A stretch of DNA of 64,000 nt from Chryseobacterium artocarpi (GTDB taxonomy: Bacteria > Bacteroidota > Bacteroidia > Flavobacteriales > Weeksellaceae), in the NCBI RefSeq assembly GCF_001684975.1, contig NZ_MAYH01000023.1, positions 62,001 through 126,000 of the forward strand, in the 5' to 3' direction. Positions 1-64,000 of the stretch are shown here, one piece after another (positions within the stretch are counted from its first letter, which is position 1; each line of letters starts with the position of its first letter). The notes beneath the pieces are model-generated. The model made no database searches and was not told where the DNA came from. It saw only the letters and a list, made by a program, of their open reading frames with translations. The position numbers and the translations under genes are program-made.

Positions 1-801
1 GCAATGGCTTCTCCAAATACATTAACCATCTGGGAAGCTCAGTTCGGAGATTTCGTGAACGGTGCTCAAATCATCGTTGACCAATATCTTGCTGCTGCAG
101 AAGAAAAATGGAAAATCCAGGACGGATTGGTAATGTTACTGCCTCACGGTTCAGAAGGTCAGGGTGCAGAACACTCTTCAGCAAGATTGGAGAGATTCTT
201 AACACTTTGTGCTAATGAAAACATGGTAGTAGCGAACATTACTTCACCTGCTAACTACTTCCACTTATTAAGAAGACAGTTGAAGTGGTCATTCAGAAAA
301 CCATTGATCGTAATGAGCCCTAAATCTCTATTGAGACACCCTAAAGTAGTTTCTCCGCTTGAAGATTTCGCAACAGGTTCATTCCAGCCAATCTTAGACG
401 ATCCAACAGCAGATCCTAAAAAAGTAGAAAAAGTAGTTCTTTGTTCAGGTAAACTGTACTTCGAATTATTAGCGAAGAAAGAAGAATTAAACTGTGAAAA
501 TATTGCATTAGTAAGATTCGAACAGTTATATCCACTTCAAACGGATGCTATTGAAGCCATCTTCAACAAATACGAAAACAGAAAACAATTAGTGTGGGCT
601 CAGGAAGAACCTGAAAACATGGGAGCTTGGTCTTATATCTTAAGAAACTTCAGAGATACAGGAATCCAGGTTGTAGCTCCGGTACCAAGCGGTGCTCCAG
701 CTCCAGGTAGCCACAAAATGTTTGAGAAAAACCAAAATGCAGTAATCAACAGAGTATTCGACAGAGACGATGCTCCTGCAAAAAGACCAGTAACAGCTTA
801 A
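1..801 (+). CDS. sucA: 2-oxoglutarate dehydrogenase E1, C-terminal part (5' end outside window)
   Basis: This is the C-terminal 266 or so residues of the thiamine-dependent E1 component, which decarboxylates 2-oxoglutarate in the TCA cycle. The visible part has the transketolase-like pyrimidine domain (motifs LPHGSEGQGAEHSS and RLERFL) and the C-terminal domain with VLCSGKLYFEL and WAQEEPENMGAW, both typical of OdhA/SucA. The reading frame is open to base 1, so the Met at base 4 is internal and the gene begins upstream of the window. It lies 37 nt before sucB on the same strand, the usual sucAB order. Identification is firm; only the truncation by the window limits it. Confidence 0.95.
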   Translation, partial: AMASPNTLTIWEAQFGDFVNGAQIIVDQYLAAAEEKWKIQDGLVMLLPHGSEGQGAEHSSARLERFLTLCANENMVVANITSPANYFHLLRRQLKWSFRKPLIVMSPKSLLRHPKVVSPLEDFATGSFQPILDDPTADPKKVEKVVLCSGKLYFELLAKKEELNCENIALVRFEQLYPLQTDAIEAIFNKYENRKQLVWAQEEPENMGAWSYILRNFRDTGIQVVAPVPSGAPAPGSHKMFEKNQNAVINRVFDRDDAPAKRPVTA

Positions 802-838
802 TAAATAATAATCAATTAAAAAATAAAAAATACTCGAT

Positions 839-2092
839 ATGTCAGTTTTAGAAATGAAAGTTCCTTCACCGGGCGAATCAATTACAGAAGTTGAAATTGC
901 AACTTGGCTTGTAAAAGATGGTGATTATGTAGAAAAAGATCAACCTATCGCTGAAGTAGACTCAGACAAAGCAACTCTTGAATTGCCGGCAGAACAAAGT
1001 GGTGTTATCACTTTAAAAGCAGAAGAAGGTGATGTAGTACAAGTAGGTCAGGTAGTTTGTTTAATTGATATGGATGCTGCAAGACCAGAAGGTGGTGCAC
1101 CTGCTGCTGAAGCTCCAAAACAGGAAGAAGCTCCAAAAGCTGCTGAACCTGCTAAACAAGAAGCTCCAAAACCAGCTGCTCCGGTTGCTGCTCCAACAAC
1201 TTATGCTACAGGAGCTCCATCTCCGGCTGCTAAGAAAATCCTTGACGAAAAAGGAATGGATGCAGGTCAGGTTTCAGGAACAGGAAGAGACGGAAGAATC
1301 ACTAAGACTGATGCTGAATTAGCAGCAGTTCCTGCATTAGGAGGAAGCCCTCTTACTGCTACTGGTTCTAGATCTACAACTACGACTAAACTTTCAGTTT
1401 TAAGAAGAAAAATCGCTCAGAGATTAGTTTCTGTAAAGAATGAAACAGCTATGTTAACTACTTTCAACGAAGTTGACATGTCTGAAATCTTCAGATTAAG
1501 AAAATTATATAAAGAAGAATTCGCTCAGAAGCACGGAGTAGGACTTGGTTTCATGTCTTTCTTTACTAAAGCAGTAACAAGAGCATTAGAAATGTATCCT
1601 GATGTAAATGCATCTATCGACGGAGACTTCAAAGTAAACTATGACTTCTGCGATATTTCAATTGCAGTTTCAGGTCCTAAAGGATTAATGGTTCCTGTAT
1701 TGAGAAATGCAGAAAACATGTCTTTCAGCGCTGTTGAAGCAAACATCAAAGATCTTGCTACAAAAGTAAGAGACGGAAAAATTACTGTTGATGAAATGAC
1801 TGGTGGTACTTTCACTATTACAAATGGTGGTACTTTCGGATCTATGTTATCTACACCAATCATCAACCCGCCACAATCTGCAATCTTAGGAATGCACAAC
1901 ATTATCCAGAGACCAGTAGCTGTTGACGGACAAGTTGTAATCAGACCAATGATGTATGTTGCAATGTCTTATGACCACAGAATTATCGACGGAAAAGAGT
2001 CTGTAGGATTCCTTGTAGCGGTAAAAGAAGGTATCGACAATCCTGTTCAGGTATTAATGGGAGGAGACGAAAGAAAAGGTCTTGGATTATAG
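839..2092 (+). CDS. sucB: Dihydrolipoyllysine succinyltransferase (2-oxoglutarate dehydrogenase E2)
   Basis: E2 core of the 2-oxoglutarate dehydrogenase complex; it moves the succinyl group from lipoate to CoA. Domains in order: one lipoyl domain (about 1-77) with the lipoylated Lys44 in the DSDKA motif; an Ala/Pro/Lys-rich flexible linker (about 83-125); a peripheral-subunit-binding domain (about 126-160, [22 protein letters not shown]); and the acyltransferase domain (about 185-417) ending in the catalytic HRIIDG, with His380 and Asp384. The length of 417 residues is normal. It directly follows sucA and is closed by a strong hairpin terminator. The low-complexity linker creates spurious ORFs in other frames. 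Confidence 0.96.
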
Positions 2093-2120
2093 TTTTAATA
2101 AAATTATAATATAAATATAT

Positions 2121-2149
2121 AATCTCGCCTCAAAAAAGGCGAGATTTTT
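2121..2149 (+). terminator. Rho-independent terminator after sucB
   Basis: Perfect hairpin ATCTCGCCT / AGGCGAGAT with an A-rich loop, followed by a T run, about 30 nt after the sucB stop. It separates the sucAB operon from the next gene. Confidence 0.85.
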
Positions 2150-2172
2150 GTATCTATTAAAAAAATACTATA

Positions 2173-2562
2173 ATGATGTTTTCAAAAATGACTTCCAATA
2201 TCAAAGTTTCAGTAATACCTGAATATGATAGTAAGAACAGTTATCCCTCCGAAAACCGTTATGTCTTTAAGTACAATATAACCATAGAAAATGACGGAAG
2301 CTTTCCTATAAAAGTACTGAAAAGAAAATGGCTCATTTTTGATGTAGGATTCGGATACACAGAGATTATTGGAGATGGAATTATCGGCTTGACCCCAGAG
2401 ATAGGAACAGGCGAAAATTTTGCTTATTTCTCTAATGTAATGCTCCGTTCCGGAGTAGGAAATATGAGCGGGAAATACCTCGTTAAAAACCTTGAGACAC
2501 AGGAAACTTTTGAGATTGATATCCCAAAATTTAATTTATTATCTGAAGTTTTGAGTAATTAA
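2173..2562 (+). CDS. apaG: ApaG-domain protein
   Basis: A 129-residue protein made almost wholly of one ApaG/DUF525 immunoglobulin-like domain. Family-typical segments are visible: NRYVFKYNITIENDG, the strand with KRKWLIFDV, GDGIIGLTPEIGTGENFAYFS, and MSGKYLV near the end. The family is linked to cobalt/magnesium resistance in enterobacteria, but its biochemical role is unclear. The Met at 2188 is an alternative start. The gene ends 2 nt from the convergent T9SS gene with no hairpin between them, so transcripts may run into each other. Confidence 0.85.
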   Translation: MMFSKMTSNIKVSVIPEYDSKNSYPSENRYVFKYNITIENDGSFPIKVLKRKWLIFDVGFGYTEIIGDGIIGLTPEIGTGENFAYFSNVMLRSGVGNMSGKYLVKNLETQETFEIDIPKFNLLSEVLSN

Positions 2563-2564
2563 AA

Positions 2565-3287
2565 TTATTCTTTAATAAATTGATGTCTACTAATACCACT
2601 TTGAGATTTTACTTCCATAAAGTAGCTCCCTTTTAGCAGGTTAGAGACATTAATTTCAAGATCAGAAGAAAGGTTTTGAAGTACTAATTTTCCCTCCATA
2701 TCATACACTTTTACCCATTCCACATGATCTGTCGTTTTTAGATAAACGAAACTTTCTTTTACAGGATTAGGGTAAATACTTATTGTTTTATCTGATAGTC
2801 GAGATTGGGTCTCTTTTGTGTCTAAAACTCCGGATTGATAAAAAGCCTGATGTCCTAAGCTATTGGTTATAATAAGATTTCTCATCCCGCCGTTATCCGT
2901 GATTTGATAGTTGTAACTATTGGAACCCATACTGAAATAATCATTGTATTTCGTGTGAAAAGCTATATTTTCCGGCATAGTACAATTGGTTGGAGTTCCG
3001 GTTCCATGAGACCAGAAATTAAAACTATTAGCTGTTATTTCGTTGTTATAGATTAATGCCCATATTGTAACACCACAAATAGGATTACTCATATTGGTTG
3101 TTGGAGGAGTGTTAGGAGTAGCTGAAAAAGTTAAAATAGGGCTTCCCATTTCACTGTTCTGAGGGAGAGAATAAGTAATATTATTTATTACAATTTTCTT
3201 TAGATTCCAGTCTGCACCGTGAAGTGCTGTTTGTGCATACACAATAGTACCGGCAATTGCGGCAATAGATAATAAGAGTTTTTTCAT
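2565..3287 (-). CDS. Secreted protein with T9SS type A sorting domain
   Basis: A 240-residue exported protein. The N-terminus is a signal peptide (KKLLLSIAAIAGTIVYAQ, cleavage expected after YA). The C-terminal 70 or so residues match the type A sorting domain: SIYPNPVKESFVYL, then VKVYDMEGKLVLQ, LLKGSYFMEV and a final KE. That domain is recognised by the type IX secretion system, so surface display or release is expected. The middle part (about 25-160) is of unknown function; it contains repeated NITYS/NNITAN-like polar segments and a GHGTGTPTNC-like Cys region but no recognised catalytic motif. Confidence 0.8.
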   Translation of the reverse strand: MKKLLLSIAAIAGTIVYAQTALHGADWNLKKIVINNITYSLPQNSEMGSPILTFSATPNTPPTTNMSNPICGVTIWALIYNNEITANSFNFWSHGTGTPTNCTMPENIAFHTKYNDYFSMGSNSYNYQITDNGGMRNLIITNSLGHQAFYQSGVLDTKETQSRLSDKTISIYPNPVKESFVYLKTTDHVEWVKVYDMEGKLVLQNLSSDLEINVSNLLKGSYFMEVKSQSGISRHQFIKE

Positions 3288-3303
3288 GGTTTTTGTTTTA
3301 AAG

Positions 3304-3861
3304 TTACAGTTTTTTTATATGATTTTTTAATGCTGAATCATTTATTTCTTCATTTCTGGTAATAAATAGCTTTTCAAAAGCCAATAAAGATATTTTTGCA
3401 CAAACCTCTGCATCAGCACCGGCTCTGTGATGCGTAAAATCAATTTTATGATAGTCAGCCAATGGCTTTAATCCATATTTTGGCAAATAATTCCAAGATT
3501 TTTTGGCAAGCTGAATACTGCACAGGTAATTAATATTGGGTGTAAACATTCCATAATGTTGAAGACATCCTCGCAAAACAGATGCATCAAAACCTGCATT
3601 ATGAGCAATCATTAAACTCCCATACATCATCTCCTGGGCTTCATACCAAATTTCATCAAATGTAGGAGCATCTTTTACATCTTCCGGCTGAATTCCATGT
3701 ACAGCAATGTTAAATCTGCTGAAGTAAGGAAAACTTGGTGGTTTGATCAACCAGGTTTTAGTTTCCACAATTTTAGAATCCTGCACTACACAGATTCCCA
3801 TCTCACATGCTGAGTTTTTTTCGTGGGTTGCTGTTTCAAAGTCTATTGCGCAGAAGTCCAT
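3304..3861 (-). CDS. DnaQ-like 3'-5' exonuclease (DEDDh family)
   Basis: A 185-residue exonuclease-domain protein. Exo I is at the N-terminus (FCAIDFETA, acidic Asp and Glu), Exo II is in the IAHNAGFDASVL segment, and Exo III is HHRAGADAEVCA with the His and Asp of the DEDDh set. The domain fills nearly the whole protein, as in stand-alone epsilon-like exonucleases; no polymerase III alpha-binding tail or BRCT is visible. A role in proofreading, repair or RNA trimming is inference. It sits alone between the T9SS gene and the glycosyltransferase. Confidence 0.85.
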   Translation of the reverse strand: MDFCAIDFETATHEKNSACEMGICVVQDSKIVETKTWLIKPPSFPYFSRFNIAVHGIQPEDVKDAPTFDEIWYEAQEMMYGSLMIAHNAGFDASVLRGCLQHYGMFTPNINYLCSIQLAKKSWNYLPKYGLKPLADYHKIDFTHHRAGADAEVCAKISLLAFEKLFITRNEEINDSALKNHIKKL

Positions 3862-3941
3862 TTGTTTTAAAATTTAAGATTAGATGTTTGAAATTATAAA
3901 CTTTTCAGATAAGTAAAAAATCTGTGTTGTAAAATTTGTAT

Positions 3942-4919
3942 TTATTTGCCTCCTAAAAAATGCCTGAAAATTAACCATTTTGATTGGTAGAATTGTATTT
4001 TCTGATGCTTTTGTCTAAGTTTCCAGGTTCCTGGAAGTTGTCTGTAAAACCCAAAGTGAGCTCTTACTACTGCCCAAAGATGTGGAAAGCCTTGTTTTAA
4101 TCCAAAATAGATTCCAGCTACACCATCCAGACATAATCTGAAGAAAATTAGCCCTATTAATTGGGGGAAAGGAAGGTTTTTAAGCATCATCGACAAATTG
4201 TTTCGGATATTCAAATAGGTCTTTTGTACACTCTGTTTATTCAAAGTTCCGCCACCCACATGAAATACTTTGGATTTTCCTGTATAATAAATCTTTTTTC
4301 CTTGATTAATAAGTCTCCAGCAAAGATCAATTTCTTCCTGATGGGCAAAAAATCTTGCATCAAAGCCATTTTGTTCCCAAAAATCTTTGGATCGTATAAA
4401 AAGGCAGCATCCGGAAGCCCAGAAAATTTCTGTCTCATCATCATACTGTCCTTTATCTTCTTCCAGATCATCAAATACACGTCCACGGCAGTAAGGATAT
4501 CCTAGATTGTCAATTAAACCACCTGCAGCACCTGCAAATTCAAAATAGTTTCTATTGTTATAAGATAAAATTTTAGGTTGAACAGCAGAAATAGAAGTGT
4601 TTTTTTCAAATAGTTCCAATACGGGATTAATCCAGTTTTCGGTAACTTCTACATCAGAATTAAGAAGACAGTAATATTCATTCTTGATCTCTTTTAACCC
4701 TTCATTATAACCTCCTGCAAAACCATAATTTTCATTGTTTTTAATAACTTTTACGGTAGGGAAGTGTGTATTTAAAAACTCTATGGAATCATCTGTAGAA
4801 AGATTATCAATAACGTAAATATCTGCATCTTGAGAAAATTGAACTACACCGGGAAGAAATTTTTCAAGCCAATTTTTTCCGTTCCAGTTTAAGATGGCAA
4901 CCGCCAGTTTTTTCTGCAT
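3942..4919 (-). CDS. Family 2 glycosyltransferase
   Basis: A 325-residue GT-A fold transferase. The N-terminal nucleotide-sugar domain has AVAILNWNGKNWLE, the acidic YVIDNLSTDDS, and NSDVEV as the metal-binding DxD-like site; HQEEIDLCWRL is the rhamnosyltransferase-type acceptor motif. A C-terminal hydrophobic stretch (about 255-285) could touch the membrane. It starts 6 nt after the acyltransferase gene on the same strand, so the two form an operon and may both act on a lipid-linked envelope glycan or lipid A. The substrate is not deducible. Confidence 0.85.
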   Translation of the reverse strand: MQKKLAVAILNWNGKNWLEKFLPGVVQFSQDADIYVIDNLSTDDSIEFLNTHFPTVKVIKNNENYGFAGGYNEGLKEIKNEYYCLLNSDVEVTENWINPVLELFEKNTSISAVQPKILSYNNRNYFEFAGAAGGLIDNLGYPYCRGRVFDDLEEDKGQYDDETEIFWASGCCLFIRSKDFWEQNGFDARFFAHQEEIDLCWRLINQGKKIYYTGKSKVFHVGGGTLNKQSVQKTYLNIRNNLSMMLKNLPFPQLIGLIFFRLCLDGVAGIYFGLKQGFPHLWAVVRAHFGFYRQLPGTWKLRQKHQKIQFYQSKWLIFRHFLGGK

Positions 4920-4925
4920 GTAAAT

Positions 4926-5810
4926 CTATTTTTTTTCAGAATCAAAATTTTTGATAGAATCCTGATACTTCCATTTTCTATGAGACCAAAGATAGTTGTC
5001 AGGGTGCTTATGTAAAGTGTTCTCCAATAATTTATGGAATTTTCTTACCACTTCATTTTCTGTAAATTTTTCACCATCCGGATATATTCTGTGATAGTTG
5101 ACCTGATAATATCCACGCTTTACTTTCTTCATTTCACAGTAGATAAAGATAAGATCCATTTTAGACGTCAATTTATCATACCCTACGAAAGCAGGAGTCC
5201 TTTGGTTCATAAATTCTAAACCGTACGTAACATGAGCAAAGTGAGGCGTTTGATCGGCAACAAACATATAAGCGGAATCTCCGTTATTTTTAGATCTGAA
5301 GATATTAAGGATGACTCCATTTGCCTCCAGTGCTTCATTTCCAAACCTGTTTCTGACTTTTTTCATCTGGTTCTCCCAAAAATCACTGTTTACCTTTCTG
5401 TATACCGGATGGCAGTGAGCCTGAGGGATAATTCTTGCCAATGCATTGATCCATTCCCAATTGAAAACGTGCCCGGCAAGTAAAATAATATTTTTTCCTT
5501 CTTCTTTAGCCTCGTGAAACAGATCCTGATTGATATGCTGCATTCTTACTCTTGCCTCAGTTTCAGAAATACTGAACGATTTTATTGTTTCTACGAGATA
5601 ATCGGAGAAATTACGATAGAATTTTTTGCGGATTTTTCTGATCTCTTCTTCAGATTTATCTGGGAAGGAGTTTTTAAGGTTTTGGGTAATCACCTTTTTT
5701 CTGTAACCTACCAGATAATAGTTTAGGAAGAAAATAACATCCGAGAATATATATAATACTCTAAGCGGAAGTTTGGAGACGAAAAATAATATTTTAATTA
5801 AGAAGCTCAT
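4926..5810 (-). CDS. Lipid A biosynthesis acyltransferase family protein (LpxL/HtrB-like)
   Basis: A 294-residue lysophospholipid/lipid A acyltransferase. A single N-terminal membrane segment (LIKILFFVSKLPLRVLYIF) precedes the catalytic domain. The family HxxxxE motif appears as HVFNWEW (about 115), followed by a conserved block around VADQTPHF and a C-terminal LWSHRKWKY. The family adds secondary acyl chains to lipid A precursors at the inner membrane. It is the first gene of a two-gene operon with the downstream glycosyltransferase. Bacteroidetes annotate this family generally as lysophospholipid acyltransferase, so the exact acceptor remains open. Confidence 0.85.
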   Translation of the reverse strand: MSFLIKILFFVSKLPLRVLYIFSDVIFFLNYYLVGYRKKVITQNLKNSFPDKSEEEIRKIRKKFYRNFSDYLVETIKSFSISETEARVRMQHINQDLFHEAKEEGKNIILLAGHVFNWEWINALARIIPQAHCHPVYRKVNSDFWENQMKKVRNRFGNEALEANGVILNIFRSKNNGDSAYMFVADQTPHFAHVTYGLEFMNQRTPAFVGYDKLTSKMDLIFIYCEMKKVKRGYYQVNYHRIYPDGEKFTENEVVRKFHKLLENTLHKHPDNYLWSHRKWKYQDSIKNFDSEKK

Positions 5811-5890
5811 AAAACACGCAAATTTAGTGATAATAAAATTATGGTTCTATTTTTGCTGAGGGATAAGTATTATTTTTTTACTTTTATGTT

Positions 5891-6421
5891 ATGAAAAAAT
5901 TGACATTAATTGCTTTTCTGGGATTAAGCTCCCTTGCTTTTTCACAGGAGGTGACGAATTTACCGGCTCAACAAACAGAGGTGGATGCTAAGAAAAAAGC
6001 TGCGGAAGAGAAAGCTAAGCTTCCTAAACCTTATAATCCAAAGGCTGATGCACAGGCTGATATTAAAAAATTAGTTGCACAGGCTAAGAAAGAAGGGAAG
6101 CAAATTCTTATTCAGGCTGGTGGAAACTGGTGTATCTGGTGTCTTCGTTTTAATAATTTTGTACAGGAAACTCCTGAATTGAAAGAAATTGTAGATAAAA
6201 AATATTTGTATTATCATTTAAATTATTCTCCAGATAATAAGAATGAAAAGACTTTTGCCCAGTATATTAATATTAAAGAACAGCAATTCTATCCTTTCTT
6301 TATCATTTTAGATAAGAATGGGAAGAAAGTTCATGTACAGCAAAGTGAAGTTCTGGAAGAGGGAAAAGGATACAGCAAAGAAAAGGTTAAGAAATTCCTT
6401 GAAGAGGGAAAACTTCTTTAA
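5891..6421 (+). CDS. Secreted thioredoxin-like protein
   Basis: A 176-residue periplasmic protein. It has a signal peptide (KKLTLIAFLGLSSLAFSQ), then a Lys/Ala-rich linker (about 30-60) and a thioredoxin-fold domain (about 65-176). The redox motif is WCIWC within GGNWCIWCLRF, i.e. CxxC with Ile-Trp between the cysteines, which resembles the thioredoxin_7/DUF255 type rather than WCGPC. IKEQQFYPFFIILDKNGK is the cis-Pro-bearing strand. A role in periplasmic disulfide reduction is inference. A -7-like TATTTTTG lies at 5848-5855. It ends at a hairpin shared with the convergent aldehyde dehydrogenase. Confidence 0.8.
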   Translation: MKKLTLIAFLGLSSLAFSQEVTNLPAQQTEVDAKKKAAEEKAKLPKPYNPKADAQADIKKLVAQAKKEGKQILIQAGGNWCIWCLRFNNFVQETPELKEIVDKKYLYYHLNYSPDNKNEKTFAQYINIKEQQFYPFFIILDKNGKKVHVQQSEVLEEGKGYSKEKVKKFLEEGKLL

Positions 6422-6451
6422 AAAAAATCTTATACCAGATAATCTAAAAAG

Positions 6452-6486
6452 AAAAAGGTTGTTTCTATCGGAAACAACCTTTTTCA
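6452..6486. terminator. Bidirectional terminator
   Basis: Stem AAAAAGGTTGTTTC / GAAACAACCTTTTT with loop TATCG, flanked by A and T runs. It is placed between convergent genes at 6421 and 6542 and can work for both strands. Confidence 0.85.
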
Positions 6487-6541
6487 ATTGATGGCTTTCT
6501 CCTTTTGAGTTAAATTCGTGTGATTTCTGTTTAAAAAAGAA

Positions 6542-7903
6542 TCACAGTAGTTTTTTTATCCAGCTTAATTTCTTTTCAGAATAAGGCGGATATTTTATAT
6601 TCGGTTCACCCCAGGTTGTTTTTTCAAGTACAGATTTTTGATGAGAAAAGGCTTCAAAACCGAATTTTCCATGGTAATTTCCAATCCCGGAAGTTCCTAC
6701 ACCACCAAAAGGAAGGTTATCATTACTTAGCTGCATCACAGTATCATTAATGCATCCGCTACCAAAAGAAATTCTTTGGGTAAAATGTTCTTTTTCTTCG
6801 GTATTATTAGTAAAAAGGTAAGCGGCAAGTGGTTTTTCCAGTTCAAGAATAGTGTTTAGAGCTATATTGTAGTTTTTATAACTGATAACAGGAAGAAGAG
6901 GACCGAAAATTTCTTCCTGCATGATTTCATCTTCCCAATCAACATTATTAAGGATGGTAGGCTCTATATATCGTTTTTCTTCTTCGAAATTCCCACCAAA
7001 GTATATTTTTTTATGATCAATAAGCTTTGTTAAACGTTGAAAGTTTCTTTGATTGATAATTTGAGTATATTGTTCCGAATCCGGACTGTATTTGAATTCT
7101 TTAATATATTTCCTCAACATTTCCAGAAATTGTTCCTGAATGGATTCTTCAACCAATAAGTAATCCGGAGCTACACAGGTTTGTCCGGCATTCAAAAATT
7201 TTCCCCAGACAATTCTTTTTGCGGCTATTTCAAGATTCGCATGTTGCGTTACCATAGCTGGCGATTTTCCACCCAATTCAAGGACAACAGGTGTTAAATG
7301 TTCTGCGGCTGCTTTATAAATAATTTTTCCGACTTTGGTGCTTCCCGTGAAAAATATTTTATCAAATTTTAATTTTAAAAGTTCCGTAGTTTCATCAATT
7401 CCGCCTTCGTATACGTACAGATATTCTGATGGAAAGTTTTCATTGATGATTTGAGACATCGCTTGCATTGTATTTTCAGCAATTTCACTGGGCTTCAAAA
7501 TACAGCAGTTCCCGGCAGCAATTGCAGCAATCATAGGAGAGAGGGATAATTGATAAGGATAATTCCATGCGCCTATCACCAAAATACAGCCTAAAGGATC
7601 GGAATAAATTTTACTGCTTCCCAGCTGATTTACCAGATTAGTACTTACTTTTTTGGGTTTTGTGAGAGCTTTTAAATTTTTCAGATAGTAATCAATATCT
7701 TTCAGAATAAAAGAAATTTCTGTGGTATAAGTATCAAATTTCGATTTTCCAAAATCTTTATGGATAGCTTCATACAACATATTTTCGTTGGAAATAATAA
7801 GATTTCGGATTTTTTCAAGATACATTCTCCTGAATGACAGGTTTTTGGTTTGCTGTGTCTTAAAAAAATCTCTCTGACTCTGTAGAACTTTTTCAATTTC
7901 CAT
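6542..7903 (-). CDS. Aldehyde dehydrogenase family protein
   Basis: A 453-residue NAD(P)-dependent aldehyde dehydrogenase, short and of ALDH3 type. Rossmann/NAD motif FFTGSTKVG, general-base motif LELGGKSPAMV, and catalytic Cys243 in GQTCVAPDYLLV are all present, as is EEIFGPLLPV. The C-terminus (FGFEAFSHQKSVLEK) is the usual ALDH3 end. It oxidises aldehydes to acids in the cytoplasm; likely substrates are medium- or long-chain aldehydes, but this is inference. It is a single gene with no partner on either side. Confidence 0.9.
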   Translation of the reverse strand: MEIEKVLQSQRDFFKTQQTKNLSFRRMYLEKIRNLIISNENMLYEAIHKDFGKSKFDTYTTEISFILKDIDYYLKNLKALTKPKKVSTNLVNQLGSSKIYSDPLGCILVIGAWNYPYQLSLSPMIAAIAAGNCCILKPSEIAENTMQAMSQIINENFPSEYLYVYEGGIDETTELLKLKFDKIFFTGSTKVGKIIYKAAAEHLTPVVLELGGKSPAMVTQHANLEIAAKRIVWGKFLNAGQTCVAPDYLLVEESIQEQFLEMLRKYIKEFKYSPDSEQYTQIINQRNFQRLTKLIDHKKIYFGGNFEEEKRYIEPTILNNVDWEDEIMQEEIFGPLLPVISYKNYNIALNTILELEKPLAAYLFTNNTEEKEHFTQRISFGSGCINDTVMQLSNDNLPFGGVGTSGIGNYHGKFGFEAFSHQKSVLEKTTWGEPNIKYPPYSEKKLSWIKKLL

Positions 7904-8005
7904 ACGATAGTTTTTTGTATTGAAACAAGCAACAATAAACTAGCCAAAGTTGAAAGTTATTTTTTGACGTTTTGGAGATGTTGTGTATTTAAGGATTTTT
8001 TTAAT

Positions 8006-8181
8006 TTAAGCAATGTTTATAAACGCTATGATCGCTAAGATAGTTTCAATGCTGGTTATTTCTCTTTCGCATAGGCACTTCGTTCAGCGAATGCTTTGGA
8101 TTATAGCTCTTGTGGAGTGAAACGCCTTTGCGAACGGTTATAAAGTATATGATTTTAATTCTTTGTGAACATTGCCTTAAG
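8006..8181. repeat. Intergenic inverted-repeat element, about 176 bp (copy 1)
   Basis: The gap between 7904 and 8264 has no gene. It contains an element bounded by TTAAGCAATGTTTATAAACG and, inverted at the other end, CTTAAGGCAATGTTCACAAA. The right half holds CTTTGCGAAC, then 23 nt, then TTCTTTG. The same order and spacing, and a shared AATGCT...TTGGATT block, recur in the element at 36444-36614. No ORF is visible, so this looks like a non-autonomous (MITE-like) or hairpin-forming dispersed repeat. Confidence 0.6.
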
Positions 8182-8264
8182 AATAATAAAATTTCCTTAA
8201 ACAGAACTGAAGTCACTAGTTATTTAAGACATCAATAACTTTTGAATTTCAGCTTTCTTTTTCT

Positions 8265-9827
8265 CTACATAATATTTCTAACTGCTATTCTAACTGGATG
8301 ATAAAGAAGTAACAGGAGAGCTGTAATCAAAGCCAGCCAGAACAATCCTGTAAATATTTCCATGTTGGAAAGCAGGATAGACTGAGCTGTTATTTTGGCT
8401 TTAAAGGCTCCTGCAGTCATGGATAATGATTCATTAACCGGGAGTTTTGCAATATTGGCTCCAAAAATCTGATTCCATTGACTATAAAAGACAGGATTGG
8501 TATCGGTAAGATTAAAACTTAAGGTATCGGCATGTTTTAAAGTTAAAAATAACATTAAATTCTGCATCAAAGCATATCCAATGGCTGTTGTCCAGAAACG
8601 GGTTGTAGTTCCGAGGGCTGTAGCATTGGAAACATATTCTTCCGGCATTCCTGAAATAAGAAAGAAAACGAGCGGAGTAAATAATAATCCTTGGGCAACA
8701 CCCTGCAAAAATAAAGGCGGACATATCGTGGAAAGGGTAGTATCCGGATAAAATGTGTAAGTAAACCATGCACAATCTATCGCCAGTAACAGAAAGCCTG
8801 TAAAGAAAACAATTCTTGAAGAAATTCCTTTTACCAGACAGATTCCTGATAAAAATACACCCAATAGTGTTCCGGCAACGTTCCAATACTGAATATTTAC
8901 AATATAATCCCAAGGCCATTTCCAGACGGTTGCCATGATGCTGTACACATTGTTTAATCCGGATCGGATAAGATAAAATATGAAAAACAGAAGCATTCCT
9001 ACAATTACATTTTTTGAACTGAAAACTTCATAGTGAAATAAAGGTCTTTTGGAGTTTCTCTGTTTGAGCATAAATAAACCTCCTGAAAGTAAAAAAACAA
9101 ACAGGCACATGATAATGATATCAGATTCAAACCACATCAATCTTTTTCCATAAATAATAGCATAACCTCCAGCCTGTAAACAAACCCAAAGCAAAAACCA
9201 ACTGGTAATATCCAATTGATATAAAGGTTTTTTAGGAAAGAACCTGTTTCTATTGAAAATGGCAATTCCGATGATGAGAACAAAAACATGAAAGTAAACC
9301 ATCATTAATACCATATGCTGAAAATCATAATCTTCAATACTTGATTTCAATAAGGAAGTGGTCACTGTTCCGCCGGTAAGCATAATGGCATACATTAAAA
9401 GATAAGAGATTACCTTAGCATGTTTCGTTTTTAATTCAGCAATAATTAAAGGAAGAAAGATAGCTCCTTCCAGTAATCCAAAGATTCCCTCTAAAAATCG
9501 AATGACTAAAATGACATGATAATCATTGGTAACGGATAAGACATAGAGAATAATCACGGAAATGGAAGCCATCAGCAAAACATAATATTTCACACTGAAA
9601 TACGCCATAAATCTCTGTAAAACCAAAAGGGTAACCACAAATGTCCCATACATCAAAATCATTAGGTATTGGATGTCATCCGAGTCTACATCCATAAAAG
9701 AAGATGTGAAGGCACTGTTTGAATGTAACAGTGACAATAACATCAGGTGGGGAAACAGTGCCAGTACAAGGAGCGGCAGTTTCAGCCATTGTGGTACCCA
9801 TTTATGATAAACAGAGTTATGTTGCAT
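8265..9827 (-). CDS. MFS efflux transporter (DHA2/EmrB type)
   Basis: A 520-residue inner-membrane permease with about 14 hydrophobic segments, the number typical of the 14-helix DHA2 drug:H+ antiporters. Segments such as LVIRFLEGIFGLLEGAIFLPLI hold the family's helix 4-5 region in altered form. It is last in the operon TolC-HlyD-MFS, which gives the full tripartite layout of an Emr-type pump spanning both membranes. It starts about 270 nt after the HlyD stop, with a repeat-bearing gap between them, so it may be less tightly coupled. The substrate is unknown. Confidence 0.88.
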   Translation of the reverse strand: MQHNSVYHKWVPQWLKLPLLVLALFPHLMLLSLLHSNSAFTSSFMDVDSDDIQYLMILMYGTFVVTLLVLQRFMAYFSVKYYVLLMASISVIILYVLSVTNDYHVILVIRFLEGIFGLLEGAIFLPLIIAELKTKHAKVISYLLMYAIMLTGGTVTTSLLKSSIEDYDFQHMVLMMVYFHVFVLIIGIAIFNRNRFFPKKPLYQLDITSWFLLWVCLQAGGYAIIYGKRLMWFESDIIIMCLFVFLLSGGLFMLKQRNSKRPLFHYEVFSSKNVIVGMLLFFIFYLIRSGLNNVYSIMATVWKWPWDYIVNIQYWNVAGTLLGVFLSGICLVKGISSRIVFFTGFLLLAIDCAWFTYTFYPDTTLSTICPPLFLQGVAQGLLFTPLVFFLISGMPEEYVSNATALGTTTRFWTTAIGYALMQNLMLFLTLKHADTLSFNLTDTNPVFYSQWNQIFGANIAKLPVNESLSMTAGAFKAKITAQSILLSNMEIFTGLFWLALITALLLLLYHPVRIAVRNIM

Positions 9828-9901
9828 AATTTTTTGAGAAGCAAAAGGTAAAGGCTAAGAAAGCTTTTTTGCTATTCAGTGTTTAGTAATATTTAAAAAA
9901 A

Positions 9902-10010
9902 TGCGAAAAGACAAAAAAGCAAAAGGTGTAAAAAAGAGTAAAAGGTAAATGACAAATATGACTAAAGAAAAAATTAGCAGATTTGCATTTTGCGGTTTTG
10001 CCTTTTCGCA
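9902..10010. repeat. Intergenic inverted repeat inside the efflux operon
   Basis: Left arm at 9902-9931 begins TGCGAAAAGACAAAAAAGC. The right arm at 9980-10010, read on the other strand, begins TGCGAAAAGGCAAAACCGC. The sequence between is A-rich. It fills the gap between the MFS start and the HlyD stop and is not coding. Confidence 0.5.
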
Positions 10011-10099
10011 GAAAAATAATTTAATTAGAAAATTTGAAAATGAATGAATTTGAAAATGATAATAAAACTGTATGTTTTTGTATTCTCATACTCTCAAAC

Positions 10100-11146
10100 T
10101 TAAATTTTCTTCGCGCTCACCAGAACATTCATCCCGGAAAGTAATTTTTCGTTTTCTTTATTTTGATCAAGAATAATTTTTACAGGAAATCTCTGTTCAA
10201 TTTTCACAAAGTTTCCGGTTGCATTATCAGGCTTTACCAATGAAAACTGAGATCCTGAAGCAGGTGAAACAGAAAGAATCTTTCCTTTGAATTCAATGTC
10301 TGGGTAAGCATCTGCGGTAATGATAACTTCCTGTTTGGAATCGATTTGTCCAAGTTGGGTTTCTTTATAATTGGCAATGATCCATTTTTCTTTGCTTACG
10401 ATTTGCACCAAAGCCTGTCCTTCTTTGATCAGCTGTCCTTCCTGAATGGTTTTTTTACCGACCCAACCGTCATAAGGAGCTGTGATCACGGTATAAGAAA
10501 GAAATAGTTTGGCATTGTTCAAATTCGCAGAACTTTGCTGAATCTGGCTTTTGGCAGGTGCTACTTTGGTTTGCTGTTCGCTAGCTCCGGCTTTTACAGC
10601 ATTTTTCTGTTGTTCGAGTGCCAATAAATTCGCTTTTGACTGCTCATAAGAAGCCTTTACATTTTCAAAATCCTGCTCAGTGGCAGCATCTTCATTCAAC
10701 AGATTTTTATATCGTTTATAGTCTTGTTCCGTTCTCCAGATGTCAATTTTTGCAGAAGCAATTTTAGCATCAATGATTTTAGTGTCGCTTTCTTTGGTAT
10801 TTACACTGCTTTGGATCGTTGTAATATTTTCAGTATTAGCATGAAGGTTTGCTTCCGCCATATGTACCTGATTAACAAATTCTCTGTTATCAATGATGAT
10901 TAAAGTATCTCCTTTACGTACAAATTGGTTTTCATTAAACTTTATAGCTTTGATAAACCCTGAAACCTTGCTTGATACTGGTGTGATATATTGTTCGATC
11001 TGCGCATCGTTTGTCGTAACATTTTTTCTCGAAAAAAGATAGAAACTCACCATTCCTGTGACTCCGCTGATGATAAGAATCCATGCCAGTAAAGTGATTG
11101 TCTTATTAATTCTTTTTTCCTTTTGTGTCAGTTGTTTCTGTGCCAT
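10100..11146 (-). CDS. HlyD/EmrA-family membrane fusion protein
   Basis: A 348-residue periplasmic adaptor of the tripartite pump. One N-terminal transmembrane anchor (about 17-38, ITLLAWILIISGVTGMVSF) is followed by a barrel-sandwich/lipoyl-like half (ISPVSSKVSGFI-type segment PVSSKVSGFIKAIKFNENQ), a long helical hairpin (about 85-200) rich in Ala, Lys and Gln, the second lipoyl half (ITAPYDGWVGKKTIQEGQLI) and a beta-barrel domain. It links the MFS permease to TolC. It begins 5 nt after the TolC stop. Confidence 0.92.
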   Translation of the reverse strand: MAQKQLTQKEKRINKTITLLAWILIISGVTGMVSFYLFSRKNVTTNDAQIEQYITPVSSKVSGFIKAIKFNENQFVRKGDTLIIIDNREFVNQVHMAEANLHANTENITTIQSSVNTKESDTKIIDAKIASAKIDIWRTEQDYKRYKNLLNEDAATEQDFENVKASYEQSKANLLALEQQKNAVKAGASEQQTKVAPAKSQIQQSSANLNNAKLFLSYTVITAPYDGWVGKKTIQEGQLIKEGQALVQIVSKEKWIIANYKETQLGQIDSKQEVIITADAYPDIEFKGKILSVSPASGSQFSLVKPDNATGNFVKIEQRFPVKIILDQNKENEKLLSGMNVLVSAKKI

Positions 11147-11151
11147 AGTTT

Positions 11152-12486
11152 TTATAAGTTTCCAATCGTATATTGGAGTTGATAGTATTTTAGTTGACGG
11201 TTAATTTTTACGGAGATAAGATTAGATTCCGCTTCCAGATACGTATTGTCTGCATCAATAAGTTCAGTAATAAGGCTTAATTTATTTGCATATTTTGTTC
11301 TTACAATACGATAATTTTCTTTTGCCTGATCAATAGCTTCTTCAGCTATTTTTACCTTTTGTTCGGTCTCTTCAAACTTCTTATAAGCTTCATATACATT
11401 ATGTCTGATCTTTTCATCGTTTTCTTCAATTTGTAGCTTAGCCAGATCAATATTCTCTTTAGCTTCCTGCATTCTGTACTTATTTTTATACAGGTTTTCG
11501 ATAGGATAGGTCAGGTTTAATCCGATCATCCCTAAACGATAAGCATAAGGCTCAGGAGGAAAGAACATCATATTCGGATACTTTAAAAAATATTCTCCGC
11601 CCGCAGTTATTTTAGGTAAATAATTCGCTCTTGTAATTTTTTGGTCCAATTCCTTTAATGAAAGGTTTTTATGGGTCATTCCTACAGACTCATTTTGGTT
11701 TAAAGCTGTTTCTGTAAGCTGATCAACGTAAGGAATTGCCTCTTTATCTGAAATAAGGTCTTCTGTATCCACGTGCATTTCCTGAGGTTCCGGAAGAGAA
11801 AGGATTGTTTTTAACTTATGTTCGGCGATCTGTATATCGTTATCCAGTTCTGTCCAGCTCATTTTGTGGTTAGAAAGCTGTAAAGATGTTCTTAAAACCT
11901 CATTCACTGTCACTACACCATTTGCTTTCAAAGCTTTTACCTGTTTGATATTGATAGAATCCTCTTTCATTTTATCATTGATAAGACTTTGTTGTTCTTT
12001 CAGGTGATGAATTTGTAGAAAAGCAGTAATGATTTCCATTTTAAGCTGTCTTTCATCAAGATGCGTTCTCAAGGTCGAAATTTCAGTGTCAATAGCTGCT
12101 TTCTTTTCTGTGTTTTTTATTTTTCCACCCATATAAACCGGAATGGAAGCCGATAAAGTAAAATCATACATTCCATTGATGGCGTCATACTTTGTGGGCT
12201 TATTAAATACACCGTCCTGGTATTGGAAAAGGTTTGTAACCTGGCTGTAGCTTGTATGGAATTCTATATCCGGCAGTTTTTCCATTTTCAGGTCTTTTTC
12301 CTTCGTTACGGACATTTCCTGTTTTAAATGGCTGATTTGGATATTCTTATTGTTTTTTAAACCGATCTCTATAGCCTGCTGTAGACCAAGATTTTGGTAG
12401 TCTATCATCTGTGAGTGTAAAAAATTGCTCAATAACAAGCACAACGCGATGCACTGATATCGGCATGCGTTAAATATCATATTCAT
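11152..12486 (-). CDS. TolC-family outer-membrane efflux protein
   Basis: A 444-residue outer-membrane factor with a short hydrophobic signal region (CIALCLLLSNFLHSQ) and two repeats of the OEP domain, recognised by GLQQAIEIGLKNN at about 33 and by the second-half segment containing YKKFEETEQKVKIAEEAI. Trimers of such proteins form the exit duct of tripartite pumps. It is the first gene of the operon and is divergent from the AraC regulator. The first residues MNMIF leave a little doubt about the start; the Met at residue 3 is an alternative. Confidence 0.92.
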   Translation of the reverse strand: MNMIFNACRYQCIALCLLLSNFLHSQMIDYQNLGLQQAIEIGLKNNKNIQISHLKQEMSVTKEKDLKMEKLPDIEFHTSYSQVTNLFQYQDGVFNKPTKYDAINGMYDFTLSASIPVYMGGKIKNTEKKAAIDTEISTLRTHLDERQLKMEIITAFLQIHHLKEQQSLINDKMKEDSINIKQVKALKANGVVTVNEVLRTSLQLSNHKMSWTELDNDIQIAEHKLKTILSLPEPQEMHVDTEDLISDKEAIPYVDQLTETALNQNESVGMTHKNLSLKELDQKITRANYLPKITAGGEYFLKYPNMMFFPPEPYAYRLGMIGLNLTYPIENLYKNKYRMQEAKENIDLAKLQIEENDEKIRHNVYEAYKKFEETEQKVKIAEEAIDQAKENYRIVRTKYANKLSLITELIDADNTYLEAESNLISVKINRQLKYYQLQYTIGNL

Positions 12487-12527
12487 AAATTAATTAAAGG
12501 ATTTTTGCTAAAATGATTTTGATACTG

Positions 12528-12535
12528 CAAATTTA
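12528..12535 (-). promoter_or_regulatory. Candidate -7 element for the efflux operon
   Basis: TAAATTTG on the minus strand, matching TAnnTTTG, lies about 41 nt upstream of the TolC start in the 136-nt space shared with the AraC gene. No clear -33 element is seen, which would fit an activator-dependent promoter. Confidence 0.5.
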
Positions 12536-12622
12536 CGACGAGTAGTGCCGGACACTATTTGTGAAAACAGAAAAATATTTGTTCATTTACGCCATTTTGA
12601 AAAAACTTCATATCTTTATTTC

Positions 12623-13426
12623 ATGAATAACAGTCATTTTAAAGAAGTAGAAGACGACGATGCCGAATTTTACGTATATCATGTCCTTACAGGAAATATT
12701 ACAACAGAAATTCATTATCATAGTTCTGCGCAATTAGTTTATGCAGAAGGCGGTATTGTGCATGTTTTTACAGATCTGAAACACTGGTATCTTCCGGCAA
12801 GATGTTTTATGTGGATTCCCGCGGGAACACCTCATTATCTGTTTTCTACCAGCCCAAAGGTTGATTTATATAATTTTTATATGAAAAAAGAAAATGACGA
12901 AAGTGGCTTTTTTGATGAAATCAATATTTATTCAGTCAATGATCTCCTTCGGGAAATGATTTTATACACCAGAGAATGGAATGGGAAAATCACAAAAAAT
13001 GATGGGTCAAAATATTATTTTCTTAAAGCATTGAAAGGCGTTTTACCTGAAAAAAGAGATAAAAACCTTGCCTTTCCGGTTCAGCATCCATTTCCCAAGG
13101 ATGAAACTTTATTGAAGATAGCCAGATATATTCATGCTAACCTTGAGAAGCCCCTTACGATTGAATCTACAGCAAAAGAATTCGGGATGAGTACGAGAAC
13201 CCTTTCAAGGAAGTTTAAAGAGACTTTAGGCATGAATTATGTCCGTTTTCTGAGAGCTTTAAGAATAACCCGTTCTCTTGAGTTAATGTTGGAAGATAAA
13301 TATAATATGTATGAAATTGCAATGATGGTCGGCTATAATAGCTTGTCTTCTTTCAGTAATATTTTCAAAAAAGTAATTGGAGTGGCACCCACGGAGTACC
13401 AACAGAAACTGAGAGGAGATAGGTAG
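12623..13426 (+). CDS. AraC-family transcriptional regulator
   Basis: A 267-residue regulator when started at the Met at 12623. An upstream in-frame start at 12545 would add 26 residues of poor conservation and is less likely. The N-terminal half is cupin-like (HYHSSAQLVYAEGGIVHVF, WIPAGTPHYLF), and the C-terminal AraC DNA-binding domain has the two helix-turn-helices: LTIESTAKEFGMSTRTLSRKF and EIAMMVGYNSLSSFSNIFKK, ending GVAPTEYQQ. It is divergent from the TolC-HlyD-MFS operon and probably controls it. TATCTTTA at 12611-12618 sits only 4 nt before the start, so a leaderless message is possible. Confidence 0.9.
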   Translation: MNNSHFKEVEDDDAEFYVYHVLTGNITTEIHYHSSAQLVYAEGGIVHVFTDLKHWYLPARCFMWIPAGTPHYLFSTSPKVDLYNFYMKKENDESGFFDEINIYSVNDLLREMILYTREWNGKITKNDGSKYYFLKALKGVLPEKRDKNLAFPVQHPFPKDETLLKIARYIHANLEKPLTIESTAKEFGMSTRTLSRKFKETLGMNYVRFLRALRITRSLELMLEDKYNMYEIAMMVGYNSLSSFSNIFKKVIGVAPTEYQQKLRGDR

Positions 13427-13492
13427 TTTGAGGATTTGAGAGTTTGGGTACGAATGTAACTAACTCTACCAAAAAATGACTAGTATATCTTA

Positions 13493-13554
13493 AAACCTCC
13501 CATTCACCTTCTCTTGAGGGGTGGATTTCTGCAATGCAAAAAGACGGGGTAGTT
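13493..13554. repeat. Dispersed intergenic element with GACGGGGTAGTT end
   Basis: The stretch holds CCTTCTCTTGAGGGGTGG and ends AAAGACGGGGTAGTTT. From memory, related GC-richer islands are common between genes in Flavobacteria; no second copy was identified in this window. No ORF is present. Confidence 0.35.
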
Positions 13555-13571
13555 TATAAACGAGTAATACT

Positions 13572-13603
13572 AAAAAAACCACCTCAAATAAATGAAGTGG
13601 TCT
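13572..13603 (-). terminator. Terminator of the rpsF-rpsR-rplI operon
   Basis: On the minus strand: ACCACTTCA, short loop, TGAGGTGGT, then seven T, beginning 30 nt after the rplI stop. Confidence 0.8.
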
Positions 13604-13631
13604 TGTATTTTGAGAAATTCTCAATCGCTTA

Positions 13632-14135
13632 TTAAGCTTCTTCAGATTTAGCTTCTTCCTTCTTAGCAGCAGGAGCAGCTACAACTGGAGCATCAGAAAC
13701 GATGTCGAATTCGTAGTTGTACTCAACATTTCTGTGAAGTCTGATAAGAGCAGCAAATTTACCAGTTCTCTTGATAGTGTTACCAGGAATTTTGATATAT
13801 TTTTTCTCTACAGAAACTCCAGCTTTTTCTAAAGCAGTAGATAGATCAGCATTGTTGATAGATCCGAATAGTTTGTCACCAGCACCTACTTTTGCAGGAA
13901 TAGTGATAGAAGTTTTCTTCAATTGCTCAACTACAGCGTTAGCAGCAGCGATTAATTTAGCTTCTTCTTCTTTTCTAGCTTCTAATGTAGCTTCTAAAGC
14001 AGCTTTGTTTTTAGGGGTAGCTAAAAGAGCAATTCCTTGAGGAATTAAGAAGTTTCTAGCATAACCTGGCTTTACGTTTACTGTATCAAACTCAAGTCCT
14101 AAGTTTTCTACGTCTTTTTTTAGGATAATTTCCAT
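13632..14135 (-). CDS. rplI: Ribosomal protein L9 (bL9)
   Basis: A 167-residue large-subunit protein. The N-terminal RNA-binding domain is unmistakable (IILKKDVENLGLEFDTVNVKPGYARNFLIP in parts: VKPGYARNFLIPQGIA). A helical connector (KAALEATLEARKEEEAK) and the C-terminal domain (KLFGSINNADLS) follow, with a short Ala/Lys/Glu-rich tail typical of Flavobacteria. It is the last gene of the rpsF-rpsR-rplI operon. Confidence 0.97.
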   Translation of the reverse strand: MEIILKKDVENLGLEFDTVNVKPGYARNFLIPQGIALLATPKNKAALEATLEARKEEEAKLIAAANAVVEQLKKTSITIPAKVGAGDKLFGSINNADLSTALEKAGVSVEKKYIKIPGNTIKRTGKFAALIRLHRNVEYNYEFDIVSDAPVVAAPAAKKEEAKSEEA

Positions 14136-14247
14136 TGTTGTTGTCCTTTTTTAGATTTTAGTTTTATGATCTAAAATCAAGTTAGAATTAATGATGTATT
14201 CAGCAACAAAAGAAGAGATTGCTCTCTTCTTTTATTTATTTTTTGTC

Positions 14248-14550
14248 TTATTTCAATAAGTCAGCTACGTATGGTAGTAACGCAAGGTGTCTTGCTCTTT
14301 TGATAGCAGCAGAAACTTTTCTTTGGTATTTTAAAGAAGTTCCAGTGTATCTTCTTGGTAAAATTTTACCTTGCTCGTTTACAAACTGTAATAAGAAATC
14401 AGCATCTTTGTAATCAACGTGCTTAATTCCGTATTTTTTGAATCTACAATATTTCTTTTCAGATTTTGTATTGATATCAAGCGGAGTAAGGAATTTTACT
14501 TCTGATTCTCCTCCAGCTGAGGCTTGTTTAGCCATTTCATCTATTGCCAT
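14248..14550 (-). CDS. rpsR: Ribosomal protein S18 (bS18)
   Basis: A 100-residue small-subunit protein with the conserved core [30 protein letters not shown] and [19 protein letters not shown]. It carries an N-terminal extension of about 25 residues relative to the E. coli protein, as is usual in this phylum. It partners S6 on the ribosomal platform. It sits 33 nt after rpsF and 112 nt before rplI; there is no ssb gene in between. Confidence 0.97.
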
Positions 14551-14583
14551 GTCTTGTCTTTTTTAAAAAATAGGGTTAATTAA

Positions 14584-14925
14584 TTAAGCTTTAGCTGATT
14601 TTACTTTAGCTCTTCTAGTTACAGCGTACTCAACAGCGTGCTTGTCAAGTTTAGTAGTAAGGTAACGGATTACTCTCTCGTCACGCTTGAATGCTAATTC
14701 TAAGTCAGCTACTACAGAACCTTCTCCTTTAAATTCGATTAAAGTATAGAACCCGTTCTTTTTCAATTGGATTGGGTAAGCTAATTTTTTTAATCCCCAG
14801 TTTTCTTTAGCAACGATTTCGCAGTTCTTTTCTTTGATAAGATCTACATACTTGTTCACTGCTTCCTCTACCTGTGACTCAGATAGAACGGGAGTTAAAA
14901 TGAAAACAGTTTCGTAATTGTTCAT
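14584..14925 (-). CDS. rpsF: Ribosomal protein S6 (bS6)
   Basis: A 113-residue protein with the S6 fold: [16 protein letters not shown], the strand [18 protein letters not shown] and the C-terminal [17 protein letters not shown]. It is the first gene of the operon and has a well-formed promoter 35-65 nt upstream. In many bacteria S6:S18 binds the operon leader for feedback, but I could not make out such a fold here. Confidence 0.97.
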
Positions 14926-14959
14926 AATGTTAAATGAATTTGTTAATTATTTCGAGGTG

Positions 14960-14990
14960 CAAAAGTAGAGAATATATTTTTATTATGCAA
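14960..14990 (-). promoter_or_regulatory. Promoter of rpsF-rpsR-rplI
   Basis: On the minus strand TTG (14990-14988), 20 nt, then TACTTTTG (14967-14960), matching the Bacteroidetes -33/-7 consensus. It lies 35 nt before the rpsF start. Confidence 0.7.
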
Positions 14991-15028
14991 TAGTAGGAGC
15001 GGAATTATTCAATGTTATAGTAGGGAAA

Positions 15029-15059
15029 TTGAGTGTTTATGGTGTTTTTTGTATCTTTG
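15029..15059 (+). promoter_or_regulatory. Promoter of the 15078 gene
   Basis: TTG (15029-15031), 20 nt, TATCTTTG (15052-15059), 18 nt before the start codon. It is divergent from the rpsF promoter about 40 nt away. Confidence 0.7.
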
Positions 15060-15077
15060 AGGTAGAAAAAATATTTC

Positions 15078-15677
15078 ATGAAAACTAAAATGTATGCCTT
15101 TCCCTTATTGCTGATGGGGGTTCTATGTTATTCTCAGGATAAAATTATAAAGAAAAACGGAAATTCTTTCGAAGCTAAAATTATAGAAGTTGGAGCTTCA
15201 AATATCACTTACAAAGAGTTAGATTATCAAGACGGACCTACTCATTCATTAAACAAACCTGAAATTTATAAAATTATCTATGGTAATGGAAAAGAAGATC
15301 TTCTTGGGAAATATCATAATGTGGATGAAGTGAAGGCTTTTATTGCTGATAAAATCAGAGAATTTGGTGCAGACCGAGATAATGGAATGCTAAGACTTGC
15401 TGCTGAATTTGAAGGAAATAATATTAGAATAAATTCAGTAGATAAAAATGGAAAACTCTATTACAAAGGAGATTTATGGGATTTGAGTAAAGTTGTAGAA
15501 TTTCATAAAGTATCCAAAAGGAAAAATGGGGATGCATTTTTAAATATAGTAACCTACAAAGTGAAAAGATCAAGTGAAAAACTGGATAAGTTGGTTATTA
15601 GAGTTATGAATTATGGTATAGCTGAAGAACTATCGGAAGCCTTTAAGGATTTAAATATTATGTTGAAAAAATCCTAA
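15078..15677 (+). CDS. Secreted protein of unknown function
   Basis: A 199-residue protein with a signal peptide (KMYAFPLLLMGVLCYSQ). I do not recognise the family. The mature N-terminus has a short beta-rich unit, DKIIKKNGNSFEAKIIEVG, ITYKELDYQDGPTHSL, EIYKIIYGNGKED, that resembles a motif seen in several Bacteroidetes periplasmic proteins. The rest (about 75-199) is charged, with no Cys and no obvious active-site cluster. Its stop codon overlaps the stop of the convergent ClC gene by 3 nt. Confidence 0.7.
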   Translation: MKTKMYAFPLLLMGVLCYSQDKIIKKNGNSFEAKIIEVGASNITYKELDYQDGPTHSLNKPEIYKIIYGNGKEDLLGKYHNVDEVKAFIADKIREFGADRDNGMLRLAAEFEGNNIRINSVDKNGKLYYKGDLWDLSKVVEFHKVSKRKNGDAFLNIVTYKVKRSSEKLDKLVIRVMNYGIAEELSEAFKDLNIMLKKS

Positions 15678-17029
15678 GAATTATCTTTACGGATTTCAGT
15701 TAAGAAGTTTACTTTCAATACATCATACAAAGAATGTCTGCTCACTAAAATAGAAGCAATAGAAGAAACCATACCGGCAAGCATCAGATGGAAAATCAAT
15801 GAATGCCTGTCGGTCATTTCCAGTACAATAATTGCTGAAGTGAAGGGAGCACGGGTAATTCCGGTAAGAAAAGCAACCATACCTCCAAGTACAACAACAT
15901 TGGTTTCATTAGCTGTTAAATGAATCATTCCCGAGATCACAGAGCCAATACTTGCCCCGGCAGTTAAAGCTGGAGCAAAAATACCACCGGCACCACCAGA
16001 GGTAAAAGATAGAGCAGGACCCAGCATTCTTAAAATCGGGACATACCAGTCTTCATGTTTGTCTTTCGTGAAAAGGACACGTTCCATAATCTCTTTCCCT
16101 GAACCAAGAATTTCATGGTTGATAAAATAAGCGATCGAAGCAATAATCAGAGCACATATAATCAGAAATACTATATTCGCTTTATCTGTTTTTAAAGTTT
16201 TCTTCTTCCAACCATTTATTTTAAGCATAATAACAGACAATTGGCTTGCAAGAATACCAGCCGTTGCTGCTACAAGGATAATAGGGAACATCACCATTAA
16301 GGAGACGTCATTTGTTTTAGGATAGCCAAGGTACAAATAAGATCCAGCCAATGTCTGAGCGGTTAAACCTGCAATGATAACGGCTGTAAATAACGCTGTT
16401 TTAAAGTAATTAATATGAGTTTTGGATAACTCTTCCACAGCAAATACAATTCCTCCTAAAGGCGTATTAAAAGCAGCCGCAAGACCCGCGGCGGCACCTG
16501 TCATAATCATATTTTTTTTGGAAATTTTAGGCCACCATTCAGGAAGGTATTCATTCACTTTTCTGAAAACAGAACCTGCAATTTGAATGGTAGGACCTTC
16601 ACGACCCACAGCACCACCTCCAATAACCAATACGACAGAAGAAATGATTTTAAAAATGATAATTTTAAGACTTAAAAGACTTCTTATCTTTTTATGCTCC
16701 TTGGGATTAGCAAGCTCTACAGCCGCCATCACTTGTGGAATACCACTTCCTTTAGCATTAGGAGCAAATTCTTTTACCAGCCACCATGAAAGAACAAAAC
16801 CTATAGGAGCAATAATGAAAATCATCCAAGCATGCCAGTCAAAGATAAAATTCATAAGGTGCTCGCCCCATGCAAATATCTGAGCATATAATACCGCGAA
16901 AAAACCAGTAATCACAGATCCGATCCAGAAAGGAATAGCCTGCAACAGATTGTGCTTCAACTGTTCATTCCGGATGTTATCAAAGGATTTCTTTATAGAT
17001 CGGCGAATAAGGATAAGGACTTTCAGCAT
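15674..17029 (-). CDS. ClC-family chloride channel/antiporter
   Basis: A 451-residue integral membrane protein with the ClC signature motifs: GSGIPQ (about 95), GREGPTIQ (about 147, with the gating Glu) and GGIFAPALTAG (about 350). It has no C-terminal CBS domains, so it is the short bacterial form. Presence of the gating Glu allows either Cl-/H+ exchange or channel activity. Its 3' end interlocks with the convergent 15078-15677 gene. A decayed copy of its first 38 codons and upstream region lies at 18298-18446. Confidence 0.93.
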   Translation of the reverse strand: MLKVLILIRRSIKKSFDNIRNEQLKHNLLQAIPFWIGSVITGFFAVLYAQIFAWGEHLMNFIFDWHAWMIFIIAPIGFVLSWWLVKEFAPNAKGSGIPQVMAAVELANPKEHKKIRSLLSLKIIIFKIISSVVLVIGGGAVGREGPTIQIAGSVFRKVNEYLPEWWPKISKKNMIMTGAAAGLAAAFNTPLGGIVFAVEELSKTHINYFKTALFTAVIIAGLTAQTLAGSYLYLGYPKTNDVSLMVMFPIILVAATAGILASQLSVIMLKINGWKKKTLKTDKANIVFLIICALIIASIAYFINHEILGSGKEIMERVLFTKDKHEDWYVPILRMLGPALSFTSGGAGGIFAPALTAGASIGSVISGMIHLTANETNVVVLGGMVAFLTGITRAPFTSAIIVLEMTDRHSLIFHLMLAGMVSSIASILVSRHSLYDVLKVNFLTEIRKDNS

Positions 17030-17116
17030 TTGTAGGTTTTGAAGGATGAAATTACGGCAAAATTTTGAGAATTATATAGTATTTATAAAATTAGGAGTAA
17101 GTCTTACACGGTCTAA

Positions 17117-17329
17117 ATGAAAAGCTTGGATAGCTTCAAATTGATTTTTTATCTCAAGTTGAAAATCTTCATTGTGAATAAACGATATGCTTTCTTTTTG
17201 CTTTCCGGATTTAAAAATGACGCGGTATTAGCTTATTCTCTGCTTATAATGTTAACGAGTGTTTCCTCTGGTATGAATAAATGTCCTACTGCTAAGCAAT
17301 ATATGGAAGAAAAAAATCTCACCCAATAA
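17117..17329 (+). CDS. Doubtful small ORF
   Basis: A 70-codon ORF between the ClC start and a terminator. The encoded peptide has one hydrophobic stretch (AYSLLIMLTSVSSG) and a polar tail (KCPTAKQYMEEKNLTQ) that ends exactly at the hairpin. No promoter is evident and I recognise no family. It may be a real small protein, the end of a decayed gene, or chance. The rest of the 17030-17348 gap shows nothing else. Confidence 0.25.
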   Translation: MKSLDSFKLIFYLKLKIFIVNKRYAFFLLSGFKNDAVLAYSLLIMLTSVSSGMNKCPTAKQYMEEKNLTQ

Positions 17330-17344
17330 TGAGTGAGATTTTAA
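17312..17344. terminator. Bidirectional terminator
   Basis: Stem AATCTCAC / GTGAGATT flanked by A and T runs, just beyond the stop of the minus-strand T9SS gene. It would also terminate any plus-strand transcript covering 17117-17329. Confidence 0.75.
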
Positions 17345-17348
17345 AATT

Positions 17349-18134
17349 TTAATTCTTAATAAACTTGGCATTTAAATTTCCAATTTTATAAAAATAAGTT
17401 CCTTTTGTCAGATTTTCGACGTCAATGGAAACCATACTATCACTGGTTCCAAAAGATTTATTTAAAACAATTTTCCCGGTCATGTCATAGACTTCCACTT
17501 TGTTGCTTCCATTTCCTGGGTTGGTGATTGTAAGAGTTTTACTCGCTGGAATTGGGAAAGCTGCCAGCTTGGCTGTATTTTGAATTTCCTTTGTAGCCAG
17601 AACGGTGGTAGGTAAACCAAATACAGTATAAATTGATTGGTCATTGGCGGTCTCATTCTCTATCATGATTTTATTAGTATTTGAAACTGGATCATGAAAT
17701 ACAGAATATTCTCCTGAGTAGGAAACAGTAATGTCCGGATTGAAGTCTTTGATAAGAAGACCATCTTCGTTCATAAGAATCAGTTTTCTATGCGTGGTTG
17801 TAGAATATTTTCCAACAGCTACTAAAAACTCTAATTTATCATCAGTATTGAAAATGTTTTTGGAAATAGGGTAGCTAGATTGTCCACTATCATACCATAA
17901 ACTGGCAATGTAGTCTGTAGGTACAGGAATATTTACGGTTTTAATCAATGTAAAAGATGAATTATAAATCTTCAATGTATTGGTGCCGTTTACTAAATTT
18001 ACATATACCATATCAGTACCTTTAGCAAAAGCAAATGCTCTTTCTCCTGTTGCAAAAGTATTCTCTAGTGTGATTTGTTGTCCAAACATCAAACCTGTCA
18101 CTACGAATGCAGTGGATAATAATAATTTTTTCAT
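17349..18134 (-). CDS. Secreted protein with T9SS type A sorting domain
   Basis: A 261-residue exported protein: signal peptide (KKLLLSTAFVVTGLMFGQ), a middle part (about 20-180) that may be a small beta-propeller-like fold (repeated FATGERAFAFAKGTDMVYV, SFTLIKTVNIPVP, KLILMNEDGLLIKDF), and a type A sorting domain (AFPIPASKTLTI, VEVYDMTGKIVLN, LTKGTYFYKI, final KN). The PIPA replaces the usual NP motif, a mild deviation. It lies between the intact ClC gene and a decayed ClC copy. A -7-like TATTTTTG is at 18261-18268 on the minus strand. Confidence 0.8.
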   Translation of the reverse strand: MKKLLLSTAFVVTGLMFGQQITLENTFATGERAFAFAKGTDMVYVNLVNGTNTLKIYNSSFTLIKTVNIPVPTDYIASLWYDSGQSSYPISKNIFNTDDKLEFLVAVGKYSTTTHRKLILMNEDGLLIKDFNPDITVSYSGEYSVFHDPVSNTNKIMIENETANDQSIYTVFGLPTTVLATKEIQNTAKLAAFPIPASKTLTITNPGNGSNKVEVYDMTGKIVLNKSFGTSDSMVSIDVENLTKGTYFYKIGNLNAKFIKN

Positions 18135-18297
18135 GTTATAGTTTATTTTTAGTTACTTCTATTATTAAAGATTGTTTATAAGTGTAAGCAGATCCATTAT
18201 CTGAAAGTGATTTTTAGAATGGATTTGATGACTTCTCTGTGTTTTATTTTAATTCGAGTTCAAAAATAAGATTATTTTCTAAAAAATCTGTGATCAT

Positions 18298-18446
18298 AGA
18301 TCCTGTTTAGAAAGGAATTGCCTGAAGAAGATTGTACTTCAGCTGTTCATTCCGGATGTTGTCAAAGGATTTCTTTATAGATCGGCGAATAAGGATAAGG
18401 AGTTTCAGTATTTGTTGGTTTTGTGGGATGAAGTTACAGCAAAAAT
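18298..18446 (-). pseudogene. Decayed duplicate of the ClC gene 5' end
   Basis: About 149 nt align without a gap to 16916-17064, at a constant offset of 1382. In the ClC frame it reads L-K-L-L-I-L-I-R-R-S and onwards, nearly identical to the ClC N-terminus. The ATG has become ATA, and the Trp codon after AIPF is replaced by TAA. About 35 nt of the upstream sequence is also duplicated. No more of the ClC gene follows. It is therefore a short, dead remnant in direct orientation relative to the real gene, with the T9SS gene between the two copies. Confidence 0.85.
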
Positions 18447-18453
18447 CGGAGAT

Positions 18454-19080
18454 TTAAATTTCCTGCAAAAATTTTGAGATCATTAAAGCATTTTCTGTAC
18501 TTAAGGCTTTTGGAACAGCTAAACCTACGATATTATTTTTGACTTCAAGTTTAAAATCACCATCGGTAATAGACTTTACAGCGTCTTTTCTTTGTGGGTT
18601 TAAAAACGCCATGGTTTTATAAGGATCACTCCCTAAAACATAAAAGTCTTTAAAGTCCTTACTTTCCTTAAAATTAATATTGAAACGATTGAATATCCCT
18701 GCAATTTTATCAGCCATTTTTTTCTTATTGATTGAAATGAACCCAAAATCTTCATTCATTTTCTTTAGCCCCCAAACTTCCAATGTGTCGTATTCATCGG
18801 TCGTGCGGGTTCCCTTAGCTGTTGTTCCTATTGTGTTTACAAAGAGAATATAAAAAATATTAGTCATATTATTGTCCATAATATGATAGCAAAGTTTTGG
18901 CTCTTGTAAAAAATTGATGTCACTGGATTTAAATTGAGGGTATGGGGAATCTTCAATCTCTACAACAGATACTGTAAAGTTTTCTGATAGTCTGTCATGA
19001 ATTTCAAAAATTAGTTTTTCGTCTTCTTTTGAAAAATTAAATAATTTAGTAACGTATAATTTTCTGAAATCGAGTTCCAT
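18454..19080 (-). CDS. Cytoplasmic protein of unknown function
   Basis: A 208-residue soluble protein with no signal peptide or membrane segment. I do not recognise a family. It is charged, with an alternating helix/strand pattern: KEDEKLIFEIHDRLSENFTVSVVEIED, then YHIMDNNMTNIFYILFVNT, and ENALMISKFLQEI at the end. The start codon is the first ATG of a clear ORF. It stands alone; the ClC remnant abuts its 3' end, and it shares a terminator gap with the E2 gene upstream. Confidence 0.7.
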   Translation of the reverse strand: MELDFRKLYVTKLFNFSKEDEKLIFEIHDRLSENFTVSVVEIEDSPYPQFKSSDINFLQEPKLCYHIMDNNMTNIFYILFVNTIGTTAKGTRTTDEYDTLEVWGLKKMNEDFGFISINKKKMADKIAGIFNRFNINFKESKDFKDFYVLGSDPYKTMAFLNPQRKDAVKSITDGDFKLEVKNNIVGLAVPKALSTENALMISKFLQEI

Positions 19081-19128
19081 TTGTAATTGTTTGTTTTAAA
19101 GATAAAATTTTTCAGACATATATCCAAC

Positions 19129-19158
19129 AAAAAACCTCCGATCAGATCGAAGGTTTTG
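19129..19158 (-). terminator. Terminator of the E2 gene
   Basis: Minus strand: AAAACCTTCGATC / GATCGGAGGTTTT then a T run, about 45 nt after the E2 stop. Confidence 0.8.
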
Positions 19159-19202
19159 TATTTAAAATGTAATGATAAGTTTAAATCTTAATCACTTATT
19201 AC

Positions 19203-20510
19203 TTATATTTCCGTGTTCAGATCCCAGTTTTCAAGGTAATCATGAACATGTTTAAGCATCATTCCACCTAAAGATCCATCTACTACTCTGTGATCGTAAG
19301 AATGAGACATGAACATTAAGTTTCTGATAGCAATTACATCTCCATCTGCTGTTTCAAGAACTGCTGGCTTTTTAACGATAGCTCCAATTGCTAGAATAGC
19401 AACCTGAGGCTGAGGAATGATTGGAGTTCCCATAAGGTTTCCGAAGCTTCCAACGTTAGAGATCGTGTAAGTTGCTCCTTGAGTATCTTCTGGTCTTAAT
19501 TTTTTATTTCTTGCTCTGTAAGCTAGGTCGTTGATCGCTTTTGCAAGACCTGAAAGTGATAATTGATCAGCATTTTTGATAACAGGAACGATAAGGTTTC
19601 CGTCTGGAAGAGCAGTTGCCATACCAATGTTGATGTTTTTCTTTTTGATGATATTTTCACCGTTTACAGAAACATTGATCATTGGGAAGTCTTGGATTGC
19701 TTTTACAACAGCTTTTACGAAGATTGGCATGAACGTTAATTTCTCACCTTCACGTTTTTCGAAGATCGCTTTATTTTTATTTCTCCATTTTACAACGTTT
19801 GTAACGTCTGTTTCAATGAAAGAAGTCACATGAGGAGCAATTTGTTTTGCTTTCACCATGTTTTCAGCGATGATCTTTCTCATTCTATCCATTGGAATGA
19901 TCTCATCACCTGCGCTTACAGGGATTGTAGCTGCCGGAGCAGAAGTTGCCGGTTGTGGAGTAGTAGCTACTTGTACCGGAGCAGCCTGTGGAGCTGGTTG
20001 GTTTCCTCTGTTAGCAACAAATCCTAATATATCTTCTTTAGTAATTCTTCCTTCTAAACCGCTTCCTTTGATAGTTTTCAGCTCAGCTTCAGAAATATTT
20101 TCTTGTTGTGCAATTGATTTTACAAGTGGAGATAAATAAAGATCTCCTGAGAATTCTACATTTGACGCAGCAGCAGTTTGTAATGGCTGTTCAATTGTTT
20201 TTAATGTTTCAGTGTCCGGAGTAGCAGCCGGTGTTTCAGTAGTTGTTTCTTCTGATGCAGTGCTTTCTCCTTCAATTTCTAAAATAGCAATGGGCTCGCC
20301 TACTTTTGCAACTTCATCTTTTTGCTTTAAAATTTTCACAATTTTCCCCGAAACTGGTGTCGGAACGTCTGAATCTACTTTATCTGTTGCAATTTCTACT
20401 ACAGAGTCATCCTCTTTTACGTTATCACCTTCATTGAATAACCAAGTGATAATTGTCGCTTCCATAACACCTTCTCCCATGGAAGGAAGCAATAATTTGT
20501 ATTCTGCCAT
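19203..20510 (-). CDS. 2-oxo acid dehydrogenase E2 (acyltransferase), branched-chain type
   Basis: A 435-residue E2: lipoyl domain (1-77) with Lys44 in ATDKVDSD, an Ala/Thr/Pro linker, an E3-binding domain (about 120-160, LYLSPLVKSIAQQ, GSGLEGRITKEDI), a second flexible linker, and a catalytic domain ending in SHSYDHRVVDGSLGG. The VVEIATDKVDSDVPTP lipoyl motif is that of branched-chain or mixed 2-oxo acid complexes rather than SucB. No E1 or E3 gene is adjacent, so its partners are elsewhere. The Ala/Pro linkers generate spurious ORFs on the other strand. Confidence 0.9.
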   Translation of the reverse strand: MAEYKLLLPSMGEGVMEATIITWLFNEGDNVKEDDSVVEIATDKVDSDVPTPVSGKIVKILKQKDEVAKVGEPIAILEIEGESTASEETTTETPAATPDTETLKTIEQPLQTAAASNVEFSGDLYLSPLVKSIAQQENISEAELKTIKGSGLEGRITKEDILGFVANRGNQPAPQAAPVQVATTPQPATSAPAATIPVSAGDEIIPMDRMRKIIAENMVKAKQIAPHVTSFIETDVTNVVKWRNKNKAIFEKREGEKLTFMPIFVKAVVKAIQDFPMINVSVNGENIIKKKNINIGMATALPDGNLIVPVIKNADQLSLSGLAKAINDLAYRARNKKLRPEDTQGATYTISNVGSFGNLMGTPIIPQPQVAILAIGAIVKKPAVLETADGDVIAIRNLMFMSHSYDHRVVDGSLGGMMLKHVHDYLENWDLNTEI

Positions 20511-20573
20511 TTTTGATTTTTAGATTTTGACAAATATATAAAAAAAATCGGTTTTTTTATGAAATATATAATT

Positions 20574-21401
20574 TTACGTGAATTCAATGTAAATATTTTC
20601 GCCTACATTCAATCCAAACAGGCTTTTAGCTCCGTTTTTCTTGCTGCCTTTATAGATCGTAAGCTCCAATAGCTGGCTATCATTGAAGATTGCTGCTGAC
20701 TGGCCATGAAATTCTGTCTCCCTTTCCCAATCCGAAACCACCTCTGTATGGCTGGCAAATATTCTTGAAAGACTTAGGTTCCTGAATTTTATAGTAAAAT
20801 TTTTATATCCTTTGCTGATATTTTCAAAGAAATCTTTATTAATATTTGAGATTATATTTCCGAAATTATCAATGTAAGTAACTTCACCAATGATCATTCC
20901 TTCAGATTCATTGTAAACGGCTCTAGGGAACATCAGTTGTTTTACAGATTCTATTTTTCTTCCAATAACTTCAGGGAGCCCTCCGTTGGCAAGATGAACG
21001 GCAGCAGGAACAAAAATGTCCGTAGAAGTGAAATTGATGACATCATCAAAACGGTTGTTTAGGGTCAATTCATAGATCGCTTCAGGTTTAATATCAAAAA
21101 ATACTAAGCTCAAAAGACCATTGTCTGCCGCTAAAAAGTAGGAATCATCGGCTTTATAGATGATGTTTTTTCTAGATTTATTGTAAAAACTATCCACAGA
21201 AAGAATGTGAATACTTCCTTTTGGAAAATATTTATAAGCGTTTCTTACGATGTAAGATGTTTGTATAAGGTTGAAAGCCTGGATGTCGTGGGTTATATCA
21301 ATAATATTAACCTCTGGATTTAGAGACAGAATTTTGCCTTTCACAGCGGCAACTCTGTAATCTAAATTTCCGAAATCCGAAGTAAGGGTAATAATTGACA
21401 T
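20574..21401 (-). CDS. SAM hydroxide adenosyltransferase (DUF62 family)
   Basis: A 275-residue enzyme related to fluorinases; the bacterial family hydrolyses S-adenosylmethionine to adenosine and methionine. N-terminal motif IITLTSDFGNLDYRVAAVKG has the Asp that binds SAM ribose; HILSVD and AADNGLLSLVF are further family blocks. The C-terminal half is a beta-barrel domain with VTYIDNFGNIISN. A TTG-initiated version would start at 21407, but the ATG at 21401 fits the family, MSIITLTSDFG. It lies divergent from the PhoH gene. Confidence 0.9.
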   Translation of the reverse strand: MSIITLTSDFGNLDYRVAAVKGKILSLNPEVNIIDITHDIQAFNLIQTSYIVRNAYKYFPKGSIHILSVDSFYNKSRKNIIYKADDSYFLAADNGLLSLVFFDIKPEAIYELTLNNRFDDVINFTSTDIFVPAAVHLANGGLPEVIGRKIESVKQLMFPRAVYNESEGMIIGEVTYIDNFGNIISNINKDFFENISKGYKNFTIKFRNLSLSRIFASHTEVVSDWERETEFHGQSAAIFNDSQLLELTIYKGSKKNGAKSLFGLNVGENIYIEFT

Positions 21402-21534
21402 GAGCAATTTATAGAATAGTGTAGTCTTGCAAAGTTATTTAAAATAAAAAGAAAGCCCGAAAGATTGTTGAAAAGAATTTGATATAAATTTGAAAAAAAG
21501 CTTTAATTTTAAAATCTAAAAATAAAAATACTGC

Positions 21535-22494
21535 ATGTTTGAATTAACATATGATTTGGAAGATATCGATGCGAAAATCTTCTATGGAGTTAATAACCAA
21601 TATTTCAACTTATTAAAATCAAGCTTCCCGACCATTAAAATAACAGGAAGAGATCATTATATTTTTGCGATGGGAAACCAGGAAGCTTTAGACATACTGA
21701 AGCAAAAACTGGATGATATCGTCAAGTTTATCTCAAAAAACAACTCAATTGGGCTTAAAGACGTTGAAAATATCCTGAATATTAAAGATGAAAATGAAAA
21801 ACAACTGATCTTTGACCAGGATATTATTGTAAAAGGAGTAAACGGAAAAGTAATCAAAGCGAAAACAACCAATCTTAAAAAGCTGGTAAAGGAGACGGAG
21901 AAAAAAGACATGGTTTTTGCCATTGGTCCTGCCGGAACCGGAAAAACATATACGAGTGTTGCTTTGGCAGCAAGAGCTTTGAGAGATAAGGAAGTGAAAA
22001 GAATTATTCTCACAAGACCGGCTGTAGAAGCAGGAGAGAGCCTTGGATTTTTACCGGGGGACCTTAAAGAAAAGCTGGATCCGTATTTACAACCTCTATA
22101 TGATGCACTTCGTGACATGATTCCTCATGAAAAACTTGAAGGTTTTATGGAGAAGAAGGTTATTGAGGTAGCTCCGTTAGCATTTATGAGAGGACGTACT
22201 CTTGATGATGCTTTTGTAATCCTTGATGAAGCACAAAATACCACTCATGCTCAGATGAAAATGTTCCTTACCAGAATGGGTATGAACGCTAAGTTTATCA
22301 TCACAGGTGACCCGAGCCAGATTGACCTTCCTAAAAACCAGCAATCAGGATTGAAGGAAGCAATGAGAATTTTGAAGGGAGTGAATGAAATTGGTTTTGT
22401 ACATCTTACAGAGGAAGATGTGGTAAGACACCCTGTTGTGAAGAAAATTATCCTTGCTTATAACGACGAAGATAAAAGATTGAGAAACGAATAA
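21535..22494 (+). CDS. PhoH family protein (YbeZ-like ATPase)
   Basis: A 319-residue P-loop protein. Walker A GPAGTGKT at 131-138, Walker B with ILDEAQN (Asp231 and Glu232), and the family end VVRHPVVKKI. The N-terminal region (about 1-110) is the usual PhoH leader. It is cytosolic and is linked to RNA metabolism and ribosome maturation with YbeY, though ybeY is not here. No strong promoter was found upstream. Confidence 0.92.
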   Translation: MFELTYDLEDIDAKIFYGVNNQYFNLLKSSFPTIKITGRDHYIFAMGNQEALDILKQKLDDIVKFISKNNSIGLKDVENILNIKDENEKQLIFDQDIIVKGVNGKVIKAKTTNLKKLVKETEKKDMVFAIGPAGTGKTYTSVALAARALRDKEVKRIILTRPAVEAGESLGFLPGDLKEKLDPYLQPLYDALRDMIPHEKLEGFMEKKVIEVAPLAFMRGRTLDDAFVILDEAQNTTHAQMKMFLTRMGMNAKFIITGDPSQIDLPKNQQSGLKEAMRILKGVNEIGFVHLTEEDVVRHPVVKKIILAYNDEDKRLRNE

Positions 22495-22549
22495 TTTGCA
22501 GTTGAAATTTTTATTAACCGTTTATTAACGCTGAAAGATCTCATTAAAG

Positions 22550-22580
22550 TTTGTTAAATTGAAAAAAATAACTAGTTTTG
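22550..22580 (+). promoter_or_regulatory. Promoter of the first beta-barrel gene
   Basis: TTTG (22550-22553), 19 nt, TAGTTTTG (22573-22580), a near-ideal Bacteroidetes promoter, 28 nt before the start. Confidence 0.8.
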
Positions 22581-22608
22581 CAGTCCTTTAAACGTAAAAC
22601 TAATAACA

Positions 22609-23286
22609 ATGAAAAAACTTTTACTTACTGCAGCAATCGCTGTAATGGGAATTTCTGCAAACGCTCAAGAATTCAAATTCGGTCCTAAAGCTGGTTACTC
22701 TTTATCAATGCTTAAAGCAAGTGGTGAAGGGCAAGATTATAAATTTGATGCAAAATCAACTTTCTATGCTGGTGCAATGGTTGAGTACAAATTCAATGAC
22801 AAATTTGCTGTGCAAGGTGAAGTATTATATTCTCCCATTGGAGGCAAGCAAGAAGAGTCTGTTTCTTATAATATCATGGGAGCTAACGTTACAGGTACTG
22901 AAAAATCAGATTGGAAATTAGGTACTGTGCAAATTCCGGTGAGTGCTAAATATTATGCTACAGAAAATTTAGCATTTGGAGTAGGGCTTAATGTAGGAAT
23001 TATTACTTCAGCTAAGATAAAAATGACAGCCGAATTATCTGGAACAGCTATGGGAGAACCTTTCTCTGATTCAACCACTGAAACTACAGATGTTAAAGAT
23101 CATATGAATAAATTGAACTTAGCCCCATTTGTAGGTGCTGAATATACGCTTGAAAACGGATTGTTCTTTGATGCAAGATATAACTTAGGAGTTTCTAATC
23201 TTGCTAAAAAAGAAGATGGAGAAAACGGAACTTTAAAAAACAGCTTCATCCAGGTAGGTGTTGGTTTTAAATTCGGAGGGAACTAA
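22609..23286 (+). CDS. Outer-membrane beta-barrel protein, type A
   Basis: A 225-residue protein: signal peptide (KKLLLTAAIAVMGISANAQ) followed by alternating strands (FGPKAGYSLSML, TFYAGAMVEYKF, FAVQGEVLYSPIGG) and a terminal aromatic strand (IQVGVGFKFGG). It is a PorT/OmpW-like small barrel of eight or so strands. The insertion with SGTAMGEPFSDSTTET is a likely surface loop. It is closely related to the protein at 25098. The function is not known; such barrels may be structural or porins. Confidence 0.85.
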   Translation: MKKLLLTAAIAVMGISANAQEFKFGPKAGYSLSMLKASGEGQDYKFDAKSTFYAGAMVEYKFNDKFAVQGEVLYSPIGGKQEESVSYNIMGANVTGTEKSDWKLGTVQIPVSAKYYATENLAFGVGLNVGIITSAKIKMTAELSGTAMGEPFSDSTTETTDVKDHMNKLNLAPFVGAEYTLENGLFFDARYNLGVSNLAKKEDGENGTLKNSFIQVGVGFKFGGN

Positions 23287-23316
23287 TCTGAAATTTAGAA
23301 ATAAAATAATCATAGG

Positions 23317-23347
23317 AAAACAGGGCAAATTTGCCCTGTTTTTTTGT
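23317..23347 (+). terminator. Terminator
   Basis: Perfect stem AAAACAGGGCAAA / TTTGCCCTGTTTT with a T run, after the first barrel gene. Confidence 0.9.
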
Positions 23348-23431
23348 TGTTATAGGATGCTATAAAGTGAAATGTGCTTCTGTGATGAAAATAATTAGTA
23401 TTTTTGGAGCGTAAAATTTAAACTTAAAAAA

Positions 23432-23929
23432 ATGAAAAAGTTATTATTAGTAGGTGCTTTTGCACTTCTAGGGGGTGCTGTACAGGCACAGGAAGGTTTA
23501 AAATTAGGTGGACATATTGGTGTTCCTGTATCTGATGCAAGTAATGTTTCGTCGTTTACATTAGGAATTGATGGAGCTTATATGTGGAATATTGCTAAAG
23601 GTCTAGACCTTGGGGTAGCAACAGGATATTCTCATTTCTTCGGAAAAGATCATTTTGATGATTTCGGATTTATTCCTGTAGCGGTTTCAGGTAAATATAA
23701 ATTCAAGGGTGCACCTATCTTTGTAGGATTAGACTTAGGATATGGAATTTCTACAAAAGCTAACGTGGATGGAGGCTTCTATGCGCAACCTAAATTCGGA
23801 TACCAAATGTCTAAAGGAGAATTATACATCGGATATCAGTCTATAAGCAACAGACGTGATCACGGTTGGTATAAGGACAGCTGGAATGTAGGAGCTGTTA
23901 ACTTAGGATATAATTTCTATATTAAATAA
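23432..23929 (+). CDS. Outer-membrane beta-barrel protein, type C
   Basis: A 165-residue protein with signal peptide (KKLLLVGAFALLGGAVQAQ) and barrel strands (KLGGHIGVPVS, FTLGIDGAYMWNI, DLGVATGYSHFFGK, ELYIGYQS), ending SWNVGAVNLGYNFYIK. It is shorter than and unlike its neighbours in loop sequence. A TATTTTTG -7 element is at 23399-23406. It is likely an eight-stranded barrel of unknown role. Confidence 0.82.
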   Translation: MKKLLLVGAFALLGGAVQAQEGLKLGGHIGVPVSDASNVSSFTLGIDGAYMWNIAKGLDLGVATGYSHFFGKDHFDDFGFIPVAVSGKYKFKGAPIFVGLDLGYGISTKANVDGGFYAQPKFGYQMSKGELYIGYQSISNRRDHGWYKDSWNVGAVNLGYNFYIK

Positions 23930-23956
23930 GAAATCTCTTTAATATATAGTATACAG

Positions 23957-23985
23957 AACTCTGGCTGAAAAGCTGGAGTTTTTAT
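23957..23985 (+). terminator. Terminator
   Basis: Stem AACTCTGGCT / AGCTGGAGTT (two G-T pairs) with GAAA loop, then TTTATTTTT. It follows the type C barrel gene. The rest of the 24000-24362 gap is A+T-rich and carries only the promoter below. Confidence 0.6.
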
Positions 23986-24326
23986 TTTTCTTGCTGATAT
24001 TCCTATTATTATCTCCTTTTGAGATGCAAAAAACAGCCTCTAATTATAAACAATTGTTTAAATTTTAAGAGTTAATTCATTAAAAATTAACATTTTAACA
24101 AGAGTATTTTGCCTGTGTTTTGCTAATTTATTCTGGTTTTACTAAAATTCAGAAATTTTAAAAAGTAAACATATTAGGCTCTGGTTGCTAAATCGTAATT
24201 TTTTTATTCATAATATTGTGAAAAACTCAAAAGACTCTCCTGGGTATGATTTATTTTTGTAAAACCTTAAATTTTAACAATGATATTAATCACATTAACA
24301 AATTTTAATATTACTGGATACGACTG

Positions 24327-24334
24327 TAAATTTG
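24327..24334 (+). promoter_or_regulatory. Candidate -7 element
   Basis: TAAATTTG, matching TAnnTTTG, 28 nt before the start of the 24363 gene. A second match, TATTTTTG, is near 24252. No good -33 was seen. Confidence 0.5.
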
Positions 24335-24362
24335 CCTCCAGAAAGTATTAAAAATTTTTAAA

Positions 24363-25019
24363 ATGAAAAAAGTATTATTAGCGGGTGCTGTTGCACTTTT
24401 TGGTTTATCAAACGCTCAGATTGCTAAAGGAACTACATATTTATCAGGATCAGTTGGTTACTCTCAAGAAGAAACTAACAACGGAAATTCTAAAGATGAG
24501 AATTTCAATGTATTGCCTACAGTTGGATATTTTGTAAACACTAACTTAGCAATTGGTTTAGGAGTTGGATACAAGACATCAAAATCTACTGAAACATCTA
24601 CTTTAACATTGCCAGGTTCAACTACTGTTAGCGAAGATATTACTAAAAAACCAGCCTTTGTTGTTGCTCCATTTGTAAGAAAATATTGGACTTTATCTGA
24701 GAAATTATATATCTTCGGTCAATTAGCTGTACCAATGGAATTTGGTAAAACTAAAATCGAAAATAATGATGTAACTACTGCAGGAAACTCTACAGTTACT
24801 AACTCTACATCTACTGAGGCTAAATATACTCAGATTGGTGTTACTGTTAAGCCAGGTTTAGATTATTTCTTAAACAAAAACTGGTCTATTGAAGCTACTA
24901 TCGGTGAGTTTGGTTATAACAACTATAAGCCAAAAGATGGTGATGCTACAAACAACTACAACTTTGGATTAAAGTTATCTTCTGTAACTTTCGGAGTTAA
25001 ATATGTATTTGCAAAATAA
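24363..25019 (+). CDS. Outer-membrane beta-barrel protein, type B
   Basis: A 218-residue protein: signal peptide (KKVLLAGAVALFGLSNAQ), then barrel strands (TYLSGSVGYSQEE, NVLPTVGYFVNTNLAIGLGVGYK, VAPFVRKYW, LYIFGQLAVPMEFG), ending FGLKLSSVTFGVKYVFAK. Its second strand block, NVLPTVGYFVNTNLAIG, aligns with the 25776 and 26519 proteins, so it is a more distant member of that family. Loops are rich in Asn, Thr and Ser. Confidence 0.82.
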   Translation: MKKVLLAGAVALFGLSNAQIAKGTTYLSGSVGYSQEETNNGNSKDENFNVLPTVGYFVNTNLAIGLGVGYKTSKSTETSTLTLPGSTTVSEDITKKPAFVVAPFVRKYWTLSEKLYIFGQLAVPMEFGKTKIENNDVTTAGNSTVTNSTSTEAKYTQIGVTVKPGLDYFLNKNWSIEATIGEFGYNNYKPKDGDATNNYNFGLKLSSVTFGVKYVFAK

Positions 25020-25036
25020 TAAACAAAACATATAGC

Positions 25037-25076
25037 AAAAAGCCCTGAGACTTCTCGGGGCTTTTTTGTATTTTTG
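25037..25076 (+). promoter_or_regulatory. Terminator-promoter cassette, copy 1
   Basis: Hairpin AGCCCTGAGA / TCTCGGGGCT and a T run terminate the upstream gene. TATTTTTG (25069-25076) starts 2 nt after the T run and drives the next gene, 21 nt before its ATG. It is almost identical to 26458-26496. Confidence 0.75.
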
Positions 25077-25097
25077 GAAACTTTTTTAATAATAATC

Positions 25098-25748
25098 ATG
25101 AAAAAAATCTTACTAGCATCTGCAATTGTTCTATTTGCAGGGCTTAATGCACAAACTAAATTCGGAGTAAAGGCTGGATATTCTCTATCAACGTTGAATT
25201 CTAATGATGATAATTTTGAAATCGGAGGTATCAAAGCCAGTATGGAATCAAAATCTGGTTTCTATATTGGAGGATTGGTTGAGCATAAACTCAATAATAA
25301 GTTCGCGTTACAGGGGGAGTTAGAATATGCTAACCTTGGTGGTAAAGCAGTTGTAAAAGCTTATGGCGTTACAGTAACAGAAAAATTAAACTTTAACAGA
25401 ATCGTGATTCCTGTGTCTGCGAGATACTACGCTACTCCGGAATTAGGACTTTATGCTGGTCCATATGTAAGCTTTAGAACGAATACAAAGGTGAAAATGG
25501 AGGTGAGTGGAGCGCCATCAAACCCAGAAGCTCTACATGAAGGAGAGAAGTACCTTGAAAAAACTTTTGATGATAATCTTAAATCTACTGAGTTCGGTTT
25601 GTTCCTTGGGGCTGATTATAACGTTTATAAAGGCTTTTTTGTAGATGCACGTTACAGCTTTGGATTGACTAATATGATTAAAAATCCTGTAGATGGAGAA
25701 AAACTAAAGATGAATTTCCTTCAAATTGGTGTAGGATATAAATTTTAA
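25098..25748 (+). CDS. Outer-membrane beta-barrel protein, type A
   Basis: A 216-residue protein when started at 25098 (KKILLASAIVLFAGLNAQ signal peptide); an upstream ATG at 25074 would lie on the promoter and is rejected. It is a paralogue of the 22609 protein: FGVKAGYSLSTLNS, GFYIGGLVEHKLNNKFALQGELEYANLGG, and a terminal LQIGVGYKF. Loop sequences differ strongly between the two. It is followed 27 nt later by a type B gene with no terminator between, so the two are cotranscribed. Confidence 0.85.
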   Translation: MKKILLASAIVLFAGLNAQTKFGVKAGYSLSTLNSNDDNFEIGGIKASMESKSGFYIGGLVEHKLNNKFALQGELEYANLGGKAVVKAYGVTVTEKLNFNRIVIPVSARYYATPELGLYAGPYVSFRTNTKVKMEVSGAPSNPEALHEGEKYLEKTFDDNLKSTEFGLFLGADYNVYKGFFVDARYSFGLTNMIKNPVDGEKLKMNFLQIGVGYKF

Positions 25749-25775
25749 TAACTCAATTAATAATAATTAATAATC

Positions 25776-26432
25776 ATGAAAAAACTATTATTGGCAGGTG
25801 CAATCGCACTTTTCGGACTTTCTAATGCTCAGATGACTAAAGGCGACTGGGTGATCAGTGGAAACACAGGAATGGGCTTTAATAATAATACAACTACGGT
25901 AAAAATTGGAAGTAGCTCTACCGACGGTCCAAAAGTAAATACATTCTCAATTGTTCCTTCTGTAGGATACTTCGTTATTGATAAATTAGCTGTTGGTATT
26001 GACTTAGGTTATGTTAATACTACGACTAAATATGAAAAAGCTAAATTTACAAACTCTACATTCTCAGTAATGCCTACAGCTACTTATTATTTTACTAATT
26101 CAAGCAAGCTGGTACCTTTCTTGGGAGCAGGAATTGGTTATGCATCAAATAAGGAAAAGACTTCTTATAGTGGTATTAATAATGACATGTATGATCCAAT
26201 TCTTATGCAGAATACAGAGACTACTACAGATGGTTTGGCATGGAAAGTAAAAGGAGGAGTCACTTATATGGCAACTCAGTCTTTAGGGATTAATTTGGGC
26301 GTTTCTTATGATCAGTTTTCAAGTAAAGAAACGATTATGAATACAGAAGTTAAGACAAATGTTAAGACTTTTGGTGTGAACGTTGGTTTCTCTTATTTCA
26401 TTAAAGGAAAAGCGCAGAAATCTGATAAATAA
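25776..26432 (+). CDS. Outer-membrane beta-barrel protein, type B
   Basis: A 218-residue protein; signal peptide KKLLLAGAIALFGLSNAQ. It is very similar to the next gene's product in strands (TFSIVPSVGYFVIDKLAVG, GLAWKVKGGVTYMATQ, FGVNVGFSYFIKGK, ending QKSDK), while loops differ (DPILMQNTETTT here). It lies in an operon with the type A gene before it. Confidence 0.85.
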   Translation: MKKLLLAGAIALFGLSNAQMTKGDWVISGNTGMGFNNNTTTVKIGSSSTDGPKVNTFSIVPSVGYFVIDKLAVGIDLGYVNTTTKYEKAKFTNSTFSVMPTATYYFTNSSKLVPFLGAGIGYASNKEKTSYSGINNDMYDPILMQNTETTTDGLAWKVKGGVTYMATQSLGINLGVSYDQFSSKETIMNTEVKTNVKTFGVNVGFSYFIKGKAQKSDK

Positions 26433-26457
26433 TCTTTTATTGAAAGATAAAATAATA

Positions 26458-26496
26458 AAAAAGCTCTGAGACTTCTCAGGGCTTTTTGTATTTTTG
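26458..26496 (+). promoter_or_regulatory. Terminator-promoter cassette, copy 2
   Basis: Hairpin AGCTCTGAGA / TCTCAGGGCT, T run, then TATTTTTG (26489-26496), 22 nt before the ATG at 26519. Layout and sequence repeat those at 25037-25076. Confidence 0.75.
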
Positions 26497-26518
26497 GAAA
26501 TATTTTTATATAATAACC

Positions 26519-27172
26519 ATGAAAAAACTCTTATTAGCAGGTGCAATCGCGCTTTCTGGACTTTCTAATGCTCAAATGACTAAAGGTGTTTGGGTAGTAA
26601 GTGGAAACACCGGACTAGGTTTTAATAATGTTACAACTACTACTAAAGTGGGGGATAAGTCCGTTGATATACCTAAAACAAATACTTTTTCCGTAACTCC
26701 TTCGGTGGGATATTTTATAATCGATAAACTCGCAGTTGGGATTGATTTAGGATATGTCAATACTAGAACTACCTATGAACGCTCTAAAAATACAGATACT
26801 TCTTTTTCAATAATACCTACAGGTACTTATTATTTTACTAATTCCAGTAAAATTGTTCCGTTTTTAGGAGCAGGTATTGGGTATGTGTCAAATACAACAA
26901 AGATTCGTAGCAGAGATAACAATGTAATTCCTAATACCTTGATTGTGCTTGATCAATCATCAACAATAGATGGTTTAGCATGGAAAGTGAAAGGAGGAAT
27001 AACGTATATGGCAACTCAACATTTAGGAATTAATTTAGGGGTTTCTTATGACCAGTTTTCACATAAAGATACTTTTATGAATCAAGAGGTTAAGTCGCGT
27101 TTTAAGACTTTCGGTGTGAATGTTGGTTTTTCTTATTTCATTAAAGGAAAAGTACAGAAATCTGATAAATAA
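26519..27172 (+). CDS. Outer-membrane beta-barrel protein, type B
   Basis: A 217-residue protein when started at 26519 (signal peptide KKLLLAGAIALSGLSNAQ); the upstream ATG at 26486 falls in the promoter and is rejected. It is the closest paralogue of the preceding protein. Strands are conserved, for example TFSVTPSVGYFIIDKLAVG and FGVNVGFSYFIKGK, while the longest loop (TKIRSRDNNVIPNTLIVLDQ) is different. This pattern fits recent duplication with fast change of surface loops. Confidence 0.85.
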   Translation: MKKLLLAGAIALSGLSNAQMTKGVWVVSGNTGLGFNNVTTTTKVGDKSVDIPKTNTFSVTPSVGYFIIDKLAVGIDLGYVNTRTTYERSKNTDTSFSIIPTGTYYFTNSSKIVPFLGAGIGYVSNTTKIRSRDNNVIPNTLIVLDQSSTIDGLAWKVKGGITYMATQHLGINLGVSYDQFSHKDTFMNQEVKSRFKTFGVNVGFSYFIKGKVQKSDK

Positions 27173-27199
27173 TATATTTATTTAAAGGAGATAAAAACA

Positions 27200-27230
27200 A
27201 AAATCCGACTCAATTTTGAGTCGGATTTTA
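27200..27230. terminator. Bidirectional terminator
   Basis: Stem AAATCCGACTC / GAGTCGGATTT flanked by A and T runs, between the convergent barrel gene and ffh. Confidence 0.9.
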
Positions 27231-27253
27231 TATTTATAGCTGATGTTTTTAAA

Positions 27254-28615
27254 TTATTTTCCAAACATTCCACCCATTCCAGGCATATTTGGCATCTTGC
27301 TCATCATCTGCATCATTTGCTTTCCTTGAGGTCCCTGCATCATCTTCATCATCTTACCCATCTGATCGAATTGTTTCATCAATTGGTTTACATCTTCAAT
27401 CTTTCTTCCAGCCCCTCTTGCAATTCTATTCTTTCTCTGTGTGTTGATAATAGAAGGTTTTCTTCTTTCTTCAGGCGTCATAGAGTAAATAATAGCTTCA
27501 ATATGTTTAAATGCATCATCGCTGATCTCTACATCTTTGATTGCTTTTCCAACCCCAGGAATCATTCCCATCAAATCCTTCATGTTACCCATTTTCTTGA
27601 TCTGATTGATTTGCTTAAGGAAATCGTCAAAACCGAACTCGTTTTTAGCAATTTTCTTGTGAAGTTTTTTAGCTTCTTCCTCATCAAACTGCTCCTGAGC
27701 TCTTTCTACTAAGGAAACAACGTCTCCCATTCCTAAGATTCTGTCTGCCATCCTTTCAGGGTAGAAAAGATCTAAAGCTTCCATTTTCTCTCCTGTAGAA
27801 ATAAATTTGATTGGTTTTTCAACCACAGAACGGATTGTTAAAGCAGCTCCACCTCTTGTATCACCATCTAGTTTAGTAAGAACAACTCCATCAAAGTTTA
27901 GCGCTTCATTGAACGCTTTAGCCGTATTCACAGCATCCTGACCTGTCATGGAGTCTACTACGAAAAGAGTTTCTTGCGGCTTGATGAAATAATGTACAGA
28001 TTTGATCTCGTTCATCATCTGCTCATCAATCGCTAAACGACCTGCCGTATCCACAATTACTACATCATGGTTGTTTGCCTTTGCAAAATTAATCGCGTTT
28101 TCAGCAATAGTAGAAGGGTTTGTAGATCCTTCTTCAGTATAAACAGGAACATTAATCTGTCCTCCTAATACTTTCAGCTGATCGATTGCAGCAGGACGGT
28201 AAACGTCACAAGCTACTAATAAAGGCTTTTTATTTCTTTTTGTTTGTAAATAATTAGCAAGTTTTCCAGAGAAAGTAGTCTTACCAGAACCCTGAAGACC
28301 TGCAATAAGGATTACAGATGGCTTCCCGGAAAGATTAATCCCTTCCTGAGAGCCTCCCATCAGGTCCACTAGCTCATCGTGAACGATTTTTGTCATCAAC
28401 TGCCCTGGAGTAAGGGAAGTAAGAACATTTTCGCCTAATGCTTTATCCTGAACTCTTTTAGTAAGATCCTTTGCAACTTTATAGTTAACGTCGGCATCCA
28501 CCAATGCTCTACGGATTTCCTTTACGGTTTCCGCTACATTGATTTCAGTAATTTTTCCACGTCCGGAAATATTATGTAATGCCTTATCTAATTTATCCTG
28601 TAAACTATTAAACAT
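27254..28615 (-). CDS. ffh: Signal recognition particle protein Ffh
   Basis: A 453-residue SRP GTPase that targets ribosome-nascent chains to FtsY and the Sec translocon. N domain (about 1-95), G domain with GLQGSGKTT (about 106-114), DTAGR and TKLDGDTRGG, and a C-terminal Met-rich M domain (KMMKMMQ, KQMMQMMSKMPNMPGMGG). The length is typical. 4.5S RNA is not visible nearby. It is a single gene. Confidence 0.97.
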   Translation of the reverse strand: MFNSLQDKLDKALHNISGRGKITEINVAETVKEIRRALVDADVNYKVAKDLTKRVQDKALGENVLTSLTPGQLMTKIVHDELVDLMGGSQEGINLSGKPSVILIAGLQGSGKTTFSGKLANYLQTKRNKKPLLVACDVYRPAAIDQLKVLGGQINVPVYTEEGSTNPSTIAENAINFAKANNHDVVIVDTAGRLAIDEQMMNEIKSVHYFIKPQETLFVVDSMTGQDAVNTAKAFNEALNFDGVVLTKLDGDTRGGAALTIRSVVEKPIKFISTGEKMEALDLFYPERMADRILGMGDVVSLVERAQEQFDEEEAKKLHKKIAKNEFGFDDFLKQINQIKKMGNMKDLMGMIPGVGKAIKDVEISDDAFKHIEAIIYSMTPEERRKPSIINTQRKNRIARGAGRKIEDVNQLMKQFDQMGKMMKMMQGPQGKQMMQMMSKMPNMPGMGGMFGK

Positions 28616-28700
28616 ATTTATTGTAAATTATAGGTTTGCAAAAATAAGGAATTTTTGAGAAATCTGAGTATGATATCCTTAATATTATAAGGATTTGATT

Positions 28701-28870
28701 GAAGTTGGAAGCTGGAAGCGGGGAGAAGGATGTTTTTTGAGGTCGATAGTAGTAAATAAGGTTTTTAATAATATATAAAGTAAGAGTTTTGGATTATTTT
28801 AATAAAACGAGCTGAATTGCGGTGTTGTAGAATAGTAACTTCCATCATCCAGCTCCCAGCTTCCTTCCTT
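28701..28870. repeat. Intergenic inverted repeat with GGAAGCTGG arms
   Basis: The left arm at 28701-28730 contains GGAAGCTGGAAGCGGG. The right arm at 28838-28870, read on the other strand, contains GGAAGCTGGGAGCTGG. The centre is A+T-rich and non-coding. It occupies most of the gap between ffh and the 28926 gene. Confidence 0.5.
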
Positions 28871-28891
28871 ATATAGATATAGAAGAATTCT

Positions 28892-28921
28892 TTTGTTTCA
28901 GAAATTATAATCCTATTTTTG
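28892..28921 (+). promoter_or_regulatory. Promoter giving a nearly leaderless message
   Basis: TTTG (28892-28895), 18 nt, TATTTTTG (28914-28921). The ATG at 28926 is only 4 nt after the -7 element, so transcription would start at or next to the start codon. Confidence 0.7.
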
Positions 28922-28925
28922 CAGC

Positions 28926-29195
28926 ATGAATTTTCTTGATAGTTTTATTATTGTATTATTAATAGCATTGCTTAATATAATAGTATATATAATATTTAAA
29001 AAGTATTTATACGGAAAACAGGATGCAGGAATGAGGTTTCTGGTCATTAATCTCTCTAAAGACCTGGTTTGGCTTATTGCTTCTTTAATAATAATAGAGA
29101 AGACTAAGGCTAATTTTCTCTTTATAGTGATCTGTTTTCTAGTTGCATCCTTCCTTATTTATTTACCCATAATAAAACTCATTAATAAGTCTTGA
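28926..29195 (+). CDS. Small membrane protein upstream of ATP synthase genes
   Basis: An 89-residue protein with about three hydrophobic segments (IIVLLIALLNIIVYIIF, LSKDLVWLIASLIII, FIVICFLVASFLIYLPII). Its place just before atpB matches the AtpI/AtpZ-type accessory genes of other bacteria, and Flavobacteria often keep a small hydrophobic gene here. Sequence similarity to AtpI is not convincing by eye, so the link is by position. It has its own promoter, as does atpB. Confidence 0.65.
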   Translation: MNFLDSFIIVLLIALLNIIVYIIFKKYLYGKQDAGMRFLVINLSKDLVWLIASLIIIEKTKANFLFIVICFLVASFLIYLPIIKLINKS

Positions 29196-29226
29196 TTTTT
29201 TTGATGATAAAAATCAATTTTTAGTA

Positions 29227-29257
29227 TTGGTAAAGTTTAATAAAATCGATATATTTG
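29227..29257 (+). promoter_or_regulatory. Promoter of the atpBEFHAG operon
   Basis: TTG (29227-29229), 20 nt, TATATTTG (29250-29257), 20 nt before atpB. It is a close consensus match. Confidence 0.8.
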
Positions 29258-29277
29258 CACACGATTAAAAAAGAGAT

Positions 29278-30405
29278 ATGAACAGAAAATTTTCTTCATT
29301 ATTTTTCGCATTTTTATTTGTGTTTATAAGCGGTTTAGCTTGTGCTCAACACGAATCTGAAGGAGAGAAATCAGCGGAAAAAGTAGAGAACAAAGAAGCG
29401 AAAGATGGCTTCAATGCGACTACGATGATCATGGAACACATTGGTGATTCTAATGAATGGCATTTATGGACAACTAAAGATGACAGTGGTGAAGAGCATC
29501 ACGTTTCTATCCCTTTGCCTGTTATCATTAAAGATAATGAAGGATGGCATACTTTTCTTTCTAGCAGTATTGCTCACGGACACGAACACGATGGGTATAC
29601 TTTAGAACACGGGCAGGTAGTTTCTACTAAAGGTGTTGAAAAAGCTACATTATTTTCAATCATCAGTGGAAAGCAAAAATCAAACGAAGTATTTTTTGAT
29701 CTTTCAGTAACAAAAAATGCAGCTTCAATGTTCTTGTCAGTGCTTTTTATGGCAGTAGTGTTCATAGGAATGGCAAGAAACTATAAGAAATCACAACTTC
29801 CAAAAGGTATCGGGAAATTTATGGAACCAGTGATTGTGTTTATCAGAGACGAGGTGGCTATTCCAAACATCGGGTCTGTTAAATATAAAAGATACATGCC
29901 TTATTTATTAACTGCATTTTTCTTTATCTGGATTAACAACTTATTTGGATTAATTCCTTTCTTCCCTTTCGGAGCTAACCTTACAGGTAACATTGCGATC
30001 ACAGCAGTATTAGCAATCATTACCTTATTAATTACATTATTCAGTGCGAATAAAGATTACTGGAAACACATCTTTATGCCGCCGGTTCCAATCTTATTGT
30101 ATCCAATTATGGTTCCAATTGAGATTATCGGAATCTTCACAAAGCCTTTCGCTTTAATGATGCGACTTTTCGCTAACGTTACAGCGGGACACATTATGAT
30201 CTTGGCGATCGTTTCATTGATCTTCATTTTCAAAACACCATTATTAGGATTTGCATCTGTACCATTAGCATTATTCGTTTCAGTACTGGAATTATTGGTA
30301 GCAGCATTGCAGGCATATATCTTCACTGTATTATCCGCACTATTTATCGGAATTGCAGTTGCAGAGCACGAACATGAGCACGGTCACGAAGAGCACGCTC
30401 ACTAA
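29278..30405 (+). CDS. atpB: ATP synthase F0 subunit a
   Basis: A 375-residue proton-channel subunit. It is longer than the E. coli protein because of an N-terminal signal peptide (SLFFAFLFVFISGLACAQ) and a hydrophilic His/Glu-rich domain to about residue 140, as is usual in Bacteroidetes. The membrane part includes the MMRLFANVTAGH motif with the essential Arg296. The C-terminus is His/Glu-rich (EHEHEHGHEEHAH). It is first in the operon. Confidence 0.96.
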   Translation: MNRKFSSLFFAFLFVFISGLACAQHESEGEKSAEKVENKEAKDGFNATTMIMEHIGDSNEWHLWTTKDDSGEEHHVSIPLPVIIKDNEGWHTFLSSSIAHGHEHDGYTLEHGQVVSTKGVEKATLFSIISGKQKSNEVFFDLSVTKNAASMFLSVLFMAVVFIGMARNYKKSQLPKGIGKFMEPVIVFIRDEVAIPNIGSVKYKRYMPYLLTAFFFIWINNLFGLIPFFPFGANLTGNIAITAVLAIITLLITLFSANKDYWKHIFMPPVPILLYPIMVPIEIIGIFTKPFALMMRLFANVTAGHIMILAIVSLIFIFKTPLLGFASVPLALFVSVLELLVAALQAYIFTVLSALFIGIAVAEHEHEHGHEEHAH

Positions 30406-30456
30406 TTAAAAGAAAGAATTTAAAAATAATTTTTTAACTAATATAATTTATTTATT

Positions 30457-30675
30457 ATGGATTTATCAACAGGAGCAGGATTAATTTACGTAGGTATCGG
30501 TTTAGCAGTACTAGGTGTAGGTCTAGGTATCGGTAAAATCGGTGGTCACGCAATGGACGCTATCGCTAGACAACCAGAACAAGCTGGTAAGATTCAAGGA
30601 GCAATGCTTATCGCTGCTGGTCTTATTGAAGGTGCTGGTCTTATCGCGATCATCTTTGGTGCTTTCATCAAGTAA
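30457..30675 (+). CDS. atpE: ATP synthase F0 subunit c
   Basis: A 72-residue double-helix hairpin that forms the rotor ring. GVGLGIG (20-26) is the packing motif, RQP (38-40) is the F1-facing loop, and the ion-binding carboxylate is Glu58 in LIEGAG. Residue 59 is Gly, not the Ser/Thr found after the Glu in Na+-binding rings, so H+ coupling is more likely (inference). A strong hairpin follows the gene. Confidence 0.97.
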   Translation: MDLSTGAGLIYVGIGLAVLGVGLGIGKIGGHAMDAIARQPEQAGKIQGAMLIAAGLIEGAGLIAIIFGAFIK

Positions 30676-30691
30676 TCTATCCTCAAAAAAC

Positions 30692-30733
30692 ATTCTTAGC
30701 AGTAAAGCGGTTGGCTGCTGCTAAGAATTTTTT
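30692..30733 (+). terminator. Hairpin with T run between atpE and atpF
   Basis: Perfect 11-bp stem ATTCTTAGCAG (30692-30702) / CTGCTAAGAAT (30718-30728), followed by six T. It has the form of an intrinsic terminator yet lies inside the atp operon, 45 nt before atpF. A partial terminator or mRNA stabiliser is more plausible than a full stop, as no other strong promoter is seen before atpF. Confidence 0.75.
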
Positions 30734-30778
30734 AAAAAACAATCCATAAAATAACATTTAAAAAAAGAATTTACAGAT

Positions 30779-31273
30779 ATGGGAATTATTGAACCTGGAA
30801 TTGGACTTTTGTTTTGGATGACCCTTACTTTTGTTATCCTATTATTTCTTCTAGCTAAATTCGCTTGGAAACCAATTGTAAATGCTGTTAATGAAAGAGA
30901 AACTTCTATCGTTGATGCATTAAACCAAGCTAAATTGGCTAAAAAAGAGATGGAAGATCTTAAAGCTGACAACGAAAGAATCATTCGTGAAGCTAAAATC
31001 GAAAGAGACGCTATCCTTAAAGAAGCTAGAGAAATTAAAGACAGAATCGTAGGTGAAGCTAAAGATGTTGCTAAAGCTGAAGGAGATAAACTTATCGAAG
31101 CTGCTAAGCAAACTATCAACGCTGAGAAAAATGCTGCAATGGCAGACATCAAAACTCAAATTGGTGCTTTATCTGTAAACATTGCAGAATCTATCTTGAA
31201 ACAAAAGTTAGATAACACGGAAGCTCAAAACGAATTAGTTCAAAATTATATCAACAAATCTAACCTTAACTAA
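30779..31273 (+). CDS. atpF: ATP synthase F0 subunit b
   Basis: A 164-residue stator protein: one N-terminal membrane helix (GLLFWMTLTFVILLFLLAKFAW) and a long charged coiled coil (about 30-150, with KAEGDKLIEAAKQTINAE). It anchors F1 through delta. It is 2 nt from atpH. The regular coiled coil gives a shadow ORF on the other strand. Confidence 0.95.
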   Translation: MGIIEPGIGLLFWMTLTFVILLFLLAKFAWKPIVNAVNERETSIVDALNQAKLAKKEMEDLKADNERIIREAKIERDAILKEAREIKDRIVGEAKDVAKAEGDKLIEAAKQTINAEKNAAMADIKTQIGALSVNIAESILKQKLDNTEAQNELVQNYINKSNLN

Positions 31274-31275
31274 GA

Positions 31276-31815
31276 ATGCTTACATCTAAAGTAGCGAAAA
31301 GATACGCACAGGGTTTACTTGATTTCACGAATGAATCAGGTCAGACAGCTGCCGTGTTTTCTGAAATGAAAGATGTAGTGAAGATCATGATTGAATCTAA
31401 GGATTTGAACAAATTCTTCCTTACGCCTTACATTGATGCAAAAAAGAAAATAGAGGTAGCAAACGAAATTTTCAAAGGTTTATCAGCATCTTCCCAGAAT
31501 TTGATCAGATTGGTTATTAAACACGGACGTGAGAACCAATTAAAAAATATCGCTCAGGAATTCATCAACAAAGTTGAAGATATCAATGGAGTACAAAGAG
31601 TTACTTTAACTACGGCTACTCAGCTTTCCAAAGAGAATATTGATCAAATCCTAAGATCTACCAACTTGGTAAATGCAAACTCAAACTTCGATTTGAAAGT
31701 AAACATCAACCAAGATATTTTAGGTGGATATATCCTAAGAGTAGGAGACCAGCAGGTAGACGCGTCTGTGAAGACAAAATTGAACCAAGTTAAAAAAGAT
31801 TTCCAATTAAATTAA
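31276..31815 (+). CDS. atpH: ATP synthase F1 subunit delta
   Basis: A 179-residue stator subunit; the N-terminal helical domain has [12 protein letters not shown], and the C-terminal part has the family motif [23 protein letters not shown] (the last third). It joins subunit b to the alpha subunits. It sits 16 nt before atpA. Confidence 0.95.
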
Positions 31816-31831
31816 GAAAAACAACCATACA

Positions 31832-33409
31832 ATGGCAGAAATAAATCCGGCAGAAGTATCTGCGATCTTAAAACAGCAATTGGCCAACTTCGATACTCAA
31901 TCAAACGTTGAGGAAGTAGGTACAGTTTTAACCATCGGTGATGGTATTGCTCGTGTATACGGGTTAGAAAACGTACAATACGGAGAGTTGGTGAAATTTT
32001 CTAGTGATGTAGAAGGTATTGTACTTAACCTTGAAGAAGACAACGTAGGTGTTGCTCTACTTGGTGAAAGTAAATTAGTAAAAGAAGGGGATACAGTAAG
32101 AAGAACAAACAGAATCTCTTCTATCAAAGTAGGAGAAGGAATGTTAGGAAGAGTAGTGGATACTCTTGGTAACCCTATCGATGGTAAAGGTCCTATCACA
32201 GGAGATTTATACGAAATGCCATTAGAAAGAAAAGCTCCTGGAGTTATCTACAGACAACCGGTAACTGAACCTTTACAGTCAGGTATCGTTGCGATCGACT
32301 CTATGATTCCTGTAGGAAGAGGACAAAGAGAGCTTATCATCGGTGACAGACAAACAGGTAAAACTACTGTTGCGATCGATACGATCATCAACCAAAAAGA
32401 ATTCTTTGATGCTGGTAAACCAGTATATTGTATATATGTTGCTATCGGTCAGAAAGCTTCTACTGTAGCACAAATCGTTAAAACTCTTTCTGATAAAGGA
32501 GCTTTAGCATATACTGTAATCGTTGCAGCTAATGCTTCAGATCCAGTTCCAATGCAGGTATACTCTGCGATGGCAGGTGCTGCTATCGGTGAGTTCTTCA
32601 GAGATACAGGTAGACCAGCGCTTATCGTTTATGATGATTTATCTAAACAAGCTGTTGCTTACCGTGAGCTTTCTCTACTATTAAGAAGACCACCGGGTCG
32701 TGAGGCTTATCCTGGAGACGTTTTCTATCTTCACTCAAGACTATTGGAGAGAGCTGCGAAAGTAATTGCTGACGATAATATCGCTAAGCAAATGAATGAC
32801 TTACCAGAGTCTCTTAAGCCAATCGTGAAAGGAGGTGGTTCATTAACTGCTCTTCCAATCATCGAAACTCAGGCAGGTGACGTTTCTGCATATATCCCAA
32901 CTAACGTAATCTCTATTACAGACGGACAGATCTTCTTGGAGTCTGATCTATTCAACTCAGGGGTGCGTCCGGCGATCAATGTTGGTATCTCTGTATCAAG
33001 GGTAGGAGGTAACGCTCAGATCAAATCAATGAAAAAAGTATCTGGTACATTAAAACTTGACCAGGCTCAATATAAAGAATTAGAAGCGTTTGCTAAGTTC
33101 GGATCTGACCTTGATGCTTCTACGTTAGCAGTAATCTCTAAAGGAGAAAGAAACGTAGAGCTTCTTAAGCAACCAGTTAACTCTCCACTTCCAGTTGATA
33201 GCCAAGTAGCTATGATCTATGCTGGTACTGAGAACTTATTGAGAAACGTTCCATTGAACAAGATTAAAGAATTCCAACACGAATATATCGAGTTCCTAAG
33301 ATCTAAGCACCCTGATACTATGGCTGCTATCAAATCTGGAAAAATCGATAACGATATTACAGGTGTTCTTAAGCAGGCAGCTAATGATTTAGCTTCTAAA
33401 TACAACTAA
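31832..33409 (+). CDS. atpA: ATP synthase F1 subunit alpha
   Basis: A 525-residue non-catalytic nucleotide-binding subunit. Walker A GDRQTGKT is at 171-178, and [22 protein letters not shown] is the conserved central block; [12 protein letters not shown] and the visible Arg in ISVSRVGG are also typical. The length is normal. The gap after it to atpG holds a repeat (33421-33477). Confidence 0.98.
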
Positions 33410-33420
33410 AAAAATTCAAT

Positions 33421-33477
33421 GTTTAAGGTTTAAAATGTAAGTTTTAAGCCTTAAACTTTAGACCTTAAACTTTGAAC
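33421..33477. repeat. Inverted repeat between atpA and atpG
   Basis: Composed of GTTTAAGGTTTAAA, TTTTAAGCCTTAAA and, inverted, TTTAGACCTTAAAC. It can fold into alternative hairpins in the mRNA. It is intergenic and probably a dispersed element. Confidence 0.55.
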
Positions 33478-33485
33478 CCAAATTA

Positions 33486-34349
33486 ATGGCAAACTTAAAA
33501 GAAATACGAGGCAGAATTACGTCAATTTCATCTACGATGCAGATTACACGTGCTATGAAAATGGTTTCCGCGGCGAAACTTAAAAAAGCACAGGACGCAA
33601 TCGTAATGTTAAGACCTTATTCTGAAAAATTACAGGAGCTTATCCAGAATGTAAATTCTAGCTCTGATCCTGACCAGGTTTCTGTATATGCTCAGAAAAG
33701 AGAGGTTAAAAGAATACTTTTCATCGCTGTTACTTCAAACAGAGGTCTTGCGGGAGCTTTTAACTCTTCAATCGTAAAAGAGCTTAACCTTCAGTTCCAG
33801 AACAACTCTCAGTATGAGATTGAAGTTCTTCCTGTAGGGAAAAAAGTATATGATGCTGTAAGAAGAAATCGTTCAGTATATACTAATGGAAGTTCTGTTT
33901 ATGATAACCTGAGCTTTGATTCAGTTGCTCATATCACTGAAGGTGTTATGACAAGCTTCAAAGAAGGTAAATTTGACGAAGTTTATGTTATCTATAACAA
34001 ATTCGTTAATGCAGCTACTCAGGAAGTAACTACAGAACAACTTCTTCCAATCTCAATGCCTGAAACTACAGAACCACAGGTTGAAACAGATTATATCTTT
34101 GAACCTAACAGAGCTGAGATCTTGGATAACTTGATTCCAAAATCTATCAAAACTCAGGTTTTCAAAGCAATCTTAGATTCAGTAGCATCTGAGCACGGAG
34201 CGAGAATGACTGCAATGCATAAAGCTACAGATAACGCAGAAGCTTTGAGAAATGATCTTAAGATCTTCTACAACAAAGCAAGACAGGCTGCAATTACCAA
34301 CGAAATCTTGGAAATTGTTTCCGGAGCAGAAGCTTTAAAAAATTCGTAA
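33486..34349 (+). CDS. atpG: ATP synthase F1 subunit gamma
   Basis: A 287-residue rotor subunit. N-terminal MANLKEIRGRITSISSTMQIT and AMKMVSAAKLKKAQ, plus the C-terminal RQAAITNEILEIVSGAEAL, are the hallmark helices. It is the last gene: beta and epsilon (atpD, atpC) are not here, so they lie elsewhere, as is common in this phylum. It is followed by a strong terminator. Confidence 0.97.
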   Translation: MANLKEIRGRITSISSTMQITRAMKMVSAAKLKKAQDAIVMLRPYSEKLQELIQNVNSSSDPDQVSVYAQKREVKRILFIAVTSNRGLAGAFNSSIVKELNLQFQNNSQYEIEVLPVGKKVYDAVRRNRSVYTNGSSVYDNLSFDSVAHITEGVMTSFKEGKFDEVYVIYNKFVNAATQEVTTEQLLPISMPETTEPQVETDYIFEPNRAEILDNLIPKSIKTQVFKAILDSVASEHGARMTAMHKATDNAEALRNDLKIFYNKARQAAITNEILEIVSGAEALKNS

Positions 34350-34371
34350 AGAATTATTTTAACATACAATC

Positions 34372-34400
34372 AAAAGCATCGACAATATCGATGCTTTTTT
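34372..34400 (+). terminator. Terminator of the atp operon
   Basis: Stem AAAAGCATCGA / TCGATGCTTTT with loop CAATA, then T run, 23 nt after atpG. The gap to 34618 then holds only A+T-rich sequence and a -7 element. Confidence 0.88.
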
Positions 34401-34582
34401 GTTTTTAAAGGGTGTAAAATTCAATTAAGCACTCAAAAAAGCTTTTTTTTATCTATAAATGAAAAGTACTTCCAATTATTTTTTTTATGGTAAAATAGAC
34501 AGGTTTTAAGATGTTAAATTTTACCTCAAAAATTCCTTTATTGAAATAATCTATCCCCGATTCAGGTTATTTTTATTTTGCA

Positions 34583-34590
34583 TATCTTTG
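34583..34590 (+). promoter_or_regulatory. Candidate -7 element
   Basis: TATCTTTG, 28 nt before the start of the 34619 gene. The -33 region (near 34560) reads TTC rather than TTG. Confidence 0.5.
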
Positions 34591-34618
34591 TACCTAATAA
34601 AATTTATACAACTTCTAA

Positions 34619-35977
34619 ATGGACTCGGACATAGTCAGGCTTTTGCTGGCCTTATTTCTTGTTTTACTAAATGGCTTCTTCGTAGCCGCAGAATTTTCAA
34701 TTGTTAAAGTTCGTTACTCTCAAATTCAACTAAAAGCCGCAGAAGGGGATTCTATGGCAAAGCAGGCAGAACATATCATCAAACATCTGGATGAATATCT
34801 TTCCGCGACACAATTAGGTATTACTTTGGCTTCCCTTGCCCTGGGTTGGGTAGGAGAGAGTGCTCTGCATCATATTGTTGAAAATATTTTCCACTCACTT
34901 AATCTGAACATGAGTCAGGCTACCATTACTTCGGTAGCATTGATAATAAGCTTCGTATTAATTACGATTATGCACATTGTATTTGGAGAGCTTATCCCTA
35001 AATCAATTGCCATCAGAAAATCTGAAGCAACAACAATGGCAACAGCTGTTCCGCTAAGGGTTTTTTATACTGTTTTTAAACCATTTATATGGTTGATGAA
35101 CTCCATGTCTAATGGTTTTTTAAGACTTGTGAAAATTCACCCGGCTTCTGAACAGGAAATTCATTCTACAGAAGAACTTCAGCTGTTGGTAAAACAAAGT
35201 GCAGACAGCGGTGAAATTGAAGAAGAGAATTATGAGATCATTAAGAATGCATTTGATTTTACAGATCACTCTGCAAAACAGATCATGGTTCCAAGACAGA
35301 ACATAACATCTATCGACTTTGAAGAAGATGTAAATGATATTATCAACAAGATCATGGATAGCGGATATTCCCGTATTCCTGTTTATCTTGATTCAATCGA
35401 CAATGTAATAGGTATTTTCTATACAAAGGAAATTATCAGAGAATATGTGAAAAGAAAAGGAGCTTTAGATCATGAAGATCTTAAAGACCTTATGCGTGAT
35501 GCCTTTTTCGTAGTAGAAAGCAAAAAAGTTTCAGACTTATTAAAGATTTTCCAACAGAAAAAACAACACCTTGCTATCGTTATCGATGAATTTGGTGGAA
35601 CTGAAGGTATCATTACCCTTGAAGATATTCTGGAAGAACTTGTAGGGGAAATTCAGGATGAAGAAGACGAAGAAGAAAAGATTGTTGACAAAATTGCAGA
35701 CAATACCTATTGGGTGCAGGCTACACAGCCTTTGGATGAGATCAATGAATTCTTACCTAAAAGACTTCCTCTTTCCGAAGAAAGTGAATACAACTCATTA
35801 GCAGGATTTATCCTTTATGAATTGGAAGATATTCCGGAAGAGAATCAGGAATTTGATTTAGATGATTATCATTTCAAAATCCTGAAGATGAATAACAAGA
35901 GTGTTGAACTTGTTGAACTAATATACCAGGAACCCAATGCTATTGATAGTTTAGCAGAAAAAATCGGTGAAGTTTAA
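34619..35977 (+). CDS. CNNM/CBS-domain membrane protein (hemolysin C/CorC family)
   Basis: A 452-residue protein: CNNM transmembrane domain (about 1-200, four helices, with GFFVAAEFSIVKVR and LGWVGESAL), two CBS domains (about 215-335, with IMVPRQNITSID and DEFGGTEGIITLEDILEELVGEI), and a C-terminal CorC_HlyC transporter-associated domain (about 350-435). The family acts in Mg2+/Co2+ transport or control. It is 11 nt before clpS. Confidence 0.92.
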   Translation: MDSDIVRLLLALFLVLLNGFFVAAEFSIVKVRYSQIQLKAAEGDSMAKQAEHIIKHLDEYLSATQLGITLASLALGWVGESALHHIVENIFHSLNLNMSQATITSVALIISFVLITIMHIVFGELIPKSIAIRKSEATTMATAVPLRVFYTVFKPFIWLMNSMSNGFLRLVKIHPASEQEIHSTEELQLLVKQSADSGEIEEENYEIIKNAFDFTDHSAKQIMVPRQNITSIDFEEDVNDIINKIMDSGYSRIPVYLDSIDNVIGIFYTKEIIREYVKRKGALDHEDLKDLMRDAFFVVESKKVSDLLKIFQQKKQHLAIVIDEFGGTEGIITLEDILEELVGEIQDEEDEEEKIVDKIADNTYWVQATQPLDEINEFLPKRLPLSEESEYNSLAGFILYELEDIPEENQEFDLDDYHFKILKMNNKSVELVELIYQEPNAIDSLAEKIGEV

Positions 35978-35988
35978 AACAACTAAGA

Positions 35989-36294
35989 ATGAATTTTTAT
36001 AATACGATAAAAGACTACGAAGACCCGAAACGTCAGTATGAAGAAGAAGTTCTTGTACTGGATGATACGGATGAAGTCTACAAACTGGTGTTGCATAATG
36101 ATGATGTTCATACCTTTGATTATGTAATTGACAGCCTGATTGAAATATGTAAGCATACATTAGAACAGGCAGAACAATGTACGATATTAGTCCACTATAA
36201 GGGCAAGTGTACTGTAAAAACAGGCTCATTGGATATTTTGAAGCCTATGCACGAAAAATTACTTTCACGCGAATTAACAAGTGAAATCGTATAA
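35989..36294 (+). CDS. clpS: ClpS-like protease adaptor
   Basis: A 101-residue adaptor that brings N-end-rule substrates to ClpA/ClpC proteases. VYKLVLHNDDVHTFDYVIDSL has the LHNDD core with Asn and Asp residues that bind the substrate N-terminus; HYKGKCTVKTGSLDIL is the second half. It is probably cotranscribed with the CNNM gene and ends at a perfect terminator. Confidence 0.9.
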   Translation: MNFYNTIKDYEDPKRQYEEEVLVLDDTDEVYKLVLHNDDVHTFDYVIDSLIEICKHTLEQAEQCTILVHYKGKCTVKTGSLDILKPMHEKLLSRELTSEIV

Positions 36295-36300
36295 AATAAA

Positions 36301-36331
36301 AAAACCGACCAATCATTGGTCGGTTTTTTTA
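36301..36331 (+). terminator. Terminator after clpS
   Basis: Stem AAACCGACCAAT / ATTGGTCGGTTT followed by T run. Confidence 0.9.
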
Positions 36332-36366
36332 TGGAAACCTTTCATGAACCTTTAACGATAAGTGTT

Positions 36367-36392
36367 GTCATTCCGACGAAGGAGGAGTCTCA
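36367..36392. repeat. GTCATTCCGACGAAGG dispersed repeat
   Basis: Reads GTCATTCCGACGAAGGAGGA and continues GTCTCA. An eroded inverse copy (TTCAGAATGACA) lies near 61190. A short ORF across it (36316-36516) is rejected as an artefact. Confidence 0.4.
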
Positions 36393-36443
36393 TAATCTAA
36401 GTATTCTAAATTTGACAGCCAGTTTTATTATTCCTGTAAATTA

Positions 36444-36614
36444 TTTTAACGCAGCGTCCGCAAGGTTTTTAATCAAAAGAATGAAGAATTCCGTTTGCAG
36501 AGGCGTTAACACTTAGCAAATGCTCTTATTGGATTCATTGCTAAATGAAATATCTTTGCGAACAAAAAATATCCATACAATATTTAAATTCTTTGCGTAT
36601 TCCTAGCGTTAAAA
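36444..36614. repeat. Intergenic inverted-repeat element, about 171 bp (copy 2)
   Basis: It begins TTTTAACGC and ends GCGTTAAAA, a perfect 9-bp terminal inverted repeat, with further pairing inward (CGTCCGCAAGG against TACGCAAAG). Internal CTTTGCGAAC, 24 nt, TTCTTTGCG and the AATGCT...TTGGATT block match the element at 8006-8181. It fills the clpS-udk gap with no ORF. Confidence 0.6.
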
Positions 36615-36757
36615 AGTAAGACAGTAGTTTTTAAAGATATAAAGCAGTTTTTTTCTAATTAAATCCTCCAATTTTCAGTAAGCTAACTATTTTTGAGACT
36701 AATTACTTTAGCCTCAGAGTGTAAGGATTTCCGAATTACTCAATTTCGTTCTCTGCA

Positions 36758-36788
36758 TTGCCACATTTTATCTAAAATAGTATATTTG
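36758..36788 (+). promoter_or_regulatory. Promoter of udk
   Basis: TTG (36758-36760), 20 nt, TATATTTG (36781-36788), 27 nt before the start. Confidence 0.75.
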
Positions 36789-36815
36789 TACCAACTATAA
36801 AGAAACAAAAAAACA

Positions 36816-37430
36816 ATGCTTGTAATAGGAATTGCCGGTGGAACAGGATCCGGCAAAACTACAGTTGTTGATAAGATACTTCAGCAGCTTGATATCGAAG
36901 GAATGAATATCCTTTCTCAGGATAATTATTATCATGACAACCAAGGTCTTACACTGACAGAAAGAGAGGCTTTAAATTATGACCATCCGAAGTCGATAGA
37001 TTTTGAACTATTGATAAAACACGTGAAAGCCTTAAAGAATAATGAGCCTATTGAACAGCCTATTTATAGCTTTGTAACGCATTCCAGAACGGGAGATCAT
37101 GTTACTGTAGAACCTAAAAATGTATTGGTAGTAGAAGGAATTCTTGTTCTTACCAACAAAGAATTACTGAAAGAATTCGATTTGAAAGTATTTGTTCATG
37201 CAGATTCTGATGAAAGATTAATAAGAAGGATCAGAAGAGATACTCAGGAAAGAGGAAGAGATCTGAGCGAAGTATTACACCGTTATCAGACGACTTTAAA
37301 ACCAATGCATCAGGAATTCATTGAGCCATCAAAGAATGAAGCGGATCTTATTATCCCAAATATGAAGCAGAATTCTGTAGCGATTGATTTTTTAACTACT
37401 GTTATTAAAAACTCGTTGAGAAAACATTAA
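36816..37430 (+). CDS. udk: Uridine kinase
   Basis: A 204-residue kinase that phosphorylates uridine and cytidine for pyrimidine salvage. P-loop GIAGGTGSGKTTV (about 5-17), DNYYHD, a YDHPKSIDFEL substrate block, RLIRRIRRDTQERGRDL and PSKNEADLIIPN are all there. The length is standard. It is 4 nt before the FtsB-like gene. Confidence 0.96.
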   Translation: MLVIGIAGGTGSGKTTVVDKILQQLDIEGMNILSQDNYYHDNQGLTLTEREALNYDHPKSIDFELLIKHVKALKNNEPIEQPIYSFVTHSRTGDHVTVEPKNVLVVEGILVLTNKELLKEFDLKVFVHADSDERLIRRIRRDTQERGRDLSEVLHRYQTTLKPMHQEFIEPSKNEADLIIPNMKQNSVAIDFLTTVIKNSLRKH

Positions 37431-37434
37431 AAAA

Positions 37435-37791
37435 ATGGAAGAAAATAACCTTATCAAAGACATTCAGCCGAAATCTGAAACATTCAAACTTATCCAAAAA
37501 TATGTATTGAATAAGTATACCATTACGATCTGTCTGTTTTTGGTATGGATGATTTTCTTCGACAAAACCTCATTTCTTGTAATTAACGAACTGAATGGTG
37601 AGATTCATAAATATGAAGAGCAGCTGGAGTATTACAAAAAAGAATACGAAAAGAATGATGCTTTTTATAAAAAACTGATGAACAACAAGTCAGAGAAAGA
37701 AAAATACGCAAGAGAAAATTATTTTATGAAGAAACCTAATGAAGAAATCTTCATTCTGGTAGTCGACAGCACGAAAGTCGCTAAAAAATAA
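37435..37791 (+). CDS. FtsB/DivIC-like septum formation initiator
   Basis: A 118-residue bitopic protein: cytoplasmic N-terminus, one membrane helix (about 28-46, YTITICLFLVWMIFFD), then a short coiled coil (about 55-85) and KEKYARENYFMKKPNEEIFIL, the DivIC/FtsB end block. These proteins join FtsL and FtsQ in the divisome. The operon link with udk is common in Flavobacteria. Confidence 0.85.
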   Translation: MEENNLIKDIQPKSETFKLIQKYVLNKYTITICLFLVWMIFFDKTSFLVINELNGEIHKYEEQLEYYKKEYEKNDAFYKKLMNNKSEKEKYARENYFMKKPNEEIFILVVDSTKVAKK

Positions 37792-37796
37792 GATAA

Positions 37797-37888
37797 TGGT
37801 ATAAATGTCAATAGTGAATGGTTAATTGGGTATGTTTGATAGGTACTATTCACTTGCGAAGCAAAATTAGCCATAGACAATTCACAAT
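37797..37888. repeat. Intergenic repeat, CAAAGCAAAATTA family (copy 1)
   Basis: Contains TCAATAGTGAATGGTTAATT and, inverted, GCGAAGCAAAATTAGCCATA followed by GACAATTCAC. The right half is shared with 48458-48556. It lies between the ftsB-like and mutA genes. Confidence 0.5.
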
Positions 37889-37901
37889 TTAAACAAAACT
37901 A

Positions 37902-39065
37902 ATGTCAAATACAGCTACACTTCCAAACTGGGAAAATTTAGTAAAAAAACAGCTTAAAACAGAAGATATTTATCCTATTCTGGAAAAAGAAAACCTTGAA
38001 GGAATAGAAGTAAGGCCTTTCTATACGGATGTTAAGAAACCTTTGGTAAATCTGCCTAAAGTTGAAGAAAGTACCCATCTGGTGGCAAGATACCACGAAA
38101 GTCTGGAAGAAGAAGTATTTGCATTTTTGCTTGATCAGAATGTTGAAAACCTGTTCGAGAAAACCATTTTTGTTAATAACAAAGATCTTGCAGGACACAT
38201 CAGCCCACAGGAAGATGATCAATATTTTTCTTTAATTGATGTATTTGATGAGAAAAATGCAACGATTGATGATCAATTAGCAAAGGAATTATTGGCAAAA
38301 GGATTCAAAAGAAACATTTGTGTTGATATTTCATTACATCAGAATGCCGGAGCTGCTATTTATCAACAACTTGGAATTGCATTGGCAAAAACAAAAGAGT
38401 TGGTAGAATTGTATGGACCTGAAATTCTTAATAAACTGATCTTTAAAATAGCTGTTGGTGGAAATTATTTCTTTGAAATGGCAAAATTAAGAGCCTTTAA
38501 AATGGTTTTTAATCAACTCTCTAAAGAATATGGGCTGGATGAAGTTCCTTACATCTTTGCAGAAACTTCCCTTAGAAATAAAGCTGTTTCTGATAATGAA
38601 AATAACTTGATTCGTTCAACATTGGAACTTGCCTCAGCCATGATTAGTGGAGCAGATGCCGTTTTTACAAACAATTATCTTGTAAACAAAAGTACAGATA
38701 ACTCTGAAGAAATTTCTTTCAAACAACAGATTGTATTGGCTTATGAAAGTATCATCAATGTATTTGAAGATGCGGCTAACGGAAGTTATTACGTTGAAGA
38801 TATTACTCAACAGATCGCTGATAAATCTTGGGCTTTATTTGTTGAAATAGAAGAAGCAGGAGGTTACCTAGAGCTTTTAAAACAGGGAGTTATTCAGAAA
38901 AAGATTTATGACCATGCTGTTATGGAGCAACAATGGATAGAAGAAGGAAAAATTAAGCTGATCGGAGTCAATTTATACCCAAAATTAGACGTTAAAAAAT
39001 CAATTATAGATCTTTACAACGAAAAGGAAATAAAAGCCGTTCGTTGGGCAGAAATGTTTGAATAG
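37902..39065 (+). CDS. mutA: Methylmalonyl-CoA mutase small (beta) subunit
   Basis: A 387-residue TIM-barrel subunit without the cobalamin-binding domain. Segments GIEVRPFYT, NICVDISLHQNAGAAIYQQLG, FKIAVGGNYFFEMAKLRAF and FAETSLRNKAVSDNENNLIRST match the mutase family. The small subunit is needed with MutB but is not catalytic. mutB is not the next gene; it must lie elsewhere. The protein is on the short side for MutA. Confidence 0.88.
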   Translation: MSNTATLPNWENLVKKQLKTEDIYPILEKENLEGIEVRPFYTDVKKPLVNLPKVEESTHLVARYHESLEEEVFAFLLDQNVENLFEKTIFVNNKDLAGHISPQEDDQYFSLIDVFDEKNATIDDQLAKELLAKGFKRNICVDISLHQNAGAAIYQQLGIALAKTKELVELYGPEILNKLIFKIAVGGNYFFEMAKLRAFKMVFNQLSKEYGLDEVPYIFAETSLRNKAVSDNENNLIRSTLELASAMISGADAVFTNNYLVNKSTDNSEEISFKQQIVLAYESIINVFEDAANGSYYVEDITQQIADKSWALFVEIEEAGGYLELLKQGVIQKKIYDHAVMEQQWIEEGKIKLIGVNLYPKLDVKKSIIDLYNEKEIKAVRWAEMFE

Positions 39066-39080
39066 ATCATCTTAAAATAA

Positions 39081-39197
39081 TTAAGATACTTCGACTCCGT
39101 TCAAGATAACACCGTTTATACTACCTTAATTTTTAAAACAACAAATTAAGCAATTAGTATTAGCGTTGTCATGCTGAGCGGAGTCGAAGCATTTTAA
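39081..39197. repeat. Inverted repeat with TTCGACTCCG arms
   Basis: Left arm: TACTTCGACTCCGTTCAAGA (from 39087). Right arm at 39165-39197, read on the other strand: TGCTTCGACTCCGCTCAGCA, then TGACAAC. It fills the mutA-methyltransferase gap and can fold into a long hairpin with a loop of about 55 nt. Confidence 0.6.
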
Positions 39198-39201
39198 CCT
39201 A

Positions 39202-40374
39202 ATGAATGTAAAATTTGTGAAATCTGTGGAAAATAAACTATTAAATAAAGAAGTTCAAAACTATATCCATGCAAATCTTAAAACAGATCTGCATTCGTTA
39301 TTATTGAAAAAATCTCCATTTCCTGAGGTTTCCATGCAAGAAATTGTACAGCAGATCAAAGGGAAGCAGGTTGCTGAAAAAAAATTCCCGTTTCTTCTGA
39401 AAAAAGGAATTATATTTCCGCCTCAGCTCAATATGGAGCAGTCCTCATCTGAAAAAACAGCTCTTTATAAATCGGAAATTTTAAAAGGGAAAAAGTTTAT
39501 TGATCTTACTAGTGGATTTGGAATTGATGCTTATTATCTGTCACAAAACTTTGAGGAAGTTACTTTAATAGAGCAGAATACAGAGCTTTTAGAGATTGTA
39601 GAGCATAATTGGTCTGTTTTAGAGAGAAAAGCAAGATTTATCAACCGTAAATTGGAGGATTTCCTGAATGAAAATCAGGAGTATTTTGACACGGTTTATC
39701 TGGATCCTGCACGAAGAGATCAAAATAAAAATAAAGTATTTCTTTTAGAAGATATCTCTCCAAATATTCTTGAAATTCATAACAATTTACTTTCAATCTC
39801 AGATCAGGTGATCATTAAACTGTCTCCGTTGATCGATTTGAAGTATCTTGTTTCGGTACTTTCTAATATTTTTAGAATAGATATCATAGCTCTTAAAAAC
39901 GATGTAAAGGAAGTTGTAGTCTTTTTATCCAAAGAAAATAAAACAGGGATTATTTGCAATTGTGTGAACCTTGAGAGTGACGAATCTAACTTTAGTTTTA
40001 CATTTGGAGAAGAAGAAAATGCTGAATCTGAGTATTCCGAACCGGAAAAATTCATTTATATCCCTAATAATACTGTTTTAAAGGCTGGAATTTTTAATTT
40101 AATTTCAGAGAAATTTCAAGTAAAAAAACTTCATTCCAATACCCACCTTTATACATCCACAGAAAAGAGGGAAAGTTTTCCCGGAAGAATATTTGAAATG
40201 GAAGTTGTTGATTCTAAAAAGATTAAAAAGAAAGAGCAATTCAATATTATTTCAAAAAATTACCCGTTAAAGCCTGAAGAAATTAAGAAGAAATATGCTC
40301 TAAAAGATGGCGGAAATAACTACCTTATTTTTACACAATCCAAAAAAGGGAAAATTATTTTAAAATCAGTCTAA
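39202..40374 (+). CDS. Class I SAM-dependent methyltransferase with N- and C-terminal accessory domains
   Basis: A 390-residue enzyme. The SAM-binding motif I is FIDLTSGFGIDAYYLS (about 94-109), followed by the acidic EEVTLIEQN and a catalytic-loop-like DTVYLDPARRDQ. The N-terminal 90 residues are helical, and the C-terminal 100 residues resemble the THUMP-like or ferredoxin-like domain of the PG_1098 family, as annotated in Bacteroidetes. An RNA target is inference. Confidence 0.8.
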   Translation: MNVKFVKSVENKLLNKEVQNYIHANLKTDLHSLLLKKSPFPEVSMQEIVQQIKGKQVAEKKFPFLLKKGIIFPPQLNMEQSSSEKTALYKSEILKGKKFIDLTSGFGIDAYYLSQNFEEVTLIEQNTELLEIVEHNWSVLERKARFINRKLEDFLNENQEYFDTVYLDPARRDQNKNKVFLLEDISPNILEIHNNLLSISDQVIIKLSPLIDLKYLVSVLSNIFRIDIIALKNDVKEVVVFLSKENKTGIICNCVNLESDESNFSFTFGEEENAESEYSEPEKFIYIPNNTVLKAGIFNLISEKFQVKKLHSNTHLYTSTEKRESFPGRIFEMEVVDSKKIKKKEQFNIISKNYPLKPEEIKKKYALKDGGNNYLIFTQSKKGKIILKSV

Positions 40375-40503
40375 AAATGTTGCCGAAAGAAACAGGATTT
40401 CTTAATTTTGGGCAATCTAAAATTTAAGCATAAAATTGTACTTTATTTAAGCAATAAGAATAGTGCAATTTTATATGATCATTAAAAAAAATAAATTTTA
40501 CAT

Positions 40504-40779
40504 ATGAAAAAATTAGTTATATGTTTAGCGATTGCAACAGTAGCTGTAAGCTGTAAAAAAGTACCACAGGGAGGAAACAGAGGTACTTTGAAACTTGAAG
40601 AAGGAGTAGAAAGATACTCTGACGATGCTCAGGGTGGAGAAGCTCATGCTACACATGCGGCTACTGCTGAACACAAGGAAGAAGCAGCAAAACCAGAAGC
40701 TGCAGCTCCTAAAACAGATAGTACTGCTGCTGCAAAGCCTGCTGAGACAAAAGAAGAGGCTCCAAAAGCTGGACACTAA
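40504..40779 (+). CDS. Small Ala/Glu/Lys-rich lipoprotein
   Basis: A 91-residue putative lipoprotein with signal peptide KKLVICLAIATVAVSC; the lipobox is AVSC with Cys17. The mature part is low-complexity (Ala, Glu, Lys, Pro, His). There is no acidic lipoprotein surface-export signal (S-D-D-like) after the Cys. The function is unknown. It ends at a terminator, 20 nt from the stop. Confidence 0.7.
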   Translation: MKKLVICLAIATVAVSCKKVPQGGNRGTLKLEEGVERYSDDAQGGEAHATHAATAEHKEEAAKPEAAAPKTDSTAAAKPAETKEEAPKAGH

Positions 40780-40799
40780 TTAGTAGTATACAATATACA

Positions 40800-40829
40800 A
40801 TTGCCCTGTACAAACAGGGCATTTTTTAT
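40800..40829 (+). terminator. Terminator
   Basis: Stem TTGCCCTGT / ACAGGGCA with loop ACAA, then T run, after the lipoprotein gene. Confidence 0.82.
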
Positions 40830-40949
40830 TTAAAAAAAATGACGGATCAATTAATTCAGTTAAAATAATATTATTCTTTAGAAAATCACTGTGTTTTTGC
40901 TTGGTCCAGCGGTGCATTTTTTTTAATTTTAACAAAATAAATTTTTACA

Positions 40950-42329
40950 ATGCAAGAGACATTAAATTACATTAACGAAAACAAACAGCGTTTCGTGGAT
41001 GAATTATTTGAGTTATTGAGAATTCCTTCTATTTCTGCGGATCCGGCATATAAAGATGACGTATTGAAATGTGCGGATGTAGTGGCAACACACCTTAAAA
41101 ATGCAGGAGCTGATAATGTTGAAGTTTGCCAGACAAAAGGGTATCCAATTGTTTTCGGAGAGAAAATTTTAGATAAAAGTTTACCAACGGTATTGGTGTA
41201 CGGACATTATGATGTTCAGCCGGCTGATCCATTGGAACTATGGACGAAACCTCCTTTTGAGCCTTATATTGAAAAAACTGAACTACACCCGGACGGAGCA
41301 ATCTTTGCAAGAGGAGCGGCTGATGACAAAGGACAATTCTTTATGCACTTGAAAGCTTTTGAAGCTATGATGAAAACCAATGCTCTTCCTTGCAACGTTA
41401 AATTTATCTTAGAAGGTGAAGAAGAAGTAGGATCTGTAAGCTTAGGAGATTGGGTAAATGAAAATAAAGAGAAATTAGCTTGCGATTGCATTTTAATTTC
41501 TGATACTCATATTTACAGCAATGAGCAACCTACTGTTACAACAGGATTAAGAGGGTTAAGCTATGTAGAAGTAGAAGTGGAGGGTCCAAACAGAGACTTA
41601 CACTCAGGTCTTTATGGTGGAGCTGTTCCAAACCCTATCCACGTTCTTTCAAGAATGATCGCTAATCTGATTGATGAAAACGGACATATCACCATTGATG
41701 GGTTCTACGATAACGTAGAAACTGTTTCTGATGCTGAAAGAGCCGAAATGAACAAATTGAAAGACAATCCTGAAGAGTTCAAAAAATCAATAGGATTAAG
41801 CAATATCGAAGGTGAAAAAGGTTATACAACATTAGAAAGAACATCTATTCGTCCTACTTTAGACTGCAACGGAATTTGGGGTGGTTATACAGGTGAAGGT
41901 GCAAAAACTGTAATTCCTTCCAAGGCTTTTGCTAAAATTTCAATGCGTTTGGTTCCTTACCAGACACCTCAGGAAATCACGGAAAAATTCACAAAATATT
42001 TTGAAAAGATTGCTCCGGATACAGTAAAAGTCAAAGTAACGCCTCACCACGGAGGGATGCCTTATGTTTTACCAACGGATACTAAAGAATTTGCTGCTGC
42101 AAAACAGGCAATGGAATCTGCATTCGGAAAAGAAGTTCTTCCATACAGAGGAGGAGGAAGTATTCCAATTACAGCTATGTTTGAGCAGATTTTAGGAGCT
42201 AAATCTGTATTGATGGGCTTCGGATTAGATTCAGACGCAATTCATTCTCCAAATGAGCACTACGGATTATTTAATTTCTATAAGGGAATTGAAAGTATTC
42301 CAATGTTTTTTGAAAACTATTCAAAATAA
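40950..42329 (+). CDS. M20-family dipeptidase/carboxypeptidase
   Basis: A 460-residue metallopeptidase. Metal site: GHYDVQPAD (first His and Asp), FARGAADDKGQ (bridging Asp), EGEEEVGS (catalytic Glu), and the C-terminal DSDAIHSPNE with the last His. The dimerisation lid domain (about 195-315) is present. No signal peptide, so a cytoplasmic dipeptidase is likely (inference). It is a single gene with its own terminator. Confidence 0.92.
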   Translation: MQETLNYINENKQRFVDELFELLRIPSISADPAYKDDVLKCADVVATHLKNAGADNVEVCQTKGYPIVFGEKILDKSLPTVLVYGHYDVQPADPLELWTKPPFEPYIEKTELHPDGAIFARGAADDKGQFFMHLKAFEAMMKTNALPCNVKFILEGEEEVGSVSLGDWVNENKEKLACDCILISDTHIYSNEQPTVTTGLRGLSYVEVEVEGPNRDLHSGLYGGAVPNPIHVLSRMIANLIDENGHITIDGFYDNVETVSDAERAEMNKLKDNPEEFKKSIGLSNIEGEKGYTTLERTSIRPTLDCNGIWGGYTGEGAKTVIPSKAFAKISMRLVPYQTPQEITEKFTKYFEKIAPDTVKVKVTPHHGGMPYVLPTDTKEFAAAKQAMESAFGKEVLPYRGGGSIPITAMFEQILGAKSVLMGFGLDSDAIHSPNEHYGLFNFYKGIESIPMFFENYSK

Positions 42330-42357
42330 TTATTGAATATTTATAAGATATTTTTAC

Positions 42358-42398
42358 AAAACGAGGTGTTTCTTTATGAAATACCTCGTTTTTTTTTA
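42358..42398 (+). terminator. Terminator of the M20 peptidase gene
   Basis: ACGAGGTGTTTC / GAAATACCTCGT with loop TTTAT, followed by T run. Confidence 0.82.
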
Positions 42399-42590
42399 AA
42401 TAGATTGTGATTGATTAAAAATAACAATGTTAAAGTTGTTTTTTATTTGTTTTTAATGATATTTTTAATTTTTCGACATTAAAAGTTTGTTTTTAATAAA
42501 GCAAAAAATAAATTTGATAAAATTCAGTAATTCAAATATTTAAATGTGTTTTACTGTGATGAATTTATTAATAACCTTTATTAAACATTT

Positions 42591-43433
42591 ATGAAAAAAT
42601 TATTACTCTCGATTGTAGCTGTATTATCTTGTACAGCTTCGTTTGTTAATGCACAAACTGTAATTTATGAAGAAACATTTGAATCAGTCACTCCACCTAG
42701 TTTACCAATAGGTATGGGAGTAGATGACATGGATGGTGATGGTAGTAATTGGATAGTAGATAGTATTGATCCTCTTATTGCTATGGGAATACCTTATAGT
42801 TTTTCAGGAAAGATAGCTTTTTCTAGCTCTTATGATTTTTTAAATCCGGATAATTTTCTGATAACCCCGAATATTAGTGTGCCAGTAGGAGAGGCTGTTA
42901 CACTAAGTTTTTTAGTAGGTGGATTGAAGTTCTACGAAATTCCTGGTTTCCCAGTACAAAATAGTGAGGAACATTATGCGGTGTATGTTATTTCTGCCAA
43001 TGGTGTTTATGAAGGAGTAGAAACTCCAATACATGAAGAAACAATATCTCCAGGTATTACATTTGAAAGAAACTTTGATTTATCAACTTTCGCTGGACAG
43101 ACTGTTAAAATTTATTTTAGACATTTTAACAGTGCTAATCAATCAGGCTTGATGTTGGATGATATAAAAGTTGTACAAGGAGGAAGTTTGGGAACTTCTG
43201 AAAATAATCTTATTTCTGAATTAAAAGTATTTCCCAATCCTTCTTCTGATTATGTGTATTTAAATTCTAAATCTAAAATAAGTAAAGTACAAGTTTTTGA
43301 TTCAATAGGAAGAAAGGTAAAGGTAAAACTAATTGATAATAAGGCAGATGTAAGAAATCTCCCAATCGGAAATTATTGGTTTTCTATAACAATTGGTGAT
43401 AAAACCATTTCGAAAAAAATAATTAAAAAGTAA
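42591..43433 (+). CDS. Secreted T9SS type A protein with choice-of-anchor J-like domain
   Basis: A 280-residue exported protein: signal peptide (KLLLSIVAVLSCTASFVNAQ), a jelly-roll module (about 22-195) with IYEETFESVTPPSLPIG, NFLITPNISVPVGEAVTLSF and GLMLDDIKVV as in choice-of-anchor J domains, and a type A sorting domain (FPNPSSDYVYL, VQVFDSIGRKV, LPIGNYWFSI). The A+T-rich 260-nt gap upstream has no good promoter. First of three T9SS genes. Confidence 0.85.
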   Translation: MKKLLLSIVAVLSCTASFVNAQTVIYEETFESVTPPSLPIGMGVDDMDGDGSNWIVDSIDPLIAMGIPYSFSGKIAFSSSYDFLNPDNFLITPNISVPVGEAVTLSFLVGGLKFYEIPGFPVQNSEEHYAVYVISANGVYEGVETPIHEETISPGITFERNFDLSTFAGQTVKIYFRHFNSANQSGLMLDDIKVVQGGSLGTSENNLISELKVFPNPSSDYVYLNSKSKISKVQVFDSIGRKVKVKLIDNKADVRNLPIGNYWFSITIGDKTISKKIIKK

Positions 43434-43464
43434 AGTCCGATTTATAAAATGTGTTTGCTCTTTT

Positions 43465-43507
43465 AAGCCACGAATGTATGGGCTTTACTTTATATGTTCG
43501 TGGCTAA
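43465..43507 (+). terminator. Hairpin, AGCCACGAA / TTCGTGGCT
   Basis: Perfect 9-bp stem (43466-43474 / 43497-43505), 22-nt loop, weak T run. It may be a terminator or a dispersed hairpin; similar CACGAA/TTCGTG elements are common in related genomes as far as I recall. Confidence 0.5.
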
Positions 43508-43695
43508 AGTTTAAATGGTATAAAAAATAGTGTTTTTAAATGTGGAATATTGGTTGAAATCAATGCTTAAATATGCCCTGAAAATTACTTTTTAAAAATA
43601 AATTCATTGAAAATAAAAGCTTTATTTTTTATTTGAAATAAAATATTTCACCTTTTGTGGAAAGTTCATATTTTTAATCCAAACTTGAAATTACC

Positions 43696-44613
43696 ATGAA
43701 AAAAATTCACACAATCGCTTTTTCTTTGTTAGCGGCATTATCCTTTGCCCAACAAACAGCTTCTTTTGAACATAACGAAGGATTTATAGAAGGAAATATC
43801 CATGGACAAGGAGACTGGATCAGTACTCCTACCGGAGGAACTCCTGAAAACGTTACTAATCAGATCATATCTGTTGATCGGGCTACAGACGGTGAACGTT
43901 CCTTGAAAATTGTAAAGGAGCCAGTCTTTGGAACCCAGTTTGATCCTATTATTGGAGCTTTTTATATTCCGCCAATACCGCTTGCTTATAATAACTTTTC
44001 GGTTTCGTTTGATATTAATATGTCGCATCTTAATGGGTCTATATTTGGCTTTCAGGGAATGGATAGTATCACTGAACAGTTTATTGTAAGATTAGACTTT
44101 GATAAAACAGGAGTTGTGAAGATATTAAGTTCTGTTTCCGGAATACCACAAATTATCTCTACAGGAGTGGTTTGGGTTCCAAATACCTGGTATAGAGTGA
44201 AGATGGTTGGCACAGCAATGGAAATCAAATATTATCTAAATGATACTTTAATTTACACAGGTACGGTAGTTAATTCATTAAATATAGATCAACTTCGTTT
44301 TGTACATGATAATACATTCGGAACGGCTTATTTTGATAATATTAAGATTAATAATGAAGTCGTATTGTCTGTTAAAGATTCGATAGTTAAAAATGATAAA
44401 ATTACTATATATCCTAATCCGGTGGAAGATTATCTCCATATAAAGTCAGAATCTAGGGCAAATAATGTTGAAATTTTCAATCTGGAAGGGCAGAAAATGG
44501 ATGTAATTTGCGGAGATAATATGATAAATGTAAAAAAACTTCCTCCAAATGTATATATTATGAAAGCGATAATTGATGGTGAAATTCAGTATCAAAAATT
44601 TATTAAAAAATAA
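43696..44613 (+). CDS. Secreted T9SS type A protein with LamG-like domain
   Basis: A 305-residue exported protein with signal peptide (KKIHTIAFSLLAALSFAQ), a concanavalin/LamG-like beta sandwich (about 20-225: SFEHNEGFIEGN, FSVSFDINMSHLN, WYRVKMVGTAMEIKYYLNDTLIYTG, AYFDNIKI) and a type A sorting domain (IYPNPVEDYLHI, VEIFNLEGQKM, LPPNVYIMKAI, final KK). Carbohydrate or protein binding is possible. It is closed by a very strong terminator. Confidence 0.85.
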   Translation: MKKIHTIAFSLLAALSFAQQTASFEHNEGFIEGNIHGQGDWISTPTGGTPENVTNQIISVDRATDGERSLKIVKEPVFGTQFDPIIGAFYIPPIPLAYNNFSVSFDINMSHLNGSIFGFQGMDSITEQFIVRLDFDKTGVVKILSSVSGIPQIISTGVVWVPNTWYRVKMVGTAMEIKYYLNDTLIYTGTVVNSLNIDQLRFVHDNTFGTAYFDNIKINNEVVLSVKDSIVKNDKITIYPNPVEDYLHIKSESRANNVEIFNLEGQKMDVICGDNMINVKKLPPNVYIMKAIIDGEIQYQKFIKK

Positions 44614-44635
44614 TTATGGTGTTGTAATTTATAAA

Positions 44636-44667
44636 CAGAGGCGTTTTCTTTGAAAACGCCTCTGTTA
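44636..44667 (+). terminator. Strong terminator
   Basis: Perfect 13-bp stem CAGAGGCGTTTTC / GAAAACGCCTCTG with loop TTT. Confidence 0.85.
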
Positions 44668-44873
44668 TTGTTGTTGATGATGTTTTTATTTGTGATTATT
44701 ATGATATTTTCTTTATTAATTATGTGTTTTTTATCTTTTATTGTTATTTAATTTTAAATGTTAATTTTATTTATTTTTTAATGGTAAATACTAATTATAG
44801 TTAATTTTTTTAACTAAATTACTTTTTTATTTGTATTTAAATTGCTAGTTTTACATGAACTAAAAAAAATATC

Positions 44874-45785
44874 ATGAAGAAAACTTTACTATTGGGTGCG
44901 TTTTTAGGATTATGCTCTTTAAATGCACAAACAACAATTTTTAATCAAACAGTTACAAGTGATAATGGGATCGTTGCTGATGCCTTGGCTAATGGAAACT
45001 TTGTTGCATCTGCGGATGACTTTAGGTTTACAAACCAAAACAGAGTCACAAAAGTTAAGGTGCTTGGCTTTCAGAATGCCGGAAATTTAGAAACTACTAT
45101 TGCAACGGGTGCAATGCTTTATATTTATGCAGATGCAGCTGGATCTCCTGCGGGTGTTCCTAATGGCGCAGGTACTCCAATTGCGGCAATAAATGTGGCT
45201 AAAGGAGCTCCAGGATACTCTTTAGTAAAAACACTTACGGGATATACTTTTGAAATTGATGTAACAGCTGCATTAAGTACTCCTGTTGTATTATCTGCTA
45301 ATACAAATTATTGGTTAGTGTTTGCTGCAAAAACAAATCAGACTGATTATGGAGCAAATAATGGAGCCAATGGCTTTAACTGGTTTTCAGGGCAAATCAA
45401 TGGAAGCCCTGCCAAACTTATAGATCCTATGAATGCTTTTGGGGCAGGAGCTACATCTTGGAGTAAAATATCAGACCTTACAGCAGAGCCAGCTTTTGAT
45501 GGTCTTGCATTTAGTATTGAAGGGCAAAATGCAACATTGGGAACTCATGAAATATTCAGTAATGTGAAAAAAATGACAGTCTCTCCTAATCCAACTACAG
45601 ATTATTTAAATATCACTTCTGTTGAAAAAATTAATTCTGTTGAAATTTTTGATATGAGTGGAAGAAAAGTGATTGTTAACTTAGATGGGAACAAAATTGA
45701 CGTGAGAAACCTGAACCCAGGAAGCTACATCATCAATATTGAAACTAAAGCAGGTAAAACTACTGAGAAATTCATAAAAAAATAA
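44874..45785 (+). CDS. Secreted T9SS type A protein
   Basis: A 303-residue exported protein with signal peptide (KKTLLLGAFLGLCSLNAQ). The central part (about 20-215) is beta-rich, with FVASADDFRFTNQNRVTKVKVLGF, ANTNYWLVFAA and AFDGLAFSIEGQ. The sorting domain is clear: VSPNPTTDYLNI, VEIFDMSGRKV, LNPGSYIINI, final KFIKK. The function of the central part is unknown. The upstream 260 nt are A+T-rich, with TAGTTTTA about 20 nt before the start. Confidence 0.82.
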   Translation: MKKTLLLGAFLGLCSLNAQTTIFNQTVTSDNGIVADALANGNFVASADDFRFTNQNRVTKVKVLGFQNAGNLETTIATGAMLYIYADAAGSPAGVPNGAGTPIAAINVAKGAPGYSLVKTLTGYTFEIDVTAALSTPVVLSANTNYWLVFAAKTNQTDYGANNGANGFNWFSGQINGSPAKLIDPMNAFGAGATSWSKISDLTAEPAFDGLAFSIEGQNATLGTHEIFSNVKKMTVSPNPTTDYLNITSVEKINSVEIFDMSGRKVIVNLDGNKIDVRNLNPGSYIINIETKAGKTTEKFIKK

Positions 45786-45809
45786 TAACTGATAAATCTT
45801 AGCATCAGT

Positions 45810-45837
45810 AAAACGCTCCAATTGGAGCGTTTTTGTT
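45810..45837 (+). terminator. Terminator
   Basis: Perfect stem AAAACGCTCCAA / TTGGAGCGTTTT with T run. Confidence 0.88.
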
Positions 45838-45864
45838 ATTTTAGGGAAATAAATTTTGAAGATT

Positions 45865-46572
45865 ATGGCAGAGAATAAAACGGCTTATATAACAGGCGGA
45901 ACTAAAGGAATAGGCTTTGGAATTGCTAAAATTTTGCTTGAAAATGGTATTTCGGTAGCATTTTCTGGGAGAAAAAGAGAGGATGTTATGAAAGCAGAGG
46001 AAGATCTTAAGCAATATTCAGACAATGTATTGGGGATTGTTTCGGATGTGAGAAGTCTGGAAAGTGAGCAGGAAGCGATTAAATATATATTAGAAAAATT
46101 CGGCAGGCTGGATTATGTAATTGCGAATGCTGGCTTAGGGATCTTTAAACCTGTAGATGAACTTACCGCTGAAGAATGGAATAATATGATAGAAACCAAC
46201 CTTACAGGTGTTTTTTATACCTTAAAAGCTTCCGTAGAAGAACTTAAGAAGACGGAAGGGTATTATATTACTATTTCAAGTCTTGCAGGAGCGAACTTCT
46301 TTGAAAACGGAACAGGCTACAATGCATCAAAGTTCGGAGTGGTAGGTTTCACACAAGCAGTCATGATTGATCTGAGAAAATATAATATCAAATCTACAGT
46401 GATTATGCCAGGGTCAGTGGCTACACATTTTAACGGAAATATTCCATCGGAAAAAGACAATTGGAAAATTCAGCCGGAAGATATGGGGAATCTGATATTA
46501 GATATTTTAAAGATGAATTCGAGGGTTCTGCCTAGTAAAATTGAGTTTAGAGCAACAAAACCAGCAAAGTAA
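45865..46572 (+). CDS. Short-chain dehydrogenase/reductase
   Basis: A 235-residue classical SDR. NAD(P) motif TGGTKGIGFG (about 9-18), NAG in VIANAGLG, and the active-site Ser (SSLAG), Tyr-x-x-x-Lys (YNASKF). The TTG-start version at 45856 adds three residues and is rejected. The substrate is unknown. It has the basic SDR size and no extra domain. Confidence 0.88.
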   Translation: MAENKTAYITGGTKGIGFGIAKILLENGISVAFSGRKREDVMKAEEDLKQYSDNVLGIVSDVRSLESEQEAIKYILEKFGRLDYVIANAGLGIFKPVDELTAEEWNNMIETNLTGVFYTLKASVEELKKTEGYYITISSLAGANFFENGTGYNASKFGVVGFTQAVMIDLRKYNIKSTVIMPGSVATHFNGNIPSEKDNWKIQPEDMGNLILDILKMNSRVLPSKIEFRATKPAK

Positions 46573-46606
46573 ATACTTCTAATGTATTGAATAATAATTT
46601 AGTAAG

Positions 46607-46624
46607 TATTATGCATGCATAATA
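46607..46624. promoter_or_regulatory. 18-nt perfect palindrome upstream of etfBA
   Basis: TATTATGCATGCATAATA, a complete palindrome 97 nt before etfB. It may be an operator for a dimeric regulator. It is not followed by a T run. Confidence 0.5.
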
Positions 46625-46720
46625 TATTTTTTATTTATATTAGCAAAAATTAATTCAAACAAAATCTCTGCATAAACTGTCATGATTTTATGCTAAAAGA
46701 GAAAAAATAAAATAGTACAC

Positions 46721-47467
46721 ATGAAAATATTAGTTTGTATTAGTAGTGTTCCGGATACTACTTCCAAAATTAACTTTACAGCAGACAAATCTGCTTTCGA
46801 CAAAAACGGAATTCAGTGGGTAATCAACCCTCTTGACGAATTTGCGTTGACAAAAGCGGTTAAACTTCAGGAATCTCAAGGAGCGACTGTAACAGTAATC
46901 AACGTAGGAGATGCTGCTACAGAACCTGTAATCAGAAAAGCTTTAGCAATTGGTGCTAACGATGCAGTAAGAGTAAACCTTGATCCAAAAGACAGCTATT
47001 CTACAGCAAAAGAAATTGCTGCAGTAGCTCAAAACGGAGGATATGACCTTATCCTTTGTGGAAAAGAATCAATCGATTATAACGGTGGTTCAGTTCCGGG
47101 AATGGTAGCTCAGTTATTAAACCAACCTTTCGTAAATGCATCTGTAGGATTAGATGTAAACGGAAGTGAGGCGACTGCAGTAAGAGAAATCGAAGGAGGA
47201 AAAGAAACTATTTCTGTTAAATTACCTGCTGTAATTGCAGGACAGAAAGGATTAGTAGACGAAAAAGATCTTATCATTCCAAATATGAGAGGGATTATGT
47301 CTGCAAGAACAAAGCCTTTACAAGTAGTAGAACCTACTTCTTCTGAAGTGAAAGTTCAGGGAGTATCTTATGACAGTGTTCCGCCAAGAGCAGCTGTGAA
47401 AATGGTTTCTCCAGACAATTTGGATGAATTAGTAAGATTACTTCATGAAGAAGCTAAAGTAATCTAA
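46721..47467 (+). CDS. etfB: Electron transfer flavoprotein beta subunit
   Basis: A 248-residue ETF beta. N-terminal MKILVCISSVPDTTSKI, NPLDEFALTKAVKL, and VREIEGGKETISVKLPAVI are typical of the AMP-binding subunit. It passes electrons from acyl-CoA dehydrogenases to ETF-quinone oxidoreductase. It is 41 nt before etfA. The promoter is not obvious. Confidence 0.95.
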   Translation: MKILVCISSVPDTTSKINFTADKSAFDKNGIQWVINPLDEFALTKAVKLQESQGATVTVINVGDAATEPVIRKALAIGANDAVRVNLDPKDSYSTAKEIAAVAQNGGYDLILCGKESIDYNGGSVPGMVAQLLNQPFVNASVGLDVNGSEATAVREIEGGKETISVKLPAVIAGQKGLVDEKDLIIPNMRGIMSARTKPLQVVEPTSSEVKVQGVSYDSVPPRAAVKMVSPDNLDELVRLLHEEAKVI

Positions 47468-47508
47468 TCTTTAAATTTTCAACCTTTTAATTTTTTAAAT
47501 TTAAAACA

Positions 47509-48456
47509 ATGGCAGTATTCGTATACGCAGAAAATATAAACGGAGTTTACAAAAAAGCAGCTTTCGAAGCAGTTTCTTACGCAAAAGCTATTGCTGATAA
47601 AGCTGGAGATACAGTTACAGCAATCTCTGTAAACCCTACTGATTCTTCAGATTTATTATACAAATATGGAGCATCAAACGTTATCAATATCAAAGACGAA
47701 GGTCTTAAAAACTTCTCAGCTAAAGCTTTTGCTCAGGCTGTAAATGAAGTGGTAGATGGAAATATCATCGTTTTCCCTCATACTACAGACGCTTCATCTA
47801 TCGCTCCAATGCTTGCAGTAATGAAGAACTATTCTTTAATTACTAATGCTTTAGAGGCGCCGGAAAGCCTTTCTCCTTTCCAGGTGAAGAGAAGAGCATT
47901 CTCAGGAAAAGGATTCATGCATGCAAGAGCTGAAGGAAACGGAGTAATTGTTACTGTTTCTCAAAACGCATTCGGTGTTAAAGAAAACGCAGTATCAGGT
48001 ACAGAAGAAGTGAAAAACCTATCAGTAGCTAATGAAGATACTAAAGTAATTTCTCACGAACAAAGTTCAGGTAAATTAGATCTTAAAGAAGCAGAAGTAG
48101 TAGTTTCTGCAGGTAGAGGTATGAAAGGTCCTGAAAACTGGGGAATGATTGAAGAGTTAGCAAACGTTTTAGGAGCTGCTACAGCTTGTTCTAAGCCGGT
48201 TTCTGACATCGGATGGAGACCTCATACTGAACACGTAGGACAAACAGGTAAAGCAATTGCACCAAACTTATATGTTGCTGTAGGTATTTCTGGAGCTATT
48301 CAGCACTTAGCTGGAGTAAACTCTTCAAAAACTATTGTAGTAATCAACAATGACGCTGAAGCACCATTCTTCAAGTCTGCAGATTACGGGGTAGTAGGAG
48401 ATGCTTTCCAGATTATTCCTGCATTAACAGAGAAAATTAAAGCAATCAAAGGATAG
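47509..48456 (+). CDS. etfA: Electron transfer flavoprotein alpha subunit
   Basis: A 315-residue ETF alpha that binds FAD. The C-terminal FAD domain (about 195-315) has SAGRGMKGPENWGMIEELA, ASKPVSD-like ACSKPVSDIGW, GQTGKAIAPNLYVAVGISGAIQH and GDAFQIIPALTEKI. It forms the ETF heterodimer with the preceding gene. A repeat follows. Confidence 0.95.
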   Translation: MAVFVYAENINGVYKKAAFEAVSYAKAIADKAGDTVTAISVNPTDSSDLLYKYGASNVINIKDEGLKNFSAKAFAQAVNEVVDGNIIVFPHTTDASSIAPMLAVMKNYSLITNALEAPESLSPFQVKRRAFSGKGFMHARAEGNGVIVTVSQNAFGVKENAVSGTEEVKNLSVANEDTKVISHEQSSGKLDLKEAEVVVSAGRGMKGPENWGMIEELANVLGAATACSKPVSDIGWRPHTEHVGQTGKAIAPNLYVAVGISGAIQHLAGVNSSKTIVVINNDAEAPFFKSADYGVVGDAFQIIPALTEKIKAIKG

Positions 48457-48457
48457 A

Positions 48458-48556
48458 ATTTAATGGTGAATAGCTAACTTTCTTTGTCTGGTGATATTAA
48501 TCATTCTCCTGCAAAGCAAAATTAACGATTGACCATTGATAATCATAATAATACAA
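48458..48556. repeat. Intergenic repeat, CAAAGCAAAATTA family (copy 2)
   Basis: Contains TGGTGAATAGCTAAC and, inverted, ATTCTCCTGCAAAGCAAAAT, TAACGATTGACCATTGATAA. It matches the right half of 37797-37888. It lies in the etfA-48636 gap. Confidence 0.5.
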
Positions 48557-48557
48557 T

Positions 48558-48586
48558 AAAAGCTCGGCTTTCCGGGCTTTTATTTT
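48558..48586 (+). terminator. Terminator of etfBA
   Basis: AAAGCTCGG / CCGGGCTTT with a short loop, followed by TTATTTTT. Confidence 0.7.
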
Positions 48587-48622
48587 TGTGTAAAAAAGTG
48601 AAAACACAACAAAAAATTAATC

Positions 48623-48630
48623 TATATTTG
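48623..48630 (+). promoter_or_regulatory. -7 element giving a leaderless message
   Basis: TATATTTG, 5 nt before the ATG at 48636. No clear -33 is seen at the expected site. Confidence 0.55.
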
Positions 48631-48635
48631 TAGCT

Positions 48636-49235
48636 ATGGATTATAAACAGCTAATTATTCGCGGAATATCATACAGCCAGACCCAATCTGGAGCGTATGC
48701 ATTGTTACTGGAGCATGAAGAAACACACATAAAATTACCTGTTGTTATAGGAAATTTCGAAGCTCAGTCGATCTCTCTTGGACTAGAAAAAGATATCCAT
48801 CCACCGCGCCCTCTTACTCATGACCTCTTCACAAAATTTATAGTTTCTGCCAATTATGAACTGATTTCTGTAATAATTTATCAGATTGTAGATGGCGTTT
48901 TCTTTTCAAATATCAACTTTAAGAATAAAGTTACCGAAGAAGAATTGATTCTTGATGCAAGAACTTCTGATGCCGTAGCTATGGCTGTAAGATTCGATGC
49001 TCCTATTTTTACTACACAGCAGGTTCTGAATGAAGCTGGAATCTTATTAGAATTAGAAGATGTTTCAAGAGAAGAACAAACCTTTTCAGAAACAGTACAG
49101 ACTGAAGATACTCTGAAATCCCTTTCTATGGATGAACTTCAGAAGTTATTGGATGATGCCGTTAAAGAAGAAGATTATGATACAGCCCTTGAAATTCAGG
49201 AAGAAATCAAGAGGAGGAAAAAGAAAATTGACTAA
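48636..49235 (+). CDS. Bifunctional nuclease family protein (DUF151) with UVR domain
   Basis: A 199-residue protein: DUF151 nuclease domain (about 1-130, with LLLEHEETHIKLPVVIGNFEAQSI, RPLTHDLF, LDARTSDAVAMAVRF), a short spacer, and a C-terminal UVR helix pair (about 158-196, ELQKLLDDAVKEEDYDTALEIQEEIKRR). Plant homologues show DNase and RNase activity. It is 22 nt before the nucleoside permease. Confidence 0.9.
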   Translation: MDYKQLIIRGISYSQTQSGAYALLLEHEETHIKLPVVIGNFEAQSISLGLEKDIHPPRPLTHDLFTKFIVSANYELISVIIYQIVDGVFFSNINFKNKVTEEELILDARTSDAVAMAVRFDAPIFTTQQVLNEAGILLELEDVSREEQTFSETVQTEDTLKSLSMDELQKLLDDAVKEEDYDTALEIQEEIKRRKKKID

Positions 49236-49257
49236 AGAGATACTTTTTATATAAACT

Positions 49258-50640
49258 ATGAATTTAAAATTACGACTGACCATCCTCAGTTTTCTTCAAT
49301 TTTTTGTTTGGGGAGCGTGGCTGATTACGATGGCGAACTTTTGGTTTGGTACAAAGCATTGGGACGGAACTCAGTTTGGAGCTGTTTTCGGAACAATGGG
49401 AATCGCTTCCATTTTTATGCCTACCATTACTGGGATTATTGCCGATCGTTGGATAAATGCCGAGCGAATCTTCTCAGTATTACACATCCTTTACGGGGCT
49501 ATGCTTTTTATACTGCCACATTCAGCTGATCCGAACTCATTTTTTTCGGTAATGCTTGTTGCAATGTGTTTTTATATGCCAACTATTGCCCTTACCAATT
49601 CAATTTCCTATACCATTCTAAAAAATAACGGACTGGATGTAGTAAAAGATTTTCCACCAATTCGTGTATGGGGTACTATTGGGTTTATTGTGGCAATGTG
49701 GATTACAAACCTTAGTGGAAATAAAGCTACAGAAGGACAATTTTATATCGGAGGAGCAGTAGCTATATTTTTAGGGATTTACGCTCTTACTTTACCAAAA
49801 TGCCCACCACAGAAATTAATTGATAAAGATGCACCATTATCTGAACAGCTGGGATTAAATGCTTTTAAGCTTTTCGGAAATTATAAAATGGCGTTATTCT
49901 TCTTGTTCTCAATGCTTCTGGGGGCAGCACTTCAGTTGACAAACGCTTATGGTGATGTATTCTTAAGTGAATTTGCTCATTTTCCAAAATATGCAGACTC
50001 GTTTGTAGTACAGAGATCTACGATTATTATGTCGATATCTCAGGTATCAGAAACATTATTTATTCTCGCAATCCCTTTCTTCCTTAAGAAATTTGGAATT
50101 AAAAAAGTAATGTTGATGTCCATGTTGGCATGGGTACTTAGATTCGGGTTCTTTGCTTATGGAGTTCCGGATGGATTGGGGCTATCTTTGATCATTCTTT
50201 CATGTGTTGTTTACGGAATGGCTTTTGATTTCTTTAATATCTCAGGCTCTCTTTTCGTAGAGACTACAACAGATAAAAAGATCCGTTCATCTGCACAAGG
50301 TTTATTTATGATGATGACGAATGGATTTGGAGCCGTTTTTGGTAGTTATATTGCAGGCTGGGCTATTGATAAATTCTTTACTCATAAGTTTAATACCGCA
50401 ACAGAATTATCAACTTATCTGGAAACAACATCAGATAATCCTACATTCTTACAAATTCTAAAGAATAGTTTTAATGCGGTTGTCAACTCAGACGGAACAC
50501 TTTCTACCGTTGTAATGGTAAAAGACTGGCACCAGATTTGGCTGTCATTCGCTATCTATTCATTGGTTTTAGCAATATTCTTTGCCGTTTTGTTTAAACA
50601 CAAGCATAAACCTGAAGACGTTTCATCAGTGAAACATTAA
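49258..50640 (+). CDS. NupG-family nucleoside:H+ symporter
   Basis: A 460-residue MFS permease with about 12 helices. N-terminal FLQFFVWGAWLITMANFWF, a PTITGIIADRWINAERIF loop, and QVSETLFILAIPFFLKKFGIKKV are typical of nucleoside permeases such as NupG/XapB. It imports nucleosides across the inner membrane. It follows the bifunctional nuclease with a gap of 22 nt, so cotranscription is likely. Confidence 0.88.
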   Translation: MNLKLRLTILSFLQFFVWGAWLITMANFWFGTKHWDGTQFGAVFGTMGIASIFMPTITGIIADRWINAERIFSVLHILYGAMLFILPHSADPNSFFSVMLVAMCFYMPTIALTNSISYTILKNNGLDVVKDFPPIRVWGTIGFIVAMWITNLSGNKATEGQFYIGGAVAIFLGIYALTLPKCPPQKLIDKDAPLSEQLGLNAFKLFGNYKMALFFLFSMLLGAALQLTNAYGDVFLSEFAHFPKYADSFVVQRSTIIMSISQVSETLFILAIPFFLKKFGIKKVMLMSMLAWVLRFGFFAYGVPDGLGLSLIILSCVVYGMAFDFFNISGSLFVETTTDKKIRSSAQGLFMMMTNGFGAVFGSYIAGWAIDKFFTHKFNTATELSTYLETTSDNPTFLQILKNSFNAVVNSDGTLSTVVMVKDWHQIWLSFAIYSLVLAIFFAVLFKHKHKPEDVSSVKH

Positions 50641-50664
50641 TTCAGTAAAAAATAAACGATATTC

Positions 50665-50699
50665 AATTGCACTTTCGATAAGAGAGTGCAATTTTTTTG
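50665..50699 (+). terminator. Terminator
   Basis: AATTGCACTTTC / GAGAGTGCAATT with GATAA loop and T run, 25 nt after the permease. Confidence 0.82.
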
Positions 50700-50938
50700 T
50701 TTTAAATCGTTTCATAATTAAATTTTAGATGTTGATAAGCATAAAAAGTGCTTTCAAAATTATGATAATGATGATTTTGATGTTTTGTACTTGTTAATAT
50801 ATTGTTAATATTGTTGTTGAATATTTATTTTTTTACAGGTTTTATTATGACTAATGATTGTTAGGGAAGATAATTACATGTTTGGAAACAGATGATTTGA
50901 AAATGTGTTTTTTTTTGTATTTTGGCACTTTAGTAAAT

Positions 50939-51343
50939 ATGAAAAATATTCAGTTATTAGGATTGTTATTCGTGGTTGTAGGGAGTTTTCTGCCTTTGGT
51001 TCATGTTCCTATTATTGGAAACTGGAATTATTGGAAACTAGACCACTATTTGGCTATAGCATGCTGGATCTTTACAGCCTGTGCAGTCTTTGGAATTGTA
51101 AATAACAGCGCAAAAATTGTAAGATTTTTTGGAATTCTGCTTATCCTTTTATTCGTATTCACCCTGATTGCCGTTAAAATGCAGTCTTTAGAATACTTCA
51201 GCTTTTTACCCTTTAAATCCTGGAGAGAAACATTTGCAGGAGTGGTTAAATTAAAATGGGGCTGGATAGTAGAGTTTTTAGGCGCTTTTATGATGGTTTT
51301 ACCAGGAAATAATAAAAAAGTAAATCAACGTACACAAATTTAG
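50939..51343 (+). CDS. Small multi-pass membrane protein
   Basis: A 134-residue protein when started at 50939; the longer form from 50858 would run through the promoter region. It has about four hydrophobic segments (LLGLLFVVVGSFLPLVH, LAIACWIFTACAVFGIV, FFGILLILLFVFTLIAV, WIVEFLGAFMMVLPG). I do not recognise a family. The NWNYWKLDHY loop is notable. It is 2 nt from the next gene, an operon pair. Confidence 0.7.
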   Translation: MKNIQLLGLLFVVVGSFLPLVHVPIIGNWNYWKLDHYLAIACWIFTACAVFGIVNNSAKIVRFFGILLILLFVFTLIAVKMQSLEYFSFLPFKSWRETFAGVVKLKWGWIVEFLGAFMMVLPGNNKKVNQRTQI

Positions 51344-51345
51344 AT

Positions 51346-51756
51346 ATGAGGCTTTTTAAAGTACTTTCAACAGGATTTTTACTATTGGCAGTTTCTCAGA
51401 TTAAAGCTCAGGAATCTGCTCAGAAAAAACCGGATAACCCAGTTAAATGCTCAAATATAAAGGAAGGTAAATTTATCAGAGCAAATTATCCGGAAGCTAT
51501 ATGGCATATGACCATTAAAGATAATGTTCAGACAGAATATTTCAATAACGGAAAAGATTATATAAAATCTACTTTGGTTTTTGTAGATGACTGTAACTAC
51601 AAATCAGTCGTTATGGAAAAAACAGATAAAAATGATCCCGCTCAGATCGGAGATGTTTTCAATAATAAAGTTGTCGCTACTCAGGATAATCTTTTGAAAA
51701 TTAATACGAAGATTGAAGGCTCACAGTTTGATGTGGTCTATATAAAAGTAAAATAA
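51346..51756 (+). CDS. Secreted protein of unknown function
   Basis: A 136-residue protein with signal peptide (FKVLSTGFLLLAVSQIKAQ) and a small beta-rich mature part: KCSNIKEGKFIRANY, WHMTIKDNVQTEYFNNGKD, STLVFVDDCNYKSVVME. Two Cys (Cys35 and Cys86 or so) could pair. I recognise the pattern as one of several Bacteroidetes periplasmic proteins but cannot name a function. Confidence 0.7.
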   Translation: MRLFKVLSTGFLLLAVSQIKAQESAQKKPDNPVKCSNIKEGKFIRANYPEAIWHMTIKDNVQTEYFNNGKDYIKSTLVFVDDCNYKSVVMEKTDKNDPAQIGDVFNNKVVATQDNLLKINTKIEGSQFDVVYIKVK

Positions 51757-51814
51757 ATTTAATAATAAAAGTGAAACTAAGGTTTCATTTAGTAAAAAAA
51801 TAAAAATTATATAC

Positions 51815-52993
51815 ATGAAAGAAGTATTCATTGTTTCCGCAGTAAGAACTCCAATGGGAAGTTTTATGGGAAGTTTGTCAACAGTTCCGGCTACTAAATT
51901 AGGAGCAACTGCTGTAAAAGGAGCATTAGATAAAATTGGTTTAGATCCTGCAAACGTTCAGGAAATTTATATGGGAAATGTGCTACAGGCAGGAGAAGGA
52001 CAGGCTCCGGCTCGTCAGGTGGCATTAGGAGCTGGTCTTTCTGTTAACACTCCTTCCACTACAGTAAACAAAGTTTGTGCTTCAGGAATGAAGGCTGTTA
52101 CAATGGCTGCTCAGGCAATTAAAGCAGGAGACGCAGAAGTAATTGTTGCAGGTGGTATGGAAAATATGTCTTTAGTTCCTCACTATTATAATGCTAGAGT
52201 AGCTACAAAACTTGGTGATATCAAAATGCAGGATGGTATGGTGCTTGACGGTCTTACTGATGTTTATAACAAAGTACATATGGGAGTATGTGCAGAGAAA
52301 TGTGCAGTAGACTATAGCATTACAAGAGAAGATCAGGATAACTTCGCGATAGAATCTTATAAAAGATCAGCAAAAGCTTGGAGCGAAGGAAAGTTTACTG
52401 AAGAAATAGTACCGGTTTCTATTCCTCAAAGAAAAGGAGAGCCAGTAATCTTTGCTGAAGATGAAGAGTACAAAGCGGTAAACTTCGACAGAATTTCAAC
52501 ACTTCCTACAGTTTTCAAAAAAGAAGAAGGAACAGTAACAGCGGCTAACGCATCTACATTGAATGATGGTGCATCTGCTTTAATCCTTGTTTCAAAAGAA
52601 AAAATGGAAGAATTAGGATTAAAGCCATTAGCAAAGATCGTTTCTTACGCTGACGCAGCACAAGAACCTGAAAACTTTACAACTGCTCCGGCTAAAGCTT
52701 TACCTATTGCCCTTAAAAAAGCAGGATTAGAAGTATCAGATATTGATTTCTTTGAATTTAACGAAGCTTTCTCTGTAGTAGGATTGGCAAATAATAAAAT
52801 CTTAGGATTAGACGCTTCCAAAGTAAACGTAAACGGAGGTGCTGTAGCGCTAGGACACCCACTGGGAAGTTCTGGCTCAAGAATCATCGTTACTTTGATC
52901 AACGTATTAAAGCAGAATAATGCAAAATATGGTGCTGCAGCTATCTGTAACGGTGGTGGTGGAGCTTCTGCTATCGTGATTGAAAATATCTAA
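51815..52993 (+). CDS. Acetyl-CoA C-acyltransferase (thiolase)
   Basis: A 392-residue thiolase. Acyl-accepting Cys88 is in NKVCASGMKAV, His348 in GHPLGSSG, and the base Cys378 in CNGGGGAS. It condenses or splits acetyl-CoA/3-ketoacyl-CoA. Whether beta-oxidation (with ETF upstream) or acetoacetyl-CoA for the mevalonate pathway is meant cannot be told. Length and motifs are normal. Confidence 0.94.
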   Translation: MKEVFIVSAVRTPMGSFMGSLSTVPATKLGATAVKGALDKIGLDPANVQEIYMGNVLQAGEGQAPARQVALGAGLSVNTPSTTVNKVCASGMKAVTMAAQAIKAGDAEVIVAGGMENMSLVPHYYNARVATKLGDIKMQDGMVLDGLTDVYNKVHMGVCAEKCAVDYSITREDQDNFAIESYKRSAKAWSEGKFTEEIVPVSIPQRKGEPVIFAEDEEYKAVNFDRISTLPTVFKKEEGTVTAANASTLNDGASALILVSKEKMEELGLKPLAKIVSYADAAQEPENFTTAPAKALPIALKKAGLEVSDIDFFEFNEAFSVVGLANNKILGLDASKVNVNGGAVALGHPLGSSGSRIIVTLINVLKQNNAKYGAAAICNGGGGASAIVIENI

Positions 52994-53070
52994 TATTCTG
53001 TCTCAGAATATATTGCCATTAAGGAATCGATAATTTTTTTAAAAACTTATCCATTTCTTAATGGTTTTTT

Positions 53071-53078
53071 TATTTTTG
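53071..53078 (+). promoter_or_regulatory. Candidate -7 element
   Basis: TATTTTTG, 21 nt before the MFS gene at 53100, just after a weak hairpin (CCATTAAG / CTTAATGG) that may end the thiolase transcript. Confidence 0.45.
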
Positions 53079-53099
53079 TGCTACTAATATTTATTTGAA

Positions 53100-54590
53100 A
53101 TGTCTGAAACTGAGAATCGACAGCCTAAAAACATAAAGAATAATCCGAAGATTATGAAGGCTTGGGCTGTATATGACTGGGCGAATTCCGTATATTCCCT
53201 GGTTATTACTTCCACCATTTTCCCTATTTATTATTCCATTCTTACCACAGCTTATGAAAAGAAGGAATATGTGACGGAAACAAAACAATGGATTGATGTC
53301 CCGGTGAGGCATATGATCAAAATTTTTGGTGAAGAATATCAGCCGGATGCGGTATATGGATATTCATTAACCATATCATTTTTTATCGTAGTATTACTGT
53401 CGCCGTTTTTATCCTCATTAGCTGATACCATTGGTAATAAAAAATCCTTTTTACAGTTTTTCTGCTATTTGGGAGCTACATCATGTATGGGGTTAGCAAT
53501 GTTCACAGGAATGCATAATGTATTTCTCGGGCTTTTATTCAGTATTACGGCGAGTGTCGGATTCTGGGGAAGCTTGGTTTTTTATAATTCCTTTCTTCCG
53601 GATATTGCAACACCGGACAGACAGGATGCTCTTTCCGCAAGAGGATATGTCTATGGATATCTGGGGTCTGTAGTATTGGTAGTCATTTGTCTGATCCTTA
53701 TTCAGGTTTTTGCAAAAGGAGCAGCGCAACAATTATTATTTACAAGAATCAGCTTCCTTTTAACAGGAGCATGGTGGTTCGGTTTTTCACAATATACTTT
53801 CAAACACCTTCCTCAGTTTGGAGATGTTAAAGATAAACTTCCTAAAGATCTAGTATTATTAAATTACAAGAACATCTTTAAAAAGCATGAAGAGCAGGGA
53901 GGATTCTTTGAAGTGTTAAAAGACAACATGAGCTTTTACAAAGACATTGCTAAAGAAAGCTTCCATGAGCTTTTTAAAGTGGGAGGAGAGCTTTTCAAGG
54001 ATAGAAATCTGAAATTCTTTCTGTCGAGTTTCTTCTTTTATAGTGTCGGGATGCAGACAATCTTCCTTATGGCAACATTGTTTGGAAAAAGTGAGATTAA
54101 TTTAGCTCAGGATAAACTAATCGGAACCCTTTTGGTCATCCAGATTGAAGCAATTATCGGAGCTGTAATCTTCTCAAGGCTATCAAAAAGAATAGGAAAC
54201 AGAAACGTAATTTCTATTGCTATTTTCCTATGGATTGTGGCATGTATCTGGGCTTATTTCTTAAACAAAGAAAACCCTACTGTAGAATATCAGTTCTATG
54301 GAGTAGCAGCAGTAGTAGGATTAGTAATGGGAGGTCTTCAGGCAATGTCAAGGTCTACCTACTCGAAATTACTTCCGGAAAATTCAATGGAAAATACTAC
54401 TTATTTCAGCTTCTATGATGTATTGGAGAAAATTGCCATCATCATTGGTACATTTATCTTTGCAACATTAATTGAGCATTTTAATAATATGCGTATTGCA
54501 GCTTTGTCCATGACATTATTCTTTGGCGCAGGGTTGGTTCTAATCCGATTCCTGAAAGTTAAAATGAGAAAGGACAGAGAAACATTATAA
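53100..54590 (+). CDS. MFS transporter, UMF1/Atg22-like
   Basis: A 496-residue permease with about 12 helices. N-terminal KAWAVYDWANSVYSLVITSTIFP is the signature of the UMF1 family (yeast Atg22 relatives, amino-acid efflux from vacuoles). The loop after helix 1 is long (YEKKEYVTETKQWIDV). LSSLADTIGNKKSF is the MFS loop 2-3. The substrate in bacteria is not known. Confidence 0.88.
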   Translation: MSETENRQPKNIKNNPKIMKAWAVYDWANSVYSLVITSTIFPIYYSILTTAYEKKEYVTETKQWIDVPVRHMIKIFGEEYQPDAVYGYSLTISFFIVVLLSPFLSSLADTIGNKKSFLQFFCYLGATSCMGLAMFTGMHNVFLGLLFSITASVGFWGSLVFYNSFLPDIATPDRQDALSARGYVYGYLGSVVLVVICLILIQVFAKGAAQQLLFTRISFLLTGAWWFGFSQYTFKHLPQFGDVKDKLPKDLVLLNYKNIFKKHEEQGGFFEVLKDNMSFYKDIAKESFHELFKVGGELFKDRNLKFFLSSFFFYSVGMQTIFLMATLFGKSEINLAQDKLIGTLLVIQIEAIIGAVIFSRLSKRIGNRNVISIAIFLWIVACIWAYFLNKENPTVEYQFYGVAAVVGLVMGGLQAMSRSTYSKLLPENSMENTTYFSFYDVLEKIAIIIGTFIFATLIEHFNNMRIAALSMTLFFGAGLVLIRFLKVKMRKDRETL

Positions 54591-54595
54591 AGATT

Positions 54596-54623
54596 AAAAG
54601 ACGTTATTTTTAACGTCTTTTTT
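54596..54623 (+). terminator. Terminator
   Basis: AAAAGACGTTA / TAACGTCTTTT with TTTT loop and T run. Confidence 0.85.
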
Positions 54624-54769
54624 TATTTTTTAACTTAATATTAATTCTTGCTCTTAAATACGGCTCATGGTAATTTAACATTGAAATTTTCGGAATTTGG
54701 CACTTTTATCGTATTTTTATATAGTAATTGAGTGAAGTAAAACCAAAAAACTGATAATTCGGTCCGGGT

Positions 54770-54804
54770 TTTGCTTATATTCAGCGGAATAATTTTTAAC
54801 TTTG
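54770..54804 (+). promoter_or_regulatory. Promoter of the mevalonate kinase operon
   Basis: TTTG (54770-54773), 23 nt, TAACTTTG (54797-54804), 20 nt before the ATG at 54825. Confidence 0.65.
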
Positions 54805-54824
54805 CAAAAAGATTTATTGTCAAT

Positions 54825-55751
54825 ATGACCAACCCTTTATTTTATGCAAAAATAATCCTGTTTGGAGAATATGGAATGATTGAGGATTCCCAGGGGCTTG
54901 TAGTACCTTACAGCTTCTATAAAGGAACTTTAAAATTCTCAGATCTGAGTTCTGAATTTGAACTTAATTCCAACAGGCATCTGCAGAAATATTCAGACTT
55001 TCTTACAACGCTTGATCTTTCTGATGATTTTACTTTAGATATTGAAAGCTTCAAGAGTGATATTTCAAACGGACTTTTCTTCGATTCTAATATTCCCCAA
55101 GGATATGGAGTAGGAAGTTCGGGAGCATTAGTAGCTGCTATTTTTGAAAAATATTCGATCAGCAAATTGAATCCTGAAAATATTTCCAAAGAAAATCTTA
55201 AAAAATTAAAGGCAGTTTTCGGTGAAATGGAAAGCTATTTTCATGGAAAAAGTTCAGGTATGGATCCATTGATCTGCTACATGAACCTTCCGATTCTTAT
55301 TGAAAATAAAGAAAATCTTGACAGAGTATCAATTCCTGACGGAGAAGAAGGTAAAGGAGCTATTTTCCTGATTGATTCCGGAATTACAGGTGAAACAGGT
55401 CCAATGATTCAGATTTTCTTTGAAAAAATGAAGACAGAAGGTTTTCGTAAAACATTGAAAGAAGAATTTATCCGTTACAATAACGCATGTATAGAAGCTT
55501 TCCTGAAAAAAGACATGAATCCTTTCTTCAGAAATCTTAAAAAGCTTTCTCATTGGGCATATGAACACTTCCGTCCTATGATTCCAGAAAGTATTTTCAA
55601 TATCTGGAAAAAAGGATTGGATTCCAATGCATATTACCTGAAACTCTGCGGAAGCGGTGGTGGAGGCTATATTTTAGGCTTTACCCAAGACTATGAAAAA
55701 GCAGAAAAAATGCTTGATGGCTTCCAAAAAGAAGTGATTTACAGATTTTAA
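54825..55751 (+). CDS. GHMP kinase, probable mevalonate kinase
   Basis: A 308-residue kinase when started at 54825; the longer frame from 54771 reads through the promoter. AKIILFGEYGMI (N-terminal block), PQGYGVGSSGALVAAI (ATP-binding GHMP motif) and KLCGSGGGGYILGF (C-terminal motif) are clear. Bacteroidetes use the mevalonate pathway for isoprenoids. It is 10 nt before the prenyltransferase, so they are cotranscribed. Confidence 0.85.
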   Translation: MTNPLFYAKIILFGEYGMIEDSQGLVVPYSFYKGTLKFSDLSSEFELNSNRHLQKYSDFLTTLDLSDDFTLDIESFKSDISNGLFFDSNIPQGYGVGSSGALVAAIFEKYSISKLNPENISKENLKKLKAVFGEMESYFHGKSSGMDPLICYMNLPILIENKENLDRVSIPDGEEGKGAIFLIDSGITGETGPMIQIFFEKMKTEGFRKTLKEEFIRYNNACIEAFLKKDMNPFFRNLKKLSHWAYEHFRPMIPESIFNIWKKGLDSNAYYLKLCGSGGGGYILGFTQDYEKAEKMLDGFQKEVIYRF

Positions 55752-55761
55752 ATAGATTGGA

Positions 55762-56691
55762 ATGAATTCTGAAAAAGAAACTTTCCAATCTAAAAATTAT
55801 ATTTCAAAATCTTTATTCTATAGATTTTCTCAATTCGTGGGCTTTTTACTTGGAGCACGTTTTTTTGTCGCTGCCTTATTAACATTTGCCCTTTACGTTT
55901 CTACTTTTTTTCTGTTTAATCAGGAAGAATCTTTTAGAAATTTCGTCTTTGATTTTAAAGTACACGGTATTATTTTTTGTACCGTTCTTACCATTTTAGC
56001 AGGCGGAATAATCAATCAATTCTACGATCTCGAAAAAGATCATGTGGTAAAACCATTCAGAACCAGAATTCAAAGCTTTATTAAGCAGAAATATTTTTTA
56101 TATGCTTACCTTGGGCTTAGTGCTATTTCTTTGAGTGTAGCTTGGATGATTTCCCACAATGTATTTATTTTTTTTGTTGTATATCAGTTTTTTATGTGGT
56201 TTTACAGCCACAAATTAAGCAGGGTATTAATACTGAATAATCTCACATTCGTAAGTCTTACCCTGTATCCGTTTTTCGGGATGATGGTATATTATGAAAC
56301 CTTTTCCAAGAAAGTTTTCCTTATGGCTGTTTTTCTTTTCCTTATTCTTTTATGTATTGATATTGTAAAAGATATGCTTACAAGAAGTGTAGATAAAGCA
56401 TTCGGTTATACTACGATTCCAAACTATTTTAAAAGTAGAAATACAAAAATTATTCTTATATCCTTACTTTTGGTAACCATGGCTGTTTCCATGAAGATTA
56501 TTACAAAAACAGGTGTGACGGGCTTTATGGCTTATTACTTTGCTGGTGGGTTATTTATTATGATTCTTTGTATTTATCTTTTTTTAAATTCCAGCCGGAA
56601 AAGTAGCTTTCTCACATTGAACATATTACGTTTTTGGGTTTTCGTGGGAATTATTGCAATGCTTTTAAACGGAATTGAACATAAATTATAA
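55762..56691 (+). CDS. UbiA-family prenyltransferase (geranylgeranylglycerol-phosphate transferase type)
   Basis: A 309-residue membrane prenyltransferase with about eight helices. The first Mg-diphosphate motif is NQFYDLEKD, i.e. NxxxDxxxD; the second is about KDMLTRSVDKAFGY. Bacteroidetes homologues are named geranylgeranylglycerol-phosphate geranylgeranyltransferase, an enzyme of archaeal-type ether lipid synthesis, though the true acceptor may be different. The operon with mevalonate kinase supports an isoprenoid role. Confidence 0.8.
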   Translation: MNSEKETFQSKNYISKSLFYRFSQFVGFLLGARFFVAALLTFALYVSTFFLFNQEESFRNFVFDFKVHGIIFCTVLTILAGGIINQFYDLEKDHVVKPFRTRIQSFIKQKYFLYAYLGLSAISLSVAWMISHNVFIFFVVYQFFMWFYSHKLSRVLILNNLTFVSLTLYPFFGMMVYYETFSKKVFLMAVFLFLILLCIDIVKDMLTRSVDKAFGYTTIPNYFKSRNTKIILISLLLVTMAVSMKIITKTGVTGFMAYYFAGGLFIMILCIYLFLNSSRKSSFLTLNILRFWVFVGIIAMLLNGIEHKL

Positions 56692-56754
56692 AAAAATTCT
56701 TTAAATAAACTAAGGTTATTATTACCTTTGCGTAATTAAATTTAATAAATAGGA

Positions 56755-57927
56755 ATGCCCATTTTTAATGATACTAAAGTTGCATTTGCAGACAAGTCTG
56801 ATGCACAATTGAGAAAGGCTTACTGGATGTTTAAAATGATTGAACAGCCTGCACTTACAAGCCTTGGAACATCCGTTCTTAATTTTACAGTACACAACAA
56901 CTTTCCATTCGTTACCGGAATTGTAAAAAACACCCTGTTTGAACAGTTTTGTGGCGGTGAAACACGTGAAGAAAGTATGAAGGTTGTAAAACAGCTTTTC
57001 AAAAGAGGAGTTGGAAGTATTTTCGATTATTCTATTGAAGGAAAAGAAGACGAAGAAACTTTTGATGCAGTTTGTAAGGAAATTAAAGATATTGTAAGAT
57101 TCTCAGTAGGAAATCCGGCAATTCCATTTATTGTATTTAAGCCTACGGCATTCGGAAGAATTGATCTTTATGAAGCCGTTGGAAAAGGAGCAGAGCTTAC
57201 TACAAGTCAGAAAGAAGAATGGGAGAGAGTAGTAAGAAGATTTGATGAGGTGTGTGCTCTTTGTCATGAAAATGATAAAAAAGTGATGGTGGATGCTGAA
57301 GAAACGTGGATGCAGGATTCAGCAGATCAGCTTTGCGAAGAAATGATGGAGAAATATAACCAGGAAAAGCCGATTGTTTGGAATACAATCCAAATGTACA
57401 GAACGGGAAGACTGGAATATATGGAAGCGCACCTTCAGAGAGCAAGAGAGAAAAATTATTTCATTGGATATAAGATCGTACGTGGAGCTTATATGGAGAA
57501 AGAAAGAGCGAGAGCAGCAGAAAAAGGATATGCAGATCCAATTCAGCCAAGTAAAGAAGCTTCAGATAAGAATTATAATGCAGGAATTGATTTTGTAATG
57601 AATCATCTGGATAAAGTATCAGCATTCTTTGGAACACACAATGAAATTTCTTCCGAATTGATTATGGATAAAATGAAATCCAAATCATTGGAAAGCGGAA
57701 ATCCTCACGTTTATTTTGGGCAGCTTTACGGGATGAGTGATAATATAACCTTCTATTTATCCGACAAAGGTTATAATGTGGCTAAATACCTTCCATATGG
57801 ACCTGTAAAAGATGTTGTGCCATATCTTACGAGAAGAGCTCAGGAAAATACCTCTGTAGCCGGACAAACGGGAAGAGAACTTGGATTGATCAAAAAGGAA
57901 CTTGAAAGAAGAAAAAGCAGCAGATAA
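56755..57927 (+). CDS. Proline dehydrogenase
   Basis: A 390-residue single-domain PRODH, an FAD-dependent TIM barrel that oxidises proline. FDYSIEGKED, KVMVDAEETWMQDSAD, WNTIQMYRTGRLEYM, KIVRGAYMEKERARA, FFGTHNE and LPYGPVKDVVPYLTRRAQENTS match the family, the last being the substrate Arg pair. A -7-like TACCTTTG is at 56723-56730. P5C dehydrogenase is not adjacent. Confidence 0.93.
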   Translation: MPIFNDTKVAFADKSDAQLRKAYWMFKMIEQPALTSLGTSVLNFTVHNNFPFVTGIVKNTLFEQFCGGETREESMKVVKQLFKRGVGSIFDYSIEGKEDEETFDAVCKEIKDIVRFSVGNPAIPFIVFKPTAFGRIDLYEAVGKGAELTTSQKEEWERVVRRFDEVCALCHENDKKVMVDAEETWMQDSADQLCEEMMEKYNQEKPIVWNTIQMYRTGRLEYMEAHLQRAREKNYFIGYKIVRGAYMEKERARAAEKGYADPIQPSKEASDKNYNAGIDFVMNHLDKVSAFFGTHNEISSELIMDKMKSKSLESGNPHVYFGQLYGMSDNITFYLSDKGYNVAKYLPYGPVKDVVPYLTRRAQENTSVAGQTGRELGLIKKELERRKSSR

Positions 57928-57941
57928 GCTTTTGAATATAT

Positions 57942-57974
57942 AAAAAAGACCCGCAAATTTTGCGGGTCTTTTTA
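57942..57974 (+). terminator. Terminator of the PRODH gene
   Basis: Perfect stem AAAAGACCCGCAAA / TTTTGCGGGTCTTTT with T run. Confidence 0.92.
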
Positions 57975-58082
57975 TTTAAGTTAATTAAATGGGTATATAG
58001 TATTATTTTTTTTATTTAAATTCATGATAATTAATGTATTTAACTATAGTATTAATTATTTGTTAAAATATTTAAATATTTA

Positions 58083-58113
58083 TTGTTAATTTTATTTAAA
58101 ATTTTTATATTTG
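58083..58113 (+). promoter_or_regulatory. Orphan promoter in a gene-free gap
   Basis: TTG (58083-58085), 20 nt, TATATTTG (58106-58113) on the plus strand; no annotated gene follows on that strand. Confidence 0.6.
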
Positions 58114-58119
58114 ATATAA

Positions 58120-58303
58120 TTATTAAAATAGATAAAAATCGTATTTATATAAAATTTCCGGATACTATTATGGGGGGTCTTTAAAGAGGCTAAAATGTAT
58201 CGGAAAAATTCATATTTAAATTTAAAAAACAATAAAGCAAATAGCTTTAGTTTTCTTCTTCAAATATTTTTTAGCCTGACTATTTTCTTTAGTCAGGTTT
58301 TTT
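58120..58303 (+). ncRNA. Candidate small transcript, unknown type
   Basis: A plus-strand unit between the promoter at 58083-58113 and the hairpin at 58272-58303, about 180 nt. It contains CCGGATACTATTATGGGGGG and a 47-codon ORF. It ends against the 3' end of the XRE gene, partly antisense to it if read-through occurs. No known RNA family is recognised. Confidence 0.35.
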
Positions 58304-58338
58304 ATGGCTCAAAACTTTCGAATTTTCCGTTTTCGTAG
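58195..58338 (+). CDS. Candidate 47-residue ORF with signal-like N-terminus
   Basis: It encodes a basic start (YRKNSYLNLKNNKAN) followed by a hydrophobic run (FSFLLQIFFSLTIFFSQ) and a short tail (VFYGSKLSNFPFS). This looks like a signal peptide. The ORF runs through the terminator hairpin and overlaps the end of the XRE gene, which argues that it may be the relic of a longer exported protein's start rather than a functional gene. Confidence 0.3.
   Translation: MYRKNSYLNLKNNKANSFSFLLQIFFSLTIFFSQVFYGSKLSNFPFS
58272..58303 (+). terminator. Terminator on the plus strand
   Basis: AGCCTGACTA / TAGTCAGGTT with TTTTCTT loop, then T run. Its orientation fits plus-strand transcription, not the XRE gene. 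Confidence 0.75.
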
Positions 58339-58838
58339 AACAAAACAATACGTTTTATTTTATTTGTTTGATTTCCAATAGCTTGACTTATTATTTCTTC
58401 GGGAGAAATTTCTAATCGCTGAGAATCGGATATTTTTTCTGCGGCTTTACCGGAGGATGGTATAAAGGATTCTCCAGCACTTGTTTGAGGAAGCTCTATT
58501 TCCGCCTCAACAGCTCCAAATTCCTCGTCATTGTTCATCATGGTGAAAAGGTCGGGGAGAGGAGTTGTTCTTACCGTATCTCCTTCAGTTTGCTCTTCAG
58601 AAATTTCAGGAACAGGCAATTCAGATTTCAGCATTTCACCTTCTCCGGTAACTAACCAATCCCAAAGAAGATCCGGGAATCGGGATTTAATTTTTATGAT
58701 AAATTCCAGAGAAGGTTTATTTCTTCCGGACATAATATGTGAAATCGAAGAACGTTGTACATCGATTTCATCTGCAAACTCAGATGGAGTAAGATTGGAA
58801 TACTCTATAACTTTTGAAATTCTTTCGTTTAAACTCAT
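58302..58838 (-). CDS. XRE-family transcriptional regulator
   Basis: A 178-residue DNA-binding protein. The N-terminal HTH_3 domain (about 4-65) has RISKVIEYSNLTPSEFADEI, VQRSSISHIMSGRNKPSLEF and LLWDWLVTGEGEM. The rest is acidic and low in structure (about 70-150), with EQTEGDTVRTTPLPDLF, and ends in KIKRIVLFYENGKFESFEP, a short strand-helix tail that may serve for oligomerisation. No peptidase or phage motif is visible. Its promoter region holds three TTACA-N2-TGTAA-like sites. Confidence 0.88.
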   Translation of the reverse strand: MSLNERISKVIEYSNLTPSEFADEIDVQRSSISHIMSGRNKPSLEFIIKIKSRFPDLLWDWLVTGEGEMLKSELPVPEISEEQTEGDTVRTTPLPDLFTMMNNDEEFGAVEAEIELPQTSAGESFIPSSGKAAEKISDSQRLEISPEEIISQAIGNQTNKIKRIVLFYENGKFESFEP

Positions 58839-58854
58839 AAAAATAAGCCTTTAA

Positions 58855-59800
58855 TTATGTTACAAATGTAAAACATATAATTTACAAAAGCAAATTACAG
58901 ATGTAAATAAAATAATTATTTATAAATATACAATTGTAAATAGTTTATAATACACTATAAAACAATAGTTTATATAATATTTACATTTGTTTTTTAATAT
59001 TGTAATCTATAAATTTAAAAGTACACTTGTGCTAGATTACTTTTATTTTTGATCAATAAATAGAGTTTAATACCTAAATTTTGGATATATAAAAACTTAT
59101 TAGACATCATTTTTTCTAAATAAATTACTTTACAATGTTAATCCACGGATAATAGAGATAAATAAGCTTCAAATTTATAAATACCTTTATTTATTTCATA
59201 AAATCAGTGCTTTACAGGTTAAAACAAATGTAAATTACTTATGTAAACAGCCTAATAAATGTCTTTTTTACAATTGTTTGAAGGTAAATTTCTTTTATAG
59301 TTCAAATTAATTTTTTAATTAAATCTTTTTGTCTTCACGAATCTAAATTTGAACTAAAAATTGATGTTGATTTTAATTTTTTTCAATATTTACATTTGTA
59401 TATCTAAACGAATAAACAACTTTCCCACATTTTGTTTGTTTAAAAAAAATATGCATAATTGGCTTAAAATAGGGAATAATAGACTTCAAGTATAGTTATA
59501 ATTAATATTTAGATAAATTTCATAACTAATTGATTTTGTATTGCTTAAATATATTGTTTTGAATTATTCGCAATCCACAATTTTATCCACAGACAAAGTG
59601 TCTGTATGGCTTGTTTAACAATGTTACATATGTTATAATGTTATAGAATACTAAAATACCTTATGATAACTTTTGTAAATTACATTTCTAAATCGTAAAA
59701 AGTGAGCAAAAATTAATTTTCAGACCCGTTTACATATGTTAATTTAGTTTTTATGCATTAAAATGGTTAATTTTGATTCTTGTAAACTATACTTCGAACA
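58855..59800. promoter_or_regulatory. Gene-free region with a cluster of TTACA-N2-TGTAA-like sites
   Basis: Sites seen by eye (arms against TTACA/TGTAA): 58860-58871 perfect; 58895-58906 perfect; 58928-58939 ATACA-AT-TGTAA; 58981-58992 TTACA-TT-TGTTT; 59222-59233 AAACA-AA-TGTAA; 59235-59246 TTACT-TA-TGTAA; 59268-59279 TTACA-AT-TGTTT; 59390-59401 TTACA-TT-TGTAT; 59624-59635 and 59730-59741 TTACA-TA-TGTTA; 59680-59691 half conserved. More half sites are near 58881 and 59781. The stretch is strongly A+T-rich and no ORF of note is present. Confidence 0.7.
59583..59591 (+). promoter_or_regulatory. Perfect DnaA box
   Basis: TTATCCACA, the E. coli consensus. Weaker 7-of-9 matches are CAATCCACA (59571-59579), TTTCCCACA (59421-59429) and TTATCCGTG on the minus strand (59152-59144). 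A short palindrome, CAGACA-AAG-TGTCTG, follows at 59590-59604. Confidence 0.5.
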
Positions 59801-60910
59801 ATGAACTTTGAACATATTTATTCTCCAAGCCCTGATTTCCCAAATCGCTATATTTCCCCTGAAAAATTATTTTCATACTTACAGACAAATCTCAGCGATT
59901 ATGTTCAGGAGATCGGAAAATCGTTTTTAGATAAACCTATTTATCAGTTAAGCATCGGAACCGGAAATATTCATGTACTCGCTTGGTCGCAAATGCATGG
60001 TAATGAATCTAACGCTACTCATGCTATGTTAGATCTTTTGACGAGTCTTGATAAAGCTCCTGAAATGAAAGAAGATTTATTCAGTAAGATCAGATTAGAT
60101 TTTATCTTTATGTTAAATCCTGACGGTTCTGAAAGATGGACGAGACTGAATGCTGCAGATATTGATCTAAACCGTGATTTTCATAATGAGGCTAGTACAG
60201 AGATTAAATTTCTAAAAAAAGCAGCTGCTTCCAAGAAGTATGATTATGCACTAAACCTTCATGAGCAAAGAACTATTTTTACGACTGACGGTATTCACCC
60301 GGCAACTCTTTCTTTTCTGGCTCCTTCTGAAAATGTAGAACGTACAGTAACAGAGAACAGGAAAAAATGTATGGCAGTAATTGGTAGTGTTTATAATCAT
60401 TTAAAAGAAATGATTCCTAATCAGATTGGGAGATATTCTGATGAATTCTATCCAACTTCGACCGGAGATAACTTTATAAAAGCAGGAATGCCTACCATAT
60501 TATTTGAAGGAGGTCATTTCGTAGATGACTATACAAGAAAAGGTACCCGAAAATATTATACTATCGCTTTATATTATGCATTAAAGGCAATCAGTGAACT
60601 TAATTCTGATACTACAGGTTGGGAAACTTATCTTGAAATTCCGGAAAATCAGGAAACACATTATGATATTATATATAGGAATGTAAAACTGAATACAGAT
60701 CATGAATGTATTTTAGACATTGCTGTTCAGTATAGAGAGATGAAGGAAGAAGGGCAGGAGGATATTTCCTTTGTTCCTTTTGTAATGGAAGCCGGAGATG
60801 TGAAGAAGAGAAAAGGCTGGTTGGAAATAGATTGTACAGGAAAGAAATTTGTTTCAACTAATAAATATCCAAAGCTGGATGCAGTAGTGGATTTTAAAAT
60901 AGAAGATTAA
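59801..60910 (+). CDS. M14-family zinc carboxypeptidase
   Basis: A 369-residue metallopeptidase. Zinc ligands are His66 and Glu69 in HGNE, and His154 in LNLHEQRT. NPDGSERWTRLNAADIDLNRDF is the conserved substrate-binding block, and a catalytic Glu is probably in the FEGGHF segment. There is no signal peptide, so it is likely cytoplasmic; D-glutamate amidase or peptidoglycan roles are known in the family. A small C-terminal domain (about 275-369) is extra. The cluster of palindromes lies directly upstream. Confidence 0.88.
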   Translation: MNFEHIYSPSPDFPNRYISPEKLFSYLQTNLSDYVQEIGKSFLDKPIYQLSIGTGNIHVLAWSQMHGNESNATHAMLDLLTSLDKAPEMKEDLFSKIRLDFIFMLNPDGSERWTRLNAADIDLNRDFHNEASTEIKFLKKAAASKKYDYALNLHEQRTIFTTDGIHPATLSFLAPSENVERTVTENRKKCMAVIGSVYNHLKEMIPNQIGRYSDEFYPTSTGDNFIKAGMPTILFEGGHFVDDYTRKGTRKYYTIALYYALKAISELNSDTTGWETYLEIPENQETHYDIIYRNVKLNTDHECILDIAVQYREMKEEGQEDISFVPFVMEAGDVKKRKGWLEIDCTGKKFVSTNKYPKLDAVVDFKIED

Positions 60911-60912
60911 AA

Positions 60913-60945
60913 GTTTCGGCAATCCAAAGGATTGCCGAACTTGTT
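60913..60945 (+). terminator. Terminator-like hairpin
   Basis: Perfect 11-bp stem TTCGGCAATCC / GGATTGCCGAA with AAA loop, right after the M14 gene. The T run is weak (TTGTTATT). Confidence 0.65.
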
Positions 60946-61000
60946 ATTAAAATAGAGATATGAACATGTAAAGAGACTAGGAATTCTCTCTATGATATTT

Positions 61001-61240
61001 TATGTTTAGATTGTTCAAAGTACACGTCTATTTTAGATAAAGGATCTTCGTAATTTATTTTGAGTAGCAAATAGGCTTTATCCCGTTCGTTTCATAAAAA
61101 TTTCATTCAATGATTTTAGCTAAAACTTATAAAAATAAACCTCTGGAAAAGCTCCGGAGGTTTTATGATAATAATATGTTTAGATTCTTTCAGAATGACA
61201 AAATGAACATTTGTTTTCAGATAAAGTATCTACATAATTA
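61001..61240. repeat. Imperfect direct repeat in a gene-free gap
   Basis: 61001-61055 and 61176-61240 both begin TATGTTTAGATT and end with a GATAAAG-ATCT-x-x-TAATT segment. The second includes TTCAGAATGACA, an eroded form of the 36367 repeat. Between them a weak hairpin (CCTCTGG / CCGGAGG) may end the minus-strand DUF4920 gene. There is no gene in 60946-61272. Confidence 0.4.
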
Positions 61241-61272
61241 GTAAAATCAACAAAAGATAAGGGCATGAAATT

Positions 61273-61788
61273 TTAGTTCACCACTTTAATTCCGCTTGCA
61301 AGGAATCTGATCTCTTCTTTCGGCTGTGTAATAGCATCAATTTCAGATTGAGGTTTCTTAGCATCTTCTGCATAATGTTTTTGCTCATCCACAGAAATTA
61401 CTTTTCTTTCTGCATTTCCTTCCAATACTACATTTTTACCTTTTAAAGCAGTTGGAACGAAGAAAGCATAATCCTTCATCTTTACGAAAAACTGCGAATT
61501 ATCTTCAGTTTGGATTGTTAACCAGCAACCTTTTTTCTCACAAACATCAGTTACTTTCCCTTTGATTGCTACATTTTCCAGCTTTTTATTTTCTTTTTTA
61601 AGCTTCTTTCCTAATTTTTCTACAGAAATTGCTTTAGATTCAGTATTGGAAGCAACTCCTGCTCCGTAAGCATCCCCTACAAGGGCATTTCCTACCGGTG
61701 GACCTACTTTTTTTTGAGATGTTTCCTGTGCAAAAGCAAGAGTAGAAGCACTTACAGCCGCCGCAAATAATATCGCTTTGAATTTCAT
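61273..61788 (-). CDS. DUF4920 domain secreted protein
   Basis: A 171-residue exported protein when started at 61788 (KFKAILFAAAVSASTLAFAQ signal peptide); the ATG at 61806 adds six residues. The DUF4920 domain (about 55-150) has VAIKGKVTDVCEKKGCWLTI, an OB-like fold with two Cys, and FVKMKDYAFFVPTALKGK. The function is unknown. A Lys-rich stretch (KLGKKLKKENKK) precedes the domain. Confidence 0.85.
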   Translation of the reverse strand: MKFKAILFAAAVSASTLAFAQETSQKKVGPPVGNALVGDAYGAGVASNTESKAISVEKLGKKLKKENKKLENVAIKGKVTDVCEKKGCWLTIQTEDNSQFFVKMKDYAFFVPTALKGKNVVLEGNAERKVISVDEQKHYAEDAKKPQSEIDAITQPKEEIRFLASGIKVVN

Positions 61789-61906
61789 TGTTAATATTTT
61801 TCCCAAAAATAGTAATTAAAATCGAATCATAAACTGATAAATATTGATAAAAAATAGGATGATCAGTAAAATTTTAATAAAATTCAAAATGAATGAGAGT
61901 TTTGTT

Positions 61907-61914
61907 TATATTTG
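61907..61914 (+). promoter_or_regulatory. Candidate -7 element
   Basis: TATATTTG, 16 nt before the start of the permease gene at 61931. The -33 is not obvious. Confidence 0.5.
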
Positions 61915-61930
61915 ACGCCTATACTTGACT

Positions 61931-63343
61931 ATGCAAAAAAAACTGAAACTATGGGATGCCATTATGCTTGTAATGGGGTCTATGATCGGAAGCGGAATCT
62001 TTATCGTAAGTGCCGATATGATGCGGAATATGGGCTCCGGCTTCTGGATGATTGTTGTATGGATCATAACAGGTGTAATGACGGTAGCCGCGGCAATAAG
62101 TTACGGTGAACTGTCTGCACTGTTCCCAAAAGCAGGCGGACAATATACTTATCTGAAAGAGATTTTTGGAAAAAGAATGGGCTTTTTGTATGGCTGGGGA
62201 TTATTTACAGTGATACAAACTGGAACAATTGCTGCTGTAGCAATGGCTTTTGGTAAATTTACGGCGTATCTTATTCCTTCTCTTAATGATGCTACACCTA
62301 TCATTCAAAGTGGTGAGTTTAAAATTACATGGATACAAATTTTAGCAATTGCAGTAATACTTGTACTTACCTATATCAATACACGAGGAGTACAAAGTGG
62401 TAAAATACTTCAGAATATATTTACAGGATCAAAAATCATAGCATTAATAGGGCTTATTGCATTAGGCTTTATATTGGTTGATTTTTCTCATTTAGCTGAA
62501 AATTTCAGCTGGGGAACAGATGCTTTTAGCAATCTTAAAAAAGATATCAGTGGAAATTTCTTAAAAGAAGGTTGGGAGCCTATTGGGGGAATGACTTTAT
62601 TGGGAGGTATCGCGGCGGCTATGGTTGGGTCTGTTTTTAGTTCTGTGGCATGGGAAAGTGTAACATTTGTGTCTGGGGAAATAGAAAACCCTAAGAAAAC
62701 TGTAGTAAAATCAATGATTTATGGTACTTCAGCTGTAATGATTCTTTATATCGCGGTAAATTTTGTCTACTTAAATGCATTGGATAGGGATTTGATTGCA
62801 TTTGCAGCTAATGACAGAGTAGCAGTAGCAGCATCACAAAATATTTTTGGAAGTGCAGGAACTATTATTATTGCCTTGTTGGTTATGATTTCTACTTTTG
62901 GATGTGATAATGGATTGATCTTAGCCGGTGCCAGGGTTTTCCAGACTATGGCAAAAGATGGAATGTTCTTTCAGTCGGCGGTGAAGAATAATAAAAATGA
63001 AGTGCCGGAAAATGCATTATGGATGCAGGGTGTCTGGGCTTCTCTATTATGTTTGAGCGGGCAGTACGGAAACTTACTGGATATGATTTCCTTTGTGATC
63101 GTTCTGTTTTATATGATTACGGTCTTTGGGGTGATTTATCTGAGAATAAAGCAGCCAGCATTGGAAAGACCTTACAAAACATGGTTATATCCGGTTACTC
63201 CAATCATTTATTTGATAATAGGAACCTGTTTTTGTATTCTTCTTTTAATATATAAACAACAATATACATGGCCAGGGTTTCTATTAGTTCTTCTTGGGCT
63301 TCCGGTGTATTATTTTATTAATCGGAAAAAGGCAAATAGCTAA
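61931..63343 (+). CDS. APC-family amino acid permease
   Basis: A 470-residue transporter with about 12 helices. The start at 61931 (ATG) is preferred to the TTG at 61925. KLWDAIMLVMGSMIGSGIFIVSADMMRNMGSG is, in parts, the APC helix 1 (GSMIGSGIF), and ITGVMTVAAAISYGELSALFPKAGGQYTYL helix 2 (YGELSALFPKAGGQY). It probably imports or exchanges amino acids; the substrate is not known. It is a single gene. Confidence 0.9.
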   Translation: MQKKLKLWDAIMLVMGSMIGSGIFIVSADMMRNMGSGFWMIVVWIITGVMTVAAAISYGELSALFPKAGGQYTYLKEIFGKRMGFLYGWGLFTVIQTGTIAAVAMAFGKFTAYLIPSLNDATPIIQSGEFKITWIQILAIAVILVLTYINTRGVQSGKILQNIFTGSKIIALIGLIALGFILVDFSHLAENFSWGTDAFSNLKKDISGNFLKEGWEPIGGMTLLGGIAAAMVGSVFSSVAWESVTFVSGEIENPKKTVVKSMIYGTSAVMILYIAVNFVYLNALDRDLIAFAANDRVAVAASQNIFGSAGTIIIALLVMISTFGCDNGLILAGARVFQTMAKDGMFFQSAVKNNKNEVPENALWMQGVWASLLCLSGQYGNLLDMISFVIVLFYMITVFGVIYLRIKQPALERPYKTWLYPVTPIIYLIIGTCFCILLLIYKQQYTWPGFLLVLLGLPVYYFINRKKANS

Positions 63344-63512
63344 GTAAAATAATGAATATAATATAGATAATAGATTCAGGGCTTTCAATTCAGTTTGAAG
63401 GTCCTTCTTTTTGAATAATATTTTAATTTATTATGGCAATTATTTAGTGAAAATGTGTATTTTGGTATTTCGTTTTTAAGGAAACGGAACCATGAAGTAA
63501 AAACAATAAGTT

Positions 63513-63953
63513 ATGGATACACCAAATTACAGAATGCCCTTCGTACCGTCTACACTAATGACAGAAGGAGGCAGTATCGATACCTGCGATATGGGAGAAA
63601 GTATAGCCCATAATATTATGCTGCTGATCACTACTAAAAAAGGAGAGAACAGATACGATGAAAACTATGGAAATGATGTTTGGAACCTGGAGTTTGATAA
63701 CGGAGTGACAAGCGCCATTTGGGAAAGCGTTTTTATCAAAAGCCTTAGAAGGCAGATCCAGGAATATGAACCGAGGATTGTACAGCCGCAGATAGATGCC
63801 AATATACAATTTGTAGAACACAGCTACGATACTAAAGAACACACCGAAATCAAAAAGAAAGTAAGAATTGCCATCAATGCCAAGATGGAGGAAACAGGAG
63901 AACGTTTCAGTTTTTCAACGGAACTTTTCCTAAGCCCGATGTCTATTGATTAA
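63513..63953 (+). CDS. tssE: GPW/gp25-family baseplate protein (TssE-like)
   Basis: A 146-residue phage-baseplate-like protein. The GPW_gp25 fold is seen: DMGESIAHNIMLLITTKKGENRYDENYGNDVWNLEF, in parts IAHNIMLLITTKKGE, then ESVFIKSLRRQIQEYEPRI. In Bacteroidetes it is a marker of the type VI secretion system subtype iii, where it builds the baseplate at the inner membrane. It runs 24 nt before the next gene. Confidence 0.85.
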   Translation: MDTPNYRMPFVPSTLMTEGGSIDTCDMGESIAHNIMLLITTKKGENRYDENYGNDVWNLEFDNGVTSAIWESVFIKSLRRQIQEYEPRIVQPQIDANIQFVEHSYDTKEHTEIKKKVRIAINAKMEETGERFSFSTELFLSPMSID

Positions 63954-63977
63954 CATTTCTAACAGCGAAAAAAAATT

Positions 63978-64000
63978 ATGAATTTAGATCAGAATATTTA
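63978..64000 (+). CDS. Start of next gene, possibly tssF (cut by window end)
   Basis: ATG at 63978 and the codons for N-L-D-Q-N-I, open to the window end. The location after tssE makes TssF likely, but seven residues cannot prove it. Confidence 0.4.

Follow-up and report, generated by a model that had tools for sequence, protein, structure and literature searches.

Introduction

The cI-type repressors of phages lambda, 434 and P22 regulate their own genes over divergent promoters, classically through three operator sites, and in the DdrO-IrrE and ImmR-ImmA systems an XRE-type repressor is encoded beside a metallopeptidase gene. The BlaI, MecI and CopY repressors have a winged-helix fold, unlike the helix-turn-helix (HTH) of XRE proteins. 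To our knowledge, few Bacteroidota transcription factors have a known operator. One described group is the non-canonical LexA of Bacteroidetes, which carries a PF01381 phage-type HTH and recognizes short palindromes, some of them at its own promoter; the LexA of Elizabethkingia anophelis, for instance, binds TTAC-AAATT-GTAA (PMC8565304).

Here we analyze a locus in Chryseobacterium artocarpi within a window of 64,000 nucleotides (the whole stretch of DNA that was analyzed). A gene for a 178-aa XRE-family regulator (58302-58838, minus strand) is separated from a divergent gene for a 369-aa M14-fold zinc carboxypeptidase (59801-60910, plus strand) by a gap of 962 bp with 20% GC (58839-59800), which holds an array of copies of the palindrome TTACANNTGTAA (TTACA-N2-TGTAA). 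We propose, with a probability of roughly 0.77, that this array is the operator region of the adjoining XRE gene, that it serves self-repression and that it also reaches the M14 promoter; sequence comparison points to operators of an XRE family that form a local array, are conserved over deep distances and are most likely autoregulatory.

The closest described systems share parts of this arrangement. As in non-canonical LexA, a Bacteroidetes regulator with a phage-type HTH goes together with short palindromes, including at its own gene, but LexA as described has an S24 peptidase domain and N5 spacers (CTAA-N5-TTAG, GGA-N5-TCC; PMC8565304), whereas the sites here are 12-bp TTACA-N2-TGTAA palindromes; the S24 family is absent from the nine Pfam families matched by 49 XRE sequences. 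The HTH fold is shared with the cI-type repressors, from which the XRE protein differs in being chromosomal, in occupying one conserved locus, in its short C-terminal hairpin with no cleavage domain found, and in having about seven sites per gap. The adjacency of repressor and metallopeptidase recalls DdrO-IrrE and ImmR-ImmA, although the peptidase here has an M14 carboxypeptidase fold and was not found beside 23 of 80 XRE relatives. Neither motif-based nor term-based searches of the literature brought up a publication on this XRE regulator or its operator. The preliminary description had seen a candidate for an undescribed system, and this holds for the member and its operator as far as those searches reached; the kind of system is familiar.

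The XRE and M14 proteins

The XRE protein, assigned by Pfam (HTH_3), alignments and an AlphaFold2 model, is composed of an N-terminal phage-repressor-type HTH, a variable linker and a conserved C-terminal beta-hairpin (KIKRIVLFYENGKFESFEP), which ends in ...FESFEP in Chryseobacterium. The model has a mean pLDDT of 68, with the HTH (residues 1-64) and the two-strand hairpin (164-176) in the 80s and the linker at low confidence. Its best Foldseek match is 3op9 (E 0.0024), followed by the 434 repressor HTH and others; the matches include the 434 and P22 repressors, DdrO and ImmR, none of them below an E of 0.001. HTH_3 is matched by 49/49 aligned XRE sequences (E <= 0.01), in all of which the HTH residues R29, S33, H34, S37, G38, R39 and N40 are invariant; these invariant residues and the nearly invariant operator described below are mutually consistent.

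The divergent protein matches Pfam PF00246, as do 29/29 aligned M14 relatives, and its model (pLDDT 91.4) retrieves carboxypeptidases from E 1.3e-12 at a TM of about 0.54. Residues H66, E69, R125, H154 and E236 are invariant, and we take these to be the zinc and catalytic residues of the M14 family; since the sets match, the peptidase is probably active.

A dense and local array of palindromes

The repeated near-perfect palindromes of the preliminary description are borne out by our counts: positions 58839-59800 contain two perfect copies of TTACANNTGTAA, six with one mismatch and eight with two, and groups of sites do adjoin both genes, at 58860, 58882, 58895 and 58928 on the XRE side and at 59624, 59667, 59680 and 59730 on the M14 side. 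Markov models of the gap of order 1, 2 and 3 yielded, among 1000 sequences generated per order, none with eight sites at one mismatch or fewer or with 16 at two or fewer. The density in other A+T-rich gaps had been set beforehand as the test that could refute the array, and it is far lower: 51 gaps with a GC of at most 25% (15,767 bp) hold two sites with at most one mismatch against eight in 946 bp of the array, and the full set of 134 other gaps (49.6 kb, from the window and 385 kb of sampled genome) holds 12, these samples being partly centered on perfect sites, so that their bias runs against the claim of enrichment.

Across the whole 4.94-Mb, 51-contig genome the motif is not enriched, with 14 perfect copies versus 11 for a reversed-pattern control and 419 versus 422 at up to one mismatch; the enrichment at the array is therefore local. 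Two of the 14 perfect copies lie in the array and five within ORFs, with no common theme seen. Exact core doublets (TACANNTGTA-N0-29-TACANNTGTA) occur in this genome at the array alone (two, overlapping; none for the control). Among 16 relatives assembled into one or two contigs, such doublets are present at the XRE locus in 12 and at seven places elsewhere, and the reversed-pattern doublet control gave two in total, one each in two genomes. Spacings of 13, 22, 33, 43-44 and 53-54 recur among the sites of the compared gaps, which we do not count as proof of helical phasing because shared descent leaves few independent events. The window holds no structured RNA families at gathering thresholds and no tRNAs.

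Conservation of the gap and of its sites

The first relatives search found a strong XRE match in 22 of 23 other genomes of the genus, the exception (G021) being a genome 90% complete. The same divergent XRE-M14 pair stands in 21/21 same-genus stretches that cover the gap, with gaps of 801-971 bp; in G019 the gap is cut by a contig end, and the 22 gaps compared are those of the 21 relatives and the present one. Each carries 3 to 12 sites with at most one mismatch (average 7), and as a group the sites have a mean identity of 0.79 versus 0.62 outside them (58839-59639), a level reached by 5/5000 random placements. The XRE and M14 proteins are 98% and 97% identical, respectively, to their Chryseobacterium ureilyticum counterparts. 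Beyond the family, 10/15 genomes from other families of the order have an XRE match, with a divergent M14 gene in six of the ten (32-50% identity for XRE, 35-39% for M14, one to three perfect sites each). The second test set beforehand, absence of the sites from relatives with both genes, likewise did not refute the array: they persist between the two genes in all 21 same-genus gaps and in six pairs of other families. The remaining four loci have no M14 gene in the stretch; the perfect site of L069, L071 and L075 lies at -14 or -24, whereas all sites of L068 within 600 bp have two mismatches.

The preliminary description had counted about ten copies; the copies are present, but they carry unequal weight. 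S1 (58860-58871, TTACAAATGTAA), the perfect XRE-proximal site, is identical in 22/22 Chryseobacterium gaps, whereas the sites at 59268, 59680 and 59730 are weakly conserved or lineage-specific, with mean column identities of 0.50, 0.51 and 0.42. Beyond S1 on the XRE side lie S2 (58882-58893, TTACAAAAGCAA), which has two mismatches here and reads TTACAAATGCAA in many relatives, the perfect S3 (58895-58906, TTACAGATGTAA), S4 (58928-58939, ATACAATTGTAA) and S5 (58981-58992, TTACATTTGTTT), with two mismatches here and one in several relatives. The pair AAACAAATGTAA and TTACTTATGTAA, 13 bp apart in the middle of the gap (59222-59246), is moderately conserved (0.73 and 0.64), and toward the M14 gene S8 (59390-59401, TTACATTTGTAT) and S9 (59624-59635, TTACATATGTTA) reach mean identities of 0.96 and 0.89. 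An operator-promoter module before the M14 gene (59624-59786) is double in 11 of the 22 Chryseobacterium gaps, including the present one, where the copies are 106 bp apart, and single in the other 11. The site pair TAACTTTTGTAA and TTACATTTCTAA (59667-59691) lies around the upstream copy of this duplicated module, and the M14-proximal S11 (59730-59741, TTACATATGTTA) belongs to the downstream copy, found in 11/22 gaps.

The sites accompany the XRE gene

We then compared the best 80 of at least 582 confirmed XRE relatives, from Weeksellaceae to records titled Bacteroidales, Spirosoma and Hymenobacter. In 79/80 of them a site with at most one mismatch lies within 150 bp upstream of the XRE gene, perfect in 63, compared with 7/375 control genes of the same stretches (perfect in 1/375); the relatives are themselves related, so these counts are not independent. 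The sole exception among these 80 is L251, with no site within 150 bp. An M14 gene stands divergently upstream in 57/80 stretches, in 11 of the 57 behind a TerC-family gene, and no M14 was found in the stretch for the other 23. The site is nonetheless present in every one of the 23; 18 of them extend at least 3.9 kb upstream and the others are shorter, so that M14 may sit off the contig in some. The autoregulated multi-site operator that had been suggested is supported by this conservation with the XRE gene, whereas the cooperative binding attached to it stands as a possibility.

At a strict cut-off (E <= 1e-12), at least 41 of 296 genomes of a phylum sample match the family. A site with at most one mismatch is absent from the 600 bp before five XRE genes that are more remote (L163, L165-L168), which speaks for the proposed operator. 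Among good matches there are exceptions: L169 (E 1e-37) lacks such a site over the same distance, the nearest site of L158 is at -114, and L074, L156, L159 and L172, although they keep the XRE-M14 pair, show no site in the first 160 bp. The neighbors of the XRE gene vary by lineage. A gene that reads as nucleoside-diphosphate-kinase-like lies convergently downstream of it in L213, L216, L217, L222, L224, L234, L244 and L245, and one that reads as pyrD-like lies downstream in L229, L232, L236, L237 and L243, both names being given by sequence reading.

Overlap with putative promoters

Flavobacterial sigma-A promoters are described as carrying TAnnTTTG at -12 to -5 (PMC9723704). Read in the XRE sense, the proximal site contains this element as TACATTTG inside TTACATTTGTAA, and we accordingly mark a putative XRE -7 promoter box within S1 (58863-58870, minus strand), on the evidence of the sequence, the orientation count and the published box definition (PMC9723704). 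Of 79 relatives, 71 have TAnnTTTG in the XRE sense at the XRE-proximal site (24/24 in Chryseobacterium, 47/55 elsewhere), three have the mirror reading and five neither. On the other side, TAnnTTTG appears in the M14 sense at the M14-proximal site of 19/22 loci (mirror in two, neither in one), these being non-Chryseobacterium loci with M14 less than 1 kb away, where the distance from site to M14 start is approximate because it comes from an alignment. In Chryseobacterium the putative M14 -7 box (59768-59775, plus strand, TAATTTTG; TAAATTTG or TAATTTTG in relatives) lies outside the sites, 26 bp after the last of them, S11. The transcription starts would fall near 58858 for XRE and near 59780 for M14. 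Outside the genus the consensus shows no conspicuous -33 element. Moreover, the start codon of 10/70 loci comes 4-5 nt after the box, an arrangement that would need a near-leaderless mRNA.

Such overlap raises the question of whether the sites are mainly stacked promoters, with TACATTTG a sigma-A -7 box and no repressor involved. The TAnnTTTG within TTACATTTGTAA and the gene-proximal copies that mostly face their own gene speak for this reading. A -7 box, however, requires no inverted repeat, yet the position frequencies show both arms, TTACA and TGTAA, to be kept; furthermore, the centers of many distal sites break the box, and the palindrome is found at only seven of the 375 other genes. We regard stacked promoters as quite improbable.

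From sequence comparison we infer the XRE protein as the binder, its action as dimers, repression rather than activation, the promoter positions and the control of M14. In the proposed mechanism, an HTH dimer would probably bind each TTACA-N2-TGTAA palindrome. Because the XRE-proximal site overlies the XRE -7 box, protein bound there should block RNA polymerase and so bring about negative autoregulation, and because further sites extend as far as M14 on the opposite strand, XRE probably represses that gene as well. Closely placed sites would permit cooperative XRE binding, which is possible across the array.

Alternatively, XRE might bind the array but chiefly activate M14, or bridge its two ends, in place of repressing. 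In Chryseobacterium the sites on the M14 side precede the putative -7 box, a position that fits activation, and the array spans both promoters; against this, the gene-proximal site itself reads as a -7 box in most loci, on the M14 side outside Chryseobacterium as well as on the XRE side, and we consider activation or bridging unlikely.

One elaboration of the proposed operator would make XRE and M14 a repressor-antirepressor pair, in which M14 trims the conserved XRE C-terminal hairpin and thereby opens both divergent promoters. Trimming would weaken XRE dimers or cooperative contacts, and the pair, if real, would be a carboxypeptidase analogue of DdrO/IrrE; we hold this to be a long shot.

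The almost fixed 12-bp site coincides with a flavobacterial -7 box, and one binding assay would annotate the regulator in many genomes.

BlaI-type repressors

The core of the sites, TACANNTGTA, has been reported as that of CopY operators and attributed to BlaI and MecI as well (PMC7253601), and the genome encodes three BlaI/MecI-family members, all outside the window. A repressor of this family could therefore bind the array from elsewhere, with the XRE gene a mere target. The preliminary description was right that the BlaI/MecI/CopY core is present and that no such protein is encoded in the window; the three family members lie elsewhere in the genome. In the cases seen, the outer base pair separates the two classes. 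The ten-base core TACA-N2-TGTA is common to both, but the flanks are C..G at the BlaI genes of relatives and RNYKACANNTGTMRNY for CopY (PMC7253601), whereas here they are mostly T or A, next to an XRE gene. All eight paired sites at four BlaI-type genes of order relatives (Pfam PF03965), genes met via the doublet search and not by random draw, are CTACA-N2-TGTAG; two of the three BlaI genes of the present genome have CTACATTTGTAG or CTACATTTGTAT upstream, and the third has no site with at most two mismatches within 300 bp. Among exact cores, the 206 from XRE loci include no case of C..G as the outer pair (TA in 112, AA in 40, TT in 36, other in 18). Since BlaI-type genes carry a palindrome that is absent from these cores, and since the sites accompany the XRE gene across its best 80 relatives of at least 582, we judge control by a BlaI-type repressor very unlikely. 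The authors of the CopY study regard the ten core bases as necessary and not sufficient (PMC7253601). Given that the outer base pair separated both classes in all cases seen, our comparison suggests that the TACA-N2-TGTA core alone is no mark of a BlaI/CopY target in these bacteria.

The suggested role as origin or partition site

A partition, nucleoid-organizing or replication-origin site had also been proposed for the array, and here the evidence turns against the claim. The gap is long, A+T-rich and repeat-rich, it contains one perfect DnaA box (TTATCCACA at 59583), and in the relative G002 the GC skew, noisy over 20 sampled windows, shows a weak change, being +0.036 at 4.38 Mb and -0.056 at the array. 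A larger skew change in G002, however, lies near 1.9 Mb, and in the window the array has positive skew to its left and to its right. A search of the genome with the parS consensus gave four matches with at most one mismatch, on contigs C45 and C49, two of them perfect on C45 and none at the array. Four perfect DnaA boxes lie within 276 bp on another contig (C34:458180-458455, in L106), a candidate for the chromosomal origin. In six relatives, two of them with two contigs, dnaA lies at about 0.8 to 2.2 Mb from the array with no fixed distance. Finally, the core doublets of this genome are confined to the array and the sites follow one gene. An origin or partition role is thus exceedingly unlikely.

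Two further repeats were seen in this context. The DnaA box of the gap lies in an element at 59572-59604, strongly conserved upstream of M14, in which the 24-mer AATCCACAATTTNATCNACAGACA is followed by the inverted repeat CAGACA-AAG-TGTCTG and which the XRE sites do not explain. This element is conserved in Chryseobacterium and some Kaistella-group loci, and was found in 45/275 loci, several overlapping and all around the present locus; the sampled stretches L077-L125 do not contain it. On C34:345692-346588 (in L122), eight same-strand copies of TTATCCACA follow one another in steps of 111-151 bp, perhaps in a gene with internal repeats.

A probable origin of the long gap in two operator spacers

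The length of the gap finds a likely explanation in the sister genera. An ORF of 347-391 aa lies between XRE and M14 in 11 of the best 80 loci (of at least 582), in Kaistella, Riemerella, Halpernia, Cruoricaptor, Planobacterium and relatives, and all nine of the 11 that were scanned belong to the TerC family (PF03741). The spacer block at 59385-59640 in Chryseobacterium (mean identity 0.76) aligns to the TerC-M14 spacer of these genera, with S8 at the position of their pre-TerC site, and on the XRE side the S1/S3/S4 spacing of 35 and 68 recurs as 34 and 67 in Kaistella-group L198 and L201. Between these flanks, where sister genera have the TerC-family gene, lies a poorly conserved middle of 394 bp (58991-59384), with a mean column identity of 0.53 versus 0.77 and 0.76 in the flanks. 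Spacer homology, XRE-side spacing and poor middle together indicate that the array consists of two operator spacers with no intervening gene, and the gap is unusually long because the two stand end to end.

No credible relic of TerC emerged when a Kaistella TerC was searched by tblastn against 28 gaps (best E 5.3). The only TerC-family match in the genome is a 40% relative, whose gene has no site with at most one mismatch within 500 bp upstream of its assumed start. The M14 tree needs three TerC changes, as a single gain followed by two losses would give, but its well-supported branches force only one, so that a single change is conceivable. The simplest reading is that TerC was lost in Chryseobacterium rather than gained elsewhere.

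Other observations

A perfect TTACATTTGTAA lies 18 bp before a gene in L006 (C12:525749) that we take to be pirin-like and that is a possible second XRE target. Near the window edge, a gene at 63513-63953 carries a GPW_gp25 baseplate-wedge domain (Pfam), a hint that a phage remnant or a contractile injection system may lie past that edge.
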